From assembly GCA_902567045.1 (NCBI GenBank), contig CACFLJ010000001.1, positions 1 to 64,000 of the forward strand: a stretch of DNA of 64,000 bases. Direction: 5' to 3'. This document shows positions 1 through 64,000 of this stretch, one piece after another (within the stretch, counting starts at the first letter, position 1; every line of letters begins with the position of its first letter). The DNA comes from an uncultured Pelagibacteraceae bacterium (lineage in GTDB: Bacteria; Pseudomonadota; Alphaproteobacteria; Pelagibacterales; Pelagibacteraceae). Both the position numbers and the translations under genes were made by a program. The notes below the pieces were generated by a model. It searched no databases. It had not been told where the DNA came from and was given only the letters and a program-made list of their open reading frames with translations.

Positions 1-2
1 CG

Positions 3-101
3 CCAGGCGTATATTCAGCAGATTGGTCAGGGAAAAAAAGAAATTTCAATTTAGCTATTAAAAAAGTTTATAAGGAAATTATACTTTTTCTTACCATATA
101 A
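3..101 (+). pseudogene. Fragment resembling RdgB (XTP/dITP pyrophosphatase), truncated by a stop
   Basis: The frame is open from the left edge to a TAA at 99-101. It reads PGVYSADWSGKKRNF followed by NLAIKKVYKEI. This matches from memory the middle of alphaproteobacterial RdgB/HAM1, where a GAPGVYSARWAG-type motif precedes an LA(M/I)xxV helix. In a full RdgB about 100 more residues would follow, including the substrate-binding C-terminal half. Here the frame stops after 32 visible residues, 5 bases before the grpE start. It is either a decayed 3' remnant or a frameshift/assembly break. The identification rests on a short motif. Confidence 0.45.
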
Positions 102-106
102 ACAAT

Positions 107-757
107 ATGGACAATGAAGAAATAAAAGAAAATATAAATAATAGCAAGACTGAAGACGAAAAGTTAGATCCTCAAATAGCCGAAAATGATATTGGAGCTA
201 AAAAAAGTGAGGATAAAAATTCAGATTCAGAAAATAATGACGATGAAAAGCTAACTCCAGAACAAGAGTTAGAAACACTCAAAGATAAATTAGCAAGAAC
301 ATTTGCAGAGATGGAAAATCAGAGAAGAAGATTTGAAAAAGAAAAAGAAGATGCATTCGAGTATGGCGGATACTCTTTCGCAAAAGAGGCATTAAACCTA
401 TTAGATAACCTTGAAAGGTCAAAAGCTGTATTAGAGAATGATGATAAATTAAAAGATACTGAAGCACTTAAGAAAATCATTGAACATTTAAATATTATAA
501 ACAATGATATGCTTTCGATATTTAAAAAAAATAATATTGATCCTATTAAATCTATTAATGAAAAACTTGATCCAAACCTTCATCAAGCAATGATGGAAGT
601 TGAAGACGATACAAAAGAGCCTGGAACGATCGTACAAGAAATTCAAAAAGGCTTTATGATGAAAGACAGATTATTGAGACCTTCTTTAGTTGGTGTTTCA
701 AAGAAAAAAGTTAAAGATGTAGAAGAAGAAGAGCAAAAAGATGAAAAAAACCAATAA
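107..757 (+). CDS. grpE: GrpE, nucleotide exchange factor for DnaK
   Basis: Releases ADP from DnaK so that the chaperone can rebind ATP; acts in the cytoplasm as a homodimer. Residues 1-50 are acidic, low-complexity and probably disordered. A long helix/coiled coil (about 51-115, containing the conserved run MENQRRRFEKEKEDA) follows. The C-terminal beta wing (about 150-205) carries the family signature NPxxHxAM-like PNLHQAMMEVEDD and GFMMKDRLLRPSLVGV. The length, 216 aa, is normal. It is the first gene of a grpE-dnaK-dnaJ run on the same strand, with 76 bp to dnaK. Confidence 0.97.
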   Translation: MDNEEIKENINNSKTEDEKLDPQIAENDIGAKKSEDKNSDSENNDDEKLTPEQELETLKDKLARTFAEMENQRRRFEKEKEDAFEYGGYSFAKEALNLLDNLERSKAVLENDDKLKDTEALKKIIEHLNIINNDMLSIFKKNNIDPIKSINEKLDPNLHQAMMEVEDDTKEPGTIVQEIQKGFMMKDRLLRPSLVGVSKKKVKDVEEEEQKDEKNQ

Positions 758-787
758 AAACAACAAAAATTTAAATTTTATAGACGG

Positions 788-824
788 TTGCAGTCTTATA
801 ATTAGCACTTATATGTCGGAAAGG
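788..824 (+). promoter_or_regulatory. Possible promoter and ribosome binding site of dnaK
   Basis: Between grpE and dnaK there is TTGCAG at 788-793 and TATATG at 810-815, separated by 16 bases, followed by a clear Shine-Dalgarno GGAAAGG at 818-824, ten bases before the ATG. The -35/-10 pair could serve a housekeeping or heat-shock sigma factor. The sequence does not decide which, and AT-rich DNA gives many chance matches. Confidence 0.3.
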
Positions 825-833
825 TATTAAATT

Positions 834-2753
834 ATGAGCAAAGTAATAGGAATAGATTTAGGAACAACTAACTCATGTGTAGCTGTAATGGAGGGTACAC
901 AGGCTAAAGTTTTAGAAAATGCTGAAGGGGCAAGAACAACTCCTTCTGTAGTTGCATTTTCGGATAATGATGAGAAATTAATTGGACAACCTGCAAAGAG
1001 ACAGGCAGTAACCAATCCAGAAAATACAATATTTGCTGTTAAAAGGTTAATTGGAAGAAATTTTGATGATCCTTCTGTTAAAAAAGATGTTGAGACCGCA
1101 CCTTTTAAGATCGTTAACTCTGACAAAGGAGATGCATGGATAGAGGCTAAAGGTAACAAATATTCACCATCTCAAATTTCTGCTTTTACACTTCAGAAAA
1201 TGAAAGAGACTGCTGAAAAATATTTAGGCCAAGAAGTTTCCCAAGCTGTAATAACTGTTCCAGCATATTTTAATGATGCACAAAGACAAGCTACCAAAGA
1301 TGCTGGAAAAATTGCTGGATTGGAAGTTTTAAGAATTATTAATGAACCAACAGCGGCGGCACTTGCTTATGGGCTAGACAAAAAAGCAAATAGTAAAATT
1401 GCAGTTTATGATTTAGGTGGAGGTACTTTTGATGTGTCCATCCTAGAATTAGGTGATGGAGTGTTTGAAGTTAAATCTACAAATGGGGATACCTTTTTAG
1501 GTGGTGAGGATTTTGATAATACAATTGTTGATTATCTATTAACTGAATTTAAAAAAGAAAATGGTATTGATTTAAAATCAGATAAATTAGCATTACAAAG
1601 ACTTAAGGAAGCTGCAGAAAAAGCAAAAATTGAATTATCATCTGCTGCTCAAACTGAAATAAATTTGCCATTTATTACAGCTGACAAGACAGGTCCTAAA
1701 CATATAAATATGAAAATGACTAGAGCAAAACTTGAGGCTCTCGTTGAAGATCTTATTTCTAGAACTATTCCGCCTTGTGAAACAGCTCTTAAAGATGCTG
1801 GTTTAAGTGCAAGCGAAATTGATGAAATAATACTTGTTGGTGGAATGACTAGAATGCCAAAAGTAATAGAGGAAGTTAAAAATTTCTTTGGAAAAGAACC
1901 AAACAAATCTGTAAACCCTGATGAAGTTGTTGCAATGGGGGCTGCTATTCAAGCAGGTGTGTTACAAGGAGACGTTAAGGACGTACTATTGTTAGATGTT
2001 ACACCACTTTCACTTGGAATAGAAACTTTAGGTGGAGTTTCAACTAAATTAATAGAGAAAAATACAACAATACCAACTAAAAAAAGTCAGGTTTTCTCAA
2101 CGGCAGAAGACAACCAGCCTGCAGTTTCAATTAGAGTTTTACAAGGTGAAAGAGATATGGCCTCTGACAATAAGGTTTTAGGTAATTTTGAACTAGTAGG
2201 TATAGCTCCTGCTCCAAGAGGAGTTCCTCAAATTGAAGTTACGTTTGATATCGATGCAAACGGAATTGTAAACGTTTCTGCGAAAGATAAGGGTACTGGT
2301 AAAGAACAAAAAATTCAAATTCAAGCATCAGGTGGTTTAAGTGATGAAGAAATAAACCAAATGGTTAAGGATGCAGAGACAAATAAAGAAGCTGATAAAA
2401 AGAAAAGAGAGGCTGTAGACGCAAGAAACCAAGCTGACACTCTACTTCATTCTACTGAAAAGAATTTAAAAGAGCATGGCAGTAAGGTTTCTGATGCAGA
2501 CAAAAAAGCTATCGAGGACGCATCTGCGAATGTAAGAAACGCATTAAAAGGAACTGATGTAGAGGAAATTAAAAAGAAAACTCAAGATTTGGTTCAAGCT
2601 TCAATGAAATTAGGAGAAGCTATTTACAAATCACAACAAAGCACGAAACCTGGTGATGCACCTAAAGATGCAAAAGATGAAGGGAAAAAAGACGATAATG
2701 TTGTTGATGCAGACTTTGAAGAAGTAAAAGACGATAAAGAAAAAAGCGCCTAA
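834..2753 (+). CDS. dnaK: DnaK, Hsp70 chaperone
   Basis: ATP-dependent cytoplasmic chaperone working with DnaJ and GrpE. The N-terminal ATPase domain (about 1-380) shows the phosphate-loop motif [10 protein letters not shown], the [15 protein letters not shown] segment and [13 protein letters not shown]. The interdomain linker [16 protein letters not shown] (about 385-400) is intact, followed by the substrate-binding domain and the helical lid. The tail ends in the acidic stretch [15 protein letters not shown], as in other proteobacterial DnaK. The length, 639 aa, is standard. It has its own good ribosome binding site and sits 28 bp upstream of dnaJ. Confidence 0.99.
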
Positions 2754-2781
2754 AACATCAACCATTTGTCTATAACTAGTT

Positions 2782-3915
2782 ATGGCAAAAAGAGATTACT
2801 ATGATGTCTTGGGTGTTGAGAAAAGTGCTGGACTAGACCAGATAAAAGCTGCTTACAGAAAACAAGCAGTAAAATACCATCCTGATAAAAACAAGGGCGA
2901 CAAAGGAGCAGAAGAAAAATTCAAAGAAGCTTCGGAGGCCTATCACGTTTTATCAAATTCAGAAAGGAAACAAAATTATGATAATTTTGGTCACGCTGCA
3001 TTTGAAAATGGTGGAGGAGGTGGAAGAGGTGGTTTTGGAAACTTTGACTTTTCTGGCTCTTTTTCAGATATCTTTGAAGACTTTTTTGGCGAAGGTTTTG
3101 GTGGTGGTGGTGGAAGAAGGTCAAGAAGATCTAATAACCGTGGCTCTGATTTAAGATATGATCTCTCTATAAGCTTAGAAGAAGCTTATGCTGGAAAGAA
3201 ACAAGATATTAAATTCTCAACATCTGATAGATGCGATACTTGTAGTGGTTCAGGATCTAAACCAGGTCAAAGTGCAAGCACATGTTCTATGTGTGGTGGT
3301 CACGGGCAAGTTCGTTCTAGCCAAGGTTTTTTTACGGTTCAACAAACATGCCCTCAATGTGCTGGTTCCGGTGAACAAATTACAGATCCATGCACAAGTT
3401 GTGGTGGTCAAGGTAAAATACAAGCAAGTAAGAGACTTTCTGTAACTATTCCTAAAGGGGTAGACGATGGAACTAGAATCAGATTATCCGGTAAAGGAGA
3501 AGCTGGTTCTAGAGGAGCTAGCAATGGTGATCTTTATTTATTTATAAATGTAAATTCTCATGAACTTTTCAAAAGGTCTGAAGAAAATTTATTTTTTGAA
3601 TGCCCAATATCAATTGCAGACGCTGCTTTAGGAGCTGAAATAAAAATACCAACAATAGATGGTGGGAAAGCAAAGATAAAAATCCCAGCTGGAACACAAA
3701 GTGGTAAACAATTTAGATTAAGAGAAAAAGGTATGCCATTGATGAGAGGAAATGATTATGGGGATCTTTATGTGCAAGTGAATACTGAAGTGCCAGTATC
3801 TTTAAATAAAGAACAAAAAGAATTACTTGAAAAATTTAGAGAAATTGAAAATGAAAAATCAAATCCAAGTATAAAAAAATTCTTTAAAAAAGCAAAAAGT
3901 TTCTGGAAAAATTAG
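2782..3915 (+). CDS. dnaJ: DnaJ, Hsp40 co-chaperone
   Basis: Delivers substrates to DnaK and stimulates its ATPase. The J domain (about 4-70) has the HPD tripeptide in KYHPDKNKG. A Gly/Phe-rich linker (about 75-115) is followed by four zinc-binding CxxCxGxG repeats: CDTCSGSG, CSMCGGHG, CPQCAGSG and CTSCGGQG. Two C-terminal beta domains bind client peptides. The length, 377 aa, is normal. The stop codon at 3913-3915 touches the start of a small membrane ORF. Confidence 0.99.
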   Translation: MAKRDYYDVLGVEKSAGLDQIKAAYRKQAVKYHPDKNKGDKGAEEKFKEASEAYHVLSNSERKQNYDNFGHAAFENGGGGGRGGFGNFDFSGSFSDIFEDFFGEGFGGGGGRRSRRSNNRGSDLRYDLSISLEEAYAGKKQDIKFSTSDRCDTCSGSGSKPGQSASTCSMCGGHGQVRSSQGFFTVQQTCPQCAGSGEQITDPCTSCGGQGKIQASKRLSVTIPKGVDDGTRIRLSGKGEAGSRGASNGDLYLFINVNSHELFKRSEENLFFECPISIADAALGAEIKIPTIDGGKAKIKIPAGTQSGKQFRLREKGMPLMRGNDYGDLYVQVNTEVPVSLNKEQKELLEKFREIENEKSNPSIKKFFKKAKSFWKN

Positions 3916-4017
3916 ATGAAAAAAAAAATTAAATATATAGTTTTCGGAATTATATACGTATTAGCAATTCTAATTTTGGGTGCTTATTTTTATAAAGAAG
4001 GAATTGGTATAATCTAG
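3916..4017 (+). CDS. Predicted 33-residue single-span membrane peptide
   Basis: The ATG follows the dnaJ stop directly with no gap. The peptide begins with a basic MKKKIKY, has one hydrophobic span of about 20 residues (IVFGIIYVLAILILGAYF) and ends KEGIGII. Its position in a tight operon, the positive-inside start and the clean hydrophobic core suggest a real small membrane protein, but no family is recognised. It could be a chance ORF in AT-rich DNA. Confidence 0.5.
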   Translation: MKKKIKYIVFGIIYVLAILILGAYFYKEGIGII

Positions 4018-4032
4018 CACTTTTAATTTTCA

Positions 4033-5490
4033 ATGATGAATAAGATAATTTGGTTTAGATATGATCTAAGAATTTATGAAAATAGTGCCTTTACTGAGGC
4101 TATTAAAAATGGAAATGTTCTTCCTATTTTTATTTTTGATAAAGAACTTTTTAAATTAGAGACATCAAGTTCTTTTCATTTGAGATTTATTAAAGACTCC
4201 TTAAATGACCTTAAAGAAAAATTAAAAAAAAAATATGATTCAAGTTTATCTATTTATTACGGTAACACTAAGGAAATATTAAAATATTTAATACGGAAAT
4301 ATTCCGTAAGTGAAATTTACTCAAATGTAATTTTTAAACATAAATATTTAATGGATTTGGATAAAAATTGTGAAAATTTATTTAATGACCTAAAAGTAAA
4401 ATGGTTACAGACAAACCAATTTGGAATTGACTTAAATCATAGAAAGAGATTTAAATGGGCTTCCAATTGGAATGAATTTATTCAGTCTGATGAAAAATCT
4501 TATAAGTTTAATTGTAAATTTATAAACATTAACAATAATTTTGATTTCAAAGATGTAAAAACAAATAAAATCAATGCAAAATTAATACAACGCGGTGGAA
4601 GAGATAAGGCAATTAAACTCTTGGATAGCTTTATTGAGACAAGGTCTGAGAATTATCAGAGAGAAATGTCATCTCCAGTAAGTGGGGAAATTGCCTGCTC
4701 CAGGTTAAGTCCACATATCACTTATGGAACAATATCTTTAAAGGAAATCAATAGAAAAATTACAGATAAACTAAAAAAAGTTTGCACGATTAATAAAAGA
4801 AAATCACTTATAGCTTTTAAAAGTCGTCTTGCTTGGCACTGCCATTTTATTCAAAAACTGTATGATGAACCAGAAATTGAGTATAAGAATTTAAATAGCG
4901 CTTTTGATGTATTGAGAAAAGATTTTAACGAAAAATATTATCAAGCTTGGAGAACAGGTTTCACTGGTTATCCATTTATTGACGCTTGTATGAGATATTT
5001 AGAACAAAATGGTTGGATCAATTTTAGAATGAGGGCTATGTTGGTTTCATTTGCATCTTATCAATTGTGGTTAGACTGGAAACAAACCTCTAAACATCTT
5101 GCAAAATTATTTACTGATTATGAGCCTGGGATACATTATTCTCAATTTCAAATGCAATCTGGAACTACAGGAATTAATTCGATTAGAATTTATAACCCAA
5201 TTAAACAATCATTAGATCAAGACCCAAATGGAGATTTTATAAAAAAATGGGTACCAGAGTTAAAAAATATTCAAGGTAAATTAATACACGAGCCTTGGAA
5301 ACTAACTTATATTGATCAAAAAAGTATAAATTTTGAATTGGGAAAAGATTATCCATTACCAATTGTTAATAATCAACAAACAACCAGAATTGCTAGAGAT
5401 GAAATATGGAAAGTGAAAAAATCAAACCAAGCTAAAGAATTGTCGAAGTTAATAGTTCAAAAACATGCAAGTTTAAGTTCAAGAAGATAA
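4033..5490 (+). CDS. Photolyase/cryptochrome family flavoprotein
   Basis: Probable light-dependent DNA repair enzyme (or light sensor). The N-terminal antenna-binding alpha/beta domain starts with IIWFRYDLRIYEN, the usual photolyase opening. The C-terminal FAD domain shows WRTGFTGYPFIDACMRYL, NGWINFRMRAML and IRIYNP...DPNGDFIKKWVPEL. The loop that reads NGGWQWA-like in class I CPD photolyases is instead HYSQFQMQSGTTG, so one expected Trp position is altered. A second ATG lies at 4036. At 485 aa it is near the usual photolyase length. It ends flush against the convergent gene at 5491. Confidence 0.88.
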   Translation: MMNKIIWFRYDLRIYENSAFTEAIKNGNVLPIFIFDKELFKLETSSSFHLRFIKDSLNDLKEKLKKKYDSSLSIYYGNTKEILKYLIRKYSVSEIYSNVIFKHKYLMDLDKNCENLFNDLKVKWLQTNQFGIDLNHRKRFKWASNWNEFIQSDEKSYKFNCKFININNNFDFKDVKTNKINAKLIQRGGRDKAIKLLDSFIETRSENYQREMSSPVSGEIACSRLSPHITYGTISLKEINRKITDKLKKVCTINKRKSLIAFKSRLAWHCHFIQKLYDEPEIEYKNLNSAFDVLRKDFNEKYYQAWRTGFTGYPFIDACMRYLEQNGWINFRMRAMLVSFASYQLWLDWKQTSKHLAKLFTDYEPGIHYSQFQMQSGTTGINSIRIYNPIKQSLDQDPNGDFIKKWVPELKNIQGKLIHEPWKLTYIDQKSINFELGKDYPLPIVNNQQTTRIARDEIWKVKKSNQAKELSKLIVQKHASLSSRR

Positions 5491-6222
5491 TTAATCTCTT
5501 GCCATTTTAATAAAAATATCACCCATACCACCTTGAACCTGCTCCAATGGTGCATTATTTCTTAATTCACAATAGCGTCCTGTGTATTCATCTTTATCTA
5601 TGGCTGCAATACTCTGCTCATTGCATTTTGATGAATTATGTAAAAGACCAATAACAAGTCTATTATCTATTGAAACAACTTGGTTATTGTCCAGATTGTT
5701 TCCATTGCAGAAATATTTTCTATTTACTTCTCGAGGAAAATCTTTTTTTCCACATGGGTTTTTAATAGTTAAAACAGAAAATTCTTTTTCTCCGTCTAAG
5801 AATTTGTATTTCATGTTTTTAACTTGAGAATATTTCATTAAATCACATGAGCATGGAAAGCAGCATTTATAGTAAAAACCACATATTTTTTCTCCAGTTT
5901 CCACACTTTTTAGATAAACGAAATCTGGTTTACTATTTGGAGATATTAATGATCCCGAAACAGCACAATATAATTTATTGTATTCTATAAAATCTTGATA
6001 GGTAATTTTTTTATCTAAAATATGCTTAAAAAATTTCGGACCTGCGGCATTTCTATTTTGATCAGGAAAAATCTTAATCCAATCTTTTGCAAGATCCTCA
6101 TAGTAATTAAAGTCTTTTGAATGTAATGGTTCAGTAAAACAAAAAGTACTTAATAGAAAAAATATAAAAATAGTTTTTAAATTTTTTAATTTTTTAATTT
6201 CTATAATAAGTATATCTTTCAT
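5491..6222 (-). CDS. Secreted cysteine-rich protein of unknown function
   Basis: Not recognised. A basic start is followed by a hydrophobic export signal (about residues 17-30, IFIFFLLSTFCF). The mature part has about ten Cys, including the cluster ICGFYYKCCFPCSCD and later single Cys in NPCG, YFCNG, SKCN and RYCE. This suggests a disulfide-bonded or metal-binding periplasmic protein. It lies one base after the FG-GAP/ASPIC gene on the same strand, so the two are probably co-transcribed and may act together outside the inner membrane. Length 243 aa. Confidence 0.7.
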   Translation of the reverse strand: MKDILIIEIKKLKNLKTIFIFFLLSTFCFTEPLHSKDFNYYEDLAKDWIKIFPDQNRNAAGPKFFKHILDKKITYQDFIEYNKLYCAVSGSLISPNSKPDFVYLKSVETGEKICGFYYKCCFPCSCDLMKYSQVKNMKYKFLDGEKEFSVLTIKNPCGKKDFPREVNRKYFCNGNNLDNNQVVSIDNRLVIGLLHNSSKCNEQSIAAIDKDEYTGRYCELRNNAPLEQVQGGMGDIFIKMARD

Positions 6223-6223
6223 A

Positions 6224-7660
6224 TTATTTCTGTCTAATTTCTATTGTTTTATTAACTTCATTTACATTAAATGTTTCTGATAAACCATTAGTCCAAATGA
6301 CATTTATAGATATATTTTTTTCACCTTCTCTTAAACCATAGTGAGCAACAGGCTCCATTTGACATAAATACCCTGAGCCAGCATCAATGGTTTTTGCATG
6401 TTTTCTTAAATTGGAATTTAAGATAACAGTTGCCCCTCTTGCTGGTGCACCAAATTTATTTGTAGGTTTAATTCTTATATAATTGAAATCTGTTTTTATA
6501 TCTGCTTTATACATTGTTAATGGCTGCATGCCAGACTCTCCATGTGAAACTAGTAATTCTAAAATTCCATCATCATCTATATCTGCAACGGCTGCTCCTG
6601 TTCCTAAACCATTAGATTCATATGCGTTTTGAATTGCTATCTCTTCAAAAAATCCATTTTCTTTAATCTTGAATAATTTATTAGGCTCACCAATATTATT
6701 CATAAATATTTCATCGTAACCGTCATTATCAAAGTCTGCGGATATTACAGTTCTAATTCTAGTTGGAATATTATAAGTTGAAGTTGCAATATCTTTAAAT
6801 TTATTATCTTCTAATACAAAGGCCCTATGATAACCGTTCCAATTAGAAGTAACTACATCTAATCTTCCTCTGTAAAGTATATCTGATAAAACTGTGCCTC
6901 TTCCATTTTCGTATTGATCATCAACTTTGTAATCTTCTGCTATATCCTGAAAGAAACCATCGGAATTATAATATAAAAAATTTTTACCTCTCTCGTTTGC
7001 AGCAAATATATCGGTTTTTCCTGATAGAATATTACCTGCCACAACAGCCCTTCCACCAGTTATTTTATTGAGTTTAAGCTTCTCAGCTAAATCAAGTATT
7101 TGACCTGTATTTAGCTCATAATACCTCGTTGGACCCCCATAATTAGCAACATATATGCCATATTTTCCGTCACCATTTCTATCAACACAAACAACTGATC
7201 TACCGGCAGTTAAGTTTAAATTTTTTTTGTTAATTTCTTTTTCAAATAAATCAATAAAACCATTTCTACTATTATCAATCAATCTGTCTGAATATTTTTT
7301 TTCTCCGCTGTATGTATCTGTGTTTAAAAAATAAATTTCTTCAAAACCATCTCGATCAATATCGCAAGCTGCAACACCTATGGTTTTTCTATTAACATCA
7401 TCAAAGATTTCATCTTTATTTATATTTATCAATTTTCCATTTTGATAAGACAACGCTAAGTTAGAAAAACCAAAACCAGTTACCACAAATTCATATTTGT
7501 TATCTTGATTTACATCTGTAACAGAAACACCATAGCTTAGTCTAAAATCATTATTTTCAATCAAAGGTGTAATATCTTTAAAAAAGTCAGCTTTAGATTG
7601 ATTGATAAACATGAAAAAAAATAAAATCAAAAGTAGTTTTAATTGGTATTTAATAAGCAT
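6224..7660 (-). CDS. Secreted FG-GAP/VCBS repeat protein with C-terminal ASPIC/UnbV domain
   Basis: After a signal peptide (about residues 7-24, ending near QSKA/DFF) come repeated DxNxD-type Ca-binding beta-propeller blades: DVNQDNKYEFV, DIDRDGFEEIYF, DRNGDGKYGIYVANYGG, DFDNDGYDEIFMNN and DIDDDGILELLV. The last 70 residues match the ASPIC/UnbV domain (GAPARGATVIL..., GSGYLCQMEPVAHYGL...). This is the CRTAC1-like architecture known from many bacteria and animals, whose molecular role is poorly defined. It is probably an extracellular or periplasmic binding protein. It is paired with the downstream Cys-rich protein. Confidence 0.87.
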   Translation of the reverse strand: MLIKYQLKLLLILFFFMFINQSKADFFKDITPLIENNDFRLSYGVSVTDVNQDNKYEFVVTGFGFSNLALSYQNGKLININKDEIFDDVNRKTIGVAACDIDRDGFEEIYFLNTDTYSGEKKYSDRLIDNSRNGFIDLFEKEINKKNLNLTAGRSVVCVDRNGDGKYGIYVANYGGPTRYYELNTGQILDLAEKLKLNKITGGRAVVAGNILSGKTDIFAANERGKNFLYYNSDGFFQDIAEDYKVDDQYENGRGTVLSDILYRGRLDVVTSNWNGYHRAFVLEDNKFKDIATSTYNIPTRIRTVISADFDNDGYDEIFMNNIGEPNKLFKIKENGFFEEIAIQNAYESNGLGTGAAVADIDDDGILELLVSHGESGMQPLTMYKADIKTDFNYIRIKPTNKFGAPARGATVILNSNLRKHAKTIDAGSGYLCQMEPVAHYGLREGEKNISINVIWTNGLSETFNVNEVNKTIEIRQK

Positions 7661-7701
7661 TATTGTTGTATATTATTGAAAAAATATATTAAATTAATTT
7701 A

Positions 7702-8478
7702 ATGAGCAAAGTAAATTTAGCGATATCTGGTTGCATGGGACGAATGGGCCAACAACTTGTAAAATCCTCTCAAGTTAATAAAAATTTTAAACTAACAACT
7801 CTTACAGAAAATAGATTAATAAAAAAAAAAATTTCTGGAATTAAGCCTAGTTTAAATAATGAAAATTCTTTCAAAAATGTTGATTTAATTATTGATTTTA
7901 CAGTCCCTAAATGTACCTTTGAAATTCTTAAAATAGCCTCAAAACTAAAAAAAAGAGTTGTTATTGGCACAACTGGATTTACCAAAAAAGAAGAAAATCT
8001 AATTAAAAAATTTTCAAAAAAAATCCCAATATTAAAAGCTGGAAACATGAGTTTAGGTATAAATTTATTGATGTATTTAACTGAAATTGCTTCAAAATCA
8101 TTAGGAAATGATTTTCTAAGTAAAGTGTACGAAGTACATCATAAACATAAAATTGATCATCCATCAGGAACTGCGCTAATGTTAGGGAAGGGAATTGCTA
8201 TTGGAAAAAATAAAGATTTTTATAATTTAGTTGGAAAAAAATATTTAAATAAAAAGAATTTTCCCTATGGAAAAAAAATAAATTTTAACTCAATACGTAA
8301 AGGTGAGACTATTGGTGAACACGAAGTTAAATTTTCGAGTGGAAAAGAAATTATTACTTTAAATCACGAAGCATTTGACAGAGCCTTGTATAGCGAAGGC
8401 GCTTTAACAGCAGCAAAATGGTTGATGGGTAAGAAGCCTGGATTTTATTCAATGCGAGATGTTTTAAACTTTAAGTAA
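7702..8478 (+). CDS. dapB: DapB, 4-hydroxy-tetrahydrodipicolinate reductase
   Basis: Second committed step to lysine and meso-diaminopimelate, using NAD(P)H. The N-terminal dinucleotide-binding motif is GCMGRMGQQLV (about 10-20). The conserved VIGTTGF and the catalytic EVHHKHKIDHPSGTAL (about 146-161) are present, with the His/Lys pair expected of the active site. The length, 258 aa, is normal. It is transcribed divergently from the FG-GAP gene across a gap of 41 bp. Confidence 0.97.
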   Translation: MSKVNLAISGCMGRMGQQLVKSSQVNKNFKLTTLTENRLIKKKISGIKPSLNNENSFKNVDLIIDFTVPKCTFEILKIASKLKKRVVIGTTGFTKKEENLIKKFSKKIPILKAGNMSLGINLLMYLTEIASKSLGNDFLSKVYEVHHKHKIDHPSGTALMLGKGIAIGKNKDFYNLVGKKYLNKKNFPYGKKINFNSIRKGETIGEHEVKFSSGKEIITLNHEAFDRALYSEGALTAAKWLMGKKPGFYSMRDVLNFK

Positions 8479-8504
8479 GTTTGAATTCTTAATAATTATA
8501 CTAA

Positions 8505-9239
8505 ATGTATTTACATAAAATATTTAAACCAAATAAAGAATATGAGTTAACTAGATTGGGTAAAAAGAATGATGGTGGATATTTAGTAGGAATTCAAACA
8601 GTAAAAGAGAGTCAATACCTTATCTCATTTGGTATAAGAGATGATTGGTCTTTTGAAAAAGATTTTTTAAAGAAAAATTTAGTTAAAGCACTATGTTTTG
8701 ACAGTGAAAATATTTTAGATATTTTAAAAAAAAAATTTAAGTCAGATTTAAGTTTTTTCTACAAATTAAATATTTTAAAATTAATAAAAAATTTAATGGC
8801 TTTTTATAATTTTTATAAATTTAAAAAAAAAACAAAAATTATACAAAAAACAATTTCTAAAGGAGATTTAAATCAAATAATATCTGATATTAATTCTGAC
8901 AAAATTTTTTTAAAAATTGATATAGAGAGTAGTGAATACTCTATCCTAAATGAAATTATCCAAAATCAAGAAAAGATTGTAGGTCTTGTGATTGAGTTTC
9001 ACAATATACAAAGAAATATGGATATTTTGACTGATTTTATAAAAAAATTTAAATTAGAGATTACTCACATTCATCCCAACAATTATTCTGAGTTAGATAA
9101 GGATGACAATCCTGAAATAATAGAGATGAGTTTTGAAAAAAATCCTCAAATATTAGGAGATGAGAAAATATTTCCTAATACTTTAGATATGAAAAATTGG
9201 AAGCGTGGACCAGATATAGAAATTAATTTCTATGAATAA
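8505..9239 (+). CDS. FkbM-type SAM-dependent methyltransferase
   Basis: The N-terminal portion has KNDGGYLVG and YLISFGIRDDWSFEKDF, and the middle has FLKIDIESSEYSILNEI followed by VGLVIEFHNI. This is the acidic signature (KxDIExxE) of FkbM/Methyltransf_21 proteins, which usually methylate sugars or other small acceptors. The substrate is unknown. The gene ends inside nth (8 bp overlap), so the two are probably translated together. Length 244 aa, no membrane segment. Confidence 0.72.
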   Translation: MYLHKIFKPNKEYELTRLGKKNDGGYLVGIQTVKESQYLISFGIRDDWSFEKDFLKKNLVKALCFDSENILDILKKKFKSDLSFFYKLNILKLIKNLMAFYNFYKFKKKTKIIQKTISKGDLNQIISDINSDKIFLKIDIESSEYSILNEIIQNQEKIVGLVIEFHNIQRNMDILTDFIKKFKLEITHIHPNNYSELDKDDNPEIIEMSFEKNPQILGDEKIFPNTLDMKNWKRGPDIEINFYE

Positions 9240-9885
9240 AATTCAAAAAGTAAAAAATATTCAAATATTATTGAACAAATATTATCCAAAAATATCTGTG
9301 CCATTAAAGCATAGAAACACTTTTACACTTCTTGTTTCTGTTCTACTTTCTGCTCAATGTACAGATAAGAATGTAAATAACGTTACTAAAAATATTTATG
9401 ATAAATATTACAAACCTGAACATTTTGTAATATTGGGAAGAAAAAAAATTGAAAAACTAATTAAAAGTATTGGTATATTCAGAATTAAAGCTAAAAGTAT
9501 TTACAATTTATCAAAAACTCTGGTTGAAAAATATAATGGCAAAGTTCCAAAAACTTTTGAACAACTAGAGGAACTGCCTGGAGTAGGACACAAGACAGCA
9601 AGTGTAGTGATGTCCCAAGCCTTTGGATACCCAGCTTTTCCAGTGGACACTCATATACATAGGCTTGCACAAAGATGGGGCTTAACAAATGGAAAAAGTG
9701 TGGTTCAAACGGAAGAAGATCTTAAAAAACTTTTTCCTAAAAGATACTGGAATAAGTTACATCTTCAAATAATTTATTATGGAAGAGAGTACTGTAAAGC
9801 AAGAGATTGCTATGGTTTATCTTGTAAAATCTGCTCGACTTGTTATCCTAATAGAAAAAAACCACTTATAACTAAGAAAGCATAA
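9232..9885 (+). CDS. nth: Endonuclease III, DNA glycosylase/AP lyase
   Basis: Base excision repair of oxidised pyrimidines. The helix-hairpin-helix LEELPGVGHKTASVV (about 115-130) supplies the catalytic Lys, and FPVDTHIHRLAQRWGL supplies the catalytic Asp. The C-terminus should carry a 4Fe-4S cluster as C-x6-C-x2-C-x5-C. Here the segment is CKARDCYGLSCKICSTCYP, with five Cys at unusual spacing, so the cluster ligands are rearranged or ambiguous. Length 217 aa. It overlaps the upstream methyltransferase by 8 bp and is followed 3 bp later by the PfkB kinase. Confidence 0.94.
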   Translation: MNKIQKVKNIQILLNKYYPKISVPLKHRNTFTLLVSVLLSAQCTDKNVNNVTKNIYDKYYKPEHFVILGRKKIEKLIKSIGIFRIKAKSIYNLSKTLVEKYNGKVPKTFEQLEELPGVGHKTASVVMSQAFGYPAFPVDTHIHRLAQRWGLTNGKSVVQTEEDLKKLFPKRYWNKLHLQIIYYGREYCKARDCYGLSCKICSTCYPNRKKPLITKKA

Positions 9886-9888
9886 ATT

Positions 9889-10818
9889 ATGAAAATATTG
9901 GGAATTGGGAACGCAATTGTAGATGTAATTTGTAAAGTAGAGGACGATTTTATTACTAAAAACAATTTAACAAAAAGTACGATGAAATTAATTTTCGATG
10001 ATAAAGAATTTAAAGAATTATTAGCAGATCTTAAAATTGAAAAAACAGTTTCAGGAGGATCGGTTGCTAATTCAATTGTTGGTTTATCTCAACTTGGAAA
10101 TAAAGTTGGTTTTATTGGTAAAGTAAATGATGATGATCTTGGTAGTAAATATGAGGAAGGTTTGAAGCAAGAAAATGTTAAATATTTTTACTCTAAAAAA
10201 AAAGAAGAACTTCCTACTGGTACTTGTTTAATTTTAGTAACTCCTGATTCTGAGAGAACAATGTGTACATTCTTAGGTACAGCAGGAAAAATAAATGAAA
10301 ATGATGTAAGCAAAGATGCTATTAAACAAAGTGAAATAATACTTCTCGAAGGGTACCTTTGGGACGAAGGAGAACCTAAAAAAGCTTTTGAAAAAGCAAT
10401 TCAGAATGCAAACAAAGTTGCCATGTCATTATCTGATCAGTTTTGTGTAGATCGACACAAACCACATTTTTTAGAATTAGTTAAAAATAAATTGGATATA
10501 ACATTTGCCAACGAACAAGAAATAATGTCATTGATAGATGCAAAATCTTTTGATGAAGTAATAGATTTTTCTAAATCACTTGGTAAAATAATTGTACTAA
10601 CTAGAGGTGAAAAAGGTGCTGTCGCAATCAATGGGGATGAGGTCGTAGAATGTGGAATAAAGGAAGGCCTTAAAATTGTTGATTTAACTGGAGCTGGGGA
10701 TCTTTTTGCAGGAGGCTTTTTACATGGACATGTTAATAATATGTCACTGAAAGAAAGTTTAGATAAAGGAACTGAAATGTCTTCTAAAGTTATCCAGCAA
10801 ATTGGAGCTAGACTTTAA
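9889..10818 (+). CDS. PfkB-family kinase, probable adenosine kinase
   Basis: Ribokinase-fold sugar/nucleoside kinase. The first PfkB signature lies around SGGSVANSIVGLSQLGNKVGFIGKV (residues about 55-80). The second is DLTGAGDLFAGGFLHG (about 265-280), containing the anion-hole GAGD and the catalytic Asp. The N-terminus GIGNAIVDV is typical of the adenosine kinase-like subgroup of alphaproteobacteria. Phosphorylation of adenosine to AMP is inferred from family resemblance, and another nucleoside or sugar is possible. Length 309 aa. It is in line with nth. Confidence 0.87.
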   Translation: MKILGIGNAIVDVICKVEDDFITKNNLTKSTMKLIFDDKEFKELLADLKIEKTVSGGSVANSIVGLSQLGNKVGFIGKVNDDDLGSKYEEGLKQENVKYFYSKKKEELPTGTCLILVTPDSERTMCTFLGTAGKINENDVSKDAIKQSEIILLEGYLWDEGEPKKAFEKAIQNANKVAMSLSDQFCVDRHKPHFLELVKNKLDITFANEQEIMSLIDAKSFDEVIDFSKSLGKIIVLTRGEKGAVAINGDEVVECGIKEGLKIVDLTGAGDLFAGGFLHGHVNNMSLKESLDKGTEMSSKVIQQIGARL

Positions 10819-10822
10819 ATAA

Positions 10823-10930
10823 CTATTTTTTTTTTCTTTTAAAACTTCCCTTGCCCTTTTTAGGTTTAACTACTCGCGTCTTATATTTTGGAGTTAATAA
10901 ATCTTTAGCTATGATATTCTTCTTTCTCAT
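10823..10930 (-). CDS. Short ArfA-like alternative ribosome-rescue factor (35 aa)
   Basis: A 35-codon ORF starting with ATG at 10930. Its second half, PKYKTRVVKPKKGKGSFKRK, aligns with the conserved core of E. coli ArfA, [21 protein letters not shown]. ArfA binds stalled ribosomes lacking a stop codon and recruits RF2. In this copy the frame ends in a normal TAG right after the basic core, without the long tail that is removed in E. coli. The ATG overlaps the TAA of the upstream winged-helix gene (TAATG), implying translational coupling. It converges on the kinase gene with a 4 bp gap. Confidence 0.75.
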   Translation of the reverse strand: MRKKNIIAKDLLTPKYKTRVVKPKKGKGSFKRKKK

Positions 10931-11484
10931 TAAATTACATATCCAGATTTTGAACTTTTTATAAAATTATTATCTTCAAAAGTATCATTGATTTTTTTTC
11001 TTAATCTATAAATATGAGTTTCGACTGTATGAGTTTCTAATTTTGAATTATGACCCCAAACTTCGGCTTGTAATTTACTAATTTTGACAGGTTTCTTTGA
11101 ATTATTAAGGTAAATTATTATATTTGCCTCTCTTTCAGTCAAATTAAGACTCTTTGTTCCATTAAAAATTTTTCTAGAGTTTAGATTTAGTTTATAGTCT
11201 CCTATATCTATATCAGATTGTTGACTATATTTTTTTTTTAAGAATTTAACATTTATACTTTCAATTAATTTAATTATATCAATTGGAAAATTGTTTAATG
11301 TTATTTGGTTTTCTACGTTTTTTATTTTTTTATTTGATATTAGTAAATAATCATTCTGATCTTTTAAATTCAGATCAGAAACTTTATCTACGCTAATTAA
11401 TTTAAAATTTATGTAATTATTTATTTCTCTTAATATTTCATATAAAATTTTAAAATCATATATAACTAAGTTTTGGTTATTCAT
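10930..11484 (-). CDS. OmpR/PhoB-type winged-helix DNA-binding protein with a degenerate N-terminal domain
   Basis: The C-terminal 80 residues form an OmpR-type effector domain: LTEREANIIIYL, the loop WGHNSKLETHTVETHIYRLRKKI and a final KSSKSGYVI hairpin. The N-terminal 100 residues have receiver-like length but no obvious acidic pocket, phospho-Asp or Lys, so phosphorylation is unlikely. ATG at 11484 is preferred; the frame extends to a TTG at 11505 that would overlap the divergent gene. Only 14 bp separate its start from the L,D-transpeptidase start. It is coupled to the downstream arfA-like gene. Confidence 0.78.
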   Translation of the reverse strand: MNNQNLVIYDFKILYEILREINNYINFKLISVDKVSDLNLKDQNDYLLISNKKIKNVENQITLNNFPIDIIKLIESINVKFLKKKYSQQSDIDIGDYKLNLNSRKIFNGTKSLNLTEREANIIIYLNNSKKPVKISKLQAEVWGHNSKLETHTVETHIYRLRKKINDTFEDNNFIKSSKSGYVI

Positions 11485-11498
11485 ATATAATAAACAAT

Positions 11499-11993
11499 AT
11501 GACAATTATTTTAAAAAATAAAGCAACACTTATTTTTGACGAATTTATTTTTAGATGCACAATTGGAAAGAAAGGATTAGTAAAAAACAAGATTGAAGGG
11601 GACAAAAAAACTCCAATTGGAACATATTCACTTGGAAATTTATACTATAGGAATGATAGACACTTAAAACCATCAACAAAATTAAAATGCATACCTATTA
11701 AAAAAAATATGGGATGGTGTGATGATATTAATAATAAAAAAAATTATAATAAGTTAATAAAAGTTAATAAAAATATTAGACACGAAAAATTATTTAGAAA
11801 AGATTATAAATATGATTTTTTTATTCCAATAAATTATAATACAAAAAACCCAAAAATTGGCAGAGGGAGTGCAATTTTCATTCATTTAACAAGGAAATAT
11901 CAACCAACCTTGGGGTGTGTGGCACTACAAAAAAAAGACTTTTTAATTTTGATAAAACTAATCAATAAAAATACCAAGATTAAGTTAATCTAA
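11499..11993 (+). CDS. L,D-transpeptidase (YkuD domain)
   Basis: Cross-links or trims peptidoglycan stem peptides. The catalytic segment is IFIHLTRKYQPTLGCVALQ, giving the His of the HxxT/S region and the nucleophilic Cys in the TxGCVAL motif (family usual SxGC). GDKKTPIGTYSLG near residue 35 is the other YkuD signature. No signal peptide is visible at the chosen ATG, which is unusual for a periplasmic enzyme, but such short YkuD proteins without an obvious leader exist. It overlaps the convergent yggS by 4 bp. Confidence 0.87.
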   Translation: MTIILKNKATLIFDEFIFRCTIGKKGLVKNKIEGDKKTPIGTYSLGNLYYRNDRHLKPSTKLKCIPIKKNMGWCDDINNKKNYNKLIKVNKNIRHEKLFRKDYKYDFFIPINYNTKNPKIGRGSAIFIHLTRKYQPTLGCVALQKKDFLILIKLINKNTKIKLI

Positions 11994-12652
11994 CTTCTTT
12001 GACCAAATATATTAGATCCAATTCTTAAAAATGTTGATTTAAATTCAATTGCATTCAGGTAATCTGACGACATTCCCATGCTTATTTCATCTAGATTTAT
12101 TTTTTGATTTAATTCATTCATTTGAGGAAAATAAATTGAGCTATCCTCATCAAAAGGTGGAATACACATTGTACCAATTATATCTAAACCTAAACTTTTA
12201 GAAAAATTATAAAATTCTACTAAATTCTCTTTCATTATCCCAGATTTTTGACTTTCTTTTCCAAGGTTTATTTGAATAAAAATTTTAGGCTTAACATCTT
12301 GTTTCTGTTGTTCTTCTGCAATTTTTTTAGCTAATTTTTCGCTATCTAGTGAATGAATATAGTCAAATATTTTTACAGCATATTTAACTTTGTTTGTTTG
12401 TAATTTTCCAATTAAGTGTAATTTAATTTTATCGTTTTGCTTTTTAACATCCGTCCATTTCTCTATCGCTTCTTGAACTTTATTTTCACCATAATCTAAA
12501 TGACCATACTCAACTAATGGTAAAATATGATCAATTTTAAAAGTTTTAGATACCGCAATTATTTTTGGTATTCTACCTTTTTCATTTAATTCTAATAATT
12601 TGGATTTGATTGATGATTGAATAGATAATAGATTTTGGACAGTAATATGCAT
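11990..12652 (-). CDS. YggS/PLPBP family pyridoxal-phosphate homeostasis protein
   Basis: PLP-binding TIM-barrel protein that buffers vitamin B6. The motifs are IIAVSKTFKIDHI (the Lys binds PLP), YGENKVQEAIEKW, LHLIGKLQTNKVKY, INLGKESQKSGI and the C-terminal ISMGMSSDYLNAIEFKSTFLRIGSNIFGQR, which forms the phosphate site. Length 220 aa, normal. The start codon at 12652 abuts the divergent start codon of the thiE-like gene (ATGCAT), so each upstream region lies inside the other gene. Confidence 0.96.
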   Translation of the reverse strand: MHITVQNLLSIQSSIKSKLLELNEKGRIPKIIAVSKTFKIDHILPLVEYGHLDYGENKVQEAIEKWTDVKKQNDKIKLHLIGKLQTNKVKYAVKIFDYIHSLDSEKLAKKIAEEQQKQDVKPKIFIQINLGKESQKSGIMKENLVEFYNFSKSLGLDIIGTMCIPPFDEDSSIYFPQMNELNQKINLDEISMGMSSDYLNAIEFKSTFLRIGSNIFGQRS

Positions 12653-13192
12653 AAAAAATTTCTTAAAAAATACTACTTTATAGATCGATTTAATAAAAGT
12701 AACCTTGATAATCAGGATAAAAACACCGCAATAATCTTCAGAAATTATAGAAATAATCTCGGAATTGATGAGATAATTTTACTAAGAGATTACTGTAGAA
12801 AAAAAGGTCTTAAATTTTTTTTGGCAAATAACATAAAATTATCAATCAAGCTAAATTTAGATGGTGCGTATATACCTTCCTTCAATAAAAAATTTTCTCA
12901 TTTAAACTACCTTTGTAAGAAAAATTTTTTACTTTTAGGTTCAGCTCATAATTTAAAAGAAATGAGGATCAAAGAAAAACAAAATGTTAGCGAAATTTTT
13001 TTATCTTCAATATTCAAAAAAAATAATAATTTTTTAGGCATCAATAAGTATAATTTGCTGTCTAGACTAACCAATAAGAGCATAATTGCTTTGGGTGGTG
13101 TCTCAAAAGAAAATATGAAATTAATTAATCTTACTAAATCAAAAGGATTTGCAGGAATTTCTTTTTTTAAAAGCAAAAAAAAAGGCCCCTAA
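12647..13192 (+). CDS. Thiamine-phosphate synthase/TenI-like protein
   Basis: Resembles the TMP-TENI barrel: YYFIDRF start, LKFFLANNIKLSIKLNLDGAYIPS in the middle, LLGSAHNLKEM and SIIALGGVSKENMKLI. In ThiE these segments bind the pyrimidine and pyrophosphate. The match is divergent, so catalysis in thiamine synthesis is not certain and a TenI-like or other role is possible. ATG at 12647 is chosen over the TTG at 12635. The stop codon lies inside the downstream terminator hairpin. Length 181 aa. Confidence 0.68.
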   Translation: MHKKFLKKYYFIDRFNKSNLDNQDKNTAIIFRNYRNNLGIDEIILLRDYCRKKGLKFFLANNIKLSIKLNLDGAYIPSFNKKFSHLNYLCKKNFLLLGSAHNLKEMRIKEKQNVSEIFLSSIFKKNNNFLGINKYNLLSRLTNKSIIALGGVSKENMKLINLTKSKGFAGISFFKSKKKGP

Positions 13193-13205
13193 AAAGGGGC
13201 CTTTT
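13180..13205. terminator. Bidirectional Rho-independent terminator
   Basis: Perfect 11-bp arms AAAAGGCCCCT and AGGGGCCTTTT around an AAAA loop, flanked by A and T runs. The hairpin can end the thiE-like transcript on the plus strand and the porin transcript on the minus strand. A near copy lies at 14863-14889 downstream of the second porin. Confidence 0.9.
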
Positions 13206-13228
13206 AATAAATAAATTTACTTCTTTAA

Positions 13229-14152
13229 TTAGAATGCAAAAGAGAAGTTTATTTCGTAAGCTGAGTTATCAGCCGTAGCTGCTCCAGCTACATTGTCTGT
13301 AGTTTGGTGCGATGCTGAAATTCCTACACCACCTGCTGTAAATGAAACACTTACCGCAGATGAATCTTGATCTTCTAAAGATGAAGAATAATCAAGACTT
13401 GATACACCGTAAGATATAGAAAGATCATCACTTACTGCATAAGAAATACCATATGCTGAAAAGTCTTCATCTGTTCCAGTTCCTGCGTCAGATTCGTTTG
13501 ATTGGAAACCAACTGTGATCGGACCCATTGCATAATTTACACTGAATACACTTAGATCGATTTTATCAGCAGCAGAGTTGTTTTCACCCATTGCAGCCAA
13601 TACAGTTAAGCCTTCCATGCCTGTGTATGATACACCGATTTCAGTTGAACTTTCAAGTGCAGTACCTTTTGAAGGTTTGTAAGCAGCTTTCAAAGCAATT
13701 CCATCTGAAATTGTGTAATCATAGATAAATGAATTATCACTTACTGCAGAGTTAGTTGGACCATCAACTTTTCCACCGATTGAAGTACCCCATGACTCTT
13801 CGTTTGCACTTGGTGTTTTATCATCCCATGCACCAACTGGTCCGTTTCCACCGTGACCTGAGAAAGTTAAAGTTCCCATATCACCCATACCAATTGCTAA
13901 TGTTTTATCATCCAATGTTGATCCACTGTCAAATTGAAGATACATATCAACAGTAAAACCGTTATCCATTTCACCACTAGCGTTGAAATCGATTTGATCA
14001 GTCATTGACCAACCATTTCCAGCGTTACTGTTATCTTCTCCACCAAAAAAGATTGATGTAGCACCAGATACAGATAGTGAAGCAGCTTGCGCTGAAGTTG
14101 CTACCATTGCAGTACCTAATGCTGTCAATCCGATTTTCTTTAGATTGTTCAT
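13229..14152 (-). CDS. Outer-membrane porin (gram-negative porin family), copy 1
   Basis: A signal peptide (MNNLKKIGLTALGTAM, cleaved after SAQA) leads into a beta-rich mature protein with alternating aromatic strands. It ends EINFSFAF, whose terminal Phe is the usual BAM-recognition residue. Repeated DFSAYGISYAVSDDLSISYGVSSLDY-type strands match porin_4-like proteins. It probably forms a general diffusion pore. The ribosome binding site AAAGG is strong. The protein is closely similar along its length to the product at 14911-15840, so the genes are recent duplicates. Length 307 aa. Confidence 0.9.
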   Translation of the reverse strand: MNNLKKIGLTALGTAMVATSAQAASLSVSGATSIFFGGEDNSNAGNGWSMTDQIDFNASGEMDNGFTVDMYLQFDSGSTLDDKTLAIGMGDMGTLTFSGHGGNGPVGAWDDKTPSANEESWGTSIGGKVDGPTNSAVSDNSFIYDYTISDGIALKAAYKPSKGTALESSTEIGVSYTGMEGLTVLAAMGENNSAADKIDLSVFSVNYAMGPITVGFQSNESDAGTGTDEDFSAYGISYAVSDDLSISYGVSSLDYSSSLEDQDSSAVSVSFTAGGVGISASHQTTDNVAGAATADNSAYEINFSFAF

Positions 14153-14504
14153 ATTATTACCTTTCGTTTAATGTTTAATATTAATATTAACGAATCTTCT
14201 TTTATTTTTTTTCGGAATGTTAAAAAGTTTAACTATTGATAGTAAGTTTTAATTGTTTTTTAAATTTTTGAATTTTTTTAAAAGGTATTGAATTTATTGA
14301 TATTAAAATATTTTAATTTTAAATGTAAAATTTAATATTATTTATTCAATATTATTTAAATTATATGTGTTGTAATTTTACAATATATTTTAAAACAAGG
14401 TTTTTATAACACACATCTCTACTATGTCGTTTTAACACAATCTTAACTTTAAAATAAATGTTAAGTAGTAAATTATATAATTAACATTAAGTATTTTAAT
14501 TAAC
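14153..14504. promoter_or_regulatory. 352-bp divergent regulatory region between porin 1 and the winged-helix gene
   Basis: No gene is seen. Two palindromic elements stand out. At 14367-14383, GTGTTGTAATTTTACAA contains TTGTAA-TT-TTACAA. At 14457-14488, AATGTTAA and TTAACATT face each other across 16 bases. Both motifs recur upstream of porin 2. The rest is nearly pure A/T. Promoters for both genes must lie here. Confidence 0.55.
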
Positions 14505-14861
14505 ATGGAAAAAATTTTTTCAAATTTATATAAAGATCTTATTAAAAATATTTCAATTAACGGAAATCCTCATGAAAAATTTTTATTCAAAAGTAGATCT
14601 CATTTAATTATAATTTTTTGTATTGCATCAAATCAAAGCGTAACATTAGAACAGTTGTGTGAAAAAATTCCATACAAAATTATTAGCCGATCAACTATAC
14701 AAAGTATTTTAAAAGAAGGTGTAGCTAATAATTTTTTAAAAAAAGAAATTGATGAAAATGACAAAAGACAAAAAAATTATAAGCTTAGTGATACATCAAA
14801 AGGAATGTTGAAAAATTGGTTAGAAAATCAAAAAAAATTAATAGATTCTAAAGTTGCATAA
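14505..14861 (+). CDS. Small winged-helix (MarR-like) transcriptional regulator between the porins
   Basis: 118 residues with a MarR-like layout: an N-terminal helix, then SHLIIIFCIASNQSVTLEQLCEKIP, a recognition helix near SRSTIQSILKEGVANNFLKKEI, and a wing containing DENDKRQKNYKLSDTSKGML (the DxRxxxxxLT-like wing of MarR proteins). No ligand domain is apparent. It lies between two paralogous porins, divergent from one and convergent with the other, so it may control them. That link is inferred from position and from the shared palindromes upstream of both porins. Confidence 0.72.
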   Translation: MEKIFSNLYKDLIKNISINGNPHEKFLFKSRSHLIIIFCIASNQSVTLEQLCEKIPYKIISRSTIQSILKEGVANNFLKKEIDENDKRQKNYKLSDTSKGMLKNWLENQKKLIDSKVA

Positions 14862-14862
14862 A

Positions 14863-14889
14863 AAAAGGCCCCTAAAAAGGGGCCCTTTT
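14863..14889. terminator. Bidirectional Rho-independent terminator (second copy)
   Basis: GGCCCCT at 14867-14873 pairs with AGGGGCC at 14878-14884 around AAAA, flanked by an A run on the left and, after an extra C, TTTT on the right. It serves the winged-helix gene (plus) and porin 2 (minus). Its sequence and loop match the terminator at 13180-13205, and the adjacent 3' regions of the porins are also alike, so the duplication included the terminator. Confidence 0.85.
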
Positions 14890-14910
14890 ATATAAAATTT
14901 ACTTCTTTAA

Positions 14911-15840
14911 TTAGAATGCAAAAGAGAAGTTTATTTCGTATGAAGAGTTATCAGCCGTAGATGATCCAGCTACATTATCTGTAGTTTGGTGCGATGCTGA
15001 CATTGCTACTCCACCTGCTGTAAATGAAACACTTACTGCAGATGAATCTTGATCTTCTAAAGATGTTGACTCATAATCAAGTGAAGATACACCGTATGAA
15101 ATAGAAACATCATCACTTACTGCATAAGAAATACCATATGCTGAAAAGTCTTCATCTGCATTAGCTGCACCTGAGTCAGATTCGTTTGTTTGATAACCAA
15201 CTGTGATCGGACCCATTGCGTATTTTAAGTTAAATACAGTTAGGTCGATTTGTGCAGCAGCTTCGTTGTTTTCACCCATCGCAGCTGAAACAGTTAAGCC
15301 TTCCATACCAGTGTATTGAACACCAATCTCTGTTGAGCTTTGTAGATCAGTACCTTTTGATGGATCGTATGCTGCTTTAAGAGCAAGGCCGTCAGATATA
15401 GTGTAGTCATAAATGAAGCCGTTATTGTATGAAGCTGCATTAGTTGGACCATCAACTGTTCCACCGATTGAAGTACCCCATGACTCTTCGTTTGCACTTG
15501 GAGTTAAATCATCCCAAGCACCAACTGGTCCTGAAGAACCGTGACCTGAGAATGTTAAAGTTCCCATGTCTGTACCGATTGTTACTTTTCTGTCATCCCA
15601 GTTTGCTGCTGAAGTGTCTAATTGTAGGTATAAAGATAAAGTCATACCGTTATCCATTTCACCACTTGCATTGAAGTCTAACTGATCAGTCATAGACCAA
15701 CCGTTACCACCGTTACTGTTATCTTCACCACCAAAAAAGATTGATGTTCCACCAGATACAGATAGTGCAGCAGCGTTTGCTGAAGTTGCTACCATTGCAG
15801 TACCTAATGCTGTCAATCCTATTTTCTTTAGATTGTTCAT
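14911..15840 (-). CDS. Outer-membrane porin (gram-negative porin family), copy 2
   Basis: A paralogue of the gene at 13229-14152 with nearly the same signal peptide, strands and C-terminus EINFSFAF. The reading frame extends upstream to 15891, but ATG at 15840 is chosen because it begins the conserved MNNLKKIGL signal peptide and has the same AAAGG ribosome binding site. Differences cluster in predicted loops (for example around mature residues 45-55 and 120-130), which would alter pore selectivity or phage recognition. Length 309 aa. Confidence 0.9.
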   Translation of the reverse strand: MNNLKKIGLTALGTAMVATSANAAALSVSGGTSIFFGGEDNSNGGNGWSMTDQLDFNASGEMDNGMTLSLYLQLDTSAANWDDRKVTIGTDMGTLTFSGHGSSGPVGAWDDLTPSANEESWGTSIGGTVDGPTNAASYNNGFIYDYTISDGLALKAAYDPSKGTDLQSSTEIGVQYTGMEGLTVSAAMGENNEAAAQIDLTVFNLKYAMGPITVGYQTNESDSGAANADEDFSAYGISYAVSDDVSISYGVSSLDYESTSLEDQDSSAVSVSFTAGGVAMSASHQTTDNVAGSSTADNSSYEINFSFAF

Positions 15841-15944
15841 ATTATTACCTTTCGTTAATTGTTTAATATTAAACAGGTAAATTACTATCAATTTTTACAT
15901 GTATTTCTCAAATATTGTTATTTTAGCTGATTTTTTATATAATA

Positions 15945-15990
15945 GTGTTGTATTTTTACATCACTATAAATGTTAGATTAATTAACATTT
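15945..15990. promoter_or_regulatory. Candidate operator pair upstream of porin 2
   Basis: GTGTTGTATTTTTACATCAC at 15945-15964 is an imperfect palindrome sharing GTGTTGTA...TTTTACA with 14367-14383 upstream of porin 1. Next to it AAATGTTA and TAACATTT (15968-15975 and 15983-15990) form a second palindrome, also found upstream of porin 1. The same two motifs at both paralogues suggest binding sites for a common regulator or inherited promoter elements. Confidence 0.5.
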
Positions 15991-16060
15991 TTATCATTTC
16001 CAAAAAATTTCTTTCATTTATATTCCATTTTCATCTAATACTTAATTTTTGAGAAGATAT

Positions 16061-16636
16061 ATGCCAAAATTTTTAAACTTACGATTCATACATATTATTT
16101 TTATTGCAATATTTGCGCTTACTTCTTGTAAAACTATTGAAAATTTACCAGGGGGAGATGCCAGAGAAAATCCACCAGACCCAAGAGAAAGGGTAAAAAA
16201 GAATCTTGAGGAAGGGAGAGGTTTCAGACTAGATAATTTAGGAAATACTGGAAAAGGTGGTGATTTCATGTTTGCAAGCGCTAATGAATTATGGAGAGCG
16301 TCACTAGATACTTTAGATTTTATGCCCTTATCCTCTGTCAATTATAGTGGTGGTATAATTATAACTGATTGGTATTCGGACGGAAATAATCTTGATGAGT
16401 CTGTCAAAATATCTATTCGTTTTTTAACTAATGAAGTTAGAGCTGATGCATTAGATATAAAAGTTTTTTATAAAAAATGTAATCAAGTAGCTAGTTGCAA
16501 AGTATCTCAAAAGACAGGCTCGTTATCAGCTGAACTGAAAAAACAAATTTTATCAAAAGCAACAATTTATAAAAAACAAAATAAAGATAAAAATTTCAAG
16601 CCTTATAAAGGTAGTTCAGTTGACACAACAAAATAA
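16061..16636 (+). CDS. DUF3576-type outer-membrane lipoprotein
   Basis: A lipoprotein signal with lipobox (hydrophobic run then LTSC, Cys at about residue 23) precedes a globular domain of the alphaproteobacterial DUF3576 family (ANELWRASLDTLDFMPL, GGIIITDWYS, RFLTNEVRADAL). This family conventionally sits upstream of leuS, as here. Function unknown; probably in the envelope. ATG at 16061 is preferred over an upstream TTG at 16049. Length 191 aa. Confidence 0.87.
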   Translation: MPKFLNLRFIHIIFIAIFALTSCKTIENLPGGDARENPPDPRERVKKNLEEGRGFRLDNLGNTGKGGDFMFASANELWRASLDTLDFMPLSSVNYSGGIIITDWYSDGNNLDESVKISIRFLTNEVRADALDIKVFYKKCNQVASCKVSQKTGSLSAELKKQILSKATIYKKQNKDKNFKPYKGSSVDTTK

Positions 16637-16662
16637 CTAAAAGTAAGTTATAATTTAATTCA

Positions 16663-19209
16663 ATGGAAAGATATAATTTTAAAACTGTCGAAGAAAAATG
16701 GCAAGAAAAGTGGCAAAAATCAGGAGTTTTTCGATCTAAAATAGATCGCACTAAAGAAAAATTTTACTGTCTAGAAATGTTTCCATATCCATCTGGAAAA
16801 ATACACATGGGTCATGTTAGAAATTATACCATAGGTGATGTTTTATCACGTTATAAATCTTTGCAAGGTTTTAATGTAATGCATCCAATGGGTTGGGATG
16901 CATTTGGTATGCCAGCAGAAAATGCTGCAAGAGAAAATAGTTTAGATCCTAAAGAATGGACTAATAAAAATATTTCAACCATGAAAGATCAATTAAAAAA
17001 GCTTGGTCTTTCTATTGATTGGGAAAGAGAAATTTCAACATGCTCTGAAGAATATTACAAACATCAACAAATATTTTTTTTGGAGCTTTATGAAAAAGGA
17101 TTAGTTTATAGAAAAGAAAACTACGTTAACTGGGATCCTGTAGATCAAACAGTGCTTGCGAACGAACAAGTTATTGATGGTAAAGGATGGAGATCTGGGG
17201 CAGTTGTTGAACGTAAAAAATTAAATCAATGGTTTTTTAATATTTCAAAATTCTCACAAGAATTACTTGATGGTTTAGATGATCTAAAAAAGTGGCCTAA
17301 CAAAGTCAAAGTGATGCAAAAGAATTGGATTGGAAAATCTTTTGGGTGTGAAATTGCTTTTAAAACAGAAGGGGATCTTCCAGTAAAAGAGATAAAATGT
17401 TTTACGACAAGACCAGATACTCTATTTGGATTTTCATTTTTGGCTCTATCTGTTGATCACGAAATTTCTAAATATTTTTTAAATGATAAAAAATTTCAAG
17501 AGTTTAAGTCAGAGTGTTCAAAAACAGGAACTACCGAAGAAGCAATAGCAATTGGGGAAAAAATTGGTTTTAAAACAAACCTTCAAGCAATAAATCCGCT
17601 AAATCCAAGCCAAAAAGTGCCTGTTTTCTTTGCTAATTTTGTCTTAATGGATTACGGTTTTGGTGCAGTTTTTGGGTGTCCTGCTCATGATCAAAGAGAT
17701 TTTGACTTTGCAAAAAAATATGGTCTAGATATTAAAACCGTAGTTAGACCAGAAGAAGAAAATGAAAACTTTGAAGTTAAAGATGAAGCTTATTCAGGTC
17801 CAGGAGTTTTAATAAATTCAGAATTTCTTAATAAACTTAAAGTGCCAGAAGAGTCAGTTCTTAAAACAATTGATATTTTAGAAGAGAAAAAAATAGGCCA
17901 AAAACAAATTAATTTTAGATTAAAGGATTGGGGAGTATCCAGACAAAGATATTGGGGGTGCCCTATACCTATGGCTTATGATGAGCATGGAAATGTAAGA
18001 ACAATTCCAAAAGAGAATTTACCTGTAAAACTTCCAGAAAATGTAAATTTAAACTCAAAAGGTAACCCATTAGACTCAAAATTAGATTGGAAGAATATTA
18101 TTATTGATGGAAAAAAATATATAAGAGAAACTGACACATTAGATACTTTTGTTTGTTCATCTTGGTATTATCTTAGATTTTGCTCGTCAGATAACTCAGA
18201 ATATGGATTCAAACAAGAAGAAATCGATTACTGGATGCCCGTTGATCAATATATCGGAGGAGTTGAGCACGCTATTCTTCACTTATTATATTCTAGGTTT
18301 TTTATGAAAGCTTTAGGATATAAAAACGAGAATTTTAAGTTTAATGAACCTTTTGAAGGTTTATTCACTCAAGGTATGGTTTGTCATGAGACATATAAAG
18401 ATCAGAATAATAATTGGTTAAGCCCAGATGAAATAGAATTAGTAGGAGATCAATTTTTTAAAAAAGGTGACTCAAAACATTTAGTAAAAGTTGGACCTTC
18501 AGAATCAATGTCGAAATCAAAAAAAAATGTTATTGATCCTGAAAATATAATTAAGAATTATGGAGCTGATGCAGTGAGACTTTTTATATTATCAGATAGC
18601 CCTCCAGAAAAAGATGTGCAGTGGTCAGATCAAGGAATGATGGCTTCATATAAATTTTTACAAAAACTATGGATACTACATAATAAAATTAAAGAAAAAA
18701 TTGAAAATGAATTTAGCGAGAGTAAAGAAAGTGAAAGTTTAGAAAAATTTACTAATCAAATGATAAACAAGATAACTAATAATTTAGAAGGTTTTAATTA
18801 TAATGTTATTATAGCTAATATTTACGAAACATATAATTTTATTAATAAAATAATCGAGAAAAAAATAGACGGTAGAATTATTAAAAACAATTATCAAAAG
18901 ATTTTAATTTTATTTTCACCCGCCATACCTCACTTTGCAGCTGAATGTTTGGAGGATTTAAAATCAAAAGAGGAGATTAAATGGCCGAAAGCAAATAAAA
19001 ACCTTATAGAGGATGATAAAATCGATTATGTTATTCAGATCAATGGTAAAAAAAGAGCCATTTTAAACGAAAGTAGAGATATAGAACAAGATAGCCTTAT
19101 GGATAAGATTAAATTAAATAAATTGTCGAATAAGTATTTAAAAGGTAAGTCTATTTATAAAATAATTTTTGTGAAGAATAGATTAATTAATTTACTAATA
19201 AATGAATAA
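16663..19209 (+). CDS. leuS: Leucyl-tRNA synthetase
   Basis: Charges tRNA-Leu. Class I signatures are [14 protein letters not shown] (HIGH motif, about residue 48) and [10 protein letters not shown] (KMSKS motif, about 620, with S in the first position). The CP1 editing domain between them includes the Thr-rich [11 protein letters not shown] and [15 protein letters not shown]. Length 848 aa, normal. It overlaps lptE by 8 bp and heads a leuS-lptE-holA run conserved across alphaproteobacteria. Confidence 0.98.
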
Positions 19210-19678
19210 AATTTTAGTCAAACCTATAATTCTTTTTCTATTATTTAGTATTACATCCTGTTCTTATAAACCAATTTTCTTAGAGAAAAATTATGATTTT
19301 CAAATTAGAGAAATTTCTTTAGTTGGTGATAAAGATATAAATAGAACTATCCAAAACAAACTTAAATTTATTAAAAATAACGATAGTAAAGATAAGAAAA
19401 GCTACACCATAAATATAAACTCAACCAAAAATAGAGAAATTGTATCAAAAGATTCTAAGGGAGACCCTGTAAAATTTGAAATAAATGTTTTAGTTGAGTA
19501 TAAAATATTGATCAACAATAATACTTTACTTGATACCAAAATTGAAAAGAAGAATATTTATAGCAATGACTCTGATCCATTTAAATTAGAGCAAACAGAA
19601 AATATAATTTTACAAAATCTTTCAGAGAGTGTTGGGGATGCTATAATTTCATCAATTATAAATTTAGATGATAATTAA
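19202..19678 (+). CDS. lptE: LptE, LPS-assembly lipoprotein
   Basis: Outer-membrane lipoprotein that plugs LptD during lipopolysaccharide insertion. A short signal ends in the lipobox SITSC, followed by SYKPIF, the characteristic start of alphaproteobacterial LptE. The rest is a small alpha/beta domain. The identification depends on the lipobox-SYKPI motif and the leuS-lptE-holA order rather than on strong sequence conservation. Length 158 aa. Overlaps leuS by 8 bp and holA by 11 bp. Confidence 0.85.
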
Positions 19679-20645
19679 AAGTTTTGAACTAGAAAAAATA
19701 ATTTCTTTAAATTTAAATATACATTTAATTTATGGAAATAATGAAGGAATTAAACAAGATATAATAAGCAATTTTTATAAAAAAAATTATGAAGGTGAAG
19801 TTTTGAAATATGATGAGCAGGATATATTAACAAACAAAGATGAATTTATATCAAGTTTGCTAAACAAATCTCTTTTTGAGACTGAAAAATTAATTATTAT
19901 TTCAAGAGGTACAGATAAATTAACTACTGTTATTAATGAACTTTTAGACAGGAAGGAAATTGGAGCAAAAATAATAATTAAATCTTCAAACTTAGAAAAG
20001 AAATCTAAATTAAGAAATTTATTTGAAAAAGAAAAGAATGTAATTTGTACACCTGTTTATGAAGACGATTCTCGATCATTAAATTTTATTATAAATAATT
20101 TTTTAAAAGATTATAAATTAAGCCTTTCTCAAGAAATAAAAAATATTCTTATCGAAAGATCGAATGGTGACAGAATAAATTTAAAAAATGAACTATCTAA
20201 ATTAAAAAATTTATCAATTACTAAAAATAAATTAAGTATTGAAGATGTATTAAAACTTTCTAATCTTGCAGAAAACTACAGTGTATTCGAATTATCAGAT
20301 AATTATTTAGCAAAAAATTCAAAAAAAGTGTCAAATATTCTTAATGAAAATAATTACTCATCAGATGATTGTATCTTAATAATAAGAACAATATTAAATA
20401 AATCAAAAAGACTTTTAAAAATTAGAAATGAAGTTGATAATAATAAAAATATTGATCAGGTAATATCTACAATTAAACCTCCTATATTTTGGAAAGAAAA
20501 AGAAATTGTAAAAAAACAAGCTCAGTCATGGTCAACTAATGAGGTAAAAAATATAATATTTAAGATCAATGATTTGGAAGCTTTGGTTAAGAAAAATACA
20601 GCAAATTCAATGCTTTTTGTCTCAAATTTTATCAGTAATTACTAA
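19668..20645 (+). CDS. holA: DNA polymerase III delta subunit
   Basis: Clamp-loader subunit that opens the beta clamp. The N-terminus (LIYGNNEGIKQDIISNF) matches the HolA opening, usually followed by LFEEEKLIII-like; here SLFETEKLIIISRG. The C-terminal helical collar runs to SMLFVSNFISNY. It lacks a functional Walker site, as expected for delta. Length 325 aa. It follows lptE and overlaps convergent parB by 4 bp. Confidence 0.92.
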   Translation: MIIKSFELEKIISLNLNIHLIYGNNEGIKQDIISNFYKKNYEGEVLKYDEQDILTNKDEFISSLLNKSLFETEKLIIISRGTDKLTTVINELLDRKEIGAKIIIKSSNLEKKSKLRNLFEKEKNVICTPVYEDDSRSLNFIINNFLKDYKLSLSQEIKNILIERSNGDRINLKNELSKLKNLSITKNKLSIEDVLKLSNLAENYSVFELSDNYLAKNSKKVSNILNENNYSSDDCILIIRTILNKSKRLLKIRNEVDNNKNIDQVISTIKPPIFWKEKEIVKKQAQSWSTNEVKNIIFKINDLEALVKKNTANSMLFVSNFISNY

Positions 20646-21493
20646 TAATTTTGTTTAATAATCTCTACCAGCCTATCAAGCTGGTCAGCTCCCTTATACT
20701 CTAAACTAATAGTCCCAGAGTTATTTCTTTTATTCTTAACAAACACTCTCATTCCAATTTTATCTGTTAACTCTTCTTCAAGAGTTACGATGTTTGGATC
20801 TTTTTTCTTAATAGAACTGTTGGAACTAGATTTCAACATACGAACTAAACTTTCTGTTTGCCTAACTGACAATTTTTTTGAGATTATTTTCTTTGCTAAA
20901 AGAATTGCATTATCTAATCCAACTAAGATTTTTGCGTGTCCTTGAGATAATTTCTCTTCAATTATTAATTCTATTATTTCTTGTGGAAGAGATAGCAGTC
21001 TCAAACAATTAGATATATGTGCTCTACTTTTACCAATAAATTTTGATACCTTGTCCTGGTCATAACTAAATTCGTCTATCAATCTTTTATAACCCTCAGC
21101 TTCTTCAATTGGATTCAAATCTTTTCTTTGAACATTTTCAACAATAGCAAATTCCAAGGATTTTAGATTATCTACATTAATTACAACTACTGGTACTTCA
21201 TGAAGTCCTGCGTGTTGTGCTGCCTGCCATCTTCTTTCGCCAGCTATTATTTCTAGTTTATCATCCTCATCAGAAGATGGCCTAACTATGATTGGTTGAA
21301 TTATGCCTCTCTCTCTTATAGAGTTAGTTAGTTCCTCTAAACTCGCTTCATCAAATTTTTTTCTTGGCTGATACTTATTTCTAACTAAAGAACTTATTGA
21401 GACATTTTTTTTATCATCAATTTTTTCACTATCTCCTATCAAAGAAGATAATCCTCTACCTAGTCCCTTTTTTGATTTAAATGGATTGATCAT
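20642..21493 (-). CDS. parB: ParB, chromosome-partitioning CTPase/DNA-binding protein
   Basis: Binds parS sites and loads onto the chromosome with CTP. The N-terminal KKGLGRGLSSLIGD is the family start. The CTP-binding domain has NKYQPRKKFDE, GIIQPIIVRP and ITAGERRWQAA-like IIAGERRWQAAQHAG. The parS-binding helix-turn-helix follows (DQDKVSKFIGKSRAHISNCLRLLSLP). The C-terminal dimerisation domain ends at LVEIIKQNY. Length 283 aa. Its start overlaps the parA stop by 4 bp; two parS-like sites lie about 1.4-1.7 kb upstream. Confidence 0.98.
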   Translation of the reverse strand: MINPFKSKKGLGRGLSSLIGDSEKIDDKKNVSISSLVRNKYQPRKKFDEASLEELTNSIRERGIIQPIIVRPSSDEDDKLEIIAGERRWQAAQHAGLHEVPVVVINVDNLKSLEFAIVENVQRKDLNPIEEAEGYKRLIDEFSYDQDKVSKFIGKSRAHISNCLRLLSLPQEIIELIIEEKLSQGHAKILVGLDNAILLAKKIISKKLSVRQTESLVRMLKSSSNSSIKKKDPNIVTLEEELTDKIGMRVFVKNKRNNSGTISLEYKGADQLDRLVEIIKQNY

Positions 21494-22290
21494 GCTGCAC
21501 TCTCCACTGGTTTATCTTGATTTAAAAATTCTTCTGTAAAACTAAAATATGCTCTACTGCCTGGACAAGTTTTGTCATAAATTAGAACTGGAACACCGTG
21601 TGAGGGTGCTTCTGATAGTCTGACATTTCTAGGTACTGCTGTGCTGTAAACTTTATCCTTAAAATAGTTCCTTGCCTCTATTTCTACCTCCCCTGATAAT
21701 TTATTTCTCTTATCGTACATGGTCAGGAGTATTCCTCTTATCTCCAAAGATGGATTTAGGTTCGACTTTATCCTCTCAATTGTTTTCATAAGTTGTGTAA
21801 GTCCCTCCAAAGCAAAAAATTCTGTCTGAAGTGGTACCACTAGAGCATTGGAAGCTACTAAGGCCATGATTGTAAGGAGGCTTAAGGATGGTGGGCAGTC
21901 AATAATGATATAGTCATAAGTCGGCTCAGAATTGTTTAGAATCAATGTTAATTCATCTTTTAATTTAAAGGCTCTACGGCTATCATCTGCTGTCTCTACC
22001 TCTAATCCAGACAAATCAACATTCGATGATATCAAATCTAAATTTTCTAGTCTCGTAGACTGGATTACCTCTGAAATTTTTTTATTTCCATTCAAAACAT
22101 TGTAAATTGTTTGGTCAGAACTAGTTGTGTTAGATAATCCAAGGCCTGTTGTAGCATTACCTTGTGGATCAAGATCAATAACAAGAATTTTTTTTCCTTT
22201 CATTGTTAACCCGGCAGCAAGATTGATAACTGTGGTAGTCTTACCCACTCCACCTTTCTGATTTATGACCGAAATAATTTTTTTATTCAT
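21490..22290 (-). CDS. parA: ParA, chromosome-partitioning ATPase
   Basis: Forms the nucleoid-bound ATPase gradient that moves ParB-parS. The deviant Walker A is NQKGGVGKTTTVINLA (about 9-24). The other motifs are LVIDLDPQGNATTGLG, YIIIDCPPSLSLLTI and VVPLQTEFFALEGL. Length 266 aa, typical. It sits in the conserved mnmG-rsmG-parA-parB order and overlaps rsmG by 8 bp. Confidence 0.98.
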   Translation of the reverse strand: MNKKIISVINQKGGVGKTTTVINLAAGLTMKGKKILVIDLDPQGNATTGLGLSNTTSSDQTIYNVLNGNKKISEVIQSTRLENLDLISSNVDLSGLEVETADDSRRAFKLKDELTLILNNSEPTYDYIIIDCPPSLSLLTIMALVASNALVVPLQTEFFALEGLTQLMKTIERIKSNLNPSLEIRGILLTMYDKRNKLSGEVEIEARNYFKDKVYSTAVPRNVRLSEAPSHGVPVLIYDKTCPGSRAYFSFTEEFLNQDKPVESAA

Positions 22291-22927
22291 ATTTTTTTTT
22301 TAAATTTGAAATTCTTACTACTGACGATACATCACTTGTTAAACTTTTCATTTCTTCTATATCGAATTTCCACTTTGAAGAAACATCTTTTAAAATTTTT
22401 TTACCACTCTTTCCTAGATACATAACTATGTATTTGAAATTTTTAAAATTCTTTGTCGCTATTTCAAAAATAACCGGTAAAGGTTTGAATGCTCGACAAA
22501 TTATTACGTCAGTTACTAAATTTTTTTCTTCAAATATATTTTTTTGATAAATTTCTGCTTCTAATTTAAATTTTTTTGCCATCTCTTTAAGAAAATTACT
22601 TTTATGGTAACTCTTTTCATAAAAAATCAGCTTAAAACCTTGCTTTTTGGATTTCATCAAAATACCTAAAACTATACTAGGAAGACCTGCACCTGAGCCA
22701 AGATCTGTGCACACTTGAATATCATTTTTATCAATAAAATCAATAGTTTGTGCGCTATCATAAATATGTCGCGTATTTATTGACTTTTCTGTGCTTGAAC
22801 TTATCAAATTAATTTTCTTGTTTGTATTTAAAATTGACTGTGAGTACTCATCCAGCTCCTTTAATGTTTCACGTGAAACATTTGGAAGGTAGATTTTGTC
22901 TGTTTTTATTATTTTCGAATCAATCAA
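22283..22927 (-). CDS. rsmG: RsmG, 16S rRNA 7-methylguanosine methyltransferase
   Basis: Methylates G527 of 16S rRNA using SAM. The SAM motif [19 protein letters not shown] (about residues 71-89) and the downstream [14 protein letters not shown] are diagnostic. Length 214 aa. The 5' part of the gene contains a perfect parS palindrome, read in frame as VSRET. Its start overlaps the mnmG stop by 4 bp. Confidence 0.96.
22865..22880. promoter_or_regulatory. parS site (perfect), inside rsmG
   Basis: TGTTTCACGTGAAACA is a perfect 16-bp palindrome identical to the bacterial parS consensus. It lies in the first 25 codons of rsmG and is translated there as part of NVSRETLK. ParB encoded 1.4 kb away should load here. 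Confidence 0.95.
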
Positions 22928-24795
22928 GCTATATGCTTAATAGACTTTCTTTTGACATGAGACAACAAAATATATACTGCTGCTGGCGTAATCCCATCTA
23001 TTCTGAGTGCTTGGCCAAGTGTTTTTGGTTTTATTTCCTTAAATTTTGATTTAACTTCATTTGATAACCCTGAGAATTGATCATAATCTAAATTTTCAGG
23101 AATTTTAAGATTTTCATCTCTTTTAAATGCTAATATATCTGCATCTTGTTTCTTCAAATAGCCTTTATAATGAGCTTTTATCTCGATTTGCTCATCTATT
23201 TCACGTGAAACATATTTGATTTCTGGCCAAATTTCCCTAATTTTACTCATTTTTACTGATTTCTGACTCAATATTTCTATTGCATTTCTTTTAACCCCAT
23301 CTTTCGCAATATTTATTCCGAATTTTGTAGCTTTAGTTGGAGAAATCAATGAATTTTCCATTTTTTGTAGACTTTTATCAAGTTTAGATGCTTTTTCTTT
23401 ATATATTATTTTTCTTTCATCAAGTATAAGTCCGATATCAATTCCTTTTTGAGTAAGTCTAAGATCGGCATTATCAGATCTCAAAGATAACCTATATTCT
23501 GCCCTTGAAGTAAACATTCTATAAGGCTCAGCAACTCCCTTTGTGACCAAATCATCTATCATCACACCTATATATGCTTCAGATCTATCGAGGATAAATG
23601 GTACTTTACCTAATATAGAAAGAGCAGCATTAATTCCTGCAATCAAGCCTTGAGCGGCTGCCTCCTCATAACCTGTTGTACCGTTTATTTGTCCTGCTAG
23701 GTAAAGATTTCTAATTTTTTTTGTCTCTAATGTTAAAAATAGCTCTCTTGGGTCCACAAAATCATATTCTATAGCATACCCAGGCCTTAATATCTTTACA
23801 TTATCTAAACCATTGATATTATTACATATTTCTTGCTGTACATCAGCTGGAAGAGAAGTTGAAATTCCGTTAGGGTATATAGTTTTATCATTTAGACCCT
23901 CGGGCTCCAAAAATATTTGATGCTTTTGTTTATCGGCAAACTTTACAATTTTATCTTCTATAGAAGGACAGTATCTCGGACCAACTCCCTGAATACTTCC
24001 AGAGTACATAGCACTACTTTTTATGTTTTTGGAAATGATATCATGCACTGCTTGGTTGGTATAAGTCATCCTACAAGAAATTTGTTTATTAATATTTTTT
24101 TTTGTAAGGAAGGAAAAAAAATACGGATCTTCATCTGCATGCTGCTCCTCCAGTTTTTCAAAATTGATTGTCGTTGCATCTAGTCTTGGTGGTGTTCCTG
24201 TTTTTAATCTTCCAATTTTAAAATTATATTTTTCTAACTGTTCACTTAAACCAGTTGAAGGTTTTTCATTAAATCTCCCTGCAGGTGTTTTTTCATTACC
24301 AATGTGGATTAACCCATTTAGGAAAGTTCCAGTTGTTAGAATTACTTTTGATGAAAGTACTTTTTTACCTTCTTGTGTAACGAAACCTATTATACTGTTT
24401 TTTTCAAATATGAATTCAATTACAGGATCTGAAAAAATGATTAAATTACAATAGTTTAACAATTTTTCTTGCATATATTTCTTATATAATGATCTATCAC
24501 TTTGAGTCCGCGGTCCACGCACCGCAGGACCTCTACTTCTATTTAATAATCGAAATTGTATTCCTGATTTATCCGCCACTTCTCCCATTACACCATCTAG
24601 TGCGTCTATTTCTCGAACAAGATGGCCTTTACCTAATCCTCCTATAGCTGGATTACATGACATCTCACCAATAGTATCAAATTTATGTGTAAATAAGGCT
24701 GTATTTACTCCCAATCTAGCAGATGCTGCTGCAGCTTCACAGCCAGCATGCCCACCGCCAATTACAACTACATCAAATGACAACTCATTTTTCAT
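22924..24795 (-). CDS. mnmG: MnmG (GidA), tRNA uridine-5-carboxymethylaminomethyl modification FAD enzyme
   Basis: With MnmE forms cmnm5U34 in several tRNAs. The N-terminal FAD motif is [21 protein letters not shown]. Conserved [24 protein letters not shown] and [14 protein letters not shown] follow, and the C-terminal helical domain ends [15 protein letters not shown]. Length 623 aa. It carries a second parS-like site near the 3' part of the gene. The order mnmE-mnmG-rsmG-parA-parB is the classical one. Confidence 0.98.
23197..23212. promoter_or_regulatory. parS-like site with one mismatch, inside mnmG
   Basis: TATTTCACGTGAAACA differs from the parS consensus only at the second base (A for G). 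It lies 332 bp from the perfect site and is read in frame in mnmG as part of YVSREIDE. It is probably a second ParB loading site. Confidence 0.8.
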
Positions 24796-24871
24796 AGCTG
24801 TAATTTATTATTGATCCTAAAATTTACAAGGAAACACTTAAAAATGCATAAAAAACAAGTAAATTCAGTAC

Positions 24872-26203
24872 TTATTTACCTATACAAAAGTCGTTAAAAA
24901 TAGACCCTAATATTTCTTCAACATCTACTTTACCAACAATCATTCCTAAATGTCTGGTTGCCAATCTTAAATCTTCTGCAGCTTTATCAAAATCTTCTTG
25001 GGAGTTTTTTTCCTCGAAGTTGATTAAATTTTGAACACAAGCTTCTAAACTTTTTCTATGTCTTTCTCTCGTAATTAAAGTTTCGTTTGGACTAACAAAT
25101 TTATTTTTTAATTTATCTTTAATTCTATTTATTAACTCATCTAAGTTTGTTTCATTTTTAATTGATAAAAAAATTGGATTAAACTTTTCAATTTGTTGAT
25201 TGATATCTTTATAACCAAGATCTATTTTATTAATTACAATTATTGATTTTTCACTAACCAAATCGTTCAAAAACCCAGTAAAATCAACACTTTTTGGCTC
25301 TATTACTATTATGTTTAAATCAGCATCCTCAGCACGTTTGAGGGCTAATTTAATTCCTTTTTTTTCTATCTCATCTTGAGACTCTCTAATCCCAGCAGTA
25401 TCAGAAATCACAACAGGATATCCATCTAAATTTAAATGAGCTTCGATAACGTCTCTTGTTGTTCCTGCAATTTCTGAAACGATAGCTACATCACGATTGG
25501 AAAGATAATTAAGCAAAGATGATTTTCCTGCATTGGCTGGTCCAATAATTGCAATTTTAAAACCTTCTCTAATTCTTTCTCCAACTTTTTGATCGTTCAA
25601 AATTTTTTCGATTTCTAATCTTATTTTTTCAGAATCATTTTTTATATTTTTAATTACATCATCTGGGAGATCTTCCTCAGGAAAATCAATCTTAGCTTCA
25701 ACGTTTGATAAAATTTTTAAAAGTTTTTCTCTTAGTGAATTAAATTTATCTGAACTTTTACCACTCATTATTTTAATAGCTTGTTGTCTTTGAATTTCTG
25801 TTTCTGCAGAAATAAGATCGGATATGCTCTCAGCTTTAAGAATATTTATTTTTTCATTTTGAAAAGCAATTTTTGTAAATTCACCAGGCTCAGCAAGTCG
25901 ACAATTTTCAATTTTTGATAATTGATCTAAAATTGTCCTCACAACAGCAATGCTACCGTGCACATGTATTTCAGCCATATCTTCGCCTGTGTAGCTCTCT
26001 GGGCCTGGAAACCATATTAATATTCCCTCGTCTATAAGCTCAGAATTATTGATTTTATTGAATTTTTTTAAGGTTGCTTGCCTTGGCTTTGGAAGTTGAT
26101 CATTTGTTATTAATTTTACAATCTCTTCAACTTTAGATCCAGATATTCTTATAACTGCGATTCCTGATACACCAGGTCCTGAAGAGAGAGCGTAGATTGT
26201 CAT
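24872..26203 (-). CDS. mnmE: MnmE (TrmE), tRNA modification GTPase
   Basis: Partner of MnmG. The N-terminal tetrahydrofolate-binding domain starts TIYALSSGPGVSGIAVIRISG. The GTPase domain has GPANAGKSSLLNYL (G1), TTRDV (G2), DTAGIRES (G3) and NKID (G4). The C-terminus ends FCIGK, the conserved C(I/L)GK with the catalytic Cys. Length 443 aa. It is separated from mnmG by 76 bp and divergent from the sulfotransferase at 26252. Confidence 0.98.
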   Translation of the reverse strand: MTIYALSSGPGVSGIAVIRISGSKVEEIVKLITNDQLPKPRQATLKKFNKINNSELIDEGILIWFPGPESYTGEDMAEIHVHGSIAVVRTILDQLSKIENCRLAEPGEFTKIAFQNEKINILKAESISDLISAETEIQRQQAIKIMSGKSSDKFNSLREKLLKILSNVEAKIDFPEEDLPDDVIKNIKNDSEKIRLEIEKILNDQKVGERIREGFKIAIIGPANAGKSSLLNYLSNRDVAIVSEIAGTTRDVIEAHLNLDGYPVVISDTAGIRESQDEIEKKGIKLALKRAEDADLNIIVIEPKSVDFTGFLNDLVSEKSIIVINKIDLGYKDINQQIEKFNPIFLSIKNETNLDELINRIKDKLKNKFVSPNETLITRERHRKSLEACVQNLINFEEKNSQEDFDKAAEDLRLATRHLGMIVGKVDVEEILGSIFNDFCIGK

Positions 26204-26251
26204 AATTAATTATTATAGTTTTATATTCATCTAAATTATATATTTATCTTA

Positions 26252-27112
26252 ATGATTATTTGGTTAGCTTCATATCCTAAAAGTGGAAATACATGGTTAA
26301 GATTTTTTATAATTTCTTTGTTAATGGGAAAAAAAACTGATTTAAACTTAAGTCACCTAAAAGCAATTATTAATTATCCTCATTCTACTCAGTTTAATGG
26401 TTTGATTTCCAATTTGCTTGATTTTACTGAGATTGCAAAAAACTGGATAGCTTCACAAAAAAAAATAAATTCAGATAAAAATTTAAGATTTTTTAAAACT
26501 CATAATATGCTTGGTAAATTTAGGGGTTTTCCCTTTACAAATTCTGAAAATACACTTGGAACGATTTATATTGTTAGAGATCCAAGAAATGTAATTACAT
26601 CTTTAAAAAATCATTATTCATTATCTAACTATAATGAAGCAAAAGAATTTTTATTTAATGAAAATAAAATTTTAAGTTTGTCCGAAGATCAAAAAAATTT
26701 ATATTTAAAAAGTAAAAAATTTCCTCTGACACAATTTGTTGGATCATGGAAATCTCATTACTTATCTTGGAAAAATATGAGAAAAAATAATCTTTTAATT
26801 AGATATGAGGACCTTATTCAAGACACCAAAAATGAGTTTACAAAAATAGCTAATTTTGTTGGAGATTTATTAAAGTTAAAGTTTAATGAAGATCAAATTG
26901 ATACAGCAATTAATTTAAGCTCTTTTGAAAATCTAGAAAAAATGGAGAAAAAAGATGGATTTGCAGAGAGCAATATAGGTAAGGATGGAAATAAAAATAA
27001 ATTTTTTTTCCTTGGCCCAAAAAATAATTGGAGAAAAATATTAGATCAACAAATTTCCAAAGATATTGAGAAGGAGTTTGAAAAGGAAATGAAAGAATTA
27101 AAATATATTTAA
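26252..27112 (+). CDS. Sulfotransferase-domain protein (copy A)
   Basis: A cytosolic-type sulfotransferase fold: the 5'-phosphosulfate loop WLASYPKSGNTWLRFF at residues 4-19 and the 3'-phosphate motif TIYIVRDPRNVITSL near residue 105. The C-terminal GPKNNWRKIL resembles the KGxxGDWK-type PAPS site. The acceptor is unknown. It is a paralogue of the gene at 59987-60832, which starts with almost the same MIIW(L/I)ASYPKSGNT. It interrupts the mnmE-rho neighbourhood, where most alphaproteobacteria have no such gene, so it looks inserted. It converges on rho with a 5 bp gap. Length 286 aa. Confidence 0.85.
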   Translation: MIIWLASYPKSGNTWLRFFIISLLMGKKTDLNLSHLKAIINYPHSTQFNGLISNLLDFTEIAKNWIASQKKINSDKNLRFFKTHNMLGKFRGFPFTNSENTLGTIYIVRDPRNVITSLKNHYSLSNYNEAKEFLFNENKILSLSEDQKNLYLKSKKFPLTQFVGSWKSHYLSWKNMRKNNLLIRYEDLIQDTKNEFTKIANFVGDLLKLKFNEDQIDTAINLSSFENLEKMEKKDGFAESNIGKDGNKNKFFFLGPKNNWRKILDQQISKDIEKEFEKEMKELKYI

Positions 27113-27117
27113 TGTAT

Positions 27118-28389
27118 TTATGCTGGTTTATTCATTGAGTTAAAAAACTCAGCATTGTTTTTAGTTGTTTTTAATTTCGAATTAATAAAATCAATAGCAT
27201 CCATTGACCCCATTGGAGCAATAATTCTTCTTAAGACATTCATTTTTTGGAGATCATTTTTATCAAATATCAGTTCTTCTCGTCTTGTTCCTGATTTAGT
27301 AATATCAATTGCAGGGTAAATTCTTTTCTCTGAAATTTTTCTATCCAGGATAGTTTCACTATTACCCGTTCCTTTAAATTCCTCAAAAATCACTTCATCC
27401 ATTCTGCTACCTGTATCAATCAGGGCTGTTGCAATAATGGTTAAAGATCCACCTTCTTCAATATTTCTGGCTGCTCCAAAAAATCTCTTTGGTCTTTGAA
27501 GAGCATTCGCATCTACTCCACCTGTCAAAACTTTACCAGAACTTGGTACAACTGCATTATAGGCTCTTCCTAGTCTAGTTATGGAATCTAATAAAATCAC
27601 AACATCTTTTTTATGTTCAGTTAACCTTTTAGCTTTTTCAATAACCATTTCTGCTACAGCTACGTGACGTTGTGCTGGTTCATCAAAGGTAGAACTAATA
27701 ACTTCACCTTTAACTGTTCTCTGCATATCTGTAACTTCCTCAGGTCTTTCATCTATTAATAGAACCATAAGGTAACATTCAGGATGATTAGCTGTGATAG
27801 AGTTAGCTATACTTTGTAAAATCATTGTTTTACCAGCTTTTGGAGGTGAAATGATTAAAGATCTTTGACCCTTTCCAATTGGACTGACAAGATCAATAAG
27901 TCTTGGGGTTAAGTCAGGTTTTTTTTCAACTTTATTTGTTTCAACTTCCATACCCAATTGTTTGTTTGGATAAAGGGGAGTTAAGTTATCAAAAGCAATT
28001 TTATGTTTAAATTTATCTGGTTCTTCAAAATTTATTTTACTAACTTGAAGAAGTGCAAAATATCTCTCTCCTTCTTTTGGAGATCTAATAGGTCCTTCAA
28101 CACTATCACCAGTTCTTAAACCAAATCTTCTGATTTGACTTGGGCTTACGTATATATCATCTGCACCCGGTAAGTAATTAGACTCCATTGCTCTAAGAAA
28201 GCCAAAACCGTCTTGGAGTAATTGCAAGACGCCTCCACCGGTAATCTCTTCACCTTTTTCTGCAAGCTTTTTTAAAATTGCAAAATAAATTTCTTGTCTA
28301 CGTAATGTGCTAGCGTTTTCTATACCTAGCTTTTCAGCTTCGGTGATTAACTTTTCTGAGCTTTTTTCTTTTAATTCTTGAATATTCAT
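27118..28389 (-). CDS. rho: Transcription termination factor Rho
   Basis: Hexameric RNA helicase. The N-terminal RNA-binding OB fold contains [16 protein letters not shown] and [16 protein letters not shown]. The ATPase core has the Walker [12 protein letters not shown], followed by [25 protein letters not shown] and [13 protein letters not shown]. Length 423 aa, typical of the compact alphaproteobacterial form. Confidence 0.99.
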
Positions 28390-28448
28390 GTGTGGAAGTT
28401 TTTGTTAAAGATATTCTAAATATATATACTGATGTAAAAATTTCAACC

Positions 28449-28883
28449 CTAGATAGGCTTAAAAACCACAATAAAAACAATGAAAATAAGCAATACTGTA
28501 GGTATTTCGTTTATTATCCTAAAAAATCTGGATGATTTTGAGTTTTCTTTAGATTTTAACGAGCGCATACATTTGCCCAGATACTCATGATAAAGTGTTA
28601 AAATCACTACTGATAAAATTTTAAGCTGTAACCATAAATAGGCGAAACTTTCAATTCCATTTATCCAAATTAATATAATTCCAAAAAGCCAAGACAAAAT
28701 CATGGCTGGTCGCATGATATAATTATAAAGCTTTCTTTCCATCGTTTCAAAAATTTCAGTAGCTTGATCCTTTTCAAAATTTTCGACGTGATAAACAAAA
28801 ATTCTTGGTAAATATAATAACCCTGCCATCCAAGAAATTACTGCTATTAGATGAAGTGATTTAAATAAAAGATACCCACTCAT
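28449..28883 (-). CDS. hemJ: HemJ, protoporphyrinogen IX oxidase
   Basis: Membrane enzyme oxidising protoporphyrinogen IX before iron insertion. It has four predicted membrane spans, the N-terminal YLLFKSLHLIAVISWMAGLLYLPRIFVYH with the conserved heme-ligand His, and a central MRPAMILSWLFG and YHEYLGKCMRSL. Length 144 aa, normal. It lies 3 bp downstream of hemH and is followed by rho, so hemE-hemH-hemJ form the last haem-synthesis steps in one run. Confidence 0.92.
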   Translation of the reverse strand: MSGYLLFKSLHLIAVISWMAGLLYLPRIFVYHVENFEKDQATEIFETMERKLYNYIMRPAMILSWLFGIILIWINGIESFAYLWLQLKILSVVILTLYHEYLGKCMRSLKSKENSKSSRFFRIINEIPTVLLIFIVFIVVFKPI

Positions 28884-28886
28884 TGA

Positions 28887-29879
28887 TTATAAATTCTTTG
28901 AAATAAGATGTTTGAATAAAGAAATATGATCTTCATTATCATTTAAGCAAGGTATCATTTCAAAGTTTTCACCACCTGATTTGATAAAGCTTTCTTTCCC
29001 TTGGATGGATATTTCTTCTAAAGTCTCAACACAATCAGATGAAAAACCAGGACATATAACTAAAATATTTTTTTTTCCCTCTTTGGGCAAGGCTTCAAAG
29101 GTTTTGTCTGTATAAGGTTGCAGCCATTCTTGAGGACCAAATCTTGATTGAAATGTTGTCATAATTTTAAAATCTGAATATTTTTCTGAAATAAGTCTAG
29201 TGGTTTTATGACAATAGCAATGATAAGGGTCTCCCTTGTCAAAATATTTTTTTGGTATTCCATGATACGAAGCTACTATTAAGTCTGGTTTCCAATTAAT
29301 TTCGTTAATTTTTTTTACAATACTATTTTTAATAGCATCTATATAAAGAGGTTCGGACTCATAATGAGGAATTATTTTTAAATTCGGTTGCCATCTCATT
29401 TTCATAAGAGTTCTATATACCTCGTCACATACAGTTGCAGTCGTTGCAGCAGCATATTGGGGATAAAGAGGTAGTATTATTAAATTCTCACAACCTTTTT
29501 CATGAAGTTGATTTATTTTGCTTTTGATACCTGGATTGCCATACCTCATAGCAAAATCAACAATCAACTTTTCGTTGCCAATTTTCTCTGATAATTTTTG
29601 AGCTTGGCTTTCTGTAAAAAACCTAAGTGGTGACATGTTCTTATCTTTCATCCATATCTCTTTGTAGGCTTTGGCAGTTTTTGATGGCCTAAAAGTAAGT
29701 ATAAATAAGTTAAGAATTACTTGCCAAATAATAGGATTTACTTCGATAACTCTTCTATCTGATAAAAATTCCTTTAAATATTTCCTTATATCCAGCCAAC
29801 TAGTGGAATCGGGTGTACCAAGATTTATAATTAAAACCCCTGTTTTACCATAATTAACTTTTGGGTGGTCTGATCTCAT
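28887..29879 (-). CDS. hemH: Ferrochelatase
   Basis: Inserts Fe2+ into protoporphyrin IX. Signatures are TGVLIINLGTPDS (N-terminus), PLRFFTESQAQKL, MRYGNPGIKS, ILPLYPQYAAATTATVCDE, VASYHGIPKKYFDKGDPYHCYCHKTTRL with the catalytic His, and FQSRFGPQEWLQPYTD. Length 330 aa. It overlaps hemE by 4 bp. Confidence 0.98.
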   Translation of the reverse strand: MRSDHPKVNYGKTGVLIINLGTPDSTSWLDIRKYLKEFLSDRRVIEVNPIIWQVILNLFILTFRPSKTAKAYKEIWMKDKNMSPLRFFTESQAQKLSEKIGNEKLIVDFAMRYGNPGIKSKINQLHEKGCENLIILPLYPQYAAATTATVCDEVYRTLMKMRWQPNLKIIPHYESEPLYIDAIKNSIVKKINEINWKPDLIVASYHGIPKKYFDKGDPYHCYCHKTTRLISEKYSDFKIMTTFQSRFGPQEWLQPYTDKTFEALPKEGKKNILVICPGFSSDCVETLEEISIQGKESFIKSGGENFEMIPCLNDNEDHISLFKHLISKNL

Positions 29880-30877
29880 TTAAAATCTCTTACAATTTTA
29901 ATCAAGTCTTCAACCATTTCAATTTTAGTTTCTGGTAGAATCCCATGACCTAAATTAAATATGTATGGATGATCCTTAAAAATATGAAGATATTTTTCTA
30001 CTTCTTTTTTAAGGATTTCTTTATCAGTCAATAATATTTTAGGGTCAAGCCCCCCTTGGATGGGAATTTTTATTTCTTTTACTATTTTTTCTGGATCAAC
30101 ATCATAATCTATATTTACTGCATCTGGTTTAACTATCTCACAGAAATTTTTGTAATCTTTAATACCTCTTGGAAAACAAATTACAGGAATACCTAATTGT
30201 TTAACATATTCTACAATATTTAGTGTGGGCACATAAATGTATTCAGGAATTTTATTTTCTAGTAATCCTGCCCAACTATCAAAAATTTGAATTACTTTGG
30301 CCCCAGCTTCAACTTGATTTTTTATATGAACTTTTAAGAATTTTTCAATAATTCCTAATAGTCTGTTTATTAGAAATTCATCTTTAAAAAATTCACCTGT
30401 TAGACCTTTTTTTGGTGATGATCTATTAATCATGTAAACAAGAATAGTCCATGGAGCCCCAACAAAACCTATCATGTCTTTATCATCCATTAAAGGGTCC
30501 TGGGAAGTTTTGGAAATTGCTTTGTAAACTTTATAAACTTTTTCTGTAAAGTTAATTTCGTCAACATTTTTAATATTATCTAATTCTAGTTCTCCAAGTT
30601 TTGGCCCAAAGTTTTTCTCAAATTCTACTTTTTGACCAAGACCATATGGTAACATCAAAATATCAGAAAATATTACTGCACCATCAAATCCAAATCTCTT
30701 TATAGGTTGAAGAGTTATTTCAGATGCTAAATCGCTATTTAAACAAAGTTTTATAAAATCTGTATTTTTTTTTCTTATATCTCGAAATTCAGGTAAATAC
30801 CTTCCTGCTTGTCTCATTAACCATATAGGATTAGTTTTGGTATCTTTATTTTTTATACAGTTAGTTAAGGGACTCAT
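29876..30877 (-). CDS. hemE: Uroporphyrinogen decarboxylase
   Basis: Fifth step of haem synthesis. Signatures are PIWLMRQAGRYLPEFR (N-terminus), DGAVIFSDILMLPYGLG, GFVGAPWTILVYM, IQIFDSWAGLL and NLGHGILPETKIEMVEDLI. Length 333 aa. It marks one side of the predicted replication origin, as hemE does in Caulobacter and Rickettsia. Confidence 0.98.
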   Translation of the reverse strand: MSPLTNCIKNKDTKTNPIWLMRQAGRYLPEFRDIRKKNTDFIKLCLNSDLASEITLQPIKRFGFDGAVIFSDILMLPYGLGQKVEFEKNFGPKLGELELDNIKNVDEINFTEKVYKVYKAISKTSQDPLMDDKDMIGFVGAPWTILVYMINRSSPKKGLTGEFFKDEFLINRLLGIIEKFLKVHIKNQVEAGAKVIQIFDSWAGLLENKIPEYIYVPTLNIVEYVKQLGIPVICFPRGIKDYKNFCEIVKPDAVNIDYDVDPEKIVKEIKIPIQGGLDPKILLTDKEILKKEVEKYLHIFKDHPYIFNLGHGILPETKIEMVEDLIKIVRDFK

Positions 30878-31161
30878 ATAAATAGATATATATTATTTAC
30901 TTTATTAGTATTATGTATTGTGAATAACGTAAATTAGTCAATTATCACATTTTGTTAACTCTTTATTAATAATTAAGATCTCGAATTAGCCCTATTTTAT
31001 AAGGATTAATCAAGATTTCTCATATTTTATGTATATTATGTATAACTTTGTTAACATTTTATAATTTAGTTAATTTGATGGAAAAAAAACTAACTATTAT
31101 TATCCAAAGGGGTAAATCTGAATTTTTCTTATTTTACTTATAGATTATAAACACTTTATAC
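30878..31161. other. Candidate chromosomal replication origin (oriC)
   Basis: A 284-bp AT-rich gap between divergent hemE and the PPDK regulator. The same gene pair encloses oriC in Caulobacter crescentus and Rickettsia. A perfect DnaA box (TTATTCACA on the minus strand) is at 30919-30927, and a one-mismatch box TTATCCAAA at 31100-31108. TTAA-N7-TTAA at 30955-30969 matches a CtrA-type motif, though such matches are frequent in A/T sequence. Between the boxes is an almost pure A/T stretch suited to unwinding. parAB and parS lie within 11 kb. Confidence 0.72.
30919..30927 (-). promoter_or_regulatory. DnaA box
   Basis: TGTGAATAA on the plus strand equals TTATTCACA on the minus strand, an exact match to the consensus TTATNCACA, in the proposed origin. 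Confidence 0.65.
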
Positions 31162-31989
31162 ATGAGAAATTTATATCAAATATATTTAATATCAGACTCT
31201 ACAGGCGAAACACTTGATAGAATTTTTTTAGCTTTGAAAGCACAATTTCCTAATTTCGAATACGAGACAAATCATTTTTCTTTTACTCGTACCGAAAGTC
31301 AAACTCTCACTATACTAAAACAGGCAAAAAAAGATAAAAATTCTATTATTTTATATACTATTGTTAATAGTAAATTAGCAAAATATCTTACAGAAAAAGC
31401 CTACGAAAGAAAAATACCTTGTTTTGGAGTTCTTGGGGATTTAATTTTAAATTTTTCAAAAGTCTTAAATCAAAAAGCTTCTCACCAACCAAGTGGGCAA
31501 CATATTCTAAATGAAGAATACTATGACAGAATTGAAGCTATTCAATTCACCATGAACCATGATGATGGTAATCAAACTGATGATATTGAAAAATCAGATA
31601 TTATTTTGTTAGGTGTGAGTAGAACCAGCAAAACACCAACTTCCATTTATCTAGCTAATAGAGGTTTTAAAACTTCAAATATTCCACTAGTAAATGAAAA
31701 TTCAATACCATCCAAAGTTACCAAAAAAAATTTTAGACCATGTGTTGTTGGATTAGTTACAGAAGCAGAAAGATTATACGATTTAAGAAAAAATAGATTG
31801 AATTCGTTAAAAGAAGATCAAAATAGTGAATATATAAATATTGATAAGATTAGAGATGAACTAAATAGTGCTAGAAAATTATTCAAAGAGAATAATTGGC
31901 CGACGATAGATGTAACAAGAAAATCAGTTGAGGAAACAGCTGCATCAGTAATAAAAATTTTTGAGATCAGGAATAAAAAAAATGCTTAG
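31162..31989 (+). CDS. Pyruvate, phosphate dikinase regulatory protein (bifunctional kinase/pyrophosphorylase)
   Basis: DUF299/PPRP family: ADP-dependent phosphorylation and phosphate-dependent reactivation of PPDK or PEP synthase. Motifs are YLISDSTGETLDRIFLA (N-terminus) and the nucleotide loop ILLGVSRTSKTPTSIYLANRG (about 152-172). IDVTRKSVEETAASV near the end is conserved. Length 275 aa. It is first in the block ppdK regulator-maf-aroE-coaE-dnaQ known from the Caulobacter origin region. It overlaps maf by 8 bp. Confidence 0.95.
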   Translation: MRNLYQIYLISDSTGETLDRIFLALKAQFPNFEYETNHFSFTRTESQTLTILKQAKKDKNSIILYTIVNSKLAKYLTEKAYERKIPCFGVLGDLILNFSKVLNQKASHQPSGQHILNEEYYDRIEAIQFTMNHDDGNQTDDIEKSDIILLGVSRTSKTPTSIYLANRGFKTSNIPLVNENSIPSKVTKKNFRPCVVGLVTEAERLYDLRKNRLNSLKEDQNSEYINIDKIRDELNSARKLFKENNWPTIDVTRKSVEETAASVIKIFEIRNKKNA

Positions 31990-32566
31990 TATTATATTGG
32001 CATCAAAAAGTAAAATTAGAAAAGAAATACTTAATAAGCACAATGTTCTCTGTGATGTTGAAGTATCGAACGTAGATGAAGAACCAATCAAAGAGAGTTT
32101 GATAAAAGAAGGAGTATCGCCAGAAATCATATCTAAAAACCTTGCTGAATTAAAAGCAAATAAAGTAAGTCAAAAAAAGAACGACAGCCTTGTTTTGGGC
32201 GCAGATAGTGTAATAGACCTATCGGGTGAGTTAATATCAAAACCAGAGAGTAGGGATGAGGCACTTAAAATTTTAAAAAAGCTCAATGGAAAAAAACACT
32301 CTTTAATTAGTTCAGTTTGTATATCTAAAAATGGTTCAATGATATGGAATTACACAGATAAAGCATATTTAACAATGAAAAATTTTTCCGAAGATGAACT
32401 AAAACTTTATCTTAGTAAAATTAGTGATGAAAAGTTATTCGCATATAATGTTTACCAAATTGAGGGAGAGGGAAGAGCTTTATTTTCAAGTATCGAAGGA
32501 GATGAAGATACAATAATGGGCTTACCTATTAAAAAAATTAAGGAATATTTAGAACTACAAAAATGA
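31982..32566 (+). CDS. Maf-family nucleotide pyrophosphatase
   Basis: Hydrolyses non-canonical or modified NTPs (dTTP/UTP or m7GTP subgroup). The N-terminal SIILASKSKIRKEIL corresponds to the LASxSPRR motif, here with SKIR. The catalytic LVLGADSVID and SKPESRDEALKILKKLNGKKHSLISSVC are present. ATG at 31982 is chosen over TTG at 31961. Length 194 aa. It overlaps the upstream gene by 8 bp and aroE by 4 bp. Confidence 0.94.
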   Translation: MLSIILASKSKIRKEILNKHNVLCDVEVSNVDEEPIKESLIKEGVSPEIISKNLAELKANKVSQKKNDSLVLGADSVIDLSGELISKPESRDEALKILKKLNGKKHSLISSVCISKNGSMIWNYTDKAYLTMKNFSEDELKLYLSKISDEKLFAYNVYQIEGEGRALFSSIEGDEDTIMGLPIKKIKEYLELQK

Positions 32567-33357
32567 AAAAATTTTTAGTAATAGGAAATCCAATTGAACA
32601 TTCTTTATCTCCAAAGTTACATAATTATTGGATAAAAGAGAATAATTTAGATGCAATTTATGCAAAACTTGAAACCTATGACAATGATTTACCTGAACTA
32701 TGTAAATCCATCAAAAAGGGAGATTTGGGGGGTTTAAATGTTACTGTTCCTTTTAAAAAATCTATAATACCTCACCTAGATATTTTAAGCAGTAATGCAT
32801 TAAGAACACAATCTGTAAATACTGTCTCATTAAATAAAGGTCACTTAATTGGAGATAACACTGATATTAACGGGTTTGAATTAAGTATTAGAAAATTAAA
32901 TTATGATGTTAGCGATAAGACAGTTCTGATATTAGGTGCAGGTGGAGTTGTGCCGTCAATAATATTTTCATTGTTAAGGATGAAAGTATCAAAAATATTT
33001 TTGAGTAATAGAACTAAAAAAAAAGCTGAAAATTTAAAAAATTTTTTCAATGAGATTAATATTCTGGAATGGGGTGATTTACCAAAGTTTGATATGATAA
33101 TAAATGCCACTACTTTAGGTTTAAATAAAGCAGATAAGTTTGGCATAGACTTTTCTCAAGCTGGTCAAAACAAGCTTTTTTATGATGTTATATACGCACC
33201 ATTTCAAACAGAGTTTTCAGAGGCAGGAAATGCAAAGGGTAATTTAATTGAAAATGGTTTAAATATGTTTTTATTTCAAGGCCAACAAGCTTTTAATATT
33301 TGGCATAATGTAGAACCAGAAATTAATAAAGAATTAATTGAATTTCTAAAAAAATGA
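32563..33357 (+). CDS. aroE: Shikimate dehydrogenase
   Basis: Reduces 3-dehydroshikimate with NADPH in aromatic amino acid synthesis. The shikimate site is VIGNPIEHSLSPKLHNYW and GLNVTVPFKKSI with the catalytic Lys. The NADP-binding loop is LILGAGGVVPSIIFSL, followed by LSNRTKKKAENL. Length 264 aa. In the conserved origin-proximal operon. Confidence 0.97.
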   Translation: MKKFLVIGNPIEHSLSPKLHNYWIKENNLDAIYAKLETYDNDLPELCKSIKKGDLGGLNVTVPFKKSIIPHLDILSSNALRTQSVNTVSLNKGHLIGDNTDINGFELSIRKLNYDVSDKTVLILGAGGVVPSIIFSLLRMKVSKIFLSNRTKKKAENLKNFFNEINILEWGDLPKFDMIINATTLGLNKADKFGIDFSQAGQNKLFYDVIYAPFQTEFSEAGNAKGNLIENGLNMFLFQGQQAFNIWHNVEPEINKELIEFLKK

Positions 33358-33380
33358 AAATATGAGTTTTAAAATTAAAC

Positions 33381-33974
33381 ATGATTAGAGTTGGAATAAT
33401 TGGTGGTATAGGTTCAGGAAAATCTTTTATTTCAAGGCTTTTTGAATGTCCAGTATTTAATGCAGATGATGAAGTAAAATATATTTATAAAAAAAATAAG
33501 GAGTGTTTTAATAAATTAAAAAAAAAATTACCAAAATTTATAAAATCATTTCCTATTAAAAAAAAAGAACTCATATCTTCCATAAGTTCAAATAAGAGAA
33601 ACCTTAAAATTATATCTTCCGTTGTTCACCCTTTAGTAAGAAAAAGTATGAAAAGATTTATAATAAGAAATAAGAAGAGTGAAGTTATTATTTTTGATAT
33701 CCCTTTATTAATAGAAAACAAACTCAATAAAAAAAAAGATATAATTATTTTTGTTAAATCAAATAAATCCAAAGTCTTAAACAGATTAAAAAAGAGGCCG
33801 AATTTTAATAAGAAATTGCTAAAGAATCTTAAAGAAAACCAGTTTATCTTATCTAAAAAAGAAAAATTAGCTGACTATGTCATTAATAATAATTTTCCAG
33901 TAAATGTAATGAAAAAAAAAGTTAAAATAATAAAAAAAAAAATTTTAAATGAAAGAAATAGTTCTAGATACTGA
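33381..33974 (+). CDS. coaE: Dephospho-CoA kinase
   Basis: Last step of coenzyme A synthesis. The P-loop is GIIGGIGSGKSFISRLF (about 5-21). The conserved FNADDEVKYIY and VVHPLVRK follow, then IIFDIPLLIE. The C-terminal part is unusually Lys-rich. Length 197 aa. It overlaps dnaQ by 26 bp. Confidence 0.95.
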   Translation: MIRVGIIGGIGSGKSFISRLFECPVFNADDEVKYIYKKNKECFNKLKKKLPKFIKSFPIKKKELISSISSNKRNLKIISSVVHPLVRKSMKRFIIRNKKSEVIIFDIPLLIENKLNKKKDIIIFVKSNKSKVLNRLKKRPNFNKKLLKNLKENQFILSKKEKLADYVINNNFPVNVMKKKVKIIKKKILNERNSSRY

Positions 33975-34614
33975 GACAACAGGCTTATCAGTTAGAGATG
34001 GGCATAGAATTGTAGAAATTGGTTGTATAGAATTAGATAACTTAATACCAACAAAAAATATATTTCATTTTTATTTAAATCCTGAAAGAAAAGTATCAGA
34101 GAAAGCATTTGAAGTGCACGGTTATTCTGATGAATTTTTAGCAACCAAACAAAAATTTGCTGATATAGCAGATGATTTTATAGATTTTATTAAGGATAAA
34201 AAAATTATTATACATAATGCTGAATTTGATATTGGTCATTTAAATAATGAATTAACTTTAATTGGAAAGCCAAAGATAAGTACTGCAAATGTCATTGATA
34301 CTTTAGAATTAGCGCGAAATAAATTTCCAGGATCAGGAATAAGCTTAGATGCACTATGCAAAAGGTTTAGAATTGACAATTCAAGGAGAGAAAAACATAC
34401 TGCTCTGATTGATTGTGATTTACTTGCAAAAGTTTACATAAATTTAATTGATCAAAAAGAACCTACTCTAAATCTAGTTGAAAATAGTGAAAATAATATT
34501 TCTTTGTCTCAAGGTGGAGTAGAATATTATAAAAAAGTAATTAAGCCAACTGAACAAGAGCTACTGAACCATAAAGAATTTCTTAAAAAAAATTTAAAAA
34601 AAAATTTCTTTTAG
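33949..34614 (+). CDS. dnaQ: DNA polymerase III epsilon subunit (proofreading exonuclease)
   Basis: 3'-5' exonuclease of the DEDDh class. Exo I is IVLDTETTGLSVRDGHRIVEIG, Exo II is IIHNAEFDIGHLNNEL, and Exo III contains HTALIDCDLLAKVY with the catalytic His and Asp. A C-terminal tail of about 45 residues would bind the polymerase alpha subunit. Length 221 aa. The ATG lies inside coaE. Confidence 0.97.
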   Translation: MKEIVLDTETTGLSVRDGHRIVEIGCIELDNLIPTKNIFHFYLNPERKVSEKAFEVHGYSDEFLATKQKFADIADDFIDFIKDKKIIIHNAEFDIGHLNNELTLIGKPKISTANVIDTLELARNKFPGSGISLDALCKRFRIDNSRREKHTALIDCDLLAKVYINLIDQKEPTLNLVENSENNISLSQGGVEYYKKVIKPTEQELLNHKEFLKKNLKKNFF

Positions 34615-35033
34615 TTTAATCTTTCTTTATATAGTTTTTCAAAATCAATCTTATTACCAAATTTTAAATCTGGTAAACCTGAAGTTCGTAGAATAGTCAA
34701 AAACTTTTCCTCTAACTCTGGATACATCATTATTTGAAGATCACTTAATATTATTTTTTCTAGATCTGCCTTACTAATTTTTAAATCAAGTATCTCAATG
34801 ACGTTTGCATATGCGATTTGAAAAAAGCCCTTTTCTTTTTTTTTGTTTGGATTTTCATATGTTAAAGTAGTTAAAACTTCTATCATTTTTCTTTTTAAAG
34901 GTTTTGAATTAATATCAACTTTCATTTTATATTCTGGAATAGTATTTCTAATTGTTACTAAAGCTTCTGGGCTTGGAATTTCAACTGATAAATCTTTAAT
35001 ATAACTTACAATTATTTTAAATTTATTTTCCAT
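34611..35033 (-). CDS. secB: SecB, protein-export chaperone
   Basis: Tetrameric chaperone keeping preproteins unfolded for SecA. Matches the SecB fold: YIKDLSVEIPSPEAL near the N-terminus, then YKMKVDINSKPL and LSDLQIMMYPELEEKF. The usual acidic C-terminal SecA tail is not evident. Length 140 aa. It overlaps dnaQ by 4 bp and fxsA by 11 bp. Confidence 0.92.
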   Translation of the reverse strand: MENKFKIIVSYIKDLSVEIPSPEALVTIRNTIPEYKMKVDINSKPLKRKMIEVLTTLTYENPNKKKEKGFFQIAYANVIEILDLKISKADLEKIILSDLQIMMYPELEEKFLTILRTSGLPDLKFGNKIDFEKLYKERLN

Positions 35034-35451
35034 CTTTATCCTCTATATCTTCATAATCTCCCTCAATATAATTTTTTCCTCTATCATTATCTTTTTTTTT
35101 AGATGTATTTTTTTTTGAATACTTACTAAGAATTATTTTTCTTGTAACAGGAAAAACTAATAAAATACCTATAATATCAGTAGCAAATCCTGGTAATATT
35201 AATAAAAGAGCTGCGAAAGCAATTGCCGCCCCCGAAACTATTTCATAAAGTGGTAGTTCATTTTTAACTAACTGAGACATACCTGAACGCAATGTGTTAA
35301 ATCCTTCATATCTTGCGTACCAAATACCCACAACTGCAGTTGTAAGAATTAATAAAATGGTGTTTAAAGCTCCTATTTCTGATCCAACCTTTATAAATAG
35401 GTAGATTTCAATAAGAGGTATCCCTAAAATGAGAATTATTACTGTGTTCAT
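35023..35451 (-). CDS. FxsA-family membrane protein
   Basis: Small inner-membrane protein of the FxsA family, whose E. coli member alleviates F exclusion of phage T7; its cellular role is unclear. There are three or four hydrophobic spans, the conserved PLIEIYLFIKVGSEIGALNTI, the repeat-like RYEGFNTLRSGMSQL, and a GxxLxLPGFATDIIGILLVFP motif. The C-terminus is Lys/Asp-rich. Length 142 aa. It is upstream of and overlaps secB. Confidence 0.9.
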   Translation of the reverse strand: MNTVIILILGIPLIEIYLFIKVGSEIGALNTILLILTTAVVGIWYARYEGFNTLRSGMSQLVKNELPLYEIVSGAAIAFAALLLILPGFATDIIGILLVFPVTRKIILSKYSKKNTSKKKDNDRGKNYIEGDYEDIEDKDGK

Positions 35452-35509
35452 TTGTCTATAATGTAAATTGCAGGTTGAAATTAATCAACATAGTAAATAT
35501 TATTAATAT

Positions 35510-36100
35510 ATGAGTTACAGCTTTGAGTACATCGATATAATACTACTGGCAATGATAGCGGGTTTTATTTTCCTAAGATTAAGAGGAATTTTAGGTAAAA
35601 AAACTGGTTTTGAAGAAAATATTAATTCGAGTTTTCCTCATGAAGAGGTCCCAGAAACAAAAACTTCTCCTATTTTAAATGCTAATACTTTTGACGATGC
35701 AGCAAAAAAAGATTTTTTAAATGGTGCTAAAATTGCTTATGAAAGCATTATTACTAGTTTCTCTAAAGGGGATCTAAAATCAATAAAAAATCTTTTAGCA
35801 AAAAATGTATACGAGCAGTTTGATGAAGCAATCAAAGACAAAAAAGCAAGAAATGTTACTTCTGATACTACCTTTATCGGTATTAATTCGGCAGAAATCA
35901 AAGAGCATAATCAAAATAAAAATATGCTTGAAGTAACTGTTGAATTTGTAAGTGAAATAATATCTTGCATTAAAGATAAAGATAATAAAATTATTTCAGG
36001 TGATGCTCAAAAAGTTAAAAAAGTATTAGATACTTGGAAATTTACAAAAGATAGCACATCAAAAAACCCTAACTGGTTAATAGTAGATACCCAAGCTTAG
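35510..36100 (+). CDS. Tim44-like domain protein
   Basis: A single N-terminal membrane helix (residues about 8-25, IDIILLAMIAGFIFLRL) with the conserved LRxxLGKKTG, then a Tim44-like C-terminal domain (FLNGAKIAYESIITSFSKGDLKSIKNLLAKNVYEQF...). Its mitochondrial relative anchors mtHsp70 to the import pore. The bacterial function is unknown but membrane-associated. Length 196 aa. It is followed without a gap by the Smr gene. Confidence 0.9.
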   Translation: MSYSFEYIDIILLAMIAGFIFLRLRGILGKKTGFEENINSSFPHEEVPETKTSPILNANTFDDAAKKDFLNGAKIAYESIITSFSKGDLKSIKNLLAKNVYEQFDEAIKDKKARNVTSDTTFIGINSAEIKEHNQNKNMLEVTVEFVSEIISCIKDKDNKIISGDAQKVKKVLDTWKFTKDSTSKNPNWLIVDTQA

Positions 36101-36517
36101 TTGAACAAAAAAATATCAGATAAAGATAAACAAGACTGGCAAGATTTTTTAGATAGTACTGATAAATTAGAAAATAAAGATCAAAAAATTTCTCCAACAC
36201 CTAATAGACATATTGAAAGATCTATTGATTTGCATGGATATACCCTAGAGGAAGCAAATCAAAAGATGACTTCTTATATAGAAGAATGTTTTATTAATGG
36301 AGTTAATAAAATTAATGTAATCACAGGAAAGGGACTAAGATCAAAAAATTTAAATGACCCATATCAATCTAGTAATTTGAGTATACTAAAACACTCAGTA
36401 CCTAATTTTATTAAAGGTAGTGATCATTTAATGAACAAAATTGTAAGTATTGATTTTGAAGCTGTTGAAAATCCATCCGTTGGAAATTTTGATATTTTTT
36501 TAAGAAAAAAAAAATAA
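36101..36517 (+). CDS. Smr-domain endonuclease-like protein
   Basis: A C-terminal Smr domain (about 50-138) with the IDLHGYTLEEA motif and VITGKGLRSK (TGxG motif). Smr domains nick DNA or, in SmrB-type proteins, cleave mRNA on collided ribosomes. The start is a TTG immediately after the tim44 stop; no ATG lies before the domain, so the TTG is the likely initiator. Length 138 aa. Confidence 0.88.
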   Translation: MNKKISDKDKQDWQDFLDSTDKLENKDQKISPTPNRHIERSIDLHGYTLEEANQKMTSYIEECFINGVNKINVITGKGLRSKNLNDPYQSSNLSILKHSVPNFIKGSDHLMNKIVSIDFEAVENPSVGNFDIFLRKKK

Positions 36518-36520
36518 GAA

Positions 36521-37891
36521 TTATAAAATAAATTTAGAAAGATCTGCGTCTTTTACAAGTTCACCAATATTTTTCTTAATATAATCAGAGTCTATACTTA
36601 TCTTTTCACCAGCTCTATCTGTTGCTGTAAAACTAATTTCATCCAAAACTCTTTCAATTATAGTATGCAGTCTTCTAGCTCCAATATTTTCAACCGTTGT
36701 ATTTACTTCGCTTGCAATTGTTGCAATTGTATCAATTCCATCTTCAGTAAATTCTAAATCAACGTTTTCAGTTTTAAGTAAAGCTTTGTATTGTTTTATT
36801 AAACTATTGTCTGGCTCTTTTAAAATTCGCTTAAAATCCTCGCTATTCAATGCATCTAGCTCAACTCTGATCGGCAATCTCCCTTGAAGCTCAGGTAATA
36901 GATCTGATGGCTTTGCTAGTTGGAAGGCTCCTGAAGCTATAAATAATATGTGATCTGTTTTAATTGGACCATATTTAGTGCTCACAGTTGTCCCCTCAAT
37001 TAAAGGAAGTAAATCTCTTTGAACACCTTCTCTGGAAACATCTCCTCCAACTCTATCAGTTCTTGCTGAGATTTTATCTATTTCATCCAAAAATACGATA
37101 CCGTTGTTCTCAGTCGTATTTTTTGCTGATTTAATAATTTTATCTTGTTCTATTAATTTATCAGCTTCTTCGTTTAGTAATATTTCATGAGACTCTTTTA
37201 CTGACATTTTCTTCTTCTTAGCTTTTTGACCCATAGATTTACCAAGCATGTCTGAAATATTAATCATTCCAACATTTGCACCCGGCATACCAGGGATTTC
37301 AAATGATGGCATTCCACCGCCACTTTCAGTAACAGCTATTTCAATTTCATTATCATCTAAATCACCGTCTCTTAATCTTTTTCTAAAACTTTCTCGTGTT
37401 GCAACACTTGCTTTATTCCCAACTATTGCATCAAGAACTCTATCCTCTGCTAATTTTTGTGCTTTAGCGTGAACTTCTTTTCTTTTTTTAACTTTTTCCA
37501 TTGCAATAGCAATTTCAAGAAGGTCTCTAATTATTTGTTCAACATCTCTTCCAACATAACCTACTTCAGTAAATCTTGTTGCTTCAACTTTTACAAATGG
37601 TGCTTCAGCTAATTTTGACAATCTTCTAGATATTTCTGTTTTACCAACACCCGTTGGTCCCATCATTAAAATATTTTTTGGAAGAACTTCATCTTTCATA
37701 TCACCTTCTAAAGCTTGTCTTCTCCATCTATTTCTCAAAGCAATTGCAACAGCTCTTTTGGCATTATTTTGCCCAACAACAAATCTATCTAATTCAGAAA
37801 CTATTTCTCTTGGAGATAATGAATTTTGGATATTATTTTTTTTTTCTTTTACTTTAGCGTTTGGTAGTATTGTAACGTTTGATTTTTCCAT
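36521..37891 (-). CDS. hslU: HslU, ATPase of the HslUV protease
   Basis: AAA+ unfoldase feeding HslV. Motifs are [34 protein letters not shown], the Walker [13 protein letters not shown], the Walker [12 protein letters not shown] and the arginine-finger [11 protein letters not shown]. The I domain (about 110-240) is present. The C-terminus ends LSKFIL, the tail that docks into HslV. Length 456 aa. It is adjacent to hslV with no gap. Confidence 0.98.
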
Positions 37892-38407
37892 TTAAATTTT
37901 CTCTATATTGCAATTATCATTTGTGAAAACACATATTTCAGATGCAACTTTAATTGCTTTTTTGGCAATTTCTTCTGCAGATAAATCTGTATCCATCAAT
38001 ACTTTCGCTGACGCTAATGCATAATTTCCACCAGAACCTATTCCAATAACGTCTCCCTCGGGCTCTAAAACATCACCAGTTCCTGAAATAATGAAACTAT
38101 TTTCTTTATCACCAACAGCCATTAAGGCTTCTAATCTTCTTAAATACTTATCTGTTCGCCAATCTTTTGCTAATTCGACAGCTGCTCTTGCTAGATTTCC
38201 AGCATGTTTTTCTAACTTAGACTCTAATCTCTCAAATAATGTTAAAGCATCTGCAGTAGATCCAGCAAATCCTGCAATCACATTTCTTTTCTCAATCTTA
38301 CGAACTTTATTTGCAGTTTTCTTAATTACTGTATTACCCATACTAACTTGGCCATCACCAGCAACTACTACTTCATTGTTTTTTCTTACTAATACTATCG
38401 TTGTCAT
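37892..38407 (-). CDS. hslV: HslV, peptidase of the HslUV protease
   Basis: Threonine protease, cytoplasmic dodecamer. After removal of Met the N-terminal TTIVLVRKN exposes the catalytic Thr. The [13 protein letters not shown] and GFAGSTADA motifs are standard, ending [10 protein letters not shown]. Length 171 aa. Divergent from hisB across 91 bp. Confidence 0.98.
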
Positions 38408-38498
38408 GGGATATAGATGGATACTAAATACAATAGTTCAAGACCAAGGCTAGAATTATTGCCATAATTGAATAATAGATATATACCTTTTTCAGATT

Positions 38499-39089
38499 AT
38501 GAAACGTAAAGCCAAAATAAGTAGAAAAACAAAAGAGACTAACATCAGTGTTGATTTAAATATTGATGGTAAGGGTAAGTACAAAGTTGACACAGGTATA
38601 GGATTTTTAGATCACATGCTTGAGCAATTATCAAAACATTCTTCAATGGATATGAATATTAAAGCTAAAGGTGATACGCACATTGATCTTCACCACACAA
38701 CTGAAGATACTGGAATTGCAATTGGTGAATGTTTGAAAAAAGCATCAAAAAAATTTGTTGGCATTAAAAGATATGCACATGCCATGATACCAATGGATGA
38801 AACATTAACTAGAGTTGCAATTGATGTATCAAATAGACCTTATTTAATTTGGAAAGTAAAATTGAAAGTAGAAAAATTAGGTGAGATGGATACAGAATTA
38901 TTTAAAGAATGGTTCCAAGCTTTTTCACAAGCCGCAGGAATTACTTTGCATGTTGAAAATATTTATGGCGATAACAGCCACCACATAATAGAATCTTGCT
39001 TTAAAGGATTAGCACGATCATTAAGAGCTGCTTTAGAAATGGATCCAAGAAATAAAACTACAATACCTTCTACAAAAGGTTCTTTATAA
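38499..39089 (+). CDS. hisB: Imidazoleglycerol-phosphate dehydratase
   Basis: Monofunctional dehydratase of histidine synthesis. Motifs are [29 protein letters not shown] and [18 protein letters not shown], with the His/Glu residues that bind Mn. It lacks the phosphatase domain fused in E. coli. Length 196 aa. It is first in a tight hisB-hisH-hisA-hisF-hisE run. Confidence 0.98.
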
Positions 39090-39094
39090 ATTTA

Positions 39095-39721
39095 ATGAAT
39101 GTCACAATTGTTGACTACAATTCAGGAAATATAAGTTCTGTAATTAATTCATTTAAGGAAGTTGCAAAAGATAAAGTAAATATTGAAGTAACAGCAGATC
39201 TTGAAACAATAAAAACTAGCGATAAAGTTGTATTACCTGGACAAGGATCTTTTAAGAGCTGTATTGATGGTCTCAATAGTATTAATGGCTTGATAGACAC
39301 TCTTAATGATTTTGCATTAGAAAGTAAAAAACCACTTCTTGGAATTTGTGTTGGACTTCAAATGTTTGCAGATATTGGATATGAAGAAGTTGAGACTAAA
39401 GGATTAGGTTGGATCTCAGGTAAAGTTTCTAAAATTGATAACCAAGGCGGTAAATTTAAGCTTCCACACATTGGTTGGAATGAAATTAATATTAAGAGAG
39501 AAAGTAAGATTTTTAAAGGCATAGAAAATAAATCTCACATGTATTTTGTTCATAGTTATGAATTTGTACCTGAGGATAAATCTGTGATTTCAGCAACAAC
39601 TGATTATTCATCTAATGTTGTTTGTGCTGCAGAAAAAGAAAACATATTTGGAACTCAATTTCACCCTGAGAAGAGCGATAAAAGTGGGCTTAAAATAATT
39701 GATAATTTTATAAGTTTGTAA
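39095..39721 (+). CDS. hisH: Imidazole glycerol phosphate synthase, glutaminase subunit
   Basis: Supplies ammonia to HisF. The nucleophile elbow is LLGICVGLQMF with the catalytic Cys, and the His/Glu pair is in TQFHPEKSDKSG. The N-terminal IVDYNSGNISSV is typical. Length 208 aa. It is followed directly by hisA. Confidence 0.98.
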   Translation: MNVTIVDYNSGNISSVINSFKEVAKDKVNIEVTADLETIKTSDKVVLPGQGSFKSCIDGLNSINGLIDTLNDFALESKKPLLGICVGLQMFADIGYEEVETKGLGWISGKVSKIDNQGGKFKLPHIGWNEINIKRESKIFKGIENKSHMYFVHSYEFVPEDKSVISATTDYSSNVVCAAEKENIFGTQFHPEKSDKSGLKIIDNFISL

Positions 39722-40447
39722 ATGAAAATATTTCCTGCAATAGACATCAAAGGTAGAAAATGTGTGAGGTTAATTAAAGGAGACTTTGATAATAAAACTG
39801 AATATGACATGTCTCCAGTTGATCAAGCAGGTAAATATAAAGATCATGGATTTAGAAACTTGCACATTGTCGACCTTGATGGAGCATTGACTGGAGAGAC
39901 TGTAAATATTGATATTATTGAGGAAATTGTTGGAAAATTTGATCTTAAAATTGAAATAGGTGGAGGTGTCAGAAACTTTGAGAGTATTCAAAAATATACT
40001 GATGCTGGAGTAGAGAAAGTAATTTTAGGAAGTGCTGCAATAAAAGATAACAATTTTTTAAAAGAAGCTTGTCAAAAATTTCCAGATAAAATTGCTTTAG
40101 GTCTAGATGCTAAAGATGGTTATTTATCTGTATCTGGATGGAAAGAAAATTCTAACCTAAAGACTTTAGAATTTTTAAAAGATGTAAATGATTATGGAGC
40201 TAGTAGATTAATTTATACAGATATTAATAGAGATGGCATGAAGTTAAGTCCAAATTTTGATGAGACAGTAAATGTAGCCAATACTTCAAATTGTCCAGTA
40301 ATTATATCTGGAGGTGTTTCATCAATTGATGATATTAAAAAAGCTAAAGAAATAGGAAATAAAAATATTGAAGGAATTATAGTTGGTAAAGCTATATACG
40401 ATGGTGATATTAAATTAGATGAACTTGCAAAAGAGATAGATGCTTAA
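39722..40447 (+). CDS. hisA: HisA, ProFAR isomerase
   Basis: TIM-barrel isomerase. The catalytic Asp is in [19 protein letters not shown] phosphate site lies in [13 protein letters not shown], the second Asp in [10 protein letters not shown], and [11 protein letters not shown] is also present. Length 241 aa. It overlaps hisF by 8 bp. Confidence 0.98.
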
Positions 40448-41195
40448 GAATAGAATAATACCTTGCTTAGATGTTAAAAATGGAAGAGTTGTAAAAGGTA
40501 TAAACTTTGTTGATTTACAAGATGCAGGTGATCCAGTTGAGCAAGCTAAAATTTATAGTGACGGTGGAGCTGATGAAATTTGTTTTTTAGATATAACTGC
40601 CTCAAATGAAAACAGAGATACTATTTATGAAGTTGTAAAAGATACTTCTAAAAAATGTTTCGTTCCTTTAACTGTTGGCGGCGGAGTTAGAAGTGTAGAT
40701 GACATCAGTAAATTATTAAATTGTGGAGCAGATAAAGTTTCAATTAATACAGCTGCTGTTCAAAATGCAAATGTTGTAGCTCAAAGCTCAAAAAAATTTG
40801 GATCACAATGTATTGTTGTTGCAATTGATGCCAAAAAAAATGGGGAGAAATGGGAGGTTTTTACTCATGGAGGTAGAAATAATACAGGAATTGATGCTTT
40901 AAAATTTGCAAAAAAGATGGAAGAGAGTGGTGCAGGTGAGTTGTTGGTCACATCAATGGATAGAGATGGCACTCAAGTAGGCTATGACATAGATTTAATG
41001 TCTAAAATTTCATCTATGGTAAACATACCCACAATAGCATCAGGTGGAGTTGGAGATCTTGATCACTTAGTCGATGGCATTAAATTAGGCAATGCAAGCG
41101 CGGTTTTAGCAGCGTCTATATTTCACTATGGAAAATATTCTGTGAAAGAAGCTAAAGAATATCTGGACTCAAAAGGTATACCTGTTAGGATTTGA
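40440..41195 (+). CDS. hisF: HisF, imidazole glycerol phosphate synthase cyclase subunit
   Basis: Closes the imidazole ring. The catalytic Asp residues are in [17 protein letters not shown] and [15 protein letters not shown]. The phosphate sites are [11 protein letters not shown] and [14 protein letters not shown]. Length 251 aa. It partners HisH encoded one gene upstream. Confidence 0.98.
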
Positions 41196-41196
41196 G

Positions 41197-41469
41197 ATGC
41201 TAAATACCCTAGAAAGTCTATTTAATCTTGCTCGAGAAAGAAAATCAGCTCCAGTTGATGGCTCTTATACCAATAAACTTTTGAGTGATAAATCTTTGAG
41301 CAAAGCAAAAGTGCTTGAAGAAATAAATGAACTTATCGAAGCGGTTGAAGAAGATTCAAATAAAATCCATGAAGCAGCTGATGTATTTTATCATTTAATA
41401 ATTTATCTTGAGGCAAATAATATAAAAATTGAAGATGTAATGAGTGAATTAGATAAAAGAAAAAAATGA
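41197..41469 (+). CDS. hisE: HisE, phosphoribosyl-ATP pyrophosphatase
   Basis: All-alpha MazG-like enzyme, second step of histidine synthesis. Metal-binding acidic residues are in KVLEEINELIEAVEED and HEAADVFYHLIIYLE. Length 90 aa, normal for a monofunctional HisE. It overlaps the malyl-CoA lyase-like gene by 4 bp. Confidence 0.96.
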   Translation: MLNTLESLFNLARERKSAPVDGSYTNKLLSDKSLSKAKVLEEINELIEAVEEDSNKIHEAADVFYHLIIYLEANNIKIEDVMSELDKRKK

Positions 41470-42404
41470 GTCATAAATTTTATAAACCTGCAAGATCAAG
41501 ATTACAAAGAAGTGAATTAGCAGTCCCAGGATCATCTCCTAAAATGTTTGAGAAAGCCATGAATTCTCCTGCTGATTATGTCTTTCTTGATTTAGAGGAT
41601 GCTGTTTCACCAAATGATAAAATTACTGCAAGAGCAAATGTTATTAAAGCTTTGAATGAAATGGATTGGAGAGGAAGTGGTAAAACTATTTCTGTTAGAA
41701 TAAATAGTTTAGATACTCATTACATGTACTCTGATTTAATTGAAATAGTTGAGCAAGCTGGAGACAATGTAGATACGATTTTGGTTCCAAAGGCAGGAAC
41801 AGCAAGCGATGTTTACATGGTTGATTGTTTATTAACTCAAATTGAAACAAATAAAAAATTAAAAAATAAAATTGGAATTGAATGTTTAATTGAAACTGCT
41901 TTAGGTATGTCGAATATTAAAGAAATTGCAACTTCGAGTAAAAGATTAGAGGCATTGCATTTTGGTGTTGCAGATTATGCAGCAAGTTTGAGAGCGCGAA
42001 CAACAGTTATAGGTGGGCTCAACGAAAATTATCCAGGAGACCAGTGGCATCACGGTTTATCTGAATTAGTTATGACTTGTAGAGCATATGGAATAAGAGC
42101 AATTGATGGACCATTTGGAGATTTTAATGATCCCGATGCTTATACAGCGGCTGCCAAAAGAGGGGCTGCAATTGGTATTGAAGGTAAATGGGCCATCCAT
42201 CCTTCACAAATTGAATTAGCAAACAATGTGTTTTCTCCACCAGAGGCAGAGGTTACTAAGGCTAAAAGGATCCTCGAAGAGCTAGAAAAGGCAGCAAATG
42301 AGGGAAAAGGTGCCGCCCAGCTTGATGGTAGGATGATTGATGCTGCATCAGCTAGAATGGCTGAAAATATTGTAAACATCGACAAGTTAATCCATAATAA
42401 ATAA
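41466..42404 (+). CDS. Malyl-CoA lyase-like protein (CitE/HpcH family)
   Basis: Resembles L-malyl-CoA lyase of methylotrophs: RLQRSELAVPGSSPKMFEKA, VFLDLEDAVSPNDK with the Mg-binding acids, RINSLDTHYMY, ECLIETALGM, HFGVADYAASLRARTTVIGG, IDGPFGDFNDPDAYTAAA and KWAIHPSQIELAN. The expected reaction is (S)-malyl-CoA to acetyl-CoA plus glyoxylate. It is immediately followed by two malate-CoA ligase-like genes, the same order as in the serine cycle. A citramalyl-CoA or methylmalyl-CoA role is also possible. Length 312 aa. Confidence 0.85.
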   Translation: MSHKFYKPARSRLQRSELAVPGSSPKMFEKAMNSPADYVFLDLEDAVSPNDKITARANVIKALNEMDWRGSGKTISVRINSLDTHYMYSDLIEIVEQAGDNVDTILVPKAGTASDVYMVDCLLTQIETNKKLKNKIGIECLIETALGMSNIKEIATSSKRLEALHFGVADYAASLRARTTVIGGLNENYPGDQWHHGLSELVMTCRAYGIRAIDGPFGDFNDPDAYTAAAKRGAAIGIEGKWAIHPSQIELANNVFSPPEAEVTKAKRILEELEKAANEGKGAAQLDGRMIDAASARMAENIVNIDKLIHNK

Positions 42405-42412
42405 ATAAAATT

Positions 42413-43576
42413 ATGGACATTCACGAATACCAGGCAAAAAAAATACTTTCTGATTTTGGAGTAACAATTCCAAGAGGTGGAATAGTATACAGTCCAGAGA
42501 ATGCCGAGAATAAGGCTAGAGAAATTGGTGGATCTAAATGGGTTGTAAAAGCACAAATTCATTCAGGTGCTAGAGGAAAAGCAGGTGGAATAATTGTTTG
42601 TGATACCCCTTTAGAAGTTGCCCAAGCAACTGATAAATTACTTGGAAAAAAATTAGTTACAAATCAAACAGGTCCTGAAGGTAAAATAGTAAATAGAATA
42701 TATATTGAGGAAGCAACAGATATAGAGCGAGAACTATATCTTGGTTTGGTCTTTGATAGAAGTTCAGAAAGTATTATGGTGGTTGCATCAATAGAAGGTG
42801 GGATGAGTGTTGAAGAAATTTCAAAAGAGAAACCAGAAACTATAATAAGATCAAAAATTGAAGTTGCTGTTGGAATGCAAAGTTTCCAAGCTAGAGAATT
42901 AGCTTTTGGTTTAGGAATTGAACCTGATTTAATTAGAAGAGCATCTGAGACAATTATTGGATGCTATAAGGCATTTAGTGAATTAGATGCTACAATGGTT
43001 GAGGTTAATCCATTAGTAATTTCAAAACAAAAACAAATTTTAGCTTTGGATTGTAAAATGAGTTTTGATAACAATGCAATGTTTAGAAGAAATCAAGTTT
43101 CTGAATTAAGAGACAAAACACAAGAGGACTCAAAAGAAGTTTTTGCGTCTGATAGAGGGCTAAATTATGTAAGCTTAGATGGAAACATTGGTAATATTAT
43201 AAATGGTGCTGGCTTAGCAATGGCATCAATGGACATGATTAAATTAGCTGGAGGAAGTCCTGCAAATTTTTTAGACGTAGGTGGTGGAGCAACACCTGAA
43301 AAAATTGTTAAAGCTTTTAAGTTAGTTACAATGGATGAAAAAGTGAAAGTTATTCTTGTAAATATTTTTGCTGGTATAAACAGATGTGATTGGGTAGCAG
43401 AAGGAATAGTAGAGGCTCTAAAAAAAATCGAAGTTAATGTGCCATTGGTTATTAGATTAGCAGGAACAAATGTTGAAAAAGGTAATCAAATATTAAAAGA
43501 GAGTAAGATAAATTATATTGAAGCAAACACTCTAGAGGATGCAGCTAATAAAGCGGTTGCGGCTCTAAATAAATAA
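42413..43576 (+). CDS. Malate-CoA ligase/succinyl-CoA synthetase, beta subunit
   Basis: ATP-grasp ligase subunit. The N-terminus MDIHEYQAKKILSDFGV, KWVVKAQIHSGARGKAGG, EVNPLVISKQ and DVGGGATPEKI are shared by SucC and MtkA. The details (PRGGIVYSPENAENKAREIGGSKWVVK) look closer to MtkA of serine-cycle bacteria. It would form malyl-CoA (or succinyl-CoA) with the following gene product. Distinguishing the two needs phylogeny. Length 387 aa. Confidence 0.85.
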   Translation: MDIHEYQAKKILSDFGVTIPRGGIVYSPENAENKAREIGGSKWVVKAQIHSGARGKAGGIIVCDTPLEVAQATDKLLGKKLVTNQTGPEGKIVNRIYIEEATDIERELYLGLVFDRSSESIMVVASIEGGMSVEEISKEKPETIIRSKIEVAVGMQSFQARELAFGLGIEPDLIRRASETIIGCYKAFSELDATMVEVNPLVISKQKQILALDCKMSFDNNAMFRRNQVSELRDKTQEDSKEVFASDRGLNYVSLDGNIGNIINGAGLAMASMDMIKLAGGSPANFLDVGGGATPEKIVKAFKLVTMDEKVKVILVNIFAGINRCDWVAEGIVEALKKIEVNVPLVIRLAGTNVEKGNQILKESKINYIEANTLEDAANKAVAALNK

Positions 43577-43579
43577 AAC

Positions 43580-44467
43580 ATGACAGTATTAATAGACAAA
43601 AATAGTAAGATAATTATTCAAGGTTTTACAGGGAAAATGGGCTCTTTTCATGCAGATGAGATGATAAAATATGGCTCAAATGTAGTTGGCGGAGTTACTC
43701 CTGGAAAGGGTGGATCTAAGCACCTAAACTTGCCAGTGTTTAATACTGTTAAAGATGCAGTCAGTGAAACAGGAGCAGATGCATCAATTTTATTTGTACC
43801 GCCGGCTTTTGCAGCGGATTCTGCAATGGAAGCAGCCGATGCTGGAATTAAAACATGTGTGGCAATTGTAGATGGAATACCTTCTCACGACATGATCAGA
43901 ATAAAAAGATATATGAGAAGATATACCAAAAGTTCTAAAATGACTTTAGTTGGACCTAACTGCGCAGGAATTATTAGTCCAGGAAAATCAATGTTAGGAA
44001 TAATGCCCGGACATATTTACAAAGAAGGAAGAATTGGGATTATAAGTAGATCAGGAACATTGGGATATGAAGCGGCTCAACAACTTAAAAATTTGAATAT
44101 TGGGGTTTCAACTAGTGTAGGTATTGGAGGGGATCCAATAAATGGTAGTTCATTTAGAGATATAATAGAAAAGTTTGAAACAGATGATGAAACTGATGCA
44201 ATATTAATGATTGGTGAAATCGGTGGTCCCCAAGAAGTTGCAGCTGGAGAATTTGCAAAAGAAAATATGAAGAAACCAGTTATAGCCTACATTGCAGGTT
44301 TGACCGCTCCAAAAGGTAGAGTGATGGGTCATGCGGGGGCAATAGTTTCAGCCTATGGAGAAAGTGCAATTGAAAAAGTTGAAATTTTGAAAGAATGCGG
44401 AATTACAATTTCTAAAAATCCATCTGTTATGGGAGATACAGTAAAAGCAGTCTTAGAAAAAATGTAA
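43580..44467 (+). CDS. Malate-CoA ligase/succinyl-CoA synthetase, alpha subunit
   Basis: CoA-binding Rossmann domain (IIIQGFTGKMGSFHADEMIKYG, GGVTPGKGG) and the ligase domain with the phosphorylated His in GRVMGHAGAIVSAYG. It pairs with the preceding beta subunit, 3 bp apart. MtkB versus SucD cannot be settled from sequence reading alone, although the linked malyl-CoA lyase favours MtkB. Length 295 aa. Confidence 0.85.
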   Translation: MTVLIDKNSKIIIQGFTGKMGSFHADEMIKYGSNVVGGVTPGKGGSKHLNLPVFNTVKDAVSETGADASILFVPPAFAADSAMEAADAGIKTCVAIVDGIPSHDMIRIKRYMRRYTKSSKMTLVGPNCAGIISPGKSMLGIMPGHIYKEGRIGIISRSGTLGYEAAQQLKNLNIGVSTSVGIGGDPINGSSFRDIIEKFETDDETDAILMIGEIGGPQEVAAGEFAKENMKKPVIAYIAGLTAPKGRVMGHAGAIVSAYGESAIEKVEILKECGITISKNPSVMGDTVKAVLEKM

Positions 44468-44469
44468 TT

Positions 44470-44835
44470 ATGAGTTACGACGATAATAATATTTTTGCTA
44501 AAATATTAAGAAAAGAAATACCTTGTAATAAAATCTATGAAGATGAATTTGTTTTGTCATTTCATGATATAAATCCTCAAAAAAAAATTCACGCATTAGT
44601 AATCCCAAAAGGTAAATATGTTGACTTAGATGATTTTAGTCAAAATGCATCACCAGAAGAAATGGTAGGGTTGCTTAAAGGAATAAATACTGTTGCAAAG
44701 AAATTAAATATATCCGTTGATACTGGTAAGGGATATAGAGCGCTAGCAAATATAAGCGAAGATGGAGGACAAGAAGTTCCACATTTGCATTTTCATTTGT
44801 TTGGTGGAGAGAAAATCGGTAAAATGGTCTCGTGA
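44470..44835 (+). CDS. HIT-family nucleotide-binding protein (HinT-like)
   Basis: Purine nucleoside phosphoramidase-like. IFAKILRKEIPCNKIYEDEFVLSFHDINPQ is the standard start, and the catalytic triad motif is VPHLHFHLFGG (HxHxH). Length 121 aa. It overlaps the GNAT gene by 4 bp. Confidence 0.95.
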   Translation: MSYDDNNIFAKILRKEIPCNKIYEDEFVLSFHDINPQKKIHALVIPKGKYVDLDDFSQNASPEEMVGLLKGINTVAKKLNISVDTGKGYRALANISEDGGQEVPHLHFHLFGGEKIGKMVS

Positions 44836-45344
44836 AAATTAACGTAGACAGAAGTTTTTTAGAAATAAATTCAATAAGTGAACTTAACTGTTCAAACAGT
44901 CCTGGTTCAAATTTTAAAATTAGTGAAGTAGATCCACCAGATTTTCATTTAAACAAATTTTTCTATAAACAAATTGGAAGAAAGCATAGATGGATAGATA
45001 GATTAACCTGGGGAGATAAAAGGTGGATGGAGTATGTTGAAAATCCTAGAATAAAAACGTTTGTTTTAAAGGATAATAGTAACTTAGCTGGATATTATGA
45101 AACTATCCGTGATCTCGATAATAATGATTCCGAAATAGCATACTTTGGGATTTTAGAGGAATATTTTGGAAAAAAATGTGGTGGCTATCTTCTTTCTGAG
45201 GCTATCAAGAAGTTATTTGATCAAGGGGTATCAAGAGTTTGGCTGCACACTTGTTCACTTGACCATGAAAATGCAATTAAAAATTATTTAGCTAGGGGAA
45301 TGCAGGTATTTAAATCTGAAAAAATAAATGTTGATATTAATTAG
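44832..45344 (+). CDS. GNAT-family acetyltransferase
   Basis: Acetyl-CoA-dependent transferase of unknown acceptor. The fold's motif A is visible as AYFGILEEYFGKKCGGYLLSEAIKKLF, and motif B as VWLHTCSLDHENAIKNYLARGMQVF. The start is GTG at 44832, overlapping the HIT stop. It converges on lolA with an 8 bp overlap. Length 170 aa. Confidence 0.88.
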   Translation: MKINVDRSFLEINSISELNCSNSPGSNFKISEVDPPDFHLNKFFYKQIGRKHRWIDRLTWGDKRWMEYVENPRIKTFVLKDNSNLAGYYETIRDLDNNDSEIAYFGILEEYFGKKCGGYLLSEAIKKLFDQGVSRVWLHTCSLDHENAIKNYLARGMQVFKSEKINVDIN

Positions 45345-45897
45345 TATATCTTTGTATTGAAAATATTTTTTCTTCAACATCAACATTAATATTAATATCA
45401 CTTAAAAATGTTTGTATTAGATTTTGATAAATATCTTTAGTTTCCCAACCAATTAAATCTAAACTTTCTTTATCAAAAAAAACTTTAATTAAATTATTTT
45501 CATACTCAAATTTTAAGACATGATAAAAAGGATAATTCTCGTCATCTTCTGCCTCATCGATTTTTGAAATTAAAAATTTTTTATCTAAAATAAAATTTAA
45601 AGGTGTTTTATCAATTGGATATCTATAATAATTTTTTATCTTATCTGAATTAATTACTAAAGATTTACCATTAGAAACTAGTATTTTGTTATAAATATCA
45701 TGATACTCACAAAAAATTTTTTTAGGGTATAAAAGTATACATTCACCTTTTTCAATATTATTATTATCTATTTTTTGAATAAATTTAAACTGTAAAGAAT
45801 TTATATTTTTCAAGTGATTTATAATTTTTTGATTTGTAGAACTATGTGCATTTAAATTAAAAAATAGGATGAAAAAAATAATCAAACATTTTTTCAT
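45337..45897 (-). CDS. lolA: LolA-like outer-membrane lipoprotein carrier
   Basis: Periplasmic chaperone ferrying lipoproteins to the outer membrane. A signal peptide (IIFFILFFNLNAHS) is followed by a LolA-like half-barrel: INHLKNINSLQFKFIQK, KGECILLYPKKIFCEY, KILVSNGKSLVINS and LIGWETKDIYQN. The sequence is divergent but the position next to ftsK is the conserved one. Length 186 aa. Overlaps ftsK by 4 bp. Confidence 0.85.
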   Translation of the reverse strand: MKKCLIIFFILFFNLNAHSSTNQKIINHLKNINSLQFKFIQKIDNNNIEKGECILLYPKKIFCEYHDIYNKILVSNGKSLVINSDKIKNYYRYPIDKTPLNFILDKKFLISKIDEAEDDENYPFYHVLKFEYENNLIKVFFDKESLDLIGWETKDIYQNLIQTFLSDININVDVEEKIFSIQRYTN

Positions 45898-47981
45898 TTT
45901 AGAACTTCTCTTTTACCGACGTGATTTGCTTGACTTACTTCCCCATTAGCCTCCATTTGATCAATTATTCTAGCTGCTCTATTGTAACCAATTTGTAATT
46001 TCCTTTGTAGAAAAGATGTTGATGCTTTTCTTTCAGATTTAACTATTTCAAGAGCTGTATTGTACAATTCATCTAAGTTTTCACTATCTTTTGTATCATT
46101 ACTACCTTCTTTTTCGTCTGCAAAATTGAGAATTTCATCGACATAATCTGGTTCAGCTTGATTTCTTAAAAAATTATTTATTTTCTCAATTTCTCCTTCC
46201 GACACAAATGGTGCATGAATTCTAGTCATCCTGTTAGCTGAGGTCATGTAAAGCATATCTCCTTTCCCCAGCAATTGCTCAGCTCCCTGTTCTCCAAGAA
46301 TTGTTCTACTATCTATTTTAGATGTAACTTGAAATGATATTCTAGTTGGAAAATTAGCTTTTATCGTTCCTGTGATTACATCTACACTTGGTCTTTGAGT
46401 AGCCATTATTATATGTATTCCAGCAGCTCTAGCCATTTGTGAAAGCTTTTGAATATAATTCTCGATATCTTTTCCAGCAACCAACATTAAATCTGACATT
46501 TCGTCAACAATTACAACGATATAAGGCATAGAAATCTTATGTTTTTCGTTGTATCCATCAATATTTCTTACACCAACTTTGGTCATTAACTTGTATCTAT
46601 TTTCCATTTCTTTAACAACCCAACCTAAAACTGAAGCAGCTCGTTTTGCCTCTGTAATCACTGGACAAAGTAAATGAGGTATTCCTTCGTATGTTGATAG
46701 TTCTAACATTTTAGGATCGATCAATATAAATTTACATTTTTCTGGGGAGTGCTTGTATAAAAGGGATAAAATAATTGTATTAATACAAACTGATTTACCT
46801 GAACCAGTTGTGCCAGCTATAAGCAAATGAGGCATACTACTTAAATCACCTGTTATTGGTAATCCAGAAATACTTTTGCCAAGAGCAATCGGAAGTTTTA
46901 TGTCTTTCTTTTTATAACTAGAGTCAGAAATTATTTCACTTAAGAAAACATTCTCTCGTTGAGGCTTAGGTAATTCAATTCCTATAGTATTACTTCCAGG
47001 AATTGTTGCGATTCTGGCAGACTCTGAACTTGTATTTCTTGCAATATCCTCAGATAAATTAATTATTTTCGATACTTTAACACCTGGAGCAGGTTCAAAC
47101 TCATACAATGTAACAACAGGACCTTGGCTTACCTTTTTAACTTTTCCTTCTACTCCAAAATCTAACAAAATTTTTTCCAAAGTTTTTTCATCGATTTTGT
47201 TTTCTGATAAATTTTTATCTTTTTTTGAAGGATTTTTTAAAAAGTCTAAAGATGGCAATTTATATTTAATAATTTTTTTATCTGAGTGTTTTATATTATT
47301 ATCAAATGAGAAATTTTCTTGGACTCTAGTTTCATTATTTATGTATTCAGCTTCATCTACTATATTTTCATCATAACTTTGAATAATATTTTTAGGTGGC
47401 GTTTTTTTAGATCTAGAGAGAATTGTAATTACAAACTTTACATATTTAAACTTAAAATTAATACTTAGAAGAAAAAATAATGATATTAAAATAATTAAAA
47501 TTACATAGCTAATTTGATTATTTAAGTTTATTAAGTTTATAAAAAAAGTCTCTTCAAATAAATTACCTAAAAATCCGCTATTTCCATTAATTGTAAGCCA
47601 GTATGATTCTGTATGGAAGACTGTAAAGAACAACGCTCCTGTAATTGAATATAGAATTATAAAAAACAAACTTTCGACAATATGTAAAATATTTTTATCA
47701 ATAATTACTGATAGAGATATAAGGAAAAAAGAAATTGGTACTAATAATGAGATTAAACCAACTGATTGAAATAAAATATCAGAGGCATAGCTTCCTTTCG
47801 CACCTAATAAATTCTTAATTTCTGCATTCTCTGGAAAAATGAAGTTAGGATCCTCTGGTGAGTAGCTTAATAATGATGCTAAGAGCAATATAGATAAACA
47901 AAGTATAGCCAAACCTATTAGTTCAGATAATCTTTTAAATAGAAAACTAGTGGTTTTATCTACTAAATTTTTAATTTTCAT
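45894..47981 (-). CDS. ftsK: FtsK/SpoIIIE DNA translocase
   Basis: Coordinates division with chromosome segregation. The N-terminal 200 residues have four hydrophobic spans. A short linker precedes the motor, which has the Walker A LLIAGTTGSGKSVCIN, the Walker B IVVIVDEMSDLMLV and PHLLCPVITEAKRAA. The C-terminal gamma winged helix (SFLQRKLQIGYNRAARIIDQMEANGEVS) recognises KOPS-like sequences. Length 695 aa, compact compared with E. coli. Confidence 0.97.
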   Translation of the reverse strand: MKIKNLVDKTTSFLFKRLSELIGLAILCLSILLLASLLSYSPEDPNFIFPENAEIKNLLGAKGSYASDILFQSVGLISLLVPISFFLISLSVIIDKNILHIVESLFFIILYSITGALFFTVFHTESYWLTINGNSGFLGNLFEETFFINLINLNNQISYVILIILISLFFLLSINFKFKYVKFVITILSRSKKTPPKNIIQSYDENIVDEAEYINNETRVQENFSFDNNIKHSDKKIIKYKLPSLDFLKNPSKKDKNLSENKIDEKTLEKILLDFGVEGKVKKVSQGPVVTLYEFEPAPGVKVSKIINLSEDIARNTSSESARIATIPGSNTIGIELPKPQRENVFLSEIISDSSYKKKDIKLPIALGKSISGLPITGDLSSMPHLLIAGTTGSGKSVCINTIILSLLYKHSPEKCKFILIDPKMLELSTYEGIPHLLCPVITEAKRAASVLGWVVKEMENRYKLMTKVGVRNIDGYNEKHKISMPYIVVIVDEMSDLMLVAGKDIENYIQKLSQMARAAGIHIIMATQRPSVDVITGTIKANFPTRISFQVTSKIDSRTILGEQGAEQLLGKGDMLYMTSANRMTRIHAPFVSEGEIEKINNFLRNQAEPDYVDEILNFADEKEGSNDTKDSENLDELYNTALEIVKSERKASTSFLQRKLQIGYNRAARIIDQMEANGEVSQANHVGKREVLK

Positions 47982-48044
47982 TTTGTTATTAATGATTTGT
48001 CACTTTGTATCATTTAATTTTTATTGATAAAATTAAATAATATT

Positions 48045-49106
48045 ATGAATATTTGTCTATTAGGAAATAATTTAACAAATTTAGTTTTGGCAAACATTTT
48101 ACTTAAGAAAAAGATCAATGTTGACATTATCTCGCAAGCTAAACCAACATTATTAACAAATACAGTTAGAACAATTGCTATCTCAAATGAAAATTATAAA
48201 TTTTTAAAAGAAAACATCAAAGGTGTCTCTAACTTAGGGTGGCCAACAGAAAAAATTAAAATTTATTCTGATAAAAATAAATCTTCAGAGTTATTTGAGT
48301 TTAAAAATAATAATCAAAAAAATTTTTACTTACTAAAATATAGTGCACTATATAATTTAATGAAAAAAAATAAATTTTTAAAATTTATTCAACTTAAAAA
48401 TTATAACTTAGATGTTATTAGGAAACTAAACTATGATTTAATCATCAACTCAGAACAAAATAATCCAATAACAAAAAAGTATTTTCAGAAAAAAATTGAA
48501 AAAAATTACAAATCATTAGCTCATACAGCAATAATTGATCACAAAAAAATTGAAAATAAAATTGCTACTCAAATTTTTACAAAAAAAGGCCCTATAGCAT
48601 TTCTGCCTTTGTCTAATAATCAAACTTCAATTGTATTCTCAAATAATTCAACAAAACTAATGGACAAATTAAGTCTTCTTCAAATCATTAATAAGTATAA
48701 TTATCAATATAAGATAAATAAAATTAGTGATGTCGAGTCTGTTGGTATTAAATTTTTAGTACTTCGAGATTATATATTTAAAAATATTCTATCTTTTGGA
48801 GATTTGATACATAAAGTTCACCCATTGGCAGGACAAGGCTTCAATATGACGATTAGAGATATTAAATCTCTATCAAATATTTTAGATGAAAATATTAAAT
48901 TAGGTATTAATGATGGCGAAATAATTGCCCAAAAATTTCAAGAAAAAAATAAACACCTGAATTTTATCTATGGACTAGGAATAGATACAATAAATACCTT
49001 TTTCAATTTTGATAGTAAGTTAAAAAATAATTTATCAGAGCCTATTTTTAAACTGTTAAAAGGTAATAAAATTTTGAATAAATATGCAACTTCTTTATCT
49101 AATTAA
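48045..49106 (+). CDS. UbiH/Coq6-family FAD-dependent hydroxylase
   Basis: Probable ubiquinone-ring hydroxylase. The N-terminus (ICLLGNNLTNLVLANILLKK) stands where the FAD GxGxxG motif belongs but is degenerate (GNNLTN). The second FAD motif is recognisable: FGDLIHKVHPLAGQGFNMTIRDI (family GDAAHxxHPLAGQGxNxGxxD). At 353 aa it is slightly short. ATG at 48045 is chosen over TTG at 48024. Weak conservation leaves the exact substrate open. Confidence 0.78.
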   Translation: MNICLLGNNLTNLVLANILLKKKINVDIISQAKPTLLTNTVRTIAISNENYKFLKENIKGVSNLGWPTEKIKIYSDKNKSSELFEFKNNNQKNFYLLKYSALYNLMKKNKFLKFIQLKNYNLDVIRKLNYDLIINSEQNNPITKKYFQKKIEKNYKSLAHTAIIDHKKIENKIATQIFTKKGPIAFLPLSNNQTSIVFSNNSTKLMDKLSLLQIINKYNYQYKINKISDVESVGIKFLVLRDYIFKNILSFGDLIHKVHPLAGQGFNMTIRDIKSLSNILDENIKLGINDGEIIAQKFQEKNKHLNFIYGLGIDTINTFFNFDSKLKNNLSEPIFKLLKGNKILNKYATSLSN

Positions 49107-49113
49107 ATTTTTA

Positions 49114-49755
49114 TTATTGTAAAGTTTTGTTATTAAAATTATCTAAAATATAAGTATTTAGAATTTCTTCTAATTTCTCTTTTCTTAAATTCAAGTCTTT
49201 GCTTTCAAGTAAAACTTGCTTCTCTTCTAATGAAAATGGAGATGCCATTGATAAAGTATTAATGGTTTGATCCAAACTTTGCTTTTCAATCTCTTTCCAA
49301 TTAATTTCATATCCTTGCTTTTTAAATAGACCTTTTAGATTCTGAAATATTAACTTTAAATCTGAGAACTTTATTTCATCTGATTTTTCTATTAAATCAT
49401 TAGAAAAATCCTCATATTTAACCTCGCATTCTCTATACAAGTTGTCATTATTTACTTCTTCCATGATTTCGAACCTGCATATGCCATTCAAAATTATTAA
49501 ATATCTTCCATCATCTGTTTCATTAAAGCTGGTAATTTTTCCAACACAACCCACATTGTGTAAATCAGGTTTTTTTAATTCACCAGTTTTTTTTGGTTGA
49601 ATCATGCCTATCATACGATCACTTTTCATACTTTTATCTATCATTTGAATATATCGAGGTTCAAAAATATTTAATGGAACAGTAGTACGTGGAAATATAA
49701 TAAAATTAGATAGAGGGAAAACTGGTAATATTTTTGGAAGATCTTCTTTTTTCAT
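49114..49755 (-). CDS. Lon N-terminal (LAN/PUA-like) domain protein
   Basis: A stand-alone Lon substrate-binding domain: LPVFPLSNFIIFPRTTVPLNIFEPRYIQMIDKSM, then GCVGKITSFNETDDGRYLIILNGICRFEI. No ATPase or protease domain is present. The role is unknown; such proteins are common in alphaproteobacteria. ATG at 49755 is chosen over the upstream TTG because it fits the family start. Length 213 aa. Divergent from the TPR gene with 26 bp between starts. Confidence 0.9.
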   Translation of the reverse strand: MKKEDLPKILPVFPLSNFIIFPRTTVPLNIFEPRYIQMIDKSMKSDRMIGMIQPKKTGELKKPDLHNVGCVGKITSFNETDDGRYLIILNGICRFEIMEEVNNDNLYRECEVKYEDFSNDLIEKSDEIKFSDLKLIFQNLKGLFKKQGYEINWKEIEKQSLDQTINTLSMASPFSLEEKQVLLESKDLNLRKEKLEEILNTYILDNFNNKTLQ

Positions 49756-49781
49756 TAAATTTAAATTATAACATCTTAACA

Positions 49782-50534
49782 ATGAATTCAAATAATTTAG
49801 AAAAACAAAAAGATAAAGTTCTTAATTCTTTTAAAGAGAAAAAATTTCAAGAAGTAATAGTTGATGGAGAAAATCTACTAAAAGAGAGACAAAATGATGC
49901 ACAACTATTATTTATACTAGGACTAGCGTCAATAAATCTTCAAAACTTTGTCGGTGCAGAAAGCTACTTTGAAAAATTAATTTTATTTAAAAAGACAGCA
50001 GAGAATTTTTACACATTAGGAAATATTCAAAAAAAGCTTAAAAAATTTAATCAAGCAGTTACCTCATTTAATGAAGCTATAAAATTAAATCCAAAATTTT
50101 CTGAGGCATTTAATAACTTAGGAAGTGCTTTAAAGTCTATAAACAAATATGATGAGGCAATAATAAATTATAAGAAATCTATAAATTTAAATAAAAATAA
50201 TGTTGAAGCTTGCTACAATCTTGCAAGCCTGTATTTTTCATTAAAAAAATATATTGAAGCTTTAGATTACTATAAAAATATAATTAATTTAAAAGCAAGA
50301 CATGAAGAAATATGTGAAAAATATACAATTTGTTTATCTAAAACAGGAAAGAAAAATGAGATAAAGGACTTTGTTCCAAAAGTTATCACAAAATATCCAA
50401 GTAATAGAACTTTAAATAATTTATTAGGACAATCATTGTTGGCTTTAAATTTTCATAAAGAGGGTTTATCTTATATCAGGAAAGGGGCAGGTTTTTTGCA
50501 GCTTGACGAAAATGGAGTTAATTTACTCAAATGA
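49782..50534 (+). CDS. Tetratricopeptide repeat protein
   Basis: Several TPR units span about residues 35-175, for example AENFYTLGNIQKKLKKFNQAVTSFNEAIKLNPKFSEAFNNLG and VEACYNLASLYFSLKKYIEALDYYKNI. No signal peptide or catalytic domain. Its N-terminus resembles the TPR part of the gene at 51163, so they are probably related by duplication. It overlaps the 2OG oxygenase gene by 4 bp and may present substrates to it. ATG at 49782. Length 250 aa. Confidence 0.88.
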   Translation: MNSNNLEKQKDKVLNSFKEKKFQEVIVDGENLLKERQNDAQLLFILGLASINLQNFVGAESYFEKLILFKKTAENFYTLGNIQKKLKKFNQAVTSFNEAIKLNPKFSEAFNNLGSALKSINKYDEAIINYKKSINLNKNNVEACYNLASLYFSLKKYIEALDYYKNIINLKARHEEICEKYTICLSKTGKKNEIKDFVPKVITKYPSNRTLNNLLGQSLLALNFHKEGLSYIRKGAGFLQLDENGVNLLK

Positions 50535-51127
50535 AAAGGATTGATATAAAAAATAGTAAATCACCCAATTTTATTGGTTGTTGGCAGCTTGAAGATAAAA
50601 ATATTAGTTATGACTTAATTGAATTTTTTGAAAATAATAAATCTCTTCAAAAAAAAGGATCTACAGCAAAAGGAGTTGAAGAAAACAGAAAAAAATCAAC
50701 AGACATTACAATAAGTCCAAATAAATTATCAGATCCAAAATATAAAGTTTTTCAAGATTATTTTTCGGAACTTCAAAAATGTTTTTTGGATTACAGAGAG
50801 CAATGGCCCTTTGTAAAACAATTTTTAACAAAAGTTAATATTGGTCCTTTTAATTTACAAAAATACTTTCCAGGAGATCATTTTGCAGCCTTACATTCTG
50901 AAAGAACAGGACTATCAACATTACATAGAATTTTTGCTTTCATGACATATTTAAATGATGTTAATGATGGGGGTACAACCAACTTTGATCATTATGGATT
51001 AAAAATTAAGCCTGAACAAAATAAAACATTAATTTGGCCCGCAGAGTGGACACATGCACATACTGGTTCAGTGCTGAAAAGTGGAACTAAATATATAATT
51101 ACTGGCTGGTTTGACTTTGCATCATAA
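50531..51127 (+). CDS. 2OG-Fe(II) oxygenase, prolyl 4-hydroxylase-like
   Basis: Double-stranded beta-helix oxygenase. Probable iron ligands are His and Glu in FAALHSERTG (HxE rather than the common HxD) and His in WTHAHTGSVLKSGTKYIITGWF, where the Lys would bind 2-oxoglutarate. YLNDVNDGGTTNFDHYG is the family core (LN...GGxTxF). The substrate is unknown; linkage to TPR proteins suggests a protein or peptide target. Length 198 aa. Confidence 0.82.
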   Translation: MKRIDIKNSKSPNFIGCWQLEDKNISYDLIEFFENNKSLQKKGSTAKGVEENRKKSTDITISPNKLSDPKYKVFQDYFSELQKCFLDYREQWPFVKQFLTKVNIGPFNLQKYFPGDHFAALHSERTGLSTLHRIFAFMTYLNDVNDGGTTNFDHYGLKIKPEQNKTLIWPAEWTHAHTGSVLKSGTKYIITGWFDFAS

Positions 51128-51162
51128 AATACACATTCAAATTACTAATTTCATTTTTTTTA

Positions 51163-52803
51163 ATGAATACTGAAAGTATCTTAAATAACAAAAAAATTAT
51201 TTTAGATAATTTTAATAAAGGAAAATTTGAAAAAGTAATTAAATTAGGAAAGAAATTTTTAAAGAAAAATAATGATTTTCAAGTATTATATGCTTTAGGG
51301 GTAACAAATTTAACTTTAAAGAATTATATAGAAGCAGAAAAATTTTTTAGAAGTATAATATCATTAAAGCCAAACGCAGAAAATTATTACATTTATGGCA
51401 ATGTCCTAAAACAATTAAAAAATTATAATGAAGCTTCAGAGTATTTTTTAAAAGCTATCAATCTCAAATCTGACTATTCAGAAGCTTATAATAATTTGGG
51501 AAATACTAAATTCAGATTGGGATTTATCGATGAAGCAGTTAAAAACTACAAAAAAGCTATAAAATTTAATAAAAAGAATTTCCCAGCATATTTCAACTTA
51601 GCACATGTATATAGCGAAGAAAAAAATTTTGATGATCTTAAAAAAGTACTTCAGGATGTATTAAAATTTGATGAAAATAATACTACAGCCTTGAATGATT
51701 TAGGTTATTTAAATTTAATCCTTGGAAATGTAGATGAAGGAAGAAAATTATTCGAAAAAGTAATAAATATTGATGATAAGCATATAAGAGCTTTTAAAAA
51801 TTATTTTTTAATTACAAAAGTAGAAAAAGATAACAAATTCTTAAAAAAACTTGAAAATATTGATCTATCAAAAGCTAATGATGAAGATAAAATATTTGCA
51901 TATACCAGTTTAAGTAAATGTAACTTTGATTTAAATCAATCTGATTTAGCTTTAAAATATCTAGAAGAATCCCATAAAATAAAAAAAAGTAAATCAAATT
52001 TTAGTTTTCAAACAGAAAAAAAACTTTTTGAAAAAATTAAAAATATTTTTGAGCAAAATTTAAATGAACAAGCTAAGCATAGTGATAAACTCAATATCAC
52101 CCCTATCTTTATTCTTGGTATGCCAAGGTCTGGAACAACTCTTTTAGAACAAGTTCTTTCATCCCATTCAAATATACATGGTGCTGGTGAACTTAATTAT
52201 TTACCTAAAATTATCGATAAGTTCAAATTGGATAAACTTCAAAGTTTTGAAGATTTTATAAAGACCATAAGATCAGAATATTATGAAAAGTTAGCTCTAT
52301 TGAGTAATAAAAAATTTATTATTGATAAATTACCAATGAATTTTAGATGGATAGGTTTCATTGTTAAAGCTTTCCCAGAGGCTAAAATTATTCATATACA
52401 AAGAAATCCAATGGCTATCTGTTGGTCAAATTACAGAATTAATTTTCCTGATCCTGGTATGGATTTCTCTCTTAGTCAAAAGGATACTGCCAAATATTAT
52501 ATATTATATGACGACTTAATAAAATTTTGGTCAGAGAAACTAAAAGAAAAAATAATACATATTCGCTATGAAAGTTTTGTAAATGACTTTGAAAATGAAA
52601 CATTTAATTTAGTTGAAAAGCTTGGAATTAAGTGGGAAAAGAATCTTAAAAATTATAGCGAAAATATTAGACCTGTTCAGACCGCTTCTCTGTTACAAGT
52701 AAGAGGAACAATAAAAAAAAATACATCTGATGAGTGGAAAAAATATCAAGATCATTTAAAAATAATGCAAGAAACTCTAGATAGTGCTAAAATAAAATAT
52801 TAA
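51163..52803 (+). CDS. TPR-sulfotransferase fusion protein
   Basis: Residues about 1-270 are TPR repeats (for example SEAYNNLGNTKFRLGFIDEAVKNYKKAIKFN). Residues about 310-540 form a sulfotransferase domain with the PAPS loop PIFILGMPRSGTTLLEQVLSSHSNIHGAGEL and the 3'-phosphate motif IIHIQRNPMAICWSNYRINF, as in tyrosylprotein-sulfotransferase-like bacterial proteins. It probably sulfates a protein or glycan. Together with the upstream TPR and hydroxylase genes it forms a same-strand cassette. Length 546 aa. Confidence 0.9.
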   Translation: MNTESILNNKKIILDNFNKGKFEKVIKLGKKFLKKNNDFQVLYALGVTNLTLKNYIEAEKFFRSIISLKPNAENYYIYGNVLKQLKNYNEASEYFLKAINLKSDYSEAYNNLGNTKFRLGFIDEAVKNYKKAIKFNKKNFPAYFNLAHVYSEEKNFDDLKKVLQDVLKFDENNTTALNDLGYLNLILGNVDEGRKLFEKVINIDDKHIRAFKNYFLITKVEKDNKFLKKLENIDLSKANDEDKIFAYTSLSKCNFDLNQSDLALKYLEESHKIKKSKSNFSFQTEKKLFEKIKNIFEQNLNEQAKHSDKLNITPIFILGMPRSGTTLLEQVLSSHSNIHGAGELNYLPKIIDKFKLDKLQSFEDFIKTIRSEYYEKLALLSNKKFIIDKLPMNFRWIGFIVKAFPEAKIIHIQRNPMAICWSNYRINFPDPGMDFSLSQKDTAKYYILYDDLIKFWSEKLKEKIIHIRYESFVNDFENETFNLVEKLGIKWEKNLKNYSENIRPVQTASLLQVRGTIKKNTSDEWKKYQDHLKIMQETLDSAKIKY

Positions 52804-52849
52804 ATGGCTTAAGTGAAATACTTGACTATTACTTAATACAAAAAAACTA

Positions 52850-53587
52850 CTAATTAATATTTAAAACTATAGATCTAAGTTTATCAACAATTTGTTTATT
52901 ATTTAATTTTTCTTTTTGTAACGAGGAGATTTTTTCACCAATACTAAGCTTATATGTTCGATTTTTTTTATTTATTAATTCTCTTATAAATAAAATTCTT
53001 CTTAAATTATTATTTATAAAGCCTACTGTTTGAAAGAATAAGCTATTCTTACCAAAAAAACGTACAGGAATAATTTCCGCCTTGGTTTTATTAATTATAG
53101 ATCCAATTAATGGTTTCCATCTTCTTTCATTAGCCTCATTAAAAATAAAAGAAGATGTAGCAACTTCTCCTGAAGGAAAAGTTATTAAAATTCCATTTGC
53201 ATTTAAGTGTTCGATTGCCTTCTTTTTAGAAATGATATTTTTTTTTATATCTTCTGTAAATTTTGAAAATTTAATTGGCAATAAGTACTCTCTTATTTGA
53301 TCAATTTGTGAAAGTTCTTCGTTAATTAAAATTTTATAATCCTGTCGGATATCACAAATTATTGAACAAATTATAAGTCCATCTAATAATCCAAATGGAT
53401 GATTTGCAACTATTATACTTGATCCTTCTTTAGGTATATTGGCAACATTTTCTGCAATGTAATTAATGTTAAAAATATCTAAAGTTTTTTTCCAAAAATT
53501 CTTTGACTGTTTTAACTCTTCATAATTAACTTTATATATAGATTTGATTTCATCAATTTTTGAAATTTTCTCTAAAATTTGCTGCAT
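52850..53587 (-). CDS. Lysophospholipid/ornithine-lipid acyltransferase (PlsC superfamily)
   Basis: The acyltransferase motif is IIVANHPFGLLDGLIICSI, the NHPxGxxDG variant found in hemolysin-like and OlsA/OlsF-type enzymes. GILITFPSGEVATS is the FPxG motif. It starts at the stop of the OlsB-like gene (1 bp overlap), so the pair is best read as a two-gene ornithine-lipid pathway in which this protein adds the second acyl chain. A phospholipid role is the alternative. Length 245 aa. Confidence 0.8.
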   Translation of the reverse strand: MQQILEKISKIDEIKSIYKVNYEELKQSKNFWKKTLDIFNINYIAENVANIPKEGSSIIVANHPFGLLDGLIICSIICDIRQDYKILINEELSQIDQIREYLLPIKFSKFTEDIKKNIISKKKAIEHLNANGILITFPSGEVATSSFIFNEANERRWKPLIGSIINKTKAEIIPVRFFGKNSLFFQTVGFINNNLRRILFIRELINKKNRTYKLSIGEKISSLQKEKLNNKQIVDKLRSIVLNIN

Positions 53588-54414
53588 TAGTCTAAAATTT
53601 TATTAACATATTCTTTATTTATCTTTTCAATTGGTAAAAAAACAAAAACATCAGTTGTTTTAAATTTATTATCAATTACTGCACCTGTCCCAATAGAAGC
53701 GTTAAACTTTATATAAGCTTTAATTAAAGTTGGTAATTTTGAAATTAATTTAATATTCACATTAATGTTTTTTTGATAATCAATATTTAGTCTACATTTT
53801 GGTAAAGCACTGACTGTGATGTTACCTGACATTTTATGATAATTGTTAAGATATATCAGTTGATCTTCAATCTTGTTAATATTAGTACTTAAGAAACTGG
53901 CCGTACCAAACAAAGCATCTATATTATTTCTGTTAATATAATTATATATTTCTTTCCACATTAATTTAAGAACATTTTTATTTCTAAATTTATAAGATAT
54001 ACATGATCGACTTAATTCTAGCATATTGTCGTAAACTCCAGAATTTAGTAAATTATCTAAATTAAATTCATCGCAACTATAAAAACCTGATTTTTTTTCC
54101 GCAACAGATTGCTTAAGTAAACGATAAGTTCCTATTACTCTTGTTTTTGAAAATTTTGATTTTTTGTGGGTCACAATTATATGATCTGCATAATTGTCAA
54201 ATTTATCAGAGTCTCTTCTAAAATTTCCTATATTATATATAGGGTTTTTAATTCTTTCGGAGAAGAAGACTTTATACCTAAGTTTTTGTGCGAGTTTTAT
54301 TTCTCCTCTGCTTTCAGCTAGTTTGACGTTAAACGAAGGCTTAAAAAAATCATAGGTATTTATATTAAACCTTTTATGCTGGTTAACTTTTCTAAATAAA
54401 GTATTTATTGGCAC
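53587..54414 (-). CDS. OlsB-like N-acyltransferase (GNAT fold, hemolysin-like)
   Basis: Matches the ornithine-acyl-ACP N-acyltransferase family: LAESRGEIKLAQKLRYKVFF, DNYADHIIV, VIGTYRLL, ELSRSCISYKFRNKNVLKLMWKEI and FGTASFLS. It would make lyso-ornithine lipid, a phosphorus-free membrane lipid useful under phosphate limitation. The following acyltransferase completes the lipid. Function is inferred from family and pairing. Length 275 aa. Confidence 0.8.
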   Translation of the reverse strand: MPINTLFRKVNQHKRFNINTYDFFKPSFNVKLAESRGEIKLAQKLRYKVFFSERIKNPIYNIGNFRRDSDKFDNYADHIIVTHKKSKFSKTRVIGTYRLLKQSVAEKKSGFYSCDEFNLDNLLNSGVYDNMLELSRSCISYKFRNKNVLKLMWKEIYNYINRNNIDALFGTASFLSTNINKIEDQLIYLNNYHKMSGNITVSALPKCRLNIDYQKNINVNIKLISKLPTLIKAYIKFNASIGTGAVIDNKFKTTDVFVFLPIEKINKEYVNKILD

Positions 54415-54574
54415 GAATCGTTAATAAAAGATTCACATGTATTTAATGTTAAATAATTATTTCAAATTCATTACAAAGTTTAATTATAATTTACATTAAA
54501 ATTAAACAATATCTTAATAATTTTTAAACAAATGTTTTACATAAATATTTTAGTATTACTTAATAGGAAAAAGT

Positions 54575-54907
54575 ATGAGTTACAGTAAGATTGAAGAAGC
54601 AACTAAAGAATTTTTTAAATCAAATATTGAACCTTTCAAAGATATAGTTTCTAAGGAAGTACATTGTGAGGCTATACATAAATCAAGTTTTGGCGGTAGC
54701 ATAAAGAACTATGATGAAATGATGGAAATGATAAAAAATGCGATGACTAGTTGGAACACAGAACCAGAAATTAACTGTTTAATTGATACTCCAGAGGTCG
54801 TAGTTAAAACTGTAAAAGGATTTGATCCTAACTTTACTTATCTTGAAATAGATCAACTTAAAGATGGTAAAATTATTAAACATTTTTATGGCAAAGTTCC
54901 TAAATAG
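54575..54907 (+). CDS. Small NTF2/SnoaL-like protein of unknown function
   Basis: Not firmly recognised. The 110-residue length, an N-terminal helix (KIEEATKEFFKSNIEPFKDIVSKEVHCEAI) and alternating strands ending FTYLEIDQLKDGKIIKHFYGKVPK resemble the SnoaL/NTF2-like cone fold, in which the last strands line a pocket. It has a clear ribosome binding site (TAGGAAAAAG). It opens the accessory stretch downstream of the ornithine-lipid genes. Confidence 0.6.
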   Translation: MSYSKIEEATKEFFKSNIEPFKDIVSKEVHCEAIHKSSFGGSIKNYDEMMEMIKNAMTSWNTEPEINCLIDTPEVVVKTVKGFDPNFTYLEIDQLKDGKIIKHFYGKVPK

Positions 54908-54937
54908 ATAAATCAAATAGCCATTTTTAGATCAAAT

Positions 54938-54974
54938 AGACTCATGGTTCGAGATTTGATAATCTTGGATTATG
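54938..54974 (+). repeat. Conserved 37-nt leader block, copy 1
   Basis: The 37 bases ending with the ATG of the orphan signal peptide match 33 of 37 bases, without gaps, the 37 bases ending with the ATG of the MORN gene (59337-59373, minus strand). Both begin AGACTCATGGTTC and end CTTGGATTATG. This is more similarity than expected for unrelated 5' regions. Confidence 0.8.
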
Positions 54975-55055
54975 AAAAAACTTTTAGGGATAATAGTTCT
55001 TTGTTTGTTAGTTTATAGCAATGCTAATGCAAACCTTCTTGGGTTTGAAATGTGA
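54972..55055 (+). CDS. Orphan signal-peptide ORF (27 aa)
   Basis: Encodes a complete export signal (MKKLLGIIVLCLLVYSNANA) followed by only NLLGFEM and a TGA. The same kind of signal peptide and the same 37-nt leader precede the MORN protein at 59031-59339. It looks like the surviving 5' end of a secreted-protein gene whose body has been lost or replaced. The TGA overlaps the GTG start of the YqaA-like gene, so it could now act as a translated leader for that gene. Confidence 0.55.
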   Translation: MKKLLGIIVLCLLVYSNANANLLGFEM

Positions 55056-55486
55056 GTTATATAACTCTTTTTGTCATTTCTTTTTTAGCAGCTACTATTT
55101 TACCCTTATCATCAGAGATTACGCTTGCAGGACTTATGGCTGCTCAATCTTATAACAATTTCATATTACTGCTTGTAGCAAGCTTGGGCAACATACTTGG
55201 TTCATCTTTTAATTGGTTTTTGGGAATTTATTCTAGAAAATTTGAGTCCAAAAAATGGTTTCCATTTAATCAAAAGCAAATGAAGCGATCTTCCAAATGG
55301 TTTTTGAAATATGGTAAATGGTCTTTATTGTTTGCTTGGTTGCCTATAGTTGGAGATCCACTAACTTTTGTTGCGGGTACTATGCGAATTCGTTTCTTAG
55401 ATTTTTTAGTCCTGGTTGCTATAGGGAAAGTGGCACGTTATCTTGTGGTTATTGCAGTGACAAATTGGTCTTTAAACCTATTTTAA
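55052..55486 (+). CDS. YqaA/DedA-family membrane protein
   Basis: Four hydrophobic spans with FLAATILPLSSEITLAGLMAA at the N-terminus, LGNILGSSFNWFLGIY, and the family motif GKWSLLFAWLPIVGDPLTFVAGTMRI (FxWLPxxGDPLTxxAG). YqaA relatives belong to the SNARE-associated/DedA group linked to membrane homeostasis. The start is GTG at 55052, overlapping the orphan signal-peptide ORF by 4 bp. Length 144 aa. Confidence 0.88.
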   Translation: MSYITLFVISFLAATILPLSSEITLAGLMAAQSYNNFILLLVASLGNILGSSFNWFLGIYSRKFESKKWFPFNQKQMKRSSKWFLKYGKWSLLFAWLPIVGDPLTFVAGTMRIRFLDFLVLVAIGKVARYLVVIAVTNWSLNLF

Positions 55487-55623
55487 AATCGTTCATGTGC
55501 ATTTAAATATAATTGTAATTAAACTTTTACAAATTTTTAATAAGTTCGTAATAAAAATTCACTTAAAAATTAGGATAATTTTCTGAATAAGTATAATAAA
55601 TTTAAAAAAAAAAGGAACCAAAT

Positions 55624-56502
55624 ATGAAACTATTTTTAAAAACTATATTAATACTATCCCTAACACTAGGTATTAGTTCAGCAGTTTCAGCAAAAACTTA
55701 CAAAATGGCTGTTACCGACATTGAAGGAATGGATGCTCTTATCTCTGAGTGGGGACCATTTAAGGAAGCTTTAGAAAAAGCTACTGGAGATACTTTTGAA
55801 TTTTTTGCTGTAAGTAATCAAACAGCAACAGCAGAGGCCTTAAGAGGAAAAAGATTAGATTTTGCAATAACAGGGCCTGCAGAATATGTTGCGATTAATA
55901 AGCTTACAAATGCCCAAGCAATGATTGCGATTGCAAGACCAGATTATTACTGCGGAATTGTCGTTAAGACGGGGGTAGGAATAATGAGCATGGAGGATTT
56001 AAAAGGTAAAGCTGTCTCTTTTGCTAAACCTGGGTCGACATCTGGACATTTTTGTCCAATGCAAGTGATGATGGATCATGGAGTAGACCCAATGAAAGAC
56101 ATCAAAGTAATTCATACAAAGAAATCATTGCAACATGCTGGGCTGGAGAGAGATGATACTGCAGCAATTGGTGTAAAAATTAGCTCTTGGATCAAGTATA
56201 ACAGAACACCCGAAAATCAAGGTCAGTTCAAGGTGTTAGCCAGATCGGGTGATCTGCCATACGATATGATGATGGGTGCAGGTCATTTAACGAAGGCTGA
56301 AATAGATAAAGTAAACAAGGCAATTAAAGATAACGAAGATGCGTTGATTGCAGGTATTTTAGCTGGGCTTGATGATAAAGGTGAACCAGCCAATGATAAA
56401 TACATCGGTACAAGGTTGCTTGAGGTGGATGATTCTGATTATGATATAGTAAGAGCCATGTACAGAACAGCTGGCTTGCCTGAATTCGATATTCAAGAAT
56501 AA
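55624..56502 (+). CDS. phnD: PhnD-like phosphonate/phosphite ABC transporter substrate-binding protein
   Basis: A signal peptide (LFLKTILILSLTLGISSAVSA) precedes a PBP2 PhnD domain: DALISEWGPFKEALEKATG, LRGKRLDFAITGPAEYVAI, GKAVSFAKPGSTSGHFCPMQVMMDHGVDP and DDTAAIGVKISSWIKY. The PhnD hallmark GxxSTSG-like PGSTSGHF loop binds the phosphonate moiety. Ligand identity (phosphonate, phosphite or other oxyanion) is not readable. Followed by a hairpin, then phnC and phnE. Length 292 aa. Confidence 0.88.
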   Translation: MKLFLKTILILSLTLGISSAVSAKTYKMAVTDIEGMDALISEWGPFKEALEKATGDTFEFFAVSNQTATAEALRGKRLDFAITGPAEYVAINKLTNAQAMIAIARPDYYCGIVVKTGVGIMSMEDLKGKAVSFAKPGSTSGHFCPMQVMMDHGVDPMKDIKVIHTKKSLQHAGLERDDTAAIGVKISSWIKYNRTPENQGQFKVLARSGDLPYDMMMGAGHLTKAEIDKVNKAIKDNEDALIAGILAGLDDKGEPANDKYIGTRLLEVDDSDYDIVRAMYRTAGLPEFDIQE

Positions 56503-56527
56503 TCACAAATAATATGTAATATATGGA

Positions 56528-56551
56528 AGCGCTCTATCTCATTAGAGCGCT
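56528..56551 (+). terminator. Intergenic hairpin between phnD and phnC
   Basis: A perfect 9-bp stem, AGCGCTCTA and TAGAGCGCT, with a 6-base loop; no T run follows. It is GC-rich in an AT-rich gap. Such hairpins after binding-protein genes stabilise the upstream mRNA or attenuate read-through, giving more binding protein than ATPase/permease. Confidence 0.7.
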
Positions 56552-56559
56552 CGATCCGT

Positions 56560-57327
56560 ATGATTGATTTAGAAATAAAAGATTTAAAAAAAAGTTTTGG
56601 TAGTGAGTTTATATTAAAAGGTCTTTCTTTTAGTGTTAATTCGCAAAGTTTATTAGCAATCATCGGTTCTAATGGAGCAGGTAAATCTACCTTGCTGAGA
56701 TGCTGCAGCCGCTTAATTGAACCATCGAGTGGAAGTATTAAAATTTTTGACAAGGAAATAACAACTTTAAATAGTCATAAGCTAGGTCAAATACGAAGAG
56801 ACGTAGCGTTTATTTTTCAACGGCATAATTTAGTTCCTCGACTAAGTGTGTTATCAAATGTTATTCATGGAGATTTTGGAAATATCACTAGCGGTATAAT
56901 TCGAGTAACACGATGGTTTCATTTTCTGGCTCCTCAAAATTCTAGATCAAGGGCAATGGATTGCCTTCGGAAAGTAAATTTATCTCATCTTGCCATGAAA
57001 CGAGTTGATAGCCTTTCTGGAGGACAATCTCAAAGAGTTGCGATAGCTAGAGCTCTCATGCAAAGACCCAAGTTATTACTTGCTGACGAGCCTGTTGCTA
57101 GCCTTGACCCAGTGGCTGCAAAAACGGTTATGGAGCTTCTCACAGAACTATGTAAAAAAGAAAAAATAACAGTTATATTTACCTCGCATAATGTTGAAGA
57201 TGCCGTAAAATATTCCGACAAAGTTTTAGCTTTAAAAGAGGGTGAAATAAGCTTCTTGAAAGCAAGTAAAGCGATAGATCCAACAGAATTAATTGAGCAA
57301 TACGACAGCTCTGTAAGAAATGTTTAA
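56560..57327 (+). CDS. phnC: PhnC-like ABC transporter ATP-binding protein
   Basis: The Walker A is GSNGAGKSTLLRCC, the signature is DSLSGGQSQRVAIARAL, the Walker B is LLLADEPVASLDP, and the switch His is in FTSHNVEDA. The inserted segment GDFGNITSGIIRVTRWFHFLAPQNSRSRA is typical of PhnC. Arg codons here include many CGN (CGA, CGG, CGC), unlike the AGA-dominated neighbours, which hints at acquisition. Length 255 aa. Confidence 0.93.
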   Translation: MIDLEIKDLKKSFGSEFILKGLSFSVNSQSLLAIIGSNGAGKSTLLRCCSRLIEPSSGSIKIFDKEITTLNSHKLGQIRRDVAFIFQRHNLVPRLSVLSNVIHGDFGNITSGIIRVTRWFHFLAPQNSRSRAMDCLRKVNLSHLAMKRVDSLSGGQSQRVAIARALMQRPKLLLADEPVASLDPVAAKTVMELLTELCKKEKITVIFTSHNVEDAVKYSDKVLALKEGEISFLKASKAIDPTELIEQYDSSVRNV

Positions 57328-57344
57328 TTGGTAGGAACAAGATA

Positions 57345-58178
57345 ATGAAACCCCCAAAAAGATTTGAGCATATTTCATCCTTTCATTATATTTCTATTAT
57401 CGTTTTCTTTTTGATTTTGGTGTGGGCTTTTGATGGTGCTGGTTTTTCCTTCAGCAAATTATTTGGAAGCAGTGAGTACATTGGTAGGTTTCTTAGTGAA
57501 GCCTTTCCTCCTATCAGTGAGCATAGATTAAGCTTGAGCGATTTTAACAGGTATATTTTGCTCTTAATAGAGACCGCCCAAATGGCAATTTTTGGGACAT
57601 TTTTAGGTATAATTATAGGTTTTTTGTTTGCGCTAATGGCCTCAAGAGGACTACTTGGAAATAGCATCCCAGTAAGAATGCTTCAAGTATTTGCAAAGTT
57701 TCTAATAACATTTATGCGAACAATACCTGATTTAGTATGGGCAATTATATTTGTAATGGTTGTAGGGCTTGGAGCTTTTGCAGGCACATTAACGATTGCG
57801 ATAGATACAATAGGATTTGTAGGTAGATTTTTTGCTGAAGAGATGGAGGATGTTGAAAGGAGTGCAGCCGAAGGTATAGAGAGTAGTGGAGCGTCAAAGC
57901 TAGACAGTACTTTTTCAGCAATCATTCCTGCTGCTATGCCCGGCTTTATAACAACATCGCTTTTCGCCTTAGAAAAGTCCGTAAGAGGATCAGTAGTGTT
58001 AGGGTTAGTTGGTGCTGGTGGAATCGGAATGGAATTAAACAGTCTTTTTAACTGGATGGCTTATGATAGAGCTGTTATAGTAATAGGCTTAATGTTTATT
58101 TTAATATTGTTCGTAGAACAAATTAGCAGCTATGCTCGCTCAAAAATACTCGATGGATCGTTCAAGGGCAGGAAATAG
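57345..58178 (+). CDS. phnE: PhnE-like ABC transporter permease
   Basis: Inner-membrane permease with about six spans: IIVFFLILVWAF at the N-terminus, AIFGTFLGIIIGFLFALMAS, IIFVMVVGLGAFAGTL, and the EAA loop EGIESSGASKLDSTFSAIIPAAMPGFITTSLFALEKSVRGSVVLGLVGAGGIGMEL typical of PhnE. Length 277 aa. It ends one base into a possible GTG start of the methyltransferase. Confidence 0.93.
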   Translation: MKPPKRFEHISSFHYISIIVFFLILVWAFDGAGFSFSKLFGSSEYIGRFLSEAFPPISEHRLSLSDFNRYILLLIETAQMAIFGTFLGIIIGFLFALMASRGLLGNSIPVRMLQVFAKFLITFMRTIPDLVWAIIFVMVVGLGAFAGTLTIAIDTIGFVGRFFAEEMEDVERSAAEGIESSGASKLDSTFSAIIPAAMPGFITTSLFALEKSVRGSVVLGLVGAGGIGMELNSLFNWMAYDRAVIVIGLMFILILFVEQISSYARSKILDGSFKGRK

Positions 58179-58204
58179 TGCATAAAAAAGAGAAAGGTAG
58201 TCGG

Positions 58205-58870
58205 ATGTCAAAAACAGATACGGCGTATCAGTATTGGAATACTGAATGGGATAATAAAAATGTTAGTGAGAAATGGACTGAAGCTGAGCCAGAGGTGCTC
58301 GCAACTTTCGAAAAAATTGGAAAATCTAAAAAAATTTTAGACCTCGGTGCTGGAGTAGGTCGTCATAGCCTTCCTTTTGCTCAAAACGATTGTGAGGTTA
58401 CTGCTTTTGATGCAGCAGAAAGTGGACTTGCGTCTATTGAGCAGTTAGGAAAAAAAAATGGTGTTTTTATAAAAACAGTACTTGGTAAAATGGATCAATT
58501 ACCTTTTGCTAATGACTACTTTGAACATGTGTTATCATGGAATACGATTTACCACGGTAACCATGATATTTTAATTGATACTGTTAATGAGATAAAAAGA
58601 GTACTTAAACCTGGAGGCACGTTTCATGGAACCATGCTCCCTCAGAGAAGAATTGAGCTTTTAAAAAATGAATATGATTGCAAAGAGATTTCAAAGAACA
58701 CTTGGATTATAAATTCGGACTCTGAAAGCGATAAGGCTCATCCTCATTATTATTGTTCTGCTAATGAATTAACGGCTATATTTAAGGATTTTGAATTTAA
58801 TTGGCTTACTATGAAGGAACATGATACACCAAACTCATGGCACTGGCATTTCATGATCGAAAAGCTATAG
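58205..58870 (+). CDS. Class I SAM-dependent methyltransferase linked to phnDCE
   Basis: Methyltransf_11-type. SAM motif I is KILDLGAGVGRHSLPFAQ (about residue 42), motif II VTAFDAAESGLASI, post-motif LPFANDYFEHVLSWNTIYHG and motif IV EIKRVLKPGGTFHGTML. The C-terminal half contains HPHYYCSANEL and HDTPNSWHWHFMIEKL. The substrate is unknown; TehB-like oxyanion or small-molecule methylation fits an imported oxyanion but is speculation. ATG at 58205 has an AGAAAGG site and is preferred over GTG at 58178. Length 221 aa. Confidence 0.82.
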   Translation: MSKTDTAYQYWNTEWDNKNVSEKWTEAEPEVLATFEKIGKSKKILDLGAGVGRHSLPFAQNDCEVTAFDAAESGLASIEQLGKKNGVFIKTVLGKMDQLPFANDYFEHVLSWNTIYHGNHDILIDTVNEIKRVLKPGGTFHGTMLPQRRIELLKNEYDCKEISKNTWIINSDSESDKAHPHYYCSANELTAIFKDFEFNWLTMKEHDTPNSWHWHFMIEKL

Positions 58871-59030
58871 CTCAACAAGAAGAACATCAAAAAATTAAAG
58901 AGTATGGAGAAAGCATATAATATTATCTCTCCAAGCTCCAGTCTTGCTCCAGTTGTCCCATATTATTCTATGTGAATAAAAGAGGATTTTAAGTAAGTGT
59001 TTGTAATTGTGTAGATAAGCCAAAAGCTTA

Positions 59031-59339
59031 CTATTTCATTTTCTTATTTTTCCATTCTCCAACATATTTTTGTATTCCATCTGCAAATGAATAAGTTCCT
59101 TGACCATGTCTTAAATCATTTTTAAGCTCTCCAACATATTTGTCTCCATTAGAAAAAATAAAAGTTCCTTTTCCGTTAGCCTTACCATTTTTATGTTCTC
59201 CAATATATTTAGTTCCATTTGGCCATGCGTAAGTTCCCTGTCCATTTACACAATTACCTTTAATACAGCCAGTGTCGGCATAAGCATTTCCACTCAATAG
59301 GAAACTTATAAGGAGAATTGTTGAAAATAGTTTTTGCAT
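59031..59339 (-). CDS. Secreted MORN-repeat protein
   Basis: A signal peptide (MQKLFSTILLISFLLSG, cleavage after NAYA) precedes three MORN repeats: GQGTYAWPNGTKYIGEHKNGK, GKGTFIFSNGDKYVGELKND and GQGTYSFADGIQKYVGEWKNKK. An N-terminal CIKGNC pair could form a disulfide. MORN repeats are often membrane- or protein-binding; function unknown. Length 102 aa. Its 37-nt upstream leader is shared with the orphan signal peptide at 54972. Confidence 0.88.
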   Translation of the reverse strand: MQKLFSTILLISFLLSGNAYADTGCIKGNCVNGQGTYAWPNGTKYIGEHKNGKANGKGTFIFSNGDKYVGELKNDLRHGQGTYSFADGIQKYVGEWKNKKMK

Positions 59340-59373
59340 AATCCAAGACTAACAAATCCTGAACCATGAGTCT
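59337..59373 (-). repeat. Conserved 37-nt leader block, copy 2
   Basis: On the minus strand the 37 bases ending in the ATG of the MORN gene match copy 1 (54938-54974) at 33 of 37 positions. The two copies are about 4.4 kb apart in opposite orientation. Confidence 0.8.
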
Positions 59374-59403
59374 GCCTCTATTTATTCATGATATCCAATA
59401 AAA

Positions 59404-59607
59404 CTAAGTGGCTATAGCCTTCTTAGAGTTCTGAACATAGCAATCTCGACATACTGGTTTTTCGGCCATTTCAAATTCTGAAAAATATATTTTCATTCTA
59501 TTTCTGACTGGTTTTTCTTGCCCACAGAAACCACACCTCTCAGTTCTGATTTTTTCTAAAGTTTCCGCAGTTACGCTATCCTGAGAATTTATATTATACC
59601 ATGCCAT
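59404..59607 (-). CDS. Small zinc-ribbon-like protein
   Basis: 67 residues with CGFCGQEKPVRNRM and CRDCYVQNSKKA, giving a CxxC...CxxC arrangement that would bind one zinc ion. No further domain and no signal peptide. Function unknown. ATG with MAWYNINSQDSVTAETLEKIR. Such short zinc ribbons may act as adaptor or nucleic-acid-binding proteins. Confidence 0.65.
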   Translation of the reverse strand: MAWYNINSQDSVTAETLEKIRTERCGFCGQEKPVRNRMKIYFSEFEMAEKPVCRDCYVQNSKKAIAT

Positions 59608-59905
59608 GAACTAGTTTCTTTATGGGACTCCAAAACAATTTTGTAAAGTCTCTTTGTACGTTAGTTAGACTAAAGGTAGACATCTGGGACCCCTAACTAC
59701 AAAATGAGGTATGGGTGACGAAGTAACTTTCTAATTTAGAGTTTACATTGGGACCTCTCTAAGTATCTTTTCTCGACTCAGTTTCGGCCACACTCGGCAC
59801 AGAAGAATCTTGCTTTGTTCGACTCAGTGTGGGATAATATTAAACTTAAAGTTGGAGTGTATTTACGTTGGCAGTAAAGGTTTTTTGGCTCTCGCTTTAG
59901 GAATT
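59608..59905. other. 298-bp non-coding stretch upstream of tRNA-Gly
   Basis: No convincing gene on either strand; it looks less AT-rich than its surroundings. TCGACTCAGT occurs twice (59773-59782 and 59819-59828), and TGGGACC occurs twice near 59685 and 59749. It may hold a small RNA, the tRNA promoter or decayed sequence. Confidence 0.45.
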
Positions 59906-59980
59906 GCGGGCATAGCTCAGTGGTAGAGCGTCTCGTTGCCAACGAGAAGGTCGTGGGTTCGAGTCCCATTGCCCGCTCCA
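59906..59980 (+). tRNA. tRNA-Gly (anticodon GCC)
   Basis: A full cloverleaf: the acceptor GCGGGCA pairs with TGCCCGC, D arm AGCTCAGTGGTAGAGC, anticodon stem TCTCG/CGAGA with loop TTGCCAA (anticodon GCC at 59938-59940), and T arm GTGGGTTCGAGTCCCAT. Discriminator T and encoded CCA at 59978-59980. The sulfotransferase start follows 6 bases later. Confidence 0.98.
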
Positions 59981-59986
59981 AAAATT

Positions 59987-60832
59987 ATGATTATTTGGAT
60001 CGCCTCTTATCCTAAAAGCGGAAATACATATTTAAGATCATTTATTTCTTCATATTATTTTTCAAAAAAAGGAAAATTTGATTTTGATTTACTTCTAAAT
60101 ATTCTTCAATTTCCATCAGTAAAATTTTCAAAAAAAAAAAATAATTCAGAACTGGAAGCAAGCCAAAGTTGGATTTACAATCAACAACAGTTTTTTTCTG
60201 GAGAAAAATTACATTTTATAAAAACACACAGTAACCTTAACGAATATAAGGGTAATAATTTTACTACAAAAAATTTATCACTTGGTGGTATTTATATAGT
60301 AAGAGATCCAAGAAATTTAATAACATCTATGACACATCATTATTCACTTAATTATGATCAAGCATATTCTAAGATGATAAATAAAAATCAAACTCTACTA
60401 GAAAAATCTACAGATGGTGATTATAGTAATTTTACATTTTTGGGATCATGGTCAAGTCATTATAAGTCTTGGAAAAATACAAATAGTTTTAAAATTTTAT
60501 TTATAAAATATGAGGATTTAGAGAATAATAAATTTGATACCTTTAAAAAAATAGTAAATTTTATAAATACTTTAAAAAATGAAAAGCAATCAATTGATGA
60601 AAAAAAACTTATCAATTCAATTAATTCTACAAATTTTTCTAATTTAAAAAATAAAGAGGAAAATGAGGGTTTTGAGGAAAGTGTGTATTCTAAATCTGGA
60701 GAAAAAAAAAGATTTTTTAATTTAGGTTTTAATAATAGATGGCAAAAAATTTTACCAAATAATATTCTAAATAAACTAAATAATACTTTGCAAAATGAAT
60801 TAAATGAATTAGGTTATGAAATTAATGAATGA
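59987..60832 (+). CDS. Sulfotransferase-domain protein (copy B)
   Basis: A paralogue of the gene at 26252: the 5'-phosphosulfate loop WIASYPKSGNTYLRSF at residues 4-19, IYIVRDPRNLITSM near residue 100, and the C-terminal FNNRWQKILP. The acceptor is unknown. ATG at 59987 is used; the reading frame continues upstream into the tRNA but that part is not coding. It overlaps phhB by 8-17 bp. Length 281 aa. Confidence 0.87.
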   Translation: MIIWIASYPKSGNTYLRSFISSYYFSKKGKFDFDLLLNILQFPSVKFSKKKNNSELEASQSWIYNQQQFFSGEKLHFIKTHSNLNEYKGNNFTTKNLSLGGIYIVRDPRNLITSMTHHYSLNYDQAYSKMINKNQTLLEKSTDGDYSNFTFLGSWSSHYKSWKNTNSFKILFIKYEDLENNKFDTFKKIVNFINTLKNEKQSIDEKKLINSINSTNFSNLKNKEENEGFEESVYSKSGEKKRFFNLGFNNRWQKILPNNILNKLNNTLQNELNELGYEINE

Positions 60833-61163
60833 TTTAGCAGACAAAAAATGTATTCCTTGTGAAGGAGGCATCCCTAGTTTTAATATAGAGGAAATTCACA
60901 AGTATCTTAAAAAAGTTGATGGATGGGATGTGCAGTCTGTAGATGAAAAAGATTATTATATCATTAAGAATTTTAAATTTAATAATTTTTTAGAAAGTCA
61001 ATCATTTGTCAATAAAGTTGGTGAAATTGCAGAACAAGAAGGTCATCATCCAGATATATGGTTTGGTTGGGGATATGCAAAAATAAAAATACAAACCCAT
61101 GCTATTAACGGGCTTCACGAAAGTGATTTTGTGCTTGCTGCAAAAATAGACAGAATTGACTAA
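60825..61163 (+). CDS. Pterin-4a-carbinolamine dehydratase
   Basis: Recycles pterin cofactor. The catalytic region is EIAEQEGHHPDIWFGWGYAKIKIQTHAINGLHESDFVLAAKID, with the HHP and TH residues of the family. The N-terminal KKCIPCEGGIPS is common in bacterial PCD proteins. Start at ATG 60825 (an in-frame ATG is also at 60816). No aromatic amino acid hydroxylase is encoded in this window. About 112 aa. Confidence 0.93.
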   Translation: MNDLADKKCIPCEGGIPSFNIEEIHKYLKKVDGWDVQSVDEKDYYIIKNFKFNNFLESQSFVNKVGEIAEQEGHHPDIWFGWGYAKIKIQTHAINGLHESDFVLAAKIDRID

Positions 61164-61166
61164 ATC

Positions 61167-62711
61167 TTAATGTTTAAAGTGCCTTGTTTTTGAAAAAACT
61201 AATATAATTCCTAATTTATCTGCAAATTTTATAATTTCTTTGTCTCTTATGGAGCCAGATGGTTGAATAATTGCACTTACTCCATTTTGAACCAAAGTTT
61301 CTATACCATCTATGAAAGGAAAAAATGCGTCTGACGCTCCTATGATTATATCTTCATCATTAAATTTTTGGAATTTTTTCATTTTTTCTATTGCTATTTT
61401 ACAACTATCTAATCTACTGGGTTGACCCGACCCAATTCCAATGGTTGAACTATTTTTTGTTAAAACAATTGCATTAGATTTCACATTTCTGCATACATTG
61501 AATGCGAAAAGTAAATCATTATAAATTTTTTTTGATGGTTTAATCTTGGATACGACTTTAAAATTATCTTTACTAAAAATCTTGTTATCCACATTTTGTA
61601 GTAATAAAGAGTTAAAGTTACTTGTTATATTGCTTAAATTATCTCCCTTTAATTTTGATGCATCAATTAATCTTAAATTTTTCTTTTTTTTTAAAATTTT
61701 AAGAGAGTCTTTATCAAAACCAAGTGCAATAATTACTTCTAAAAATATTTTACTTAATTCTAAGGCTATTTTTTTATTTACTTTAAAATTACATGAAACA
61801 ATTCCTCCAAATGCACTTATTGGGTCACATGAGAGAGCTTCTTTATAACTTTCTGTTTTATTCTTATTTACTGAGACACCACATGGGTTAGCATGTTTAA
61901 CTATTACAGTACCAGTGTTCTTTGGGAGTGTTTTTGATATATTTAAAGCTGCATAAATATCATTATAATTATTATAACTTAATTTTTTTCCACTTAACTG
62001 AAAAATATCTAGGCTATTATTTTTGCTATAGATTGCTGATTGTTGATGGGGGTTTTCACCATATCGTAAAACTTCAACTAAATTTCCATGAATAGTTTTC
62101 TTCTGAGGAAAATTATTTTTATTCTCAAAACTCAAATATTCTGAGATTACAGAGTCGTAGTATGCTGTTAAATTAAATGCTTCTTGAGATAGTTTTTTTC
62201 TAAATTCCAAACTTGTAGAACCTCTATTTTTTTCTAAATCTAAAATAAATTCTTTGTACTGATGTGGAGAAGTAAGGACTGTTGTATTGTTATAATTTTT
62301 GGCTGCTGCTCTGACAAGAGTTGGACCACCAATATCTATATTTTCAATAAGTTTAAGATGATTTTTTGTACTTTTTAATGTTTCTTCAAACGGATAAAAA
62401 TTAACTATAACCAGATCTATTTCTTGATAATTATTCTTTTTAAGCTCCCTTTTATGTTTTTTATTTTTTCTCTTACTTAAAATACCAGCATATAACATTG
62501 GGTGAAGTGTCTTAACCCTACCATCCAAAATCTCTTTAGTATTAGTGTATTCTGATACCTCAGTACACTTGAAACCTAATTTTTTAATTTCCTTAGACGT
62601 ACCTCCTGAGCTTAAGATGTCCACTTTATATTTTTTAAGAGTTTTTAATATTAACTTAATTTCAGACTTATCCGAGATAGATACGATTGCCCTTTTAATT
62701 TTATTGCTCAT
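61167..62711 (-). CDS. purH: PurH, bifunctional AICAR formyltransferase/IMP cyclohydrolase
   Basis: Last two steps of IMP synthesis. The N-terminal IMP cyclohydrolase domain has AIVSISDKSEIKLI, ILSSGGTSKEIKKLG, DGRVKTLHPMLYAGIL and NIDIGGPTLVRAAAKN. The C-terminal AICAR formyltransferase domain has LRYGENPHQ, VIVKHANPCGV and SDAFFPFIDGIETL. Length 514 aa. It overlaps the heparinase-family gene by 4 bp, an arrangement common in alphaproteobacteria. Confidence 0.98.
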   Translation of the reverse strand: MSNKIKRAIVSISDKSEIKLILKTLKKYKVDILSSGGTSKEIKKLGFKCTEVSEYTNTKEILDGRVKTLHPMLYAGILSKRKNKKHKRELKKNNYQEIDLVIVNFYPFEETLKSTKNHLKLIENIDIGGPTLVRAAAKNYNNTTVLTSPHQYKEFILDLEKNRGSTSLEFRKKLSQEAFNLTAYYDSVISEYLSFENKNNFPQKKTIHGNLVEVLRYGENPHQQSAIYSKNNSLDIFQLSGKKLSYNNYNDIYAALNISKTLPKNTGTVIVKHANPCGVSVNKNKTESYKEALSCDPISAFGGIVSCNFKVNKKIALELSKIFLEVIIALGFDKDSLKILKKKKNLRLIDASKLKGDNLSNITSNFNSLLLQNVDNKIFSKDNFKVVSKIKPSKKIYNDLLFAFNVCRNVKSNAIVLTKNSSTIGIGSGQPSRLDSCKIAIEKMKKFQKFNDEDIIIGASDAFFPFIDGIETLVQNGVSAIIQPSGSIRDKEIIKFADKLGIILVFSKTRHFKH

Positions 62712-64000
62712 ATTTTACTAATCTGCCATTCAATTAATTGTTCATTATTTTGAGTTATACCCGAGATAAATATATTCTGATTCTCAATATATTTATTTTT
62801 ATTGCCAAAGTATAGTCCAGTTTCTACTCCTATCAATCCATCATTTGAAAAGAATCTCCAACCAGAATTCTCTAACTCTATTAAAACAGATTTATTATCT
62901 TGAAGTTTTGTTACTTTAATATTTGGAAGAAGATGAAATCTTATATCAAAGTTTGTAACCTTAAAATTTTTCTTTTTGATAAGTTTTTCTTTTCCAAATA
63001 GAATATTTTTATCAACATCGAATTTTAAATTTCTTTGATGTATCACTCCATATCTTGATAAATATCCATCATGCGAACATTTAATACTCCAGTAGTTTTT
63101 TTCATAAGTTACTTCATTGTCAAACGTCTTGAGTCCTTTGTTAACTGTACTGAGCCCCTTATCATTTTTTTTAAAATTACAAGCAGAGGAATTATCTAGT
63201 ATTAATGTTGAGTGAGTTGCAGTTGATTTAGAAATCGAGTTTAGCTGATGATTATAATCTTGAAAATAACCAGAGTTTGTAATTAGTTTTGCATTTTTAA
63301 AAAAAAATTCAAATGATAATGGTCCACTTTGATAATTTTCGGAGTAATTTTTTGATGGGTTATTTCCTGTATCCATTGCCAGGATTACATTTTTATTTTT
63401 TAAGATTGTATATCCTGAAATATCAAACTTATCATTTTTAAACTTATATCTAAAAAGAGATAAATATTTATCAAAGTCTTTGCTATCAGAACTACTATTA
63501 CCGTTAAATAATAAATTTTGCTTTAATGATCCCCAAAAAAAATCATAAGACTTGCCAAGATAATGAATTATTTCATCTAAGTACTCTGGAATATCATTAA
63601 GAGAGTCTTTAAGTAGCTCTCTTATCAAAATAAAATATTTTAAGTAAAATATCATCTGTCTTATATTTCTTGATTTTGGAAAGTAGTTATTATCAAAAGA
63701 GGTATTAATAATTTTTTTAAGCAAAGCTAAGCCATACTCTAAGAATCTGCTGTTTTTGTAAGCTATTCCTGCAAGAGTTATAGCTGTACATCCGACCATT
63801 TTATTATTTAATTCGGATGATCTATCAATTTCATTTATCAAATGATTTACTTGTTTACTGATTATTTCATTGAAACTATTTTTATAATTATTTCCAGATT
63901 TGTCATATGTTATTTTTGAATTTGAAATCCAAGCTATTACCCTTTTCGAAAGAATATCTATTTCCCAACTCTTTGTTTCATAATTTTTATTTCTTTTAAT
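62708..64000 (-). CDS. Heparinase II/III-family protein (5' end beyond window)
   Basis: The frame is open to the right edge, so the N-terminus is missing; at least 430 residues are visible. The helical toroid part (INEIDRSSELNNKMVGCTAITLAGIAY, SRNIRQMIFYLKYFILIREL, YLDEIIHYLGKSYDFF) precedes the beta-sandwich characteristic of heparinase II/III (GPLSFEFFFKNAKLITNSGYF, STATHSTLILDNSSA, HDGYLSRYGVIHQRNL). In alphaproteobacteria this gene regularly precedes purH. The presumed role is cleavage of uronic-acid polysaccharide or a cell-envelope glycan; substrate unknown. Confidence 0.88.
   Translation of the reverse strand: MKRNKNYETKSWEIDILSKRVIAWISNSKITYDKSGNNYKNSFNEIISKQVNHLINEIDRSSELNNKMVGCTAITLAGIAYKNSRFLEYGLALLKKIINTSFDNNYFPKSRNIRQMIFYLKYFILIRELLKDSLNDIPEYLDEIIHYLGKSYDFFWGSLKQNLLFNGNSSSDSKDFDKYLSLFRYKFKNDKFDISGYTILKNKNVILAMDTGNNPSKNYSENYQSGPLSFEFFFKNAKLITNSGYFQDYNHQLNSISKSTATHSTLILDNSSACNFKKNDKGLSTVNKGLKTFDNEVTYEKNYWSIKCSHDGYLSRYGVIHQRNLKFDVDKNILFGKEKLIKKKNFKVTNFDIRFHLLPNIKVTKLQDNKSVLIELENSGWRFFSNDGLIGVETGLYFGNKNKYIENQNIFISGITQNNEQLIEWQISKI

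Follow-up and report, generated by a model that had tools for sequence, protein, structure and literature searches.

The question raised by this locus is whether the intergenic gap between hemE and a PPDK/PEP-synthase regulator gene is the origin of replication, oriC, of a SAR11 genome. The SAR11 bacteria are among the most abundant cells of the ocean. The stretch of 64,000 nucleotides analysed here, hereafter called the window, has a GC content of 29.3% and its closest database relatives are labelled Pelagibacteraceae (SAR11). A preliminary description of this DNA had proposed the gap as oriC, and we consider this reading to hold with a probability of about 0.9, based on the gene pair, a strictly conserved core block, an enrichment of DnaA boxes throughout the family, the side and strand of a DnaA-trio tract and the low number of boxes at dnaA. 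The estimate was lowered to this value because box clusters are not unique to one place in each genome and because the trio rule is loose, and for the same reasons opening of the DNA from box to trios is rated as probable.

Both flanking genes were identified by NCBIfam profiles and the gap lies exactly where it had been placed (Table 1). The two genes diverge and are transcribed away from the gap, which has an A+T content of 81% compared to 71% in the whole window. To the right of the gap are maf, aroE, coaE, dnaQ and a SecB-like gene, and to the left hemH, a UPF0093 gene, rho, a sulfotransferase gene, mnmE, mnmG, gidB, parA and parB. The statement that parAB, parS, mnmG, mnmE and rho are located nearby was borne out, parB, parA, gidB, mnmG, mnmE and rho being found 2.5–10 kb away on the left side together with parS, of which a second copy with one mismatch is present at 23197-23212. 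Elsewhere in the window a proteasome-type subunit gene (Pfam Proteasome, 37892-38407) adjoins an AAA_2 gene (36521-37891), both on the minus strand, a pair that we presume to be HslV/HslU, and genes for a phosphonate-type substrate-binding protein and an ABC permease (55624-58178) are situated in a stretch of higher GC content (33–38%).

Table 1. Coordinates of features in and around the candidate origin, as positions of the window.
Feature	Position	Strand	Remarks
oriC candidate: hemE/PPDK-regulator intergenic gap	30878-31161		284 bp
hemE, left flank	29876-30877	-	NCBIfam TIGR01464, 316.7 bits, above cut-off
PPDK/PEP-synthase regulator (COG1806/DUF299 type), right flank	31162-31989	+	NCBIfam NF003742, 303.9 bits, above cut-off
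parB and parA	20642-22290	-	Pfam ParB_N/HTH_ParB/ParB_C and AAA_31
parS, exact	22865-22880		8 kb left of the gap
Probable unwinding element, the 40 bp of lowest stability in 30501-31600	30875-30914		nearest-neighbour energies
Near-invariant core block (trio tract, spacer, DnaA box, ACGTAAATTA)	30903-30936		68% invariant columns, n=79
DnaA-trio-like tract, ATA ATA CTA ATA on the hemE strand, 4 bp from the box	30903-30914	-	rule satisfied on the hemE side in 79/79 gaps
DnaA box TTATTCACA	30919-30927	-	exact; TTATN[A/C]ACA near the same position, minus strand, 67 times in 79 gaps
ACGTAAATTA	30927-30936	+	invariant in 79/79 gaps; by eye, TAATTTACG on the minus strand may be a weak tandem box
TTAA-N7-TTAA, CtrA-like motif of the preliminary description	30955-30969		not enriched; no support as CtrA site
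TTATTAATA; in many relatives TTATTAACA instead (one change from a SAR11-type box)	30963-30971	+	80-90 bp bins of the 79 gaps contain 53 boxes on the plus strand
TTATCCAAA, second box of the preliminary description; probably chance	31100-31108	+	1 mismatch; not conserved
SAR11-type box TTATAAACA, directly in front of the regulator, overlapping a possible promoter	31145-31153	+	exact TTATN[A/C]ACA

The origins of Caulobacter crescentus (Cori) and of the Rickettsia type are situated between hemE and COG1806 according to the available text of PMC1914354. The same pair encloses the gap of the window, as had been claimed, and when 80 SAR11 relatives were collected via the regulator protein it was kept, 281–288 bp apart, in 78 of them, the remaining two stopping at a contig edge. 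Two closed genomes of another group, g8 (G008 and G016, loci L107 and L108), showed no hemE match within ~1.5 kb upstream of the regulator, and their dnaA is located ~72 kb away on the other side of the regulator; the origin region seems to be rearranged there.

An alignment of the gap with those of the 78 relatives (79 sequences) revealed 68% invariant columns in the block 30903-30936, 2% in 30937-31114 and 23% in the 47 bp before the regulator. When the flanking genes were used as controls none of 75 four-fold degenerate sites was invariant and 51–54% of codon positions 1 and 2 were, and the core block is accordingly held more strictly than coding positions. Within the block ACGTAAATTA is found on the opposite side of the box from the trios. 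The second conserved stretch, 31115-31161, directly precedes the ATG of the regulator and consists of a T-rich tract together with TTATAAACA; it might serve as a leaderless promoter, as a DnaA site or as both. A search for the exact core pattern gave 8 of 297 family genomes, all of one genus, and the letter-by-letter block is a feature of a subclade, with the layout of box and trios as the wider signal. For the wider comparison 37 diverse SAR11 gaps from ten genera (further or shared) were used, excluding one fragment and two g8 genomes whose regulator has no hemE close to it.

The exact DnaA box on the minus strand at 30919-30927 that had been reported is present as TTATTCACA. A one-mismatch box at 31100-31108 (TTATCCAAA) is also there as described but is not conserved, the commonest base reaching 30–39 of 79 sequences at four of its nine columns, and it was rejected as a functional site. 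Although all motifs of the preliminary description exist, as motif counts they amount to no more than chance in the window, where TTATNCACA at up to one mismatch was observed 81 times against 102.9 in shuffles and has further exact matches at 58971 and 61585. The count of a single perfect box in the gap follows from using the E. coli consensus: there is one exact TTATNCACA, and a second exact site, at 31145-31153, when A is allowed at position 6 (TTATN[A/C]ACA). For the site at 31145-31153, the pattern TTAT[AT][AG]ACA was found in 76 of the 79 gaps.

In the 37 diverse gaps TTATNAACA (the A form) occurs 75 times compared to 5.2 expected from dinucleotide shuffles, a 14-fold excess, and TTATNCACA (the C form) 14 times compared to 1.0, while TTATNGACA occurs once (0.7 expected); the combined pattern TTATN[A/C]ACA reaches 89 against 6.2. 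An unprompted ranking of 9-mers gave TTATTAACA (as TGTTAATAA) 47 times against 2.2, in 30 of the 37 gaps, the top count among the top enriched 9-mers and the second by z. The density is 2.6 boxes per 300 bp in SAR11 gaps and 0.04–0.06 in ~400 kb sampled from each of four closed genomes, so that DnaA-type boxes are ~40–60 times denser in the family gaps than in the sampled genome sequence. Boxes are absent from two of the 37 gaps. The idea that the gap is the densest box cluster in every genome was rejected; it holds for G053, with 3 boxes in the gap and at most 2 elsewhere in the 395 kb sampled, but fails for G032, where the gap has 1 exact SAR11-type box and three other 300-bp windows of its 400 kb have two, and for G030, with 2 boxes in the gap and three at one sampled place elsewhere.

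From these counts the working box of SAR11 is likely to be TTATN[A/C]ACA. The A forms might instead be the outcome of plain AT drift and not be recognised by DnaA, the origin then working with one true box. The A form is not exclusive to SAR11, since seven AT-rich (<35% GC) gaps from other lineages contain 8 A-form and 11 C-form boxes, and AT drift therefore explains part of the shift; SAR11 goes further (75 A to 14 C; Fisher p 3e-4 per box and 0.011 per gap, values that ignore kinship and are optimistic). Drift as the whole explanation is rather doubtful, as TTATNTACA, with a composition equal to that of TTATNAACA, is not enriched in the 37 gaps (4 against 5.1) and as A forms are more numerous than C forms in every one of the ten SAR11 genera. 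If the shifted consensus is true, SAR11 DnaA would bind TTATTAACA but not TTATTTACA.

The DnaA proteins differ at a site of possible relevance for this shift. In all 28 SAR11 DnaAs examined (28 loci) the residues before RDHTT are SG, TG, CG, SN or AN, while GG or GN is found in 40 of 46 DnaAs from other alphaproteobacteria, the remaining six having a loop that is one residue shorter; a glycine beside the DNA-reading helix is absent from all 28. Among the six genomes with the short loop, the gap of G347 contains 3 A-form and 2 C-form boxes and that of G345 neither, the other four being without a paired gap. In E. coli DnaA the base contacts of helix 5 are made by residues 432–435 and 438–439, starting at that arginine, and the region at the start of helix 5 has been suggested as the cause of the epsilonproteobacterial box form (available text of PMC5043019). 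A change just before the helix-5 arginine is a plausible cause of the SAR11 box shift, the relation being a correlation only. A more far-reaching proposal, put forward tentatively and at less than even odds, is that DnaA and its box changed together: the replacement of the first G of GGRDHTT by S, T, A or C would have altered or relaxed the reading of position 6, TTATNAACA would be the family's working box, a single box-trio module and a few sites would replace a larger origin controlled by CtrA and IHF, and standard searches would undercount the boxes.

A DnaA box followed by DnaA-trios constitutes the basal unwinding system, BUS (PMC8287927; PMC6669920). When read on the hemE strand the core block consists of TTATTCACA, the spacer ATAC and then ATA ATA CTA ATA, the tract pointing at hemE. 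According to the BUS rule (a box with ≤2 mismatches to TTATCCACA, a spacer of 0–16 and ≥3 trios) the window has 1 box mismatch, a spacer of 4 and 4 trios, which is weak when taken alone as 105 of 200 shuffles of the gap also satisfy this loose rule; the strict trio rule was reached by 5 of 200 shuffles and the window's own trio run was equalled in 10%. A mirror candidate runs from the box at 31100-31108 toward the regulator, with 7 trios compared to 4 on the hemE side. The hemE side was preferred because of its conservation: with the relaxed box TTATN[A/C]ACA and no more than one mismatch allowed, 79/79 close and 23/37 diverse gaps (shuffles 15%) contained the hemE-side module, and 14/79 and 7/37 (shuffles 16%) the regulator-side module.

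A bias in strand was seen when counting trio pairs (CTA adjoining another trio) near hemE. The 37 SAR11 gaps have 86 such pairs on the hemE strand, distributed over 34 gaps, and 2 on the opposite strand (shuffles 28.9, maximum 41). The corresponding numbers for 72 other alphaproteobacterial gaps are 68, in 40 gaps, and 13 (shuffles 23.4, maximum 40), and with 32 of the 72 lacking a pair near hemE the feature is frequent, not universal. Runs of CTACTA are found a few bases past a DnaA-type box in several relatives, e.g. L250 and L259. Runs of this type on the hemE strand near hemE also occur in other alphaproteobacterial loci such as L257. The trio runs near hemE suggest an unwinding element shared across alphaproteobacteria, and we read the SAR11 block as an AT-drifted form of it.

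The tract adjoins DNA of low stability. The least stable 40-mers of 30501-31600 begin at 30873-30880, that at 30880 ranking among the 0.1% of lowest stability in the window. Among the relatives the least stable 30-mer begins ≤40 bp from hemE in 64 of 79 gaps (12.7 expected) and in 17 of the 37 diverse gaps (6.2 expected). Directly upstream of the box on the minus strand TAATTTACG may be a tandem box; it has, by eye, 3 differences from TTATNCACA and its columns are invariant. In the BUS a tandem second box is the commonest arrangement, at 57%, and is not required (PMC8287927, available text). Altogether the near-invariant block of box and trios is probably the opening module of the origin.

The TTAA-N7-TTAA motif that the preliminary description noted at 30955-30969 is present, but it lacks statistical support as a CtrA site: the 37 diverse gaps hold 14 copies against 9.2 expected, and the controls with N6 and N8 10 (9.3) and 12 (9.4). 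No regulator scanned in the window's genome, which is 86% complete, exceeded the cut-off for CtrA, and with this lack of enrichment the motif was rejected as a CtrA site. Of the four OmpR-type DNA-binding domains in this genome one is PhoB, above cut-off; the second protein reaches 132 bits against the CtrA cut-off of 350, the third does not have CtrA among its best 25 families listed (down to ~101 bits) and the fourth gave no NCBIfam match at 1e-15. Eleven closed relatives carry four such domains each, except one with five. A protein of 191 aa is encoded at 10930-11505 (minus strand), having a C-terminal Pfam Trans_reg_C domain and neither a receiver domain match nor an NCBIfam match at 1e-15. 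Similar OmpR-type matches are located 17–21 kb left of the regulator in seven closed genomes of the same genus and 26–28 kb to its right in four of other genera, and we read the protein as an orphan regulator that may stay near oriC. As for IHF, the window gap matches neither consensus, and in the 37 SAR11 gaps the loose consensus occurs 14 times against 16.4 and the strict WATCARNNNNTTR 10 times against 4.1 (mononucleotide shuffles). By position the origin appears to be of the Cori type, without support for control by CtrA or IHF. CtrA sites vary even among the Rickettsiales (PMC1914354, available text), and SAR11 is named as an exception to CcrM conservation in a garbled wording of the partial source (PMC3973325).

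GC skew was studied in four one-contig genomes, of which 29–33% was sampled. The mean skew to the right and left of the regulator is +0.032/-0.076 in G032, +0.057/-0.053 in G053, +0.046/-0.005 in G008 and +0.051/-0.048 in G030, with the opposite change of sign roughly half a chromosome away. The direction of the genes shows the same arm pattern and may account for most of the difference; GC3 skew with gene direction averaged out gave no clear arm difference in three of the four genomes. The cumulative curve over 400 contiguous kb of G032 reaches its minimum at -34 kb, within a ~136-kb basin that extends from about -80 to +56 kb. The cumulative skew, which had been proposed as a check, fits only broadly, the arms differing but the minimum of G032 being 34 kb off the gap. 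The skew speaks for the region without discriminating between the gap and dnaA. A search for a dif-like pattern in 11 closed genomes gave 50 matches and the reversed control 55.

An origin at or near dnaA, with the hemE gap as merely a well-kept intergenic region, would fit the position of dnaA inside the broad skew basin of G032 and the fact that origins beside dnaA are common in bacteria, as is generally known and also stated in PMC1914354 (available text). In seven closed genomes of the same genus dnaA is located 60–65 kb left of the regulator, which is past the left end of the window's contig. A dnaA match above cut-off was found in 111 of 118 family genomes, the window's assembly being among the seven others, and from these two observations its absence is taken to be an assembly gap. 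The 20 SAR11 dnaA loci (68 kb in total, ~1 kb on each side) contain 6 boxes, at most 2 per locus and below the genome background, and the origin at dnaA was rejected for this lack of boxes; the same PMC1914354 reports other alphaproteobacteria to start replication beside hemE and not dnaA. We regard an origin at dnaA as highly improbable.

Nearly as improbable is that the conserved block serves hemE and the PPDK regulator as a promoter or regulatory region and is not an origin. The genes do diverge from the gap, and the 47 bp before the regulator, 23% invariant, hold a possible -10 element (by eye); an overlap of the block with promoters is possible. Against this reading, the layout of box and trios is found again in other alphaproteobacteria, with side and strand unchanged, an ordinary -35 element is not kept at 30937-30942 where the columns are variable, and the enrichment of A or C, not T or G, at position 6 of the box is unexpected for a σ70 promoter. 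Nor is there an Rfam match up to E = 1 in 30400-31700, and a known RNA element was rejected as an explanation of the gap. A larger share, still on the unlikely side, is given to an origin opened by another route, for example by an E. coli-like recruitment of single-stranded DNA from the box array, or controlled by CtrA and IHF in the manner of Caulobacter. The trio rules are loose, the plus strand of the tract carries words resembling TTAT, TATT and TTGT (by eye) and the strict IHF consensus exceeds its expectation, points to be held against the strand and side bias of the trio pairs in two sets of gaps, the rule satisfied in 79 of 79, the absence of an IHF match from the window gap, the loose IHF count and the CtrA sites that are not enriched.

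For the hemE gap as an origin opened from box to trios, the following course is proposed. DnaA would dock on the box at 30919-30927 and on further sites resembling TTATN[A/C]ACA as far as 31145, and a DnaA filament would extend from the box onto the trio tract, contacting the strand complementary to the box strand. The filament would stretch open the very unstable duplex beside hemE, the helicase would be loaded there and two forks would leave, with parS and ParAB, 8–10 kb away, helping segregation.

A pinned-down origin would serve as an anchor for coverage-based growth estimates in SAR11 metagenomes, and the short module as a compact natural test piece for box-to-trio opening of DNA. The box shift offers a case in which the joint change of an initiator and its site can be tested, it cautions that in AT-rich genomes searches with TTATNCACA find too few boxes, and the hemE-side trio tract may be a frequent feature of alphaproteobacterial origins. 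No description of a SAR11 origin was found in the titles and the beginnings of abstracts of the SAR11/Pelagibacter origin literature, and a DoriC prediction may exist. To our knowledge the shift to TTATN[A/C]ACA, its possible link to a change in DnaA and the trio tract of hemE-type origins, with its bias in side and strand, are new; related titles do not contain these points, and the module tables for 1755 origins in PMC8287927 may include alphaproteobacteria.

When compared with the BUS, the window shares the box, the 4-bp spacer, four trinucleotides with the required middle base and adjoining DNA that is very unstable, and differs in its AT-rich trios (ATA/CTA, not mostly CTA) and in having no clear tandem second box. 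The taxon-specific boxes of epsilonproteobacteria are likewise a lineage-specific consensus, with the start of helix 5 in DnaA domain IV suggested as the cause, but they keep positions 4–8 (TTCAC) strictly, while position 6 in SAR11 is mostly A (PMC5043019, available text). Unlike Cori-type origins, the SAR11 gap is short, 255–297 bp in the 37 diverse gaps against a median of 441 bp in 74 other alphaproteobacteria (<298 bp in 5 of them), has no enrichment of CtrA sites and, in the window, no IHF consensus, and its boxes mostly carry A at position 6. It has in common with Caulobacter Cori and the hemE/COG1806 origins of Rickettsia the same flanking genes, an AT-rich gap and a DnaA box, with parS and ParAB near it here, and the best explanation of the gap is an oriC that would be an AT-drifted, short form of the Caulobacter-type alphaproteobacterial origin.
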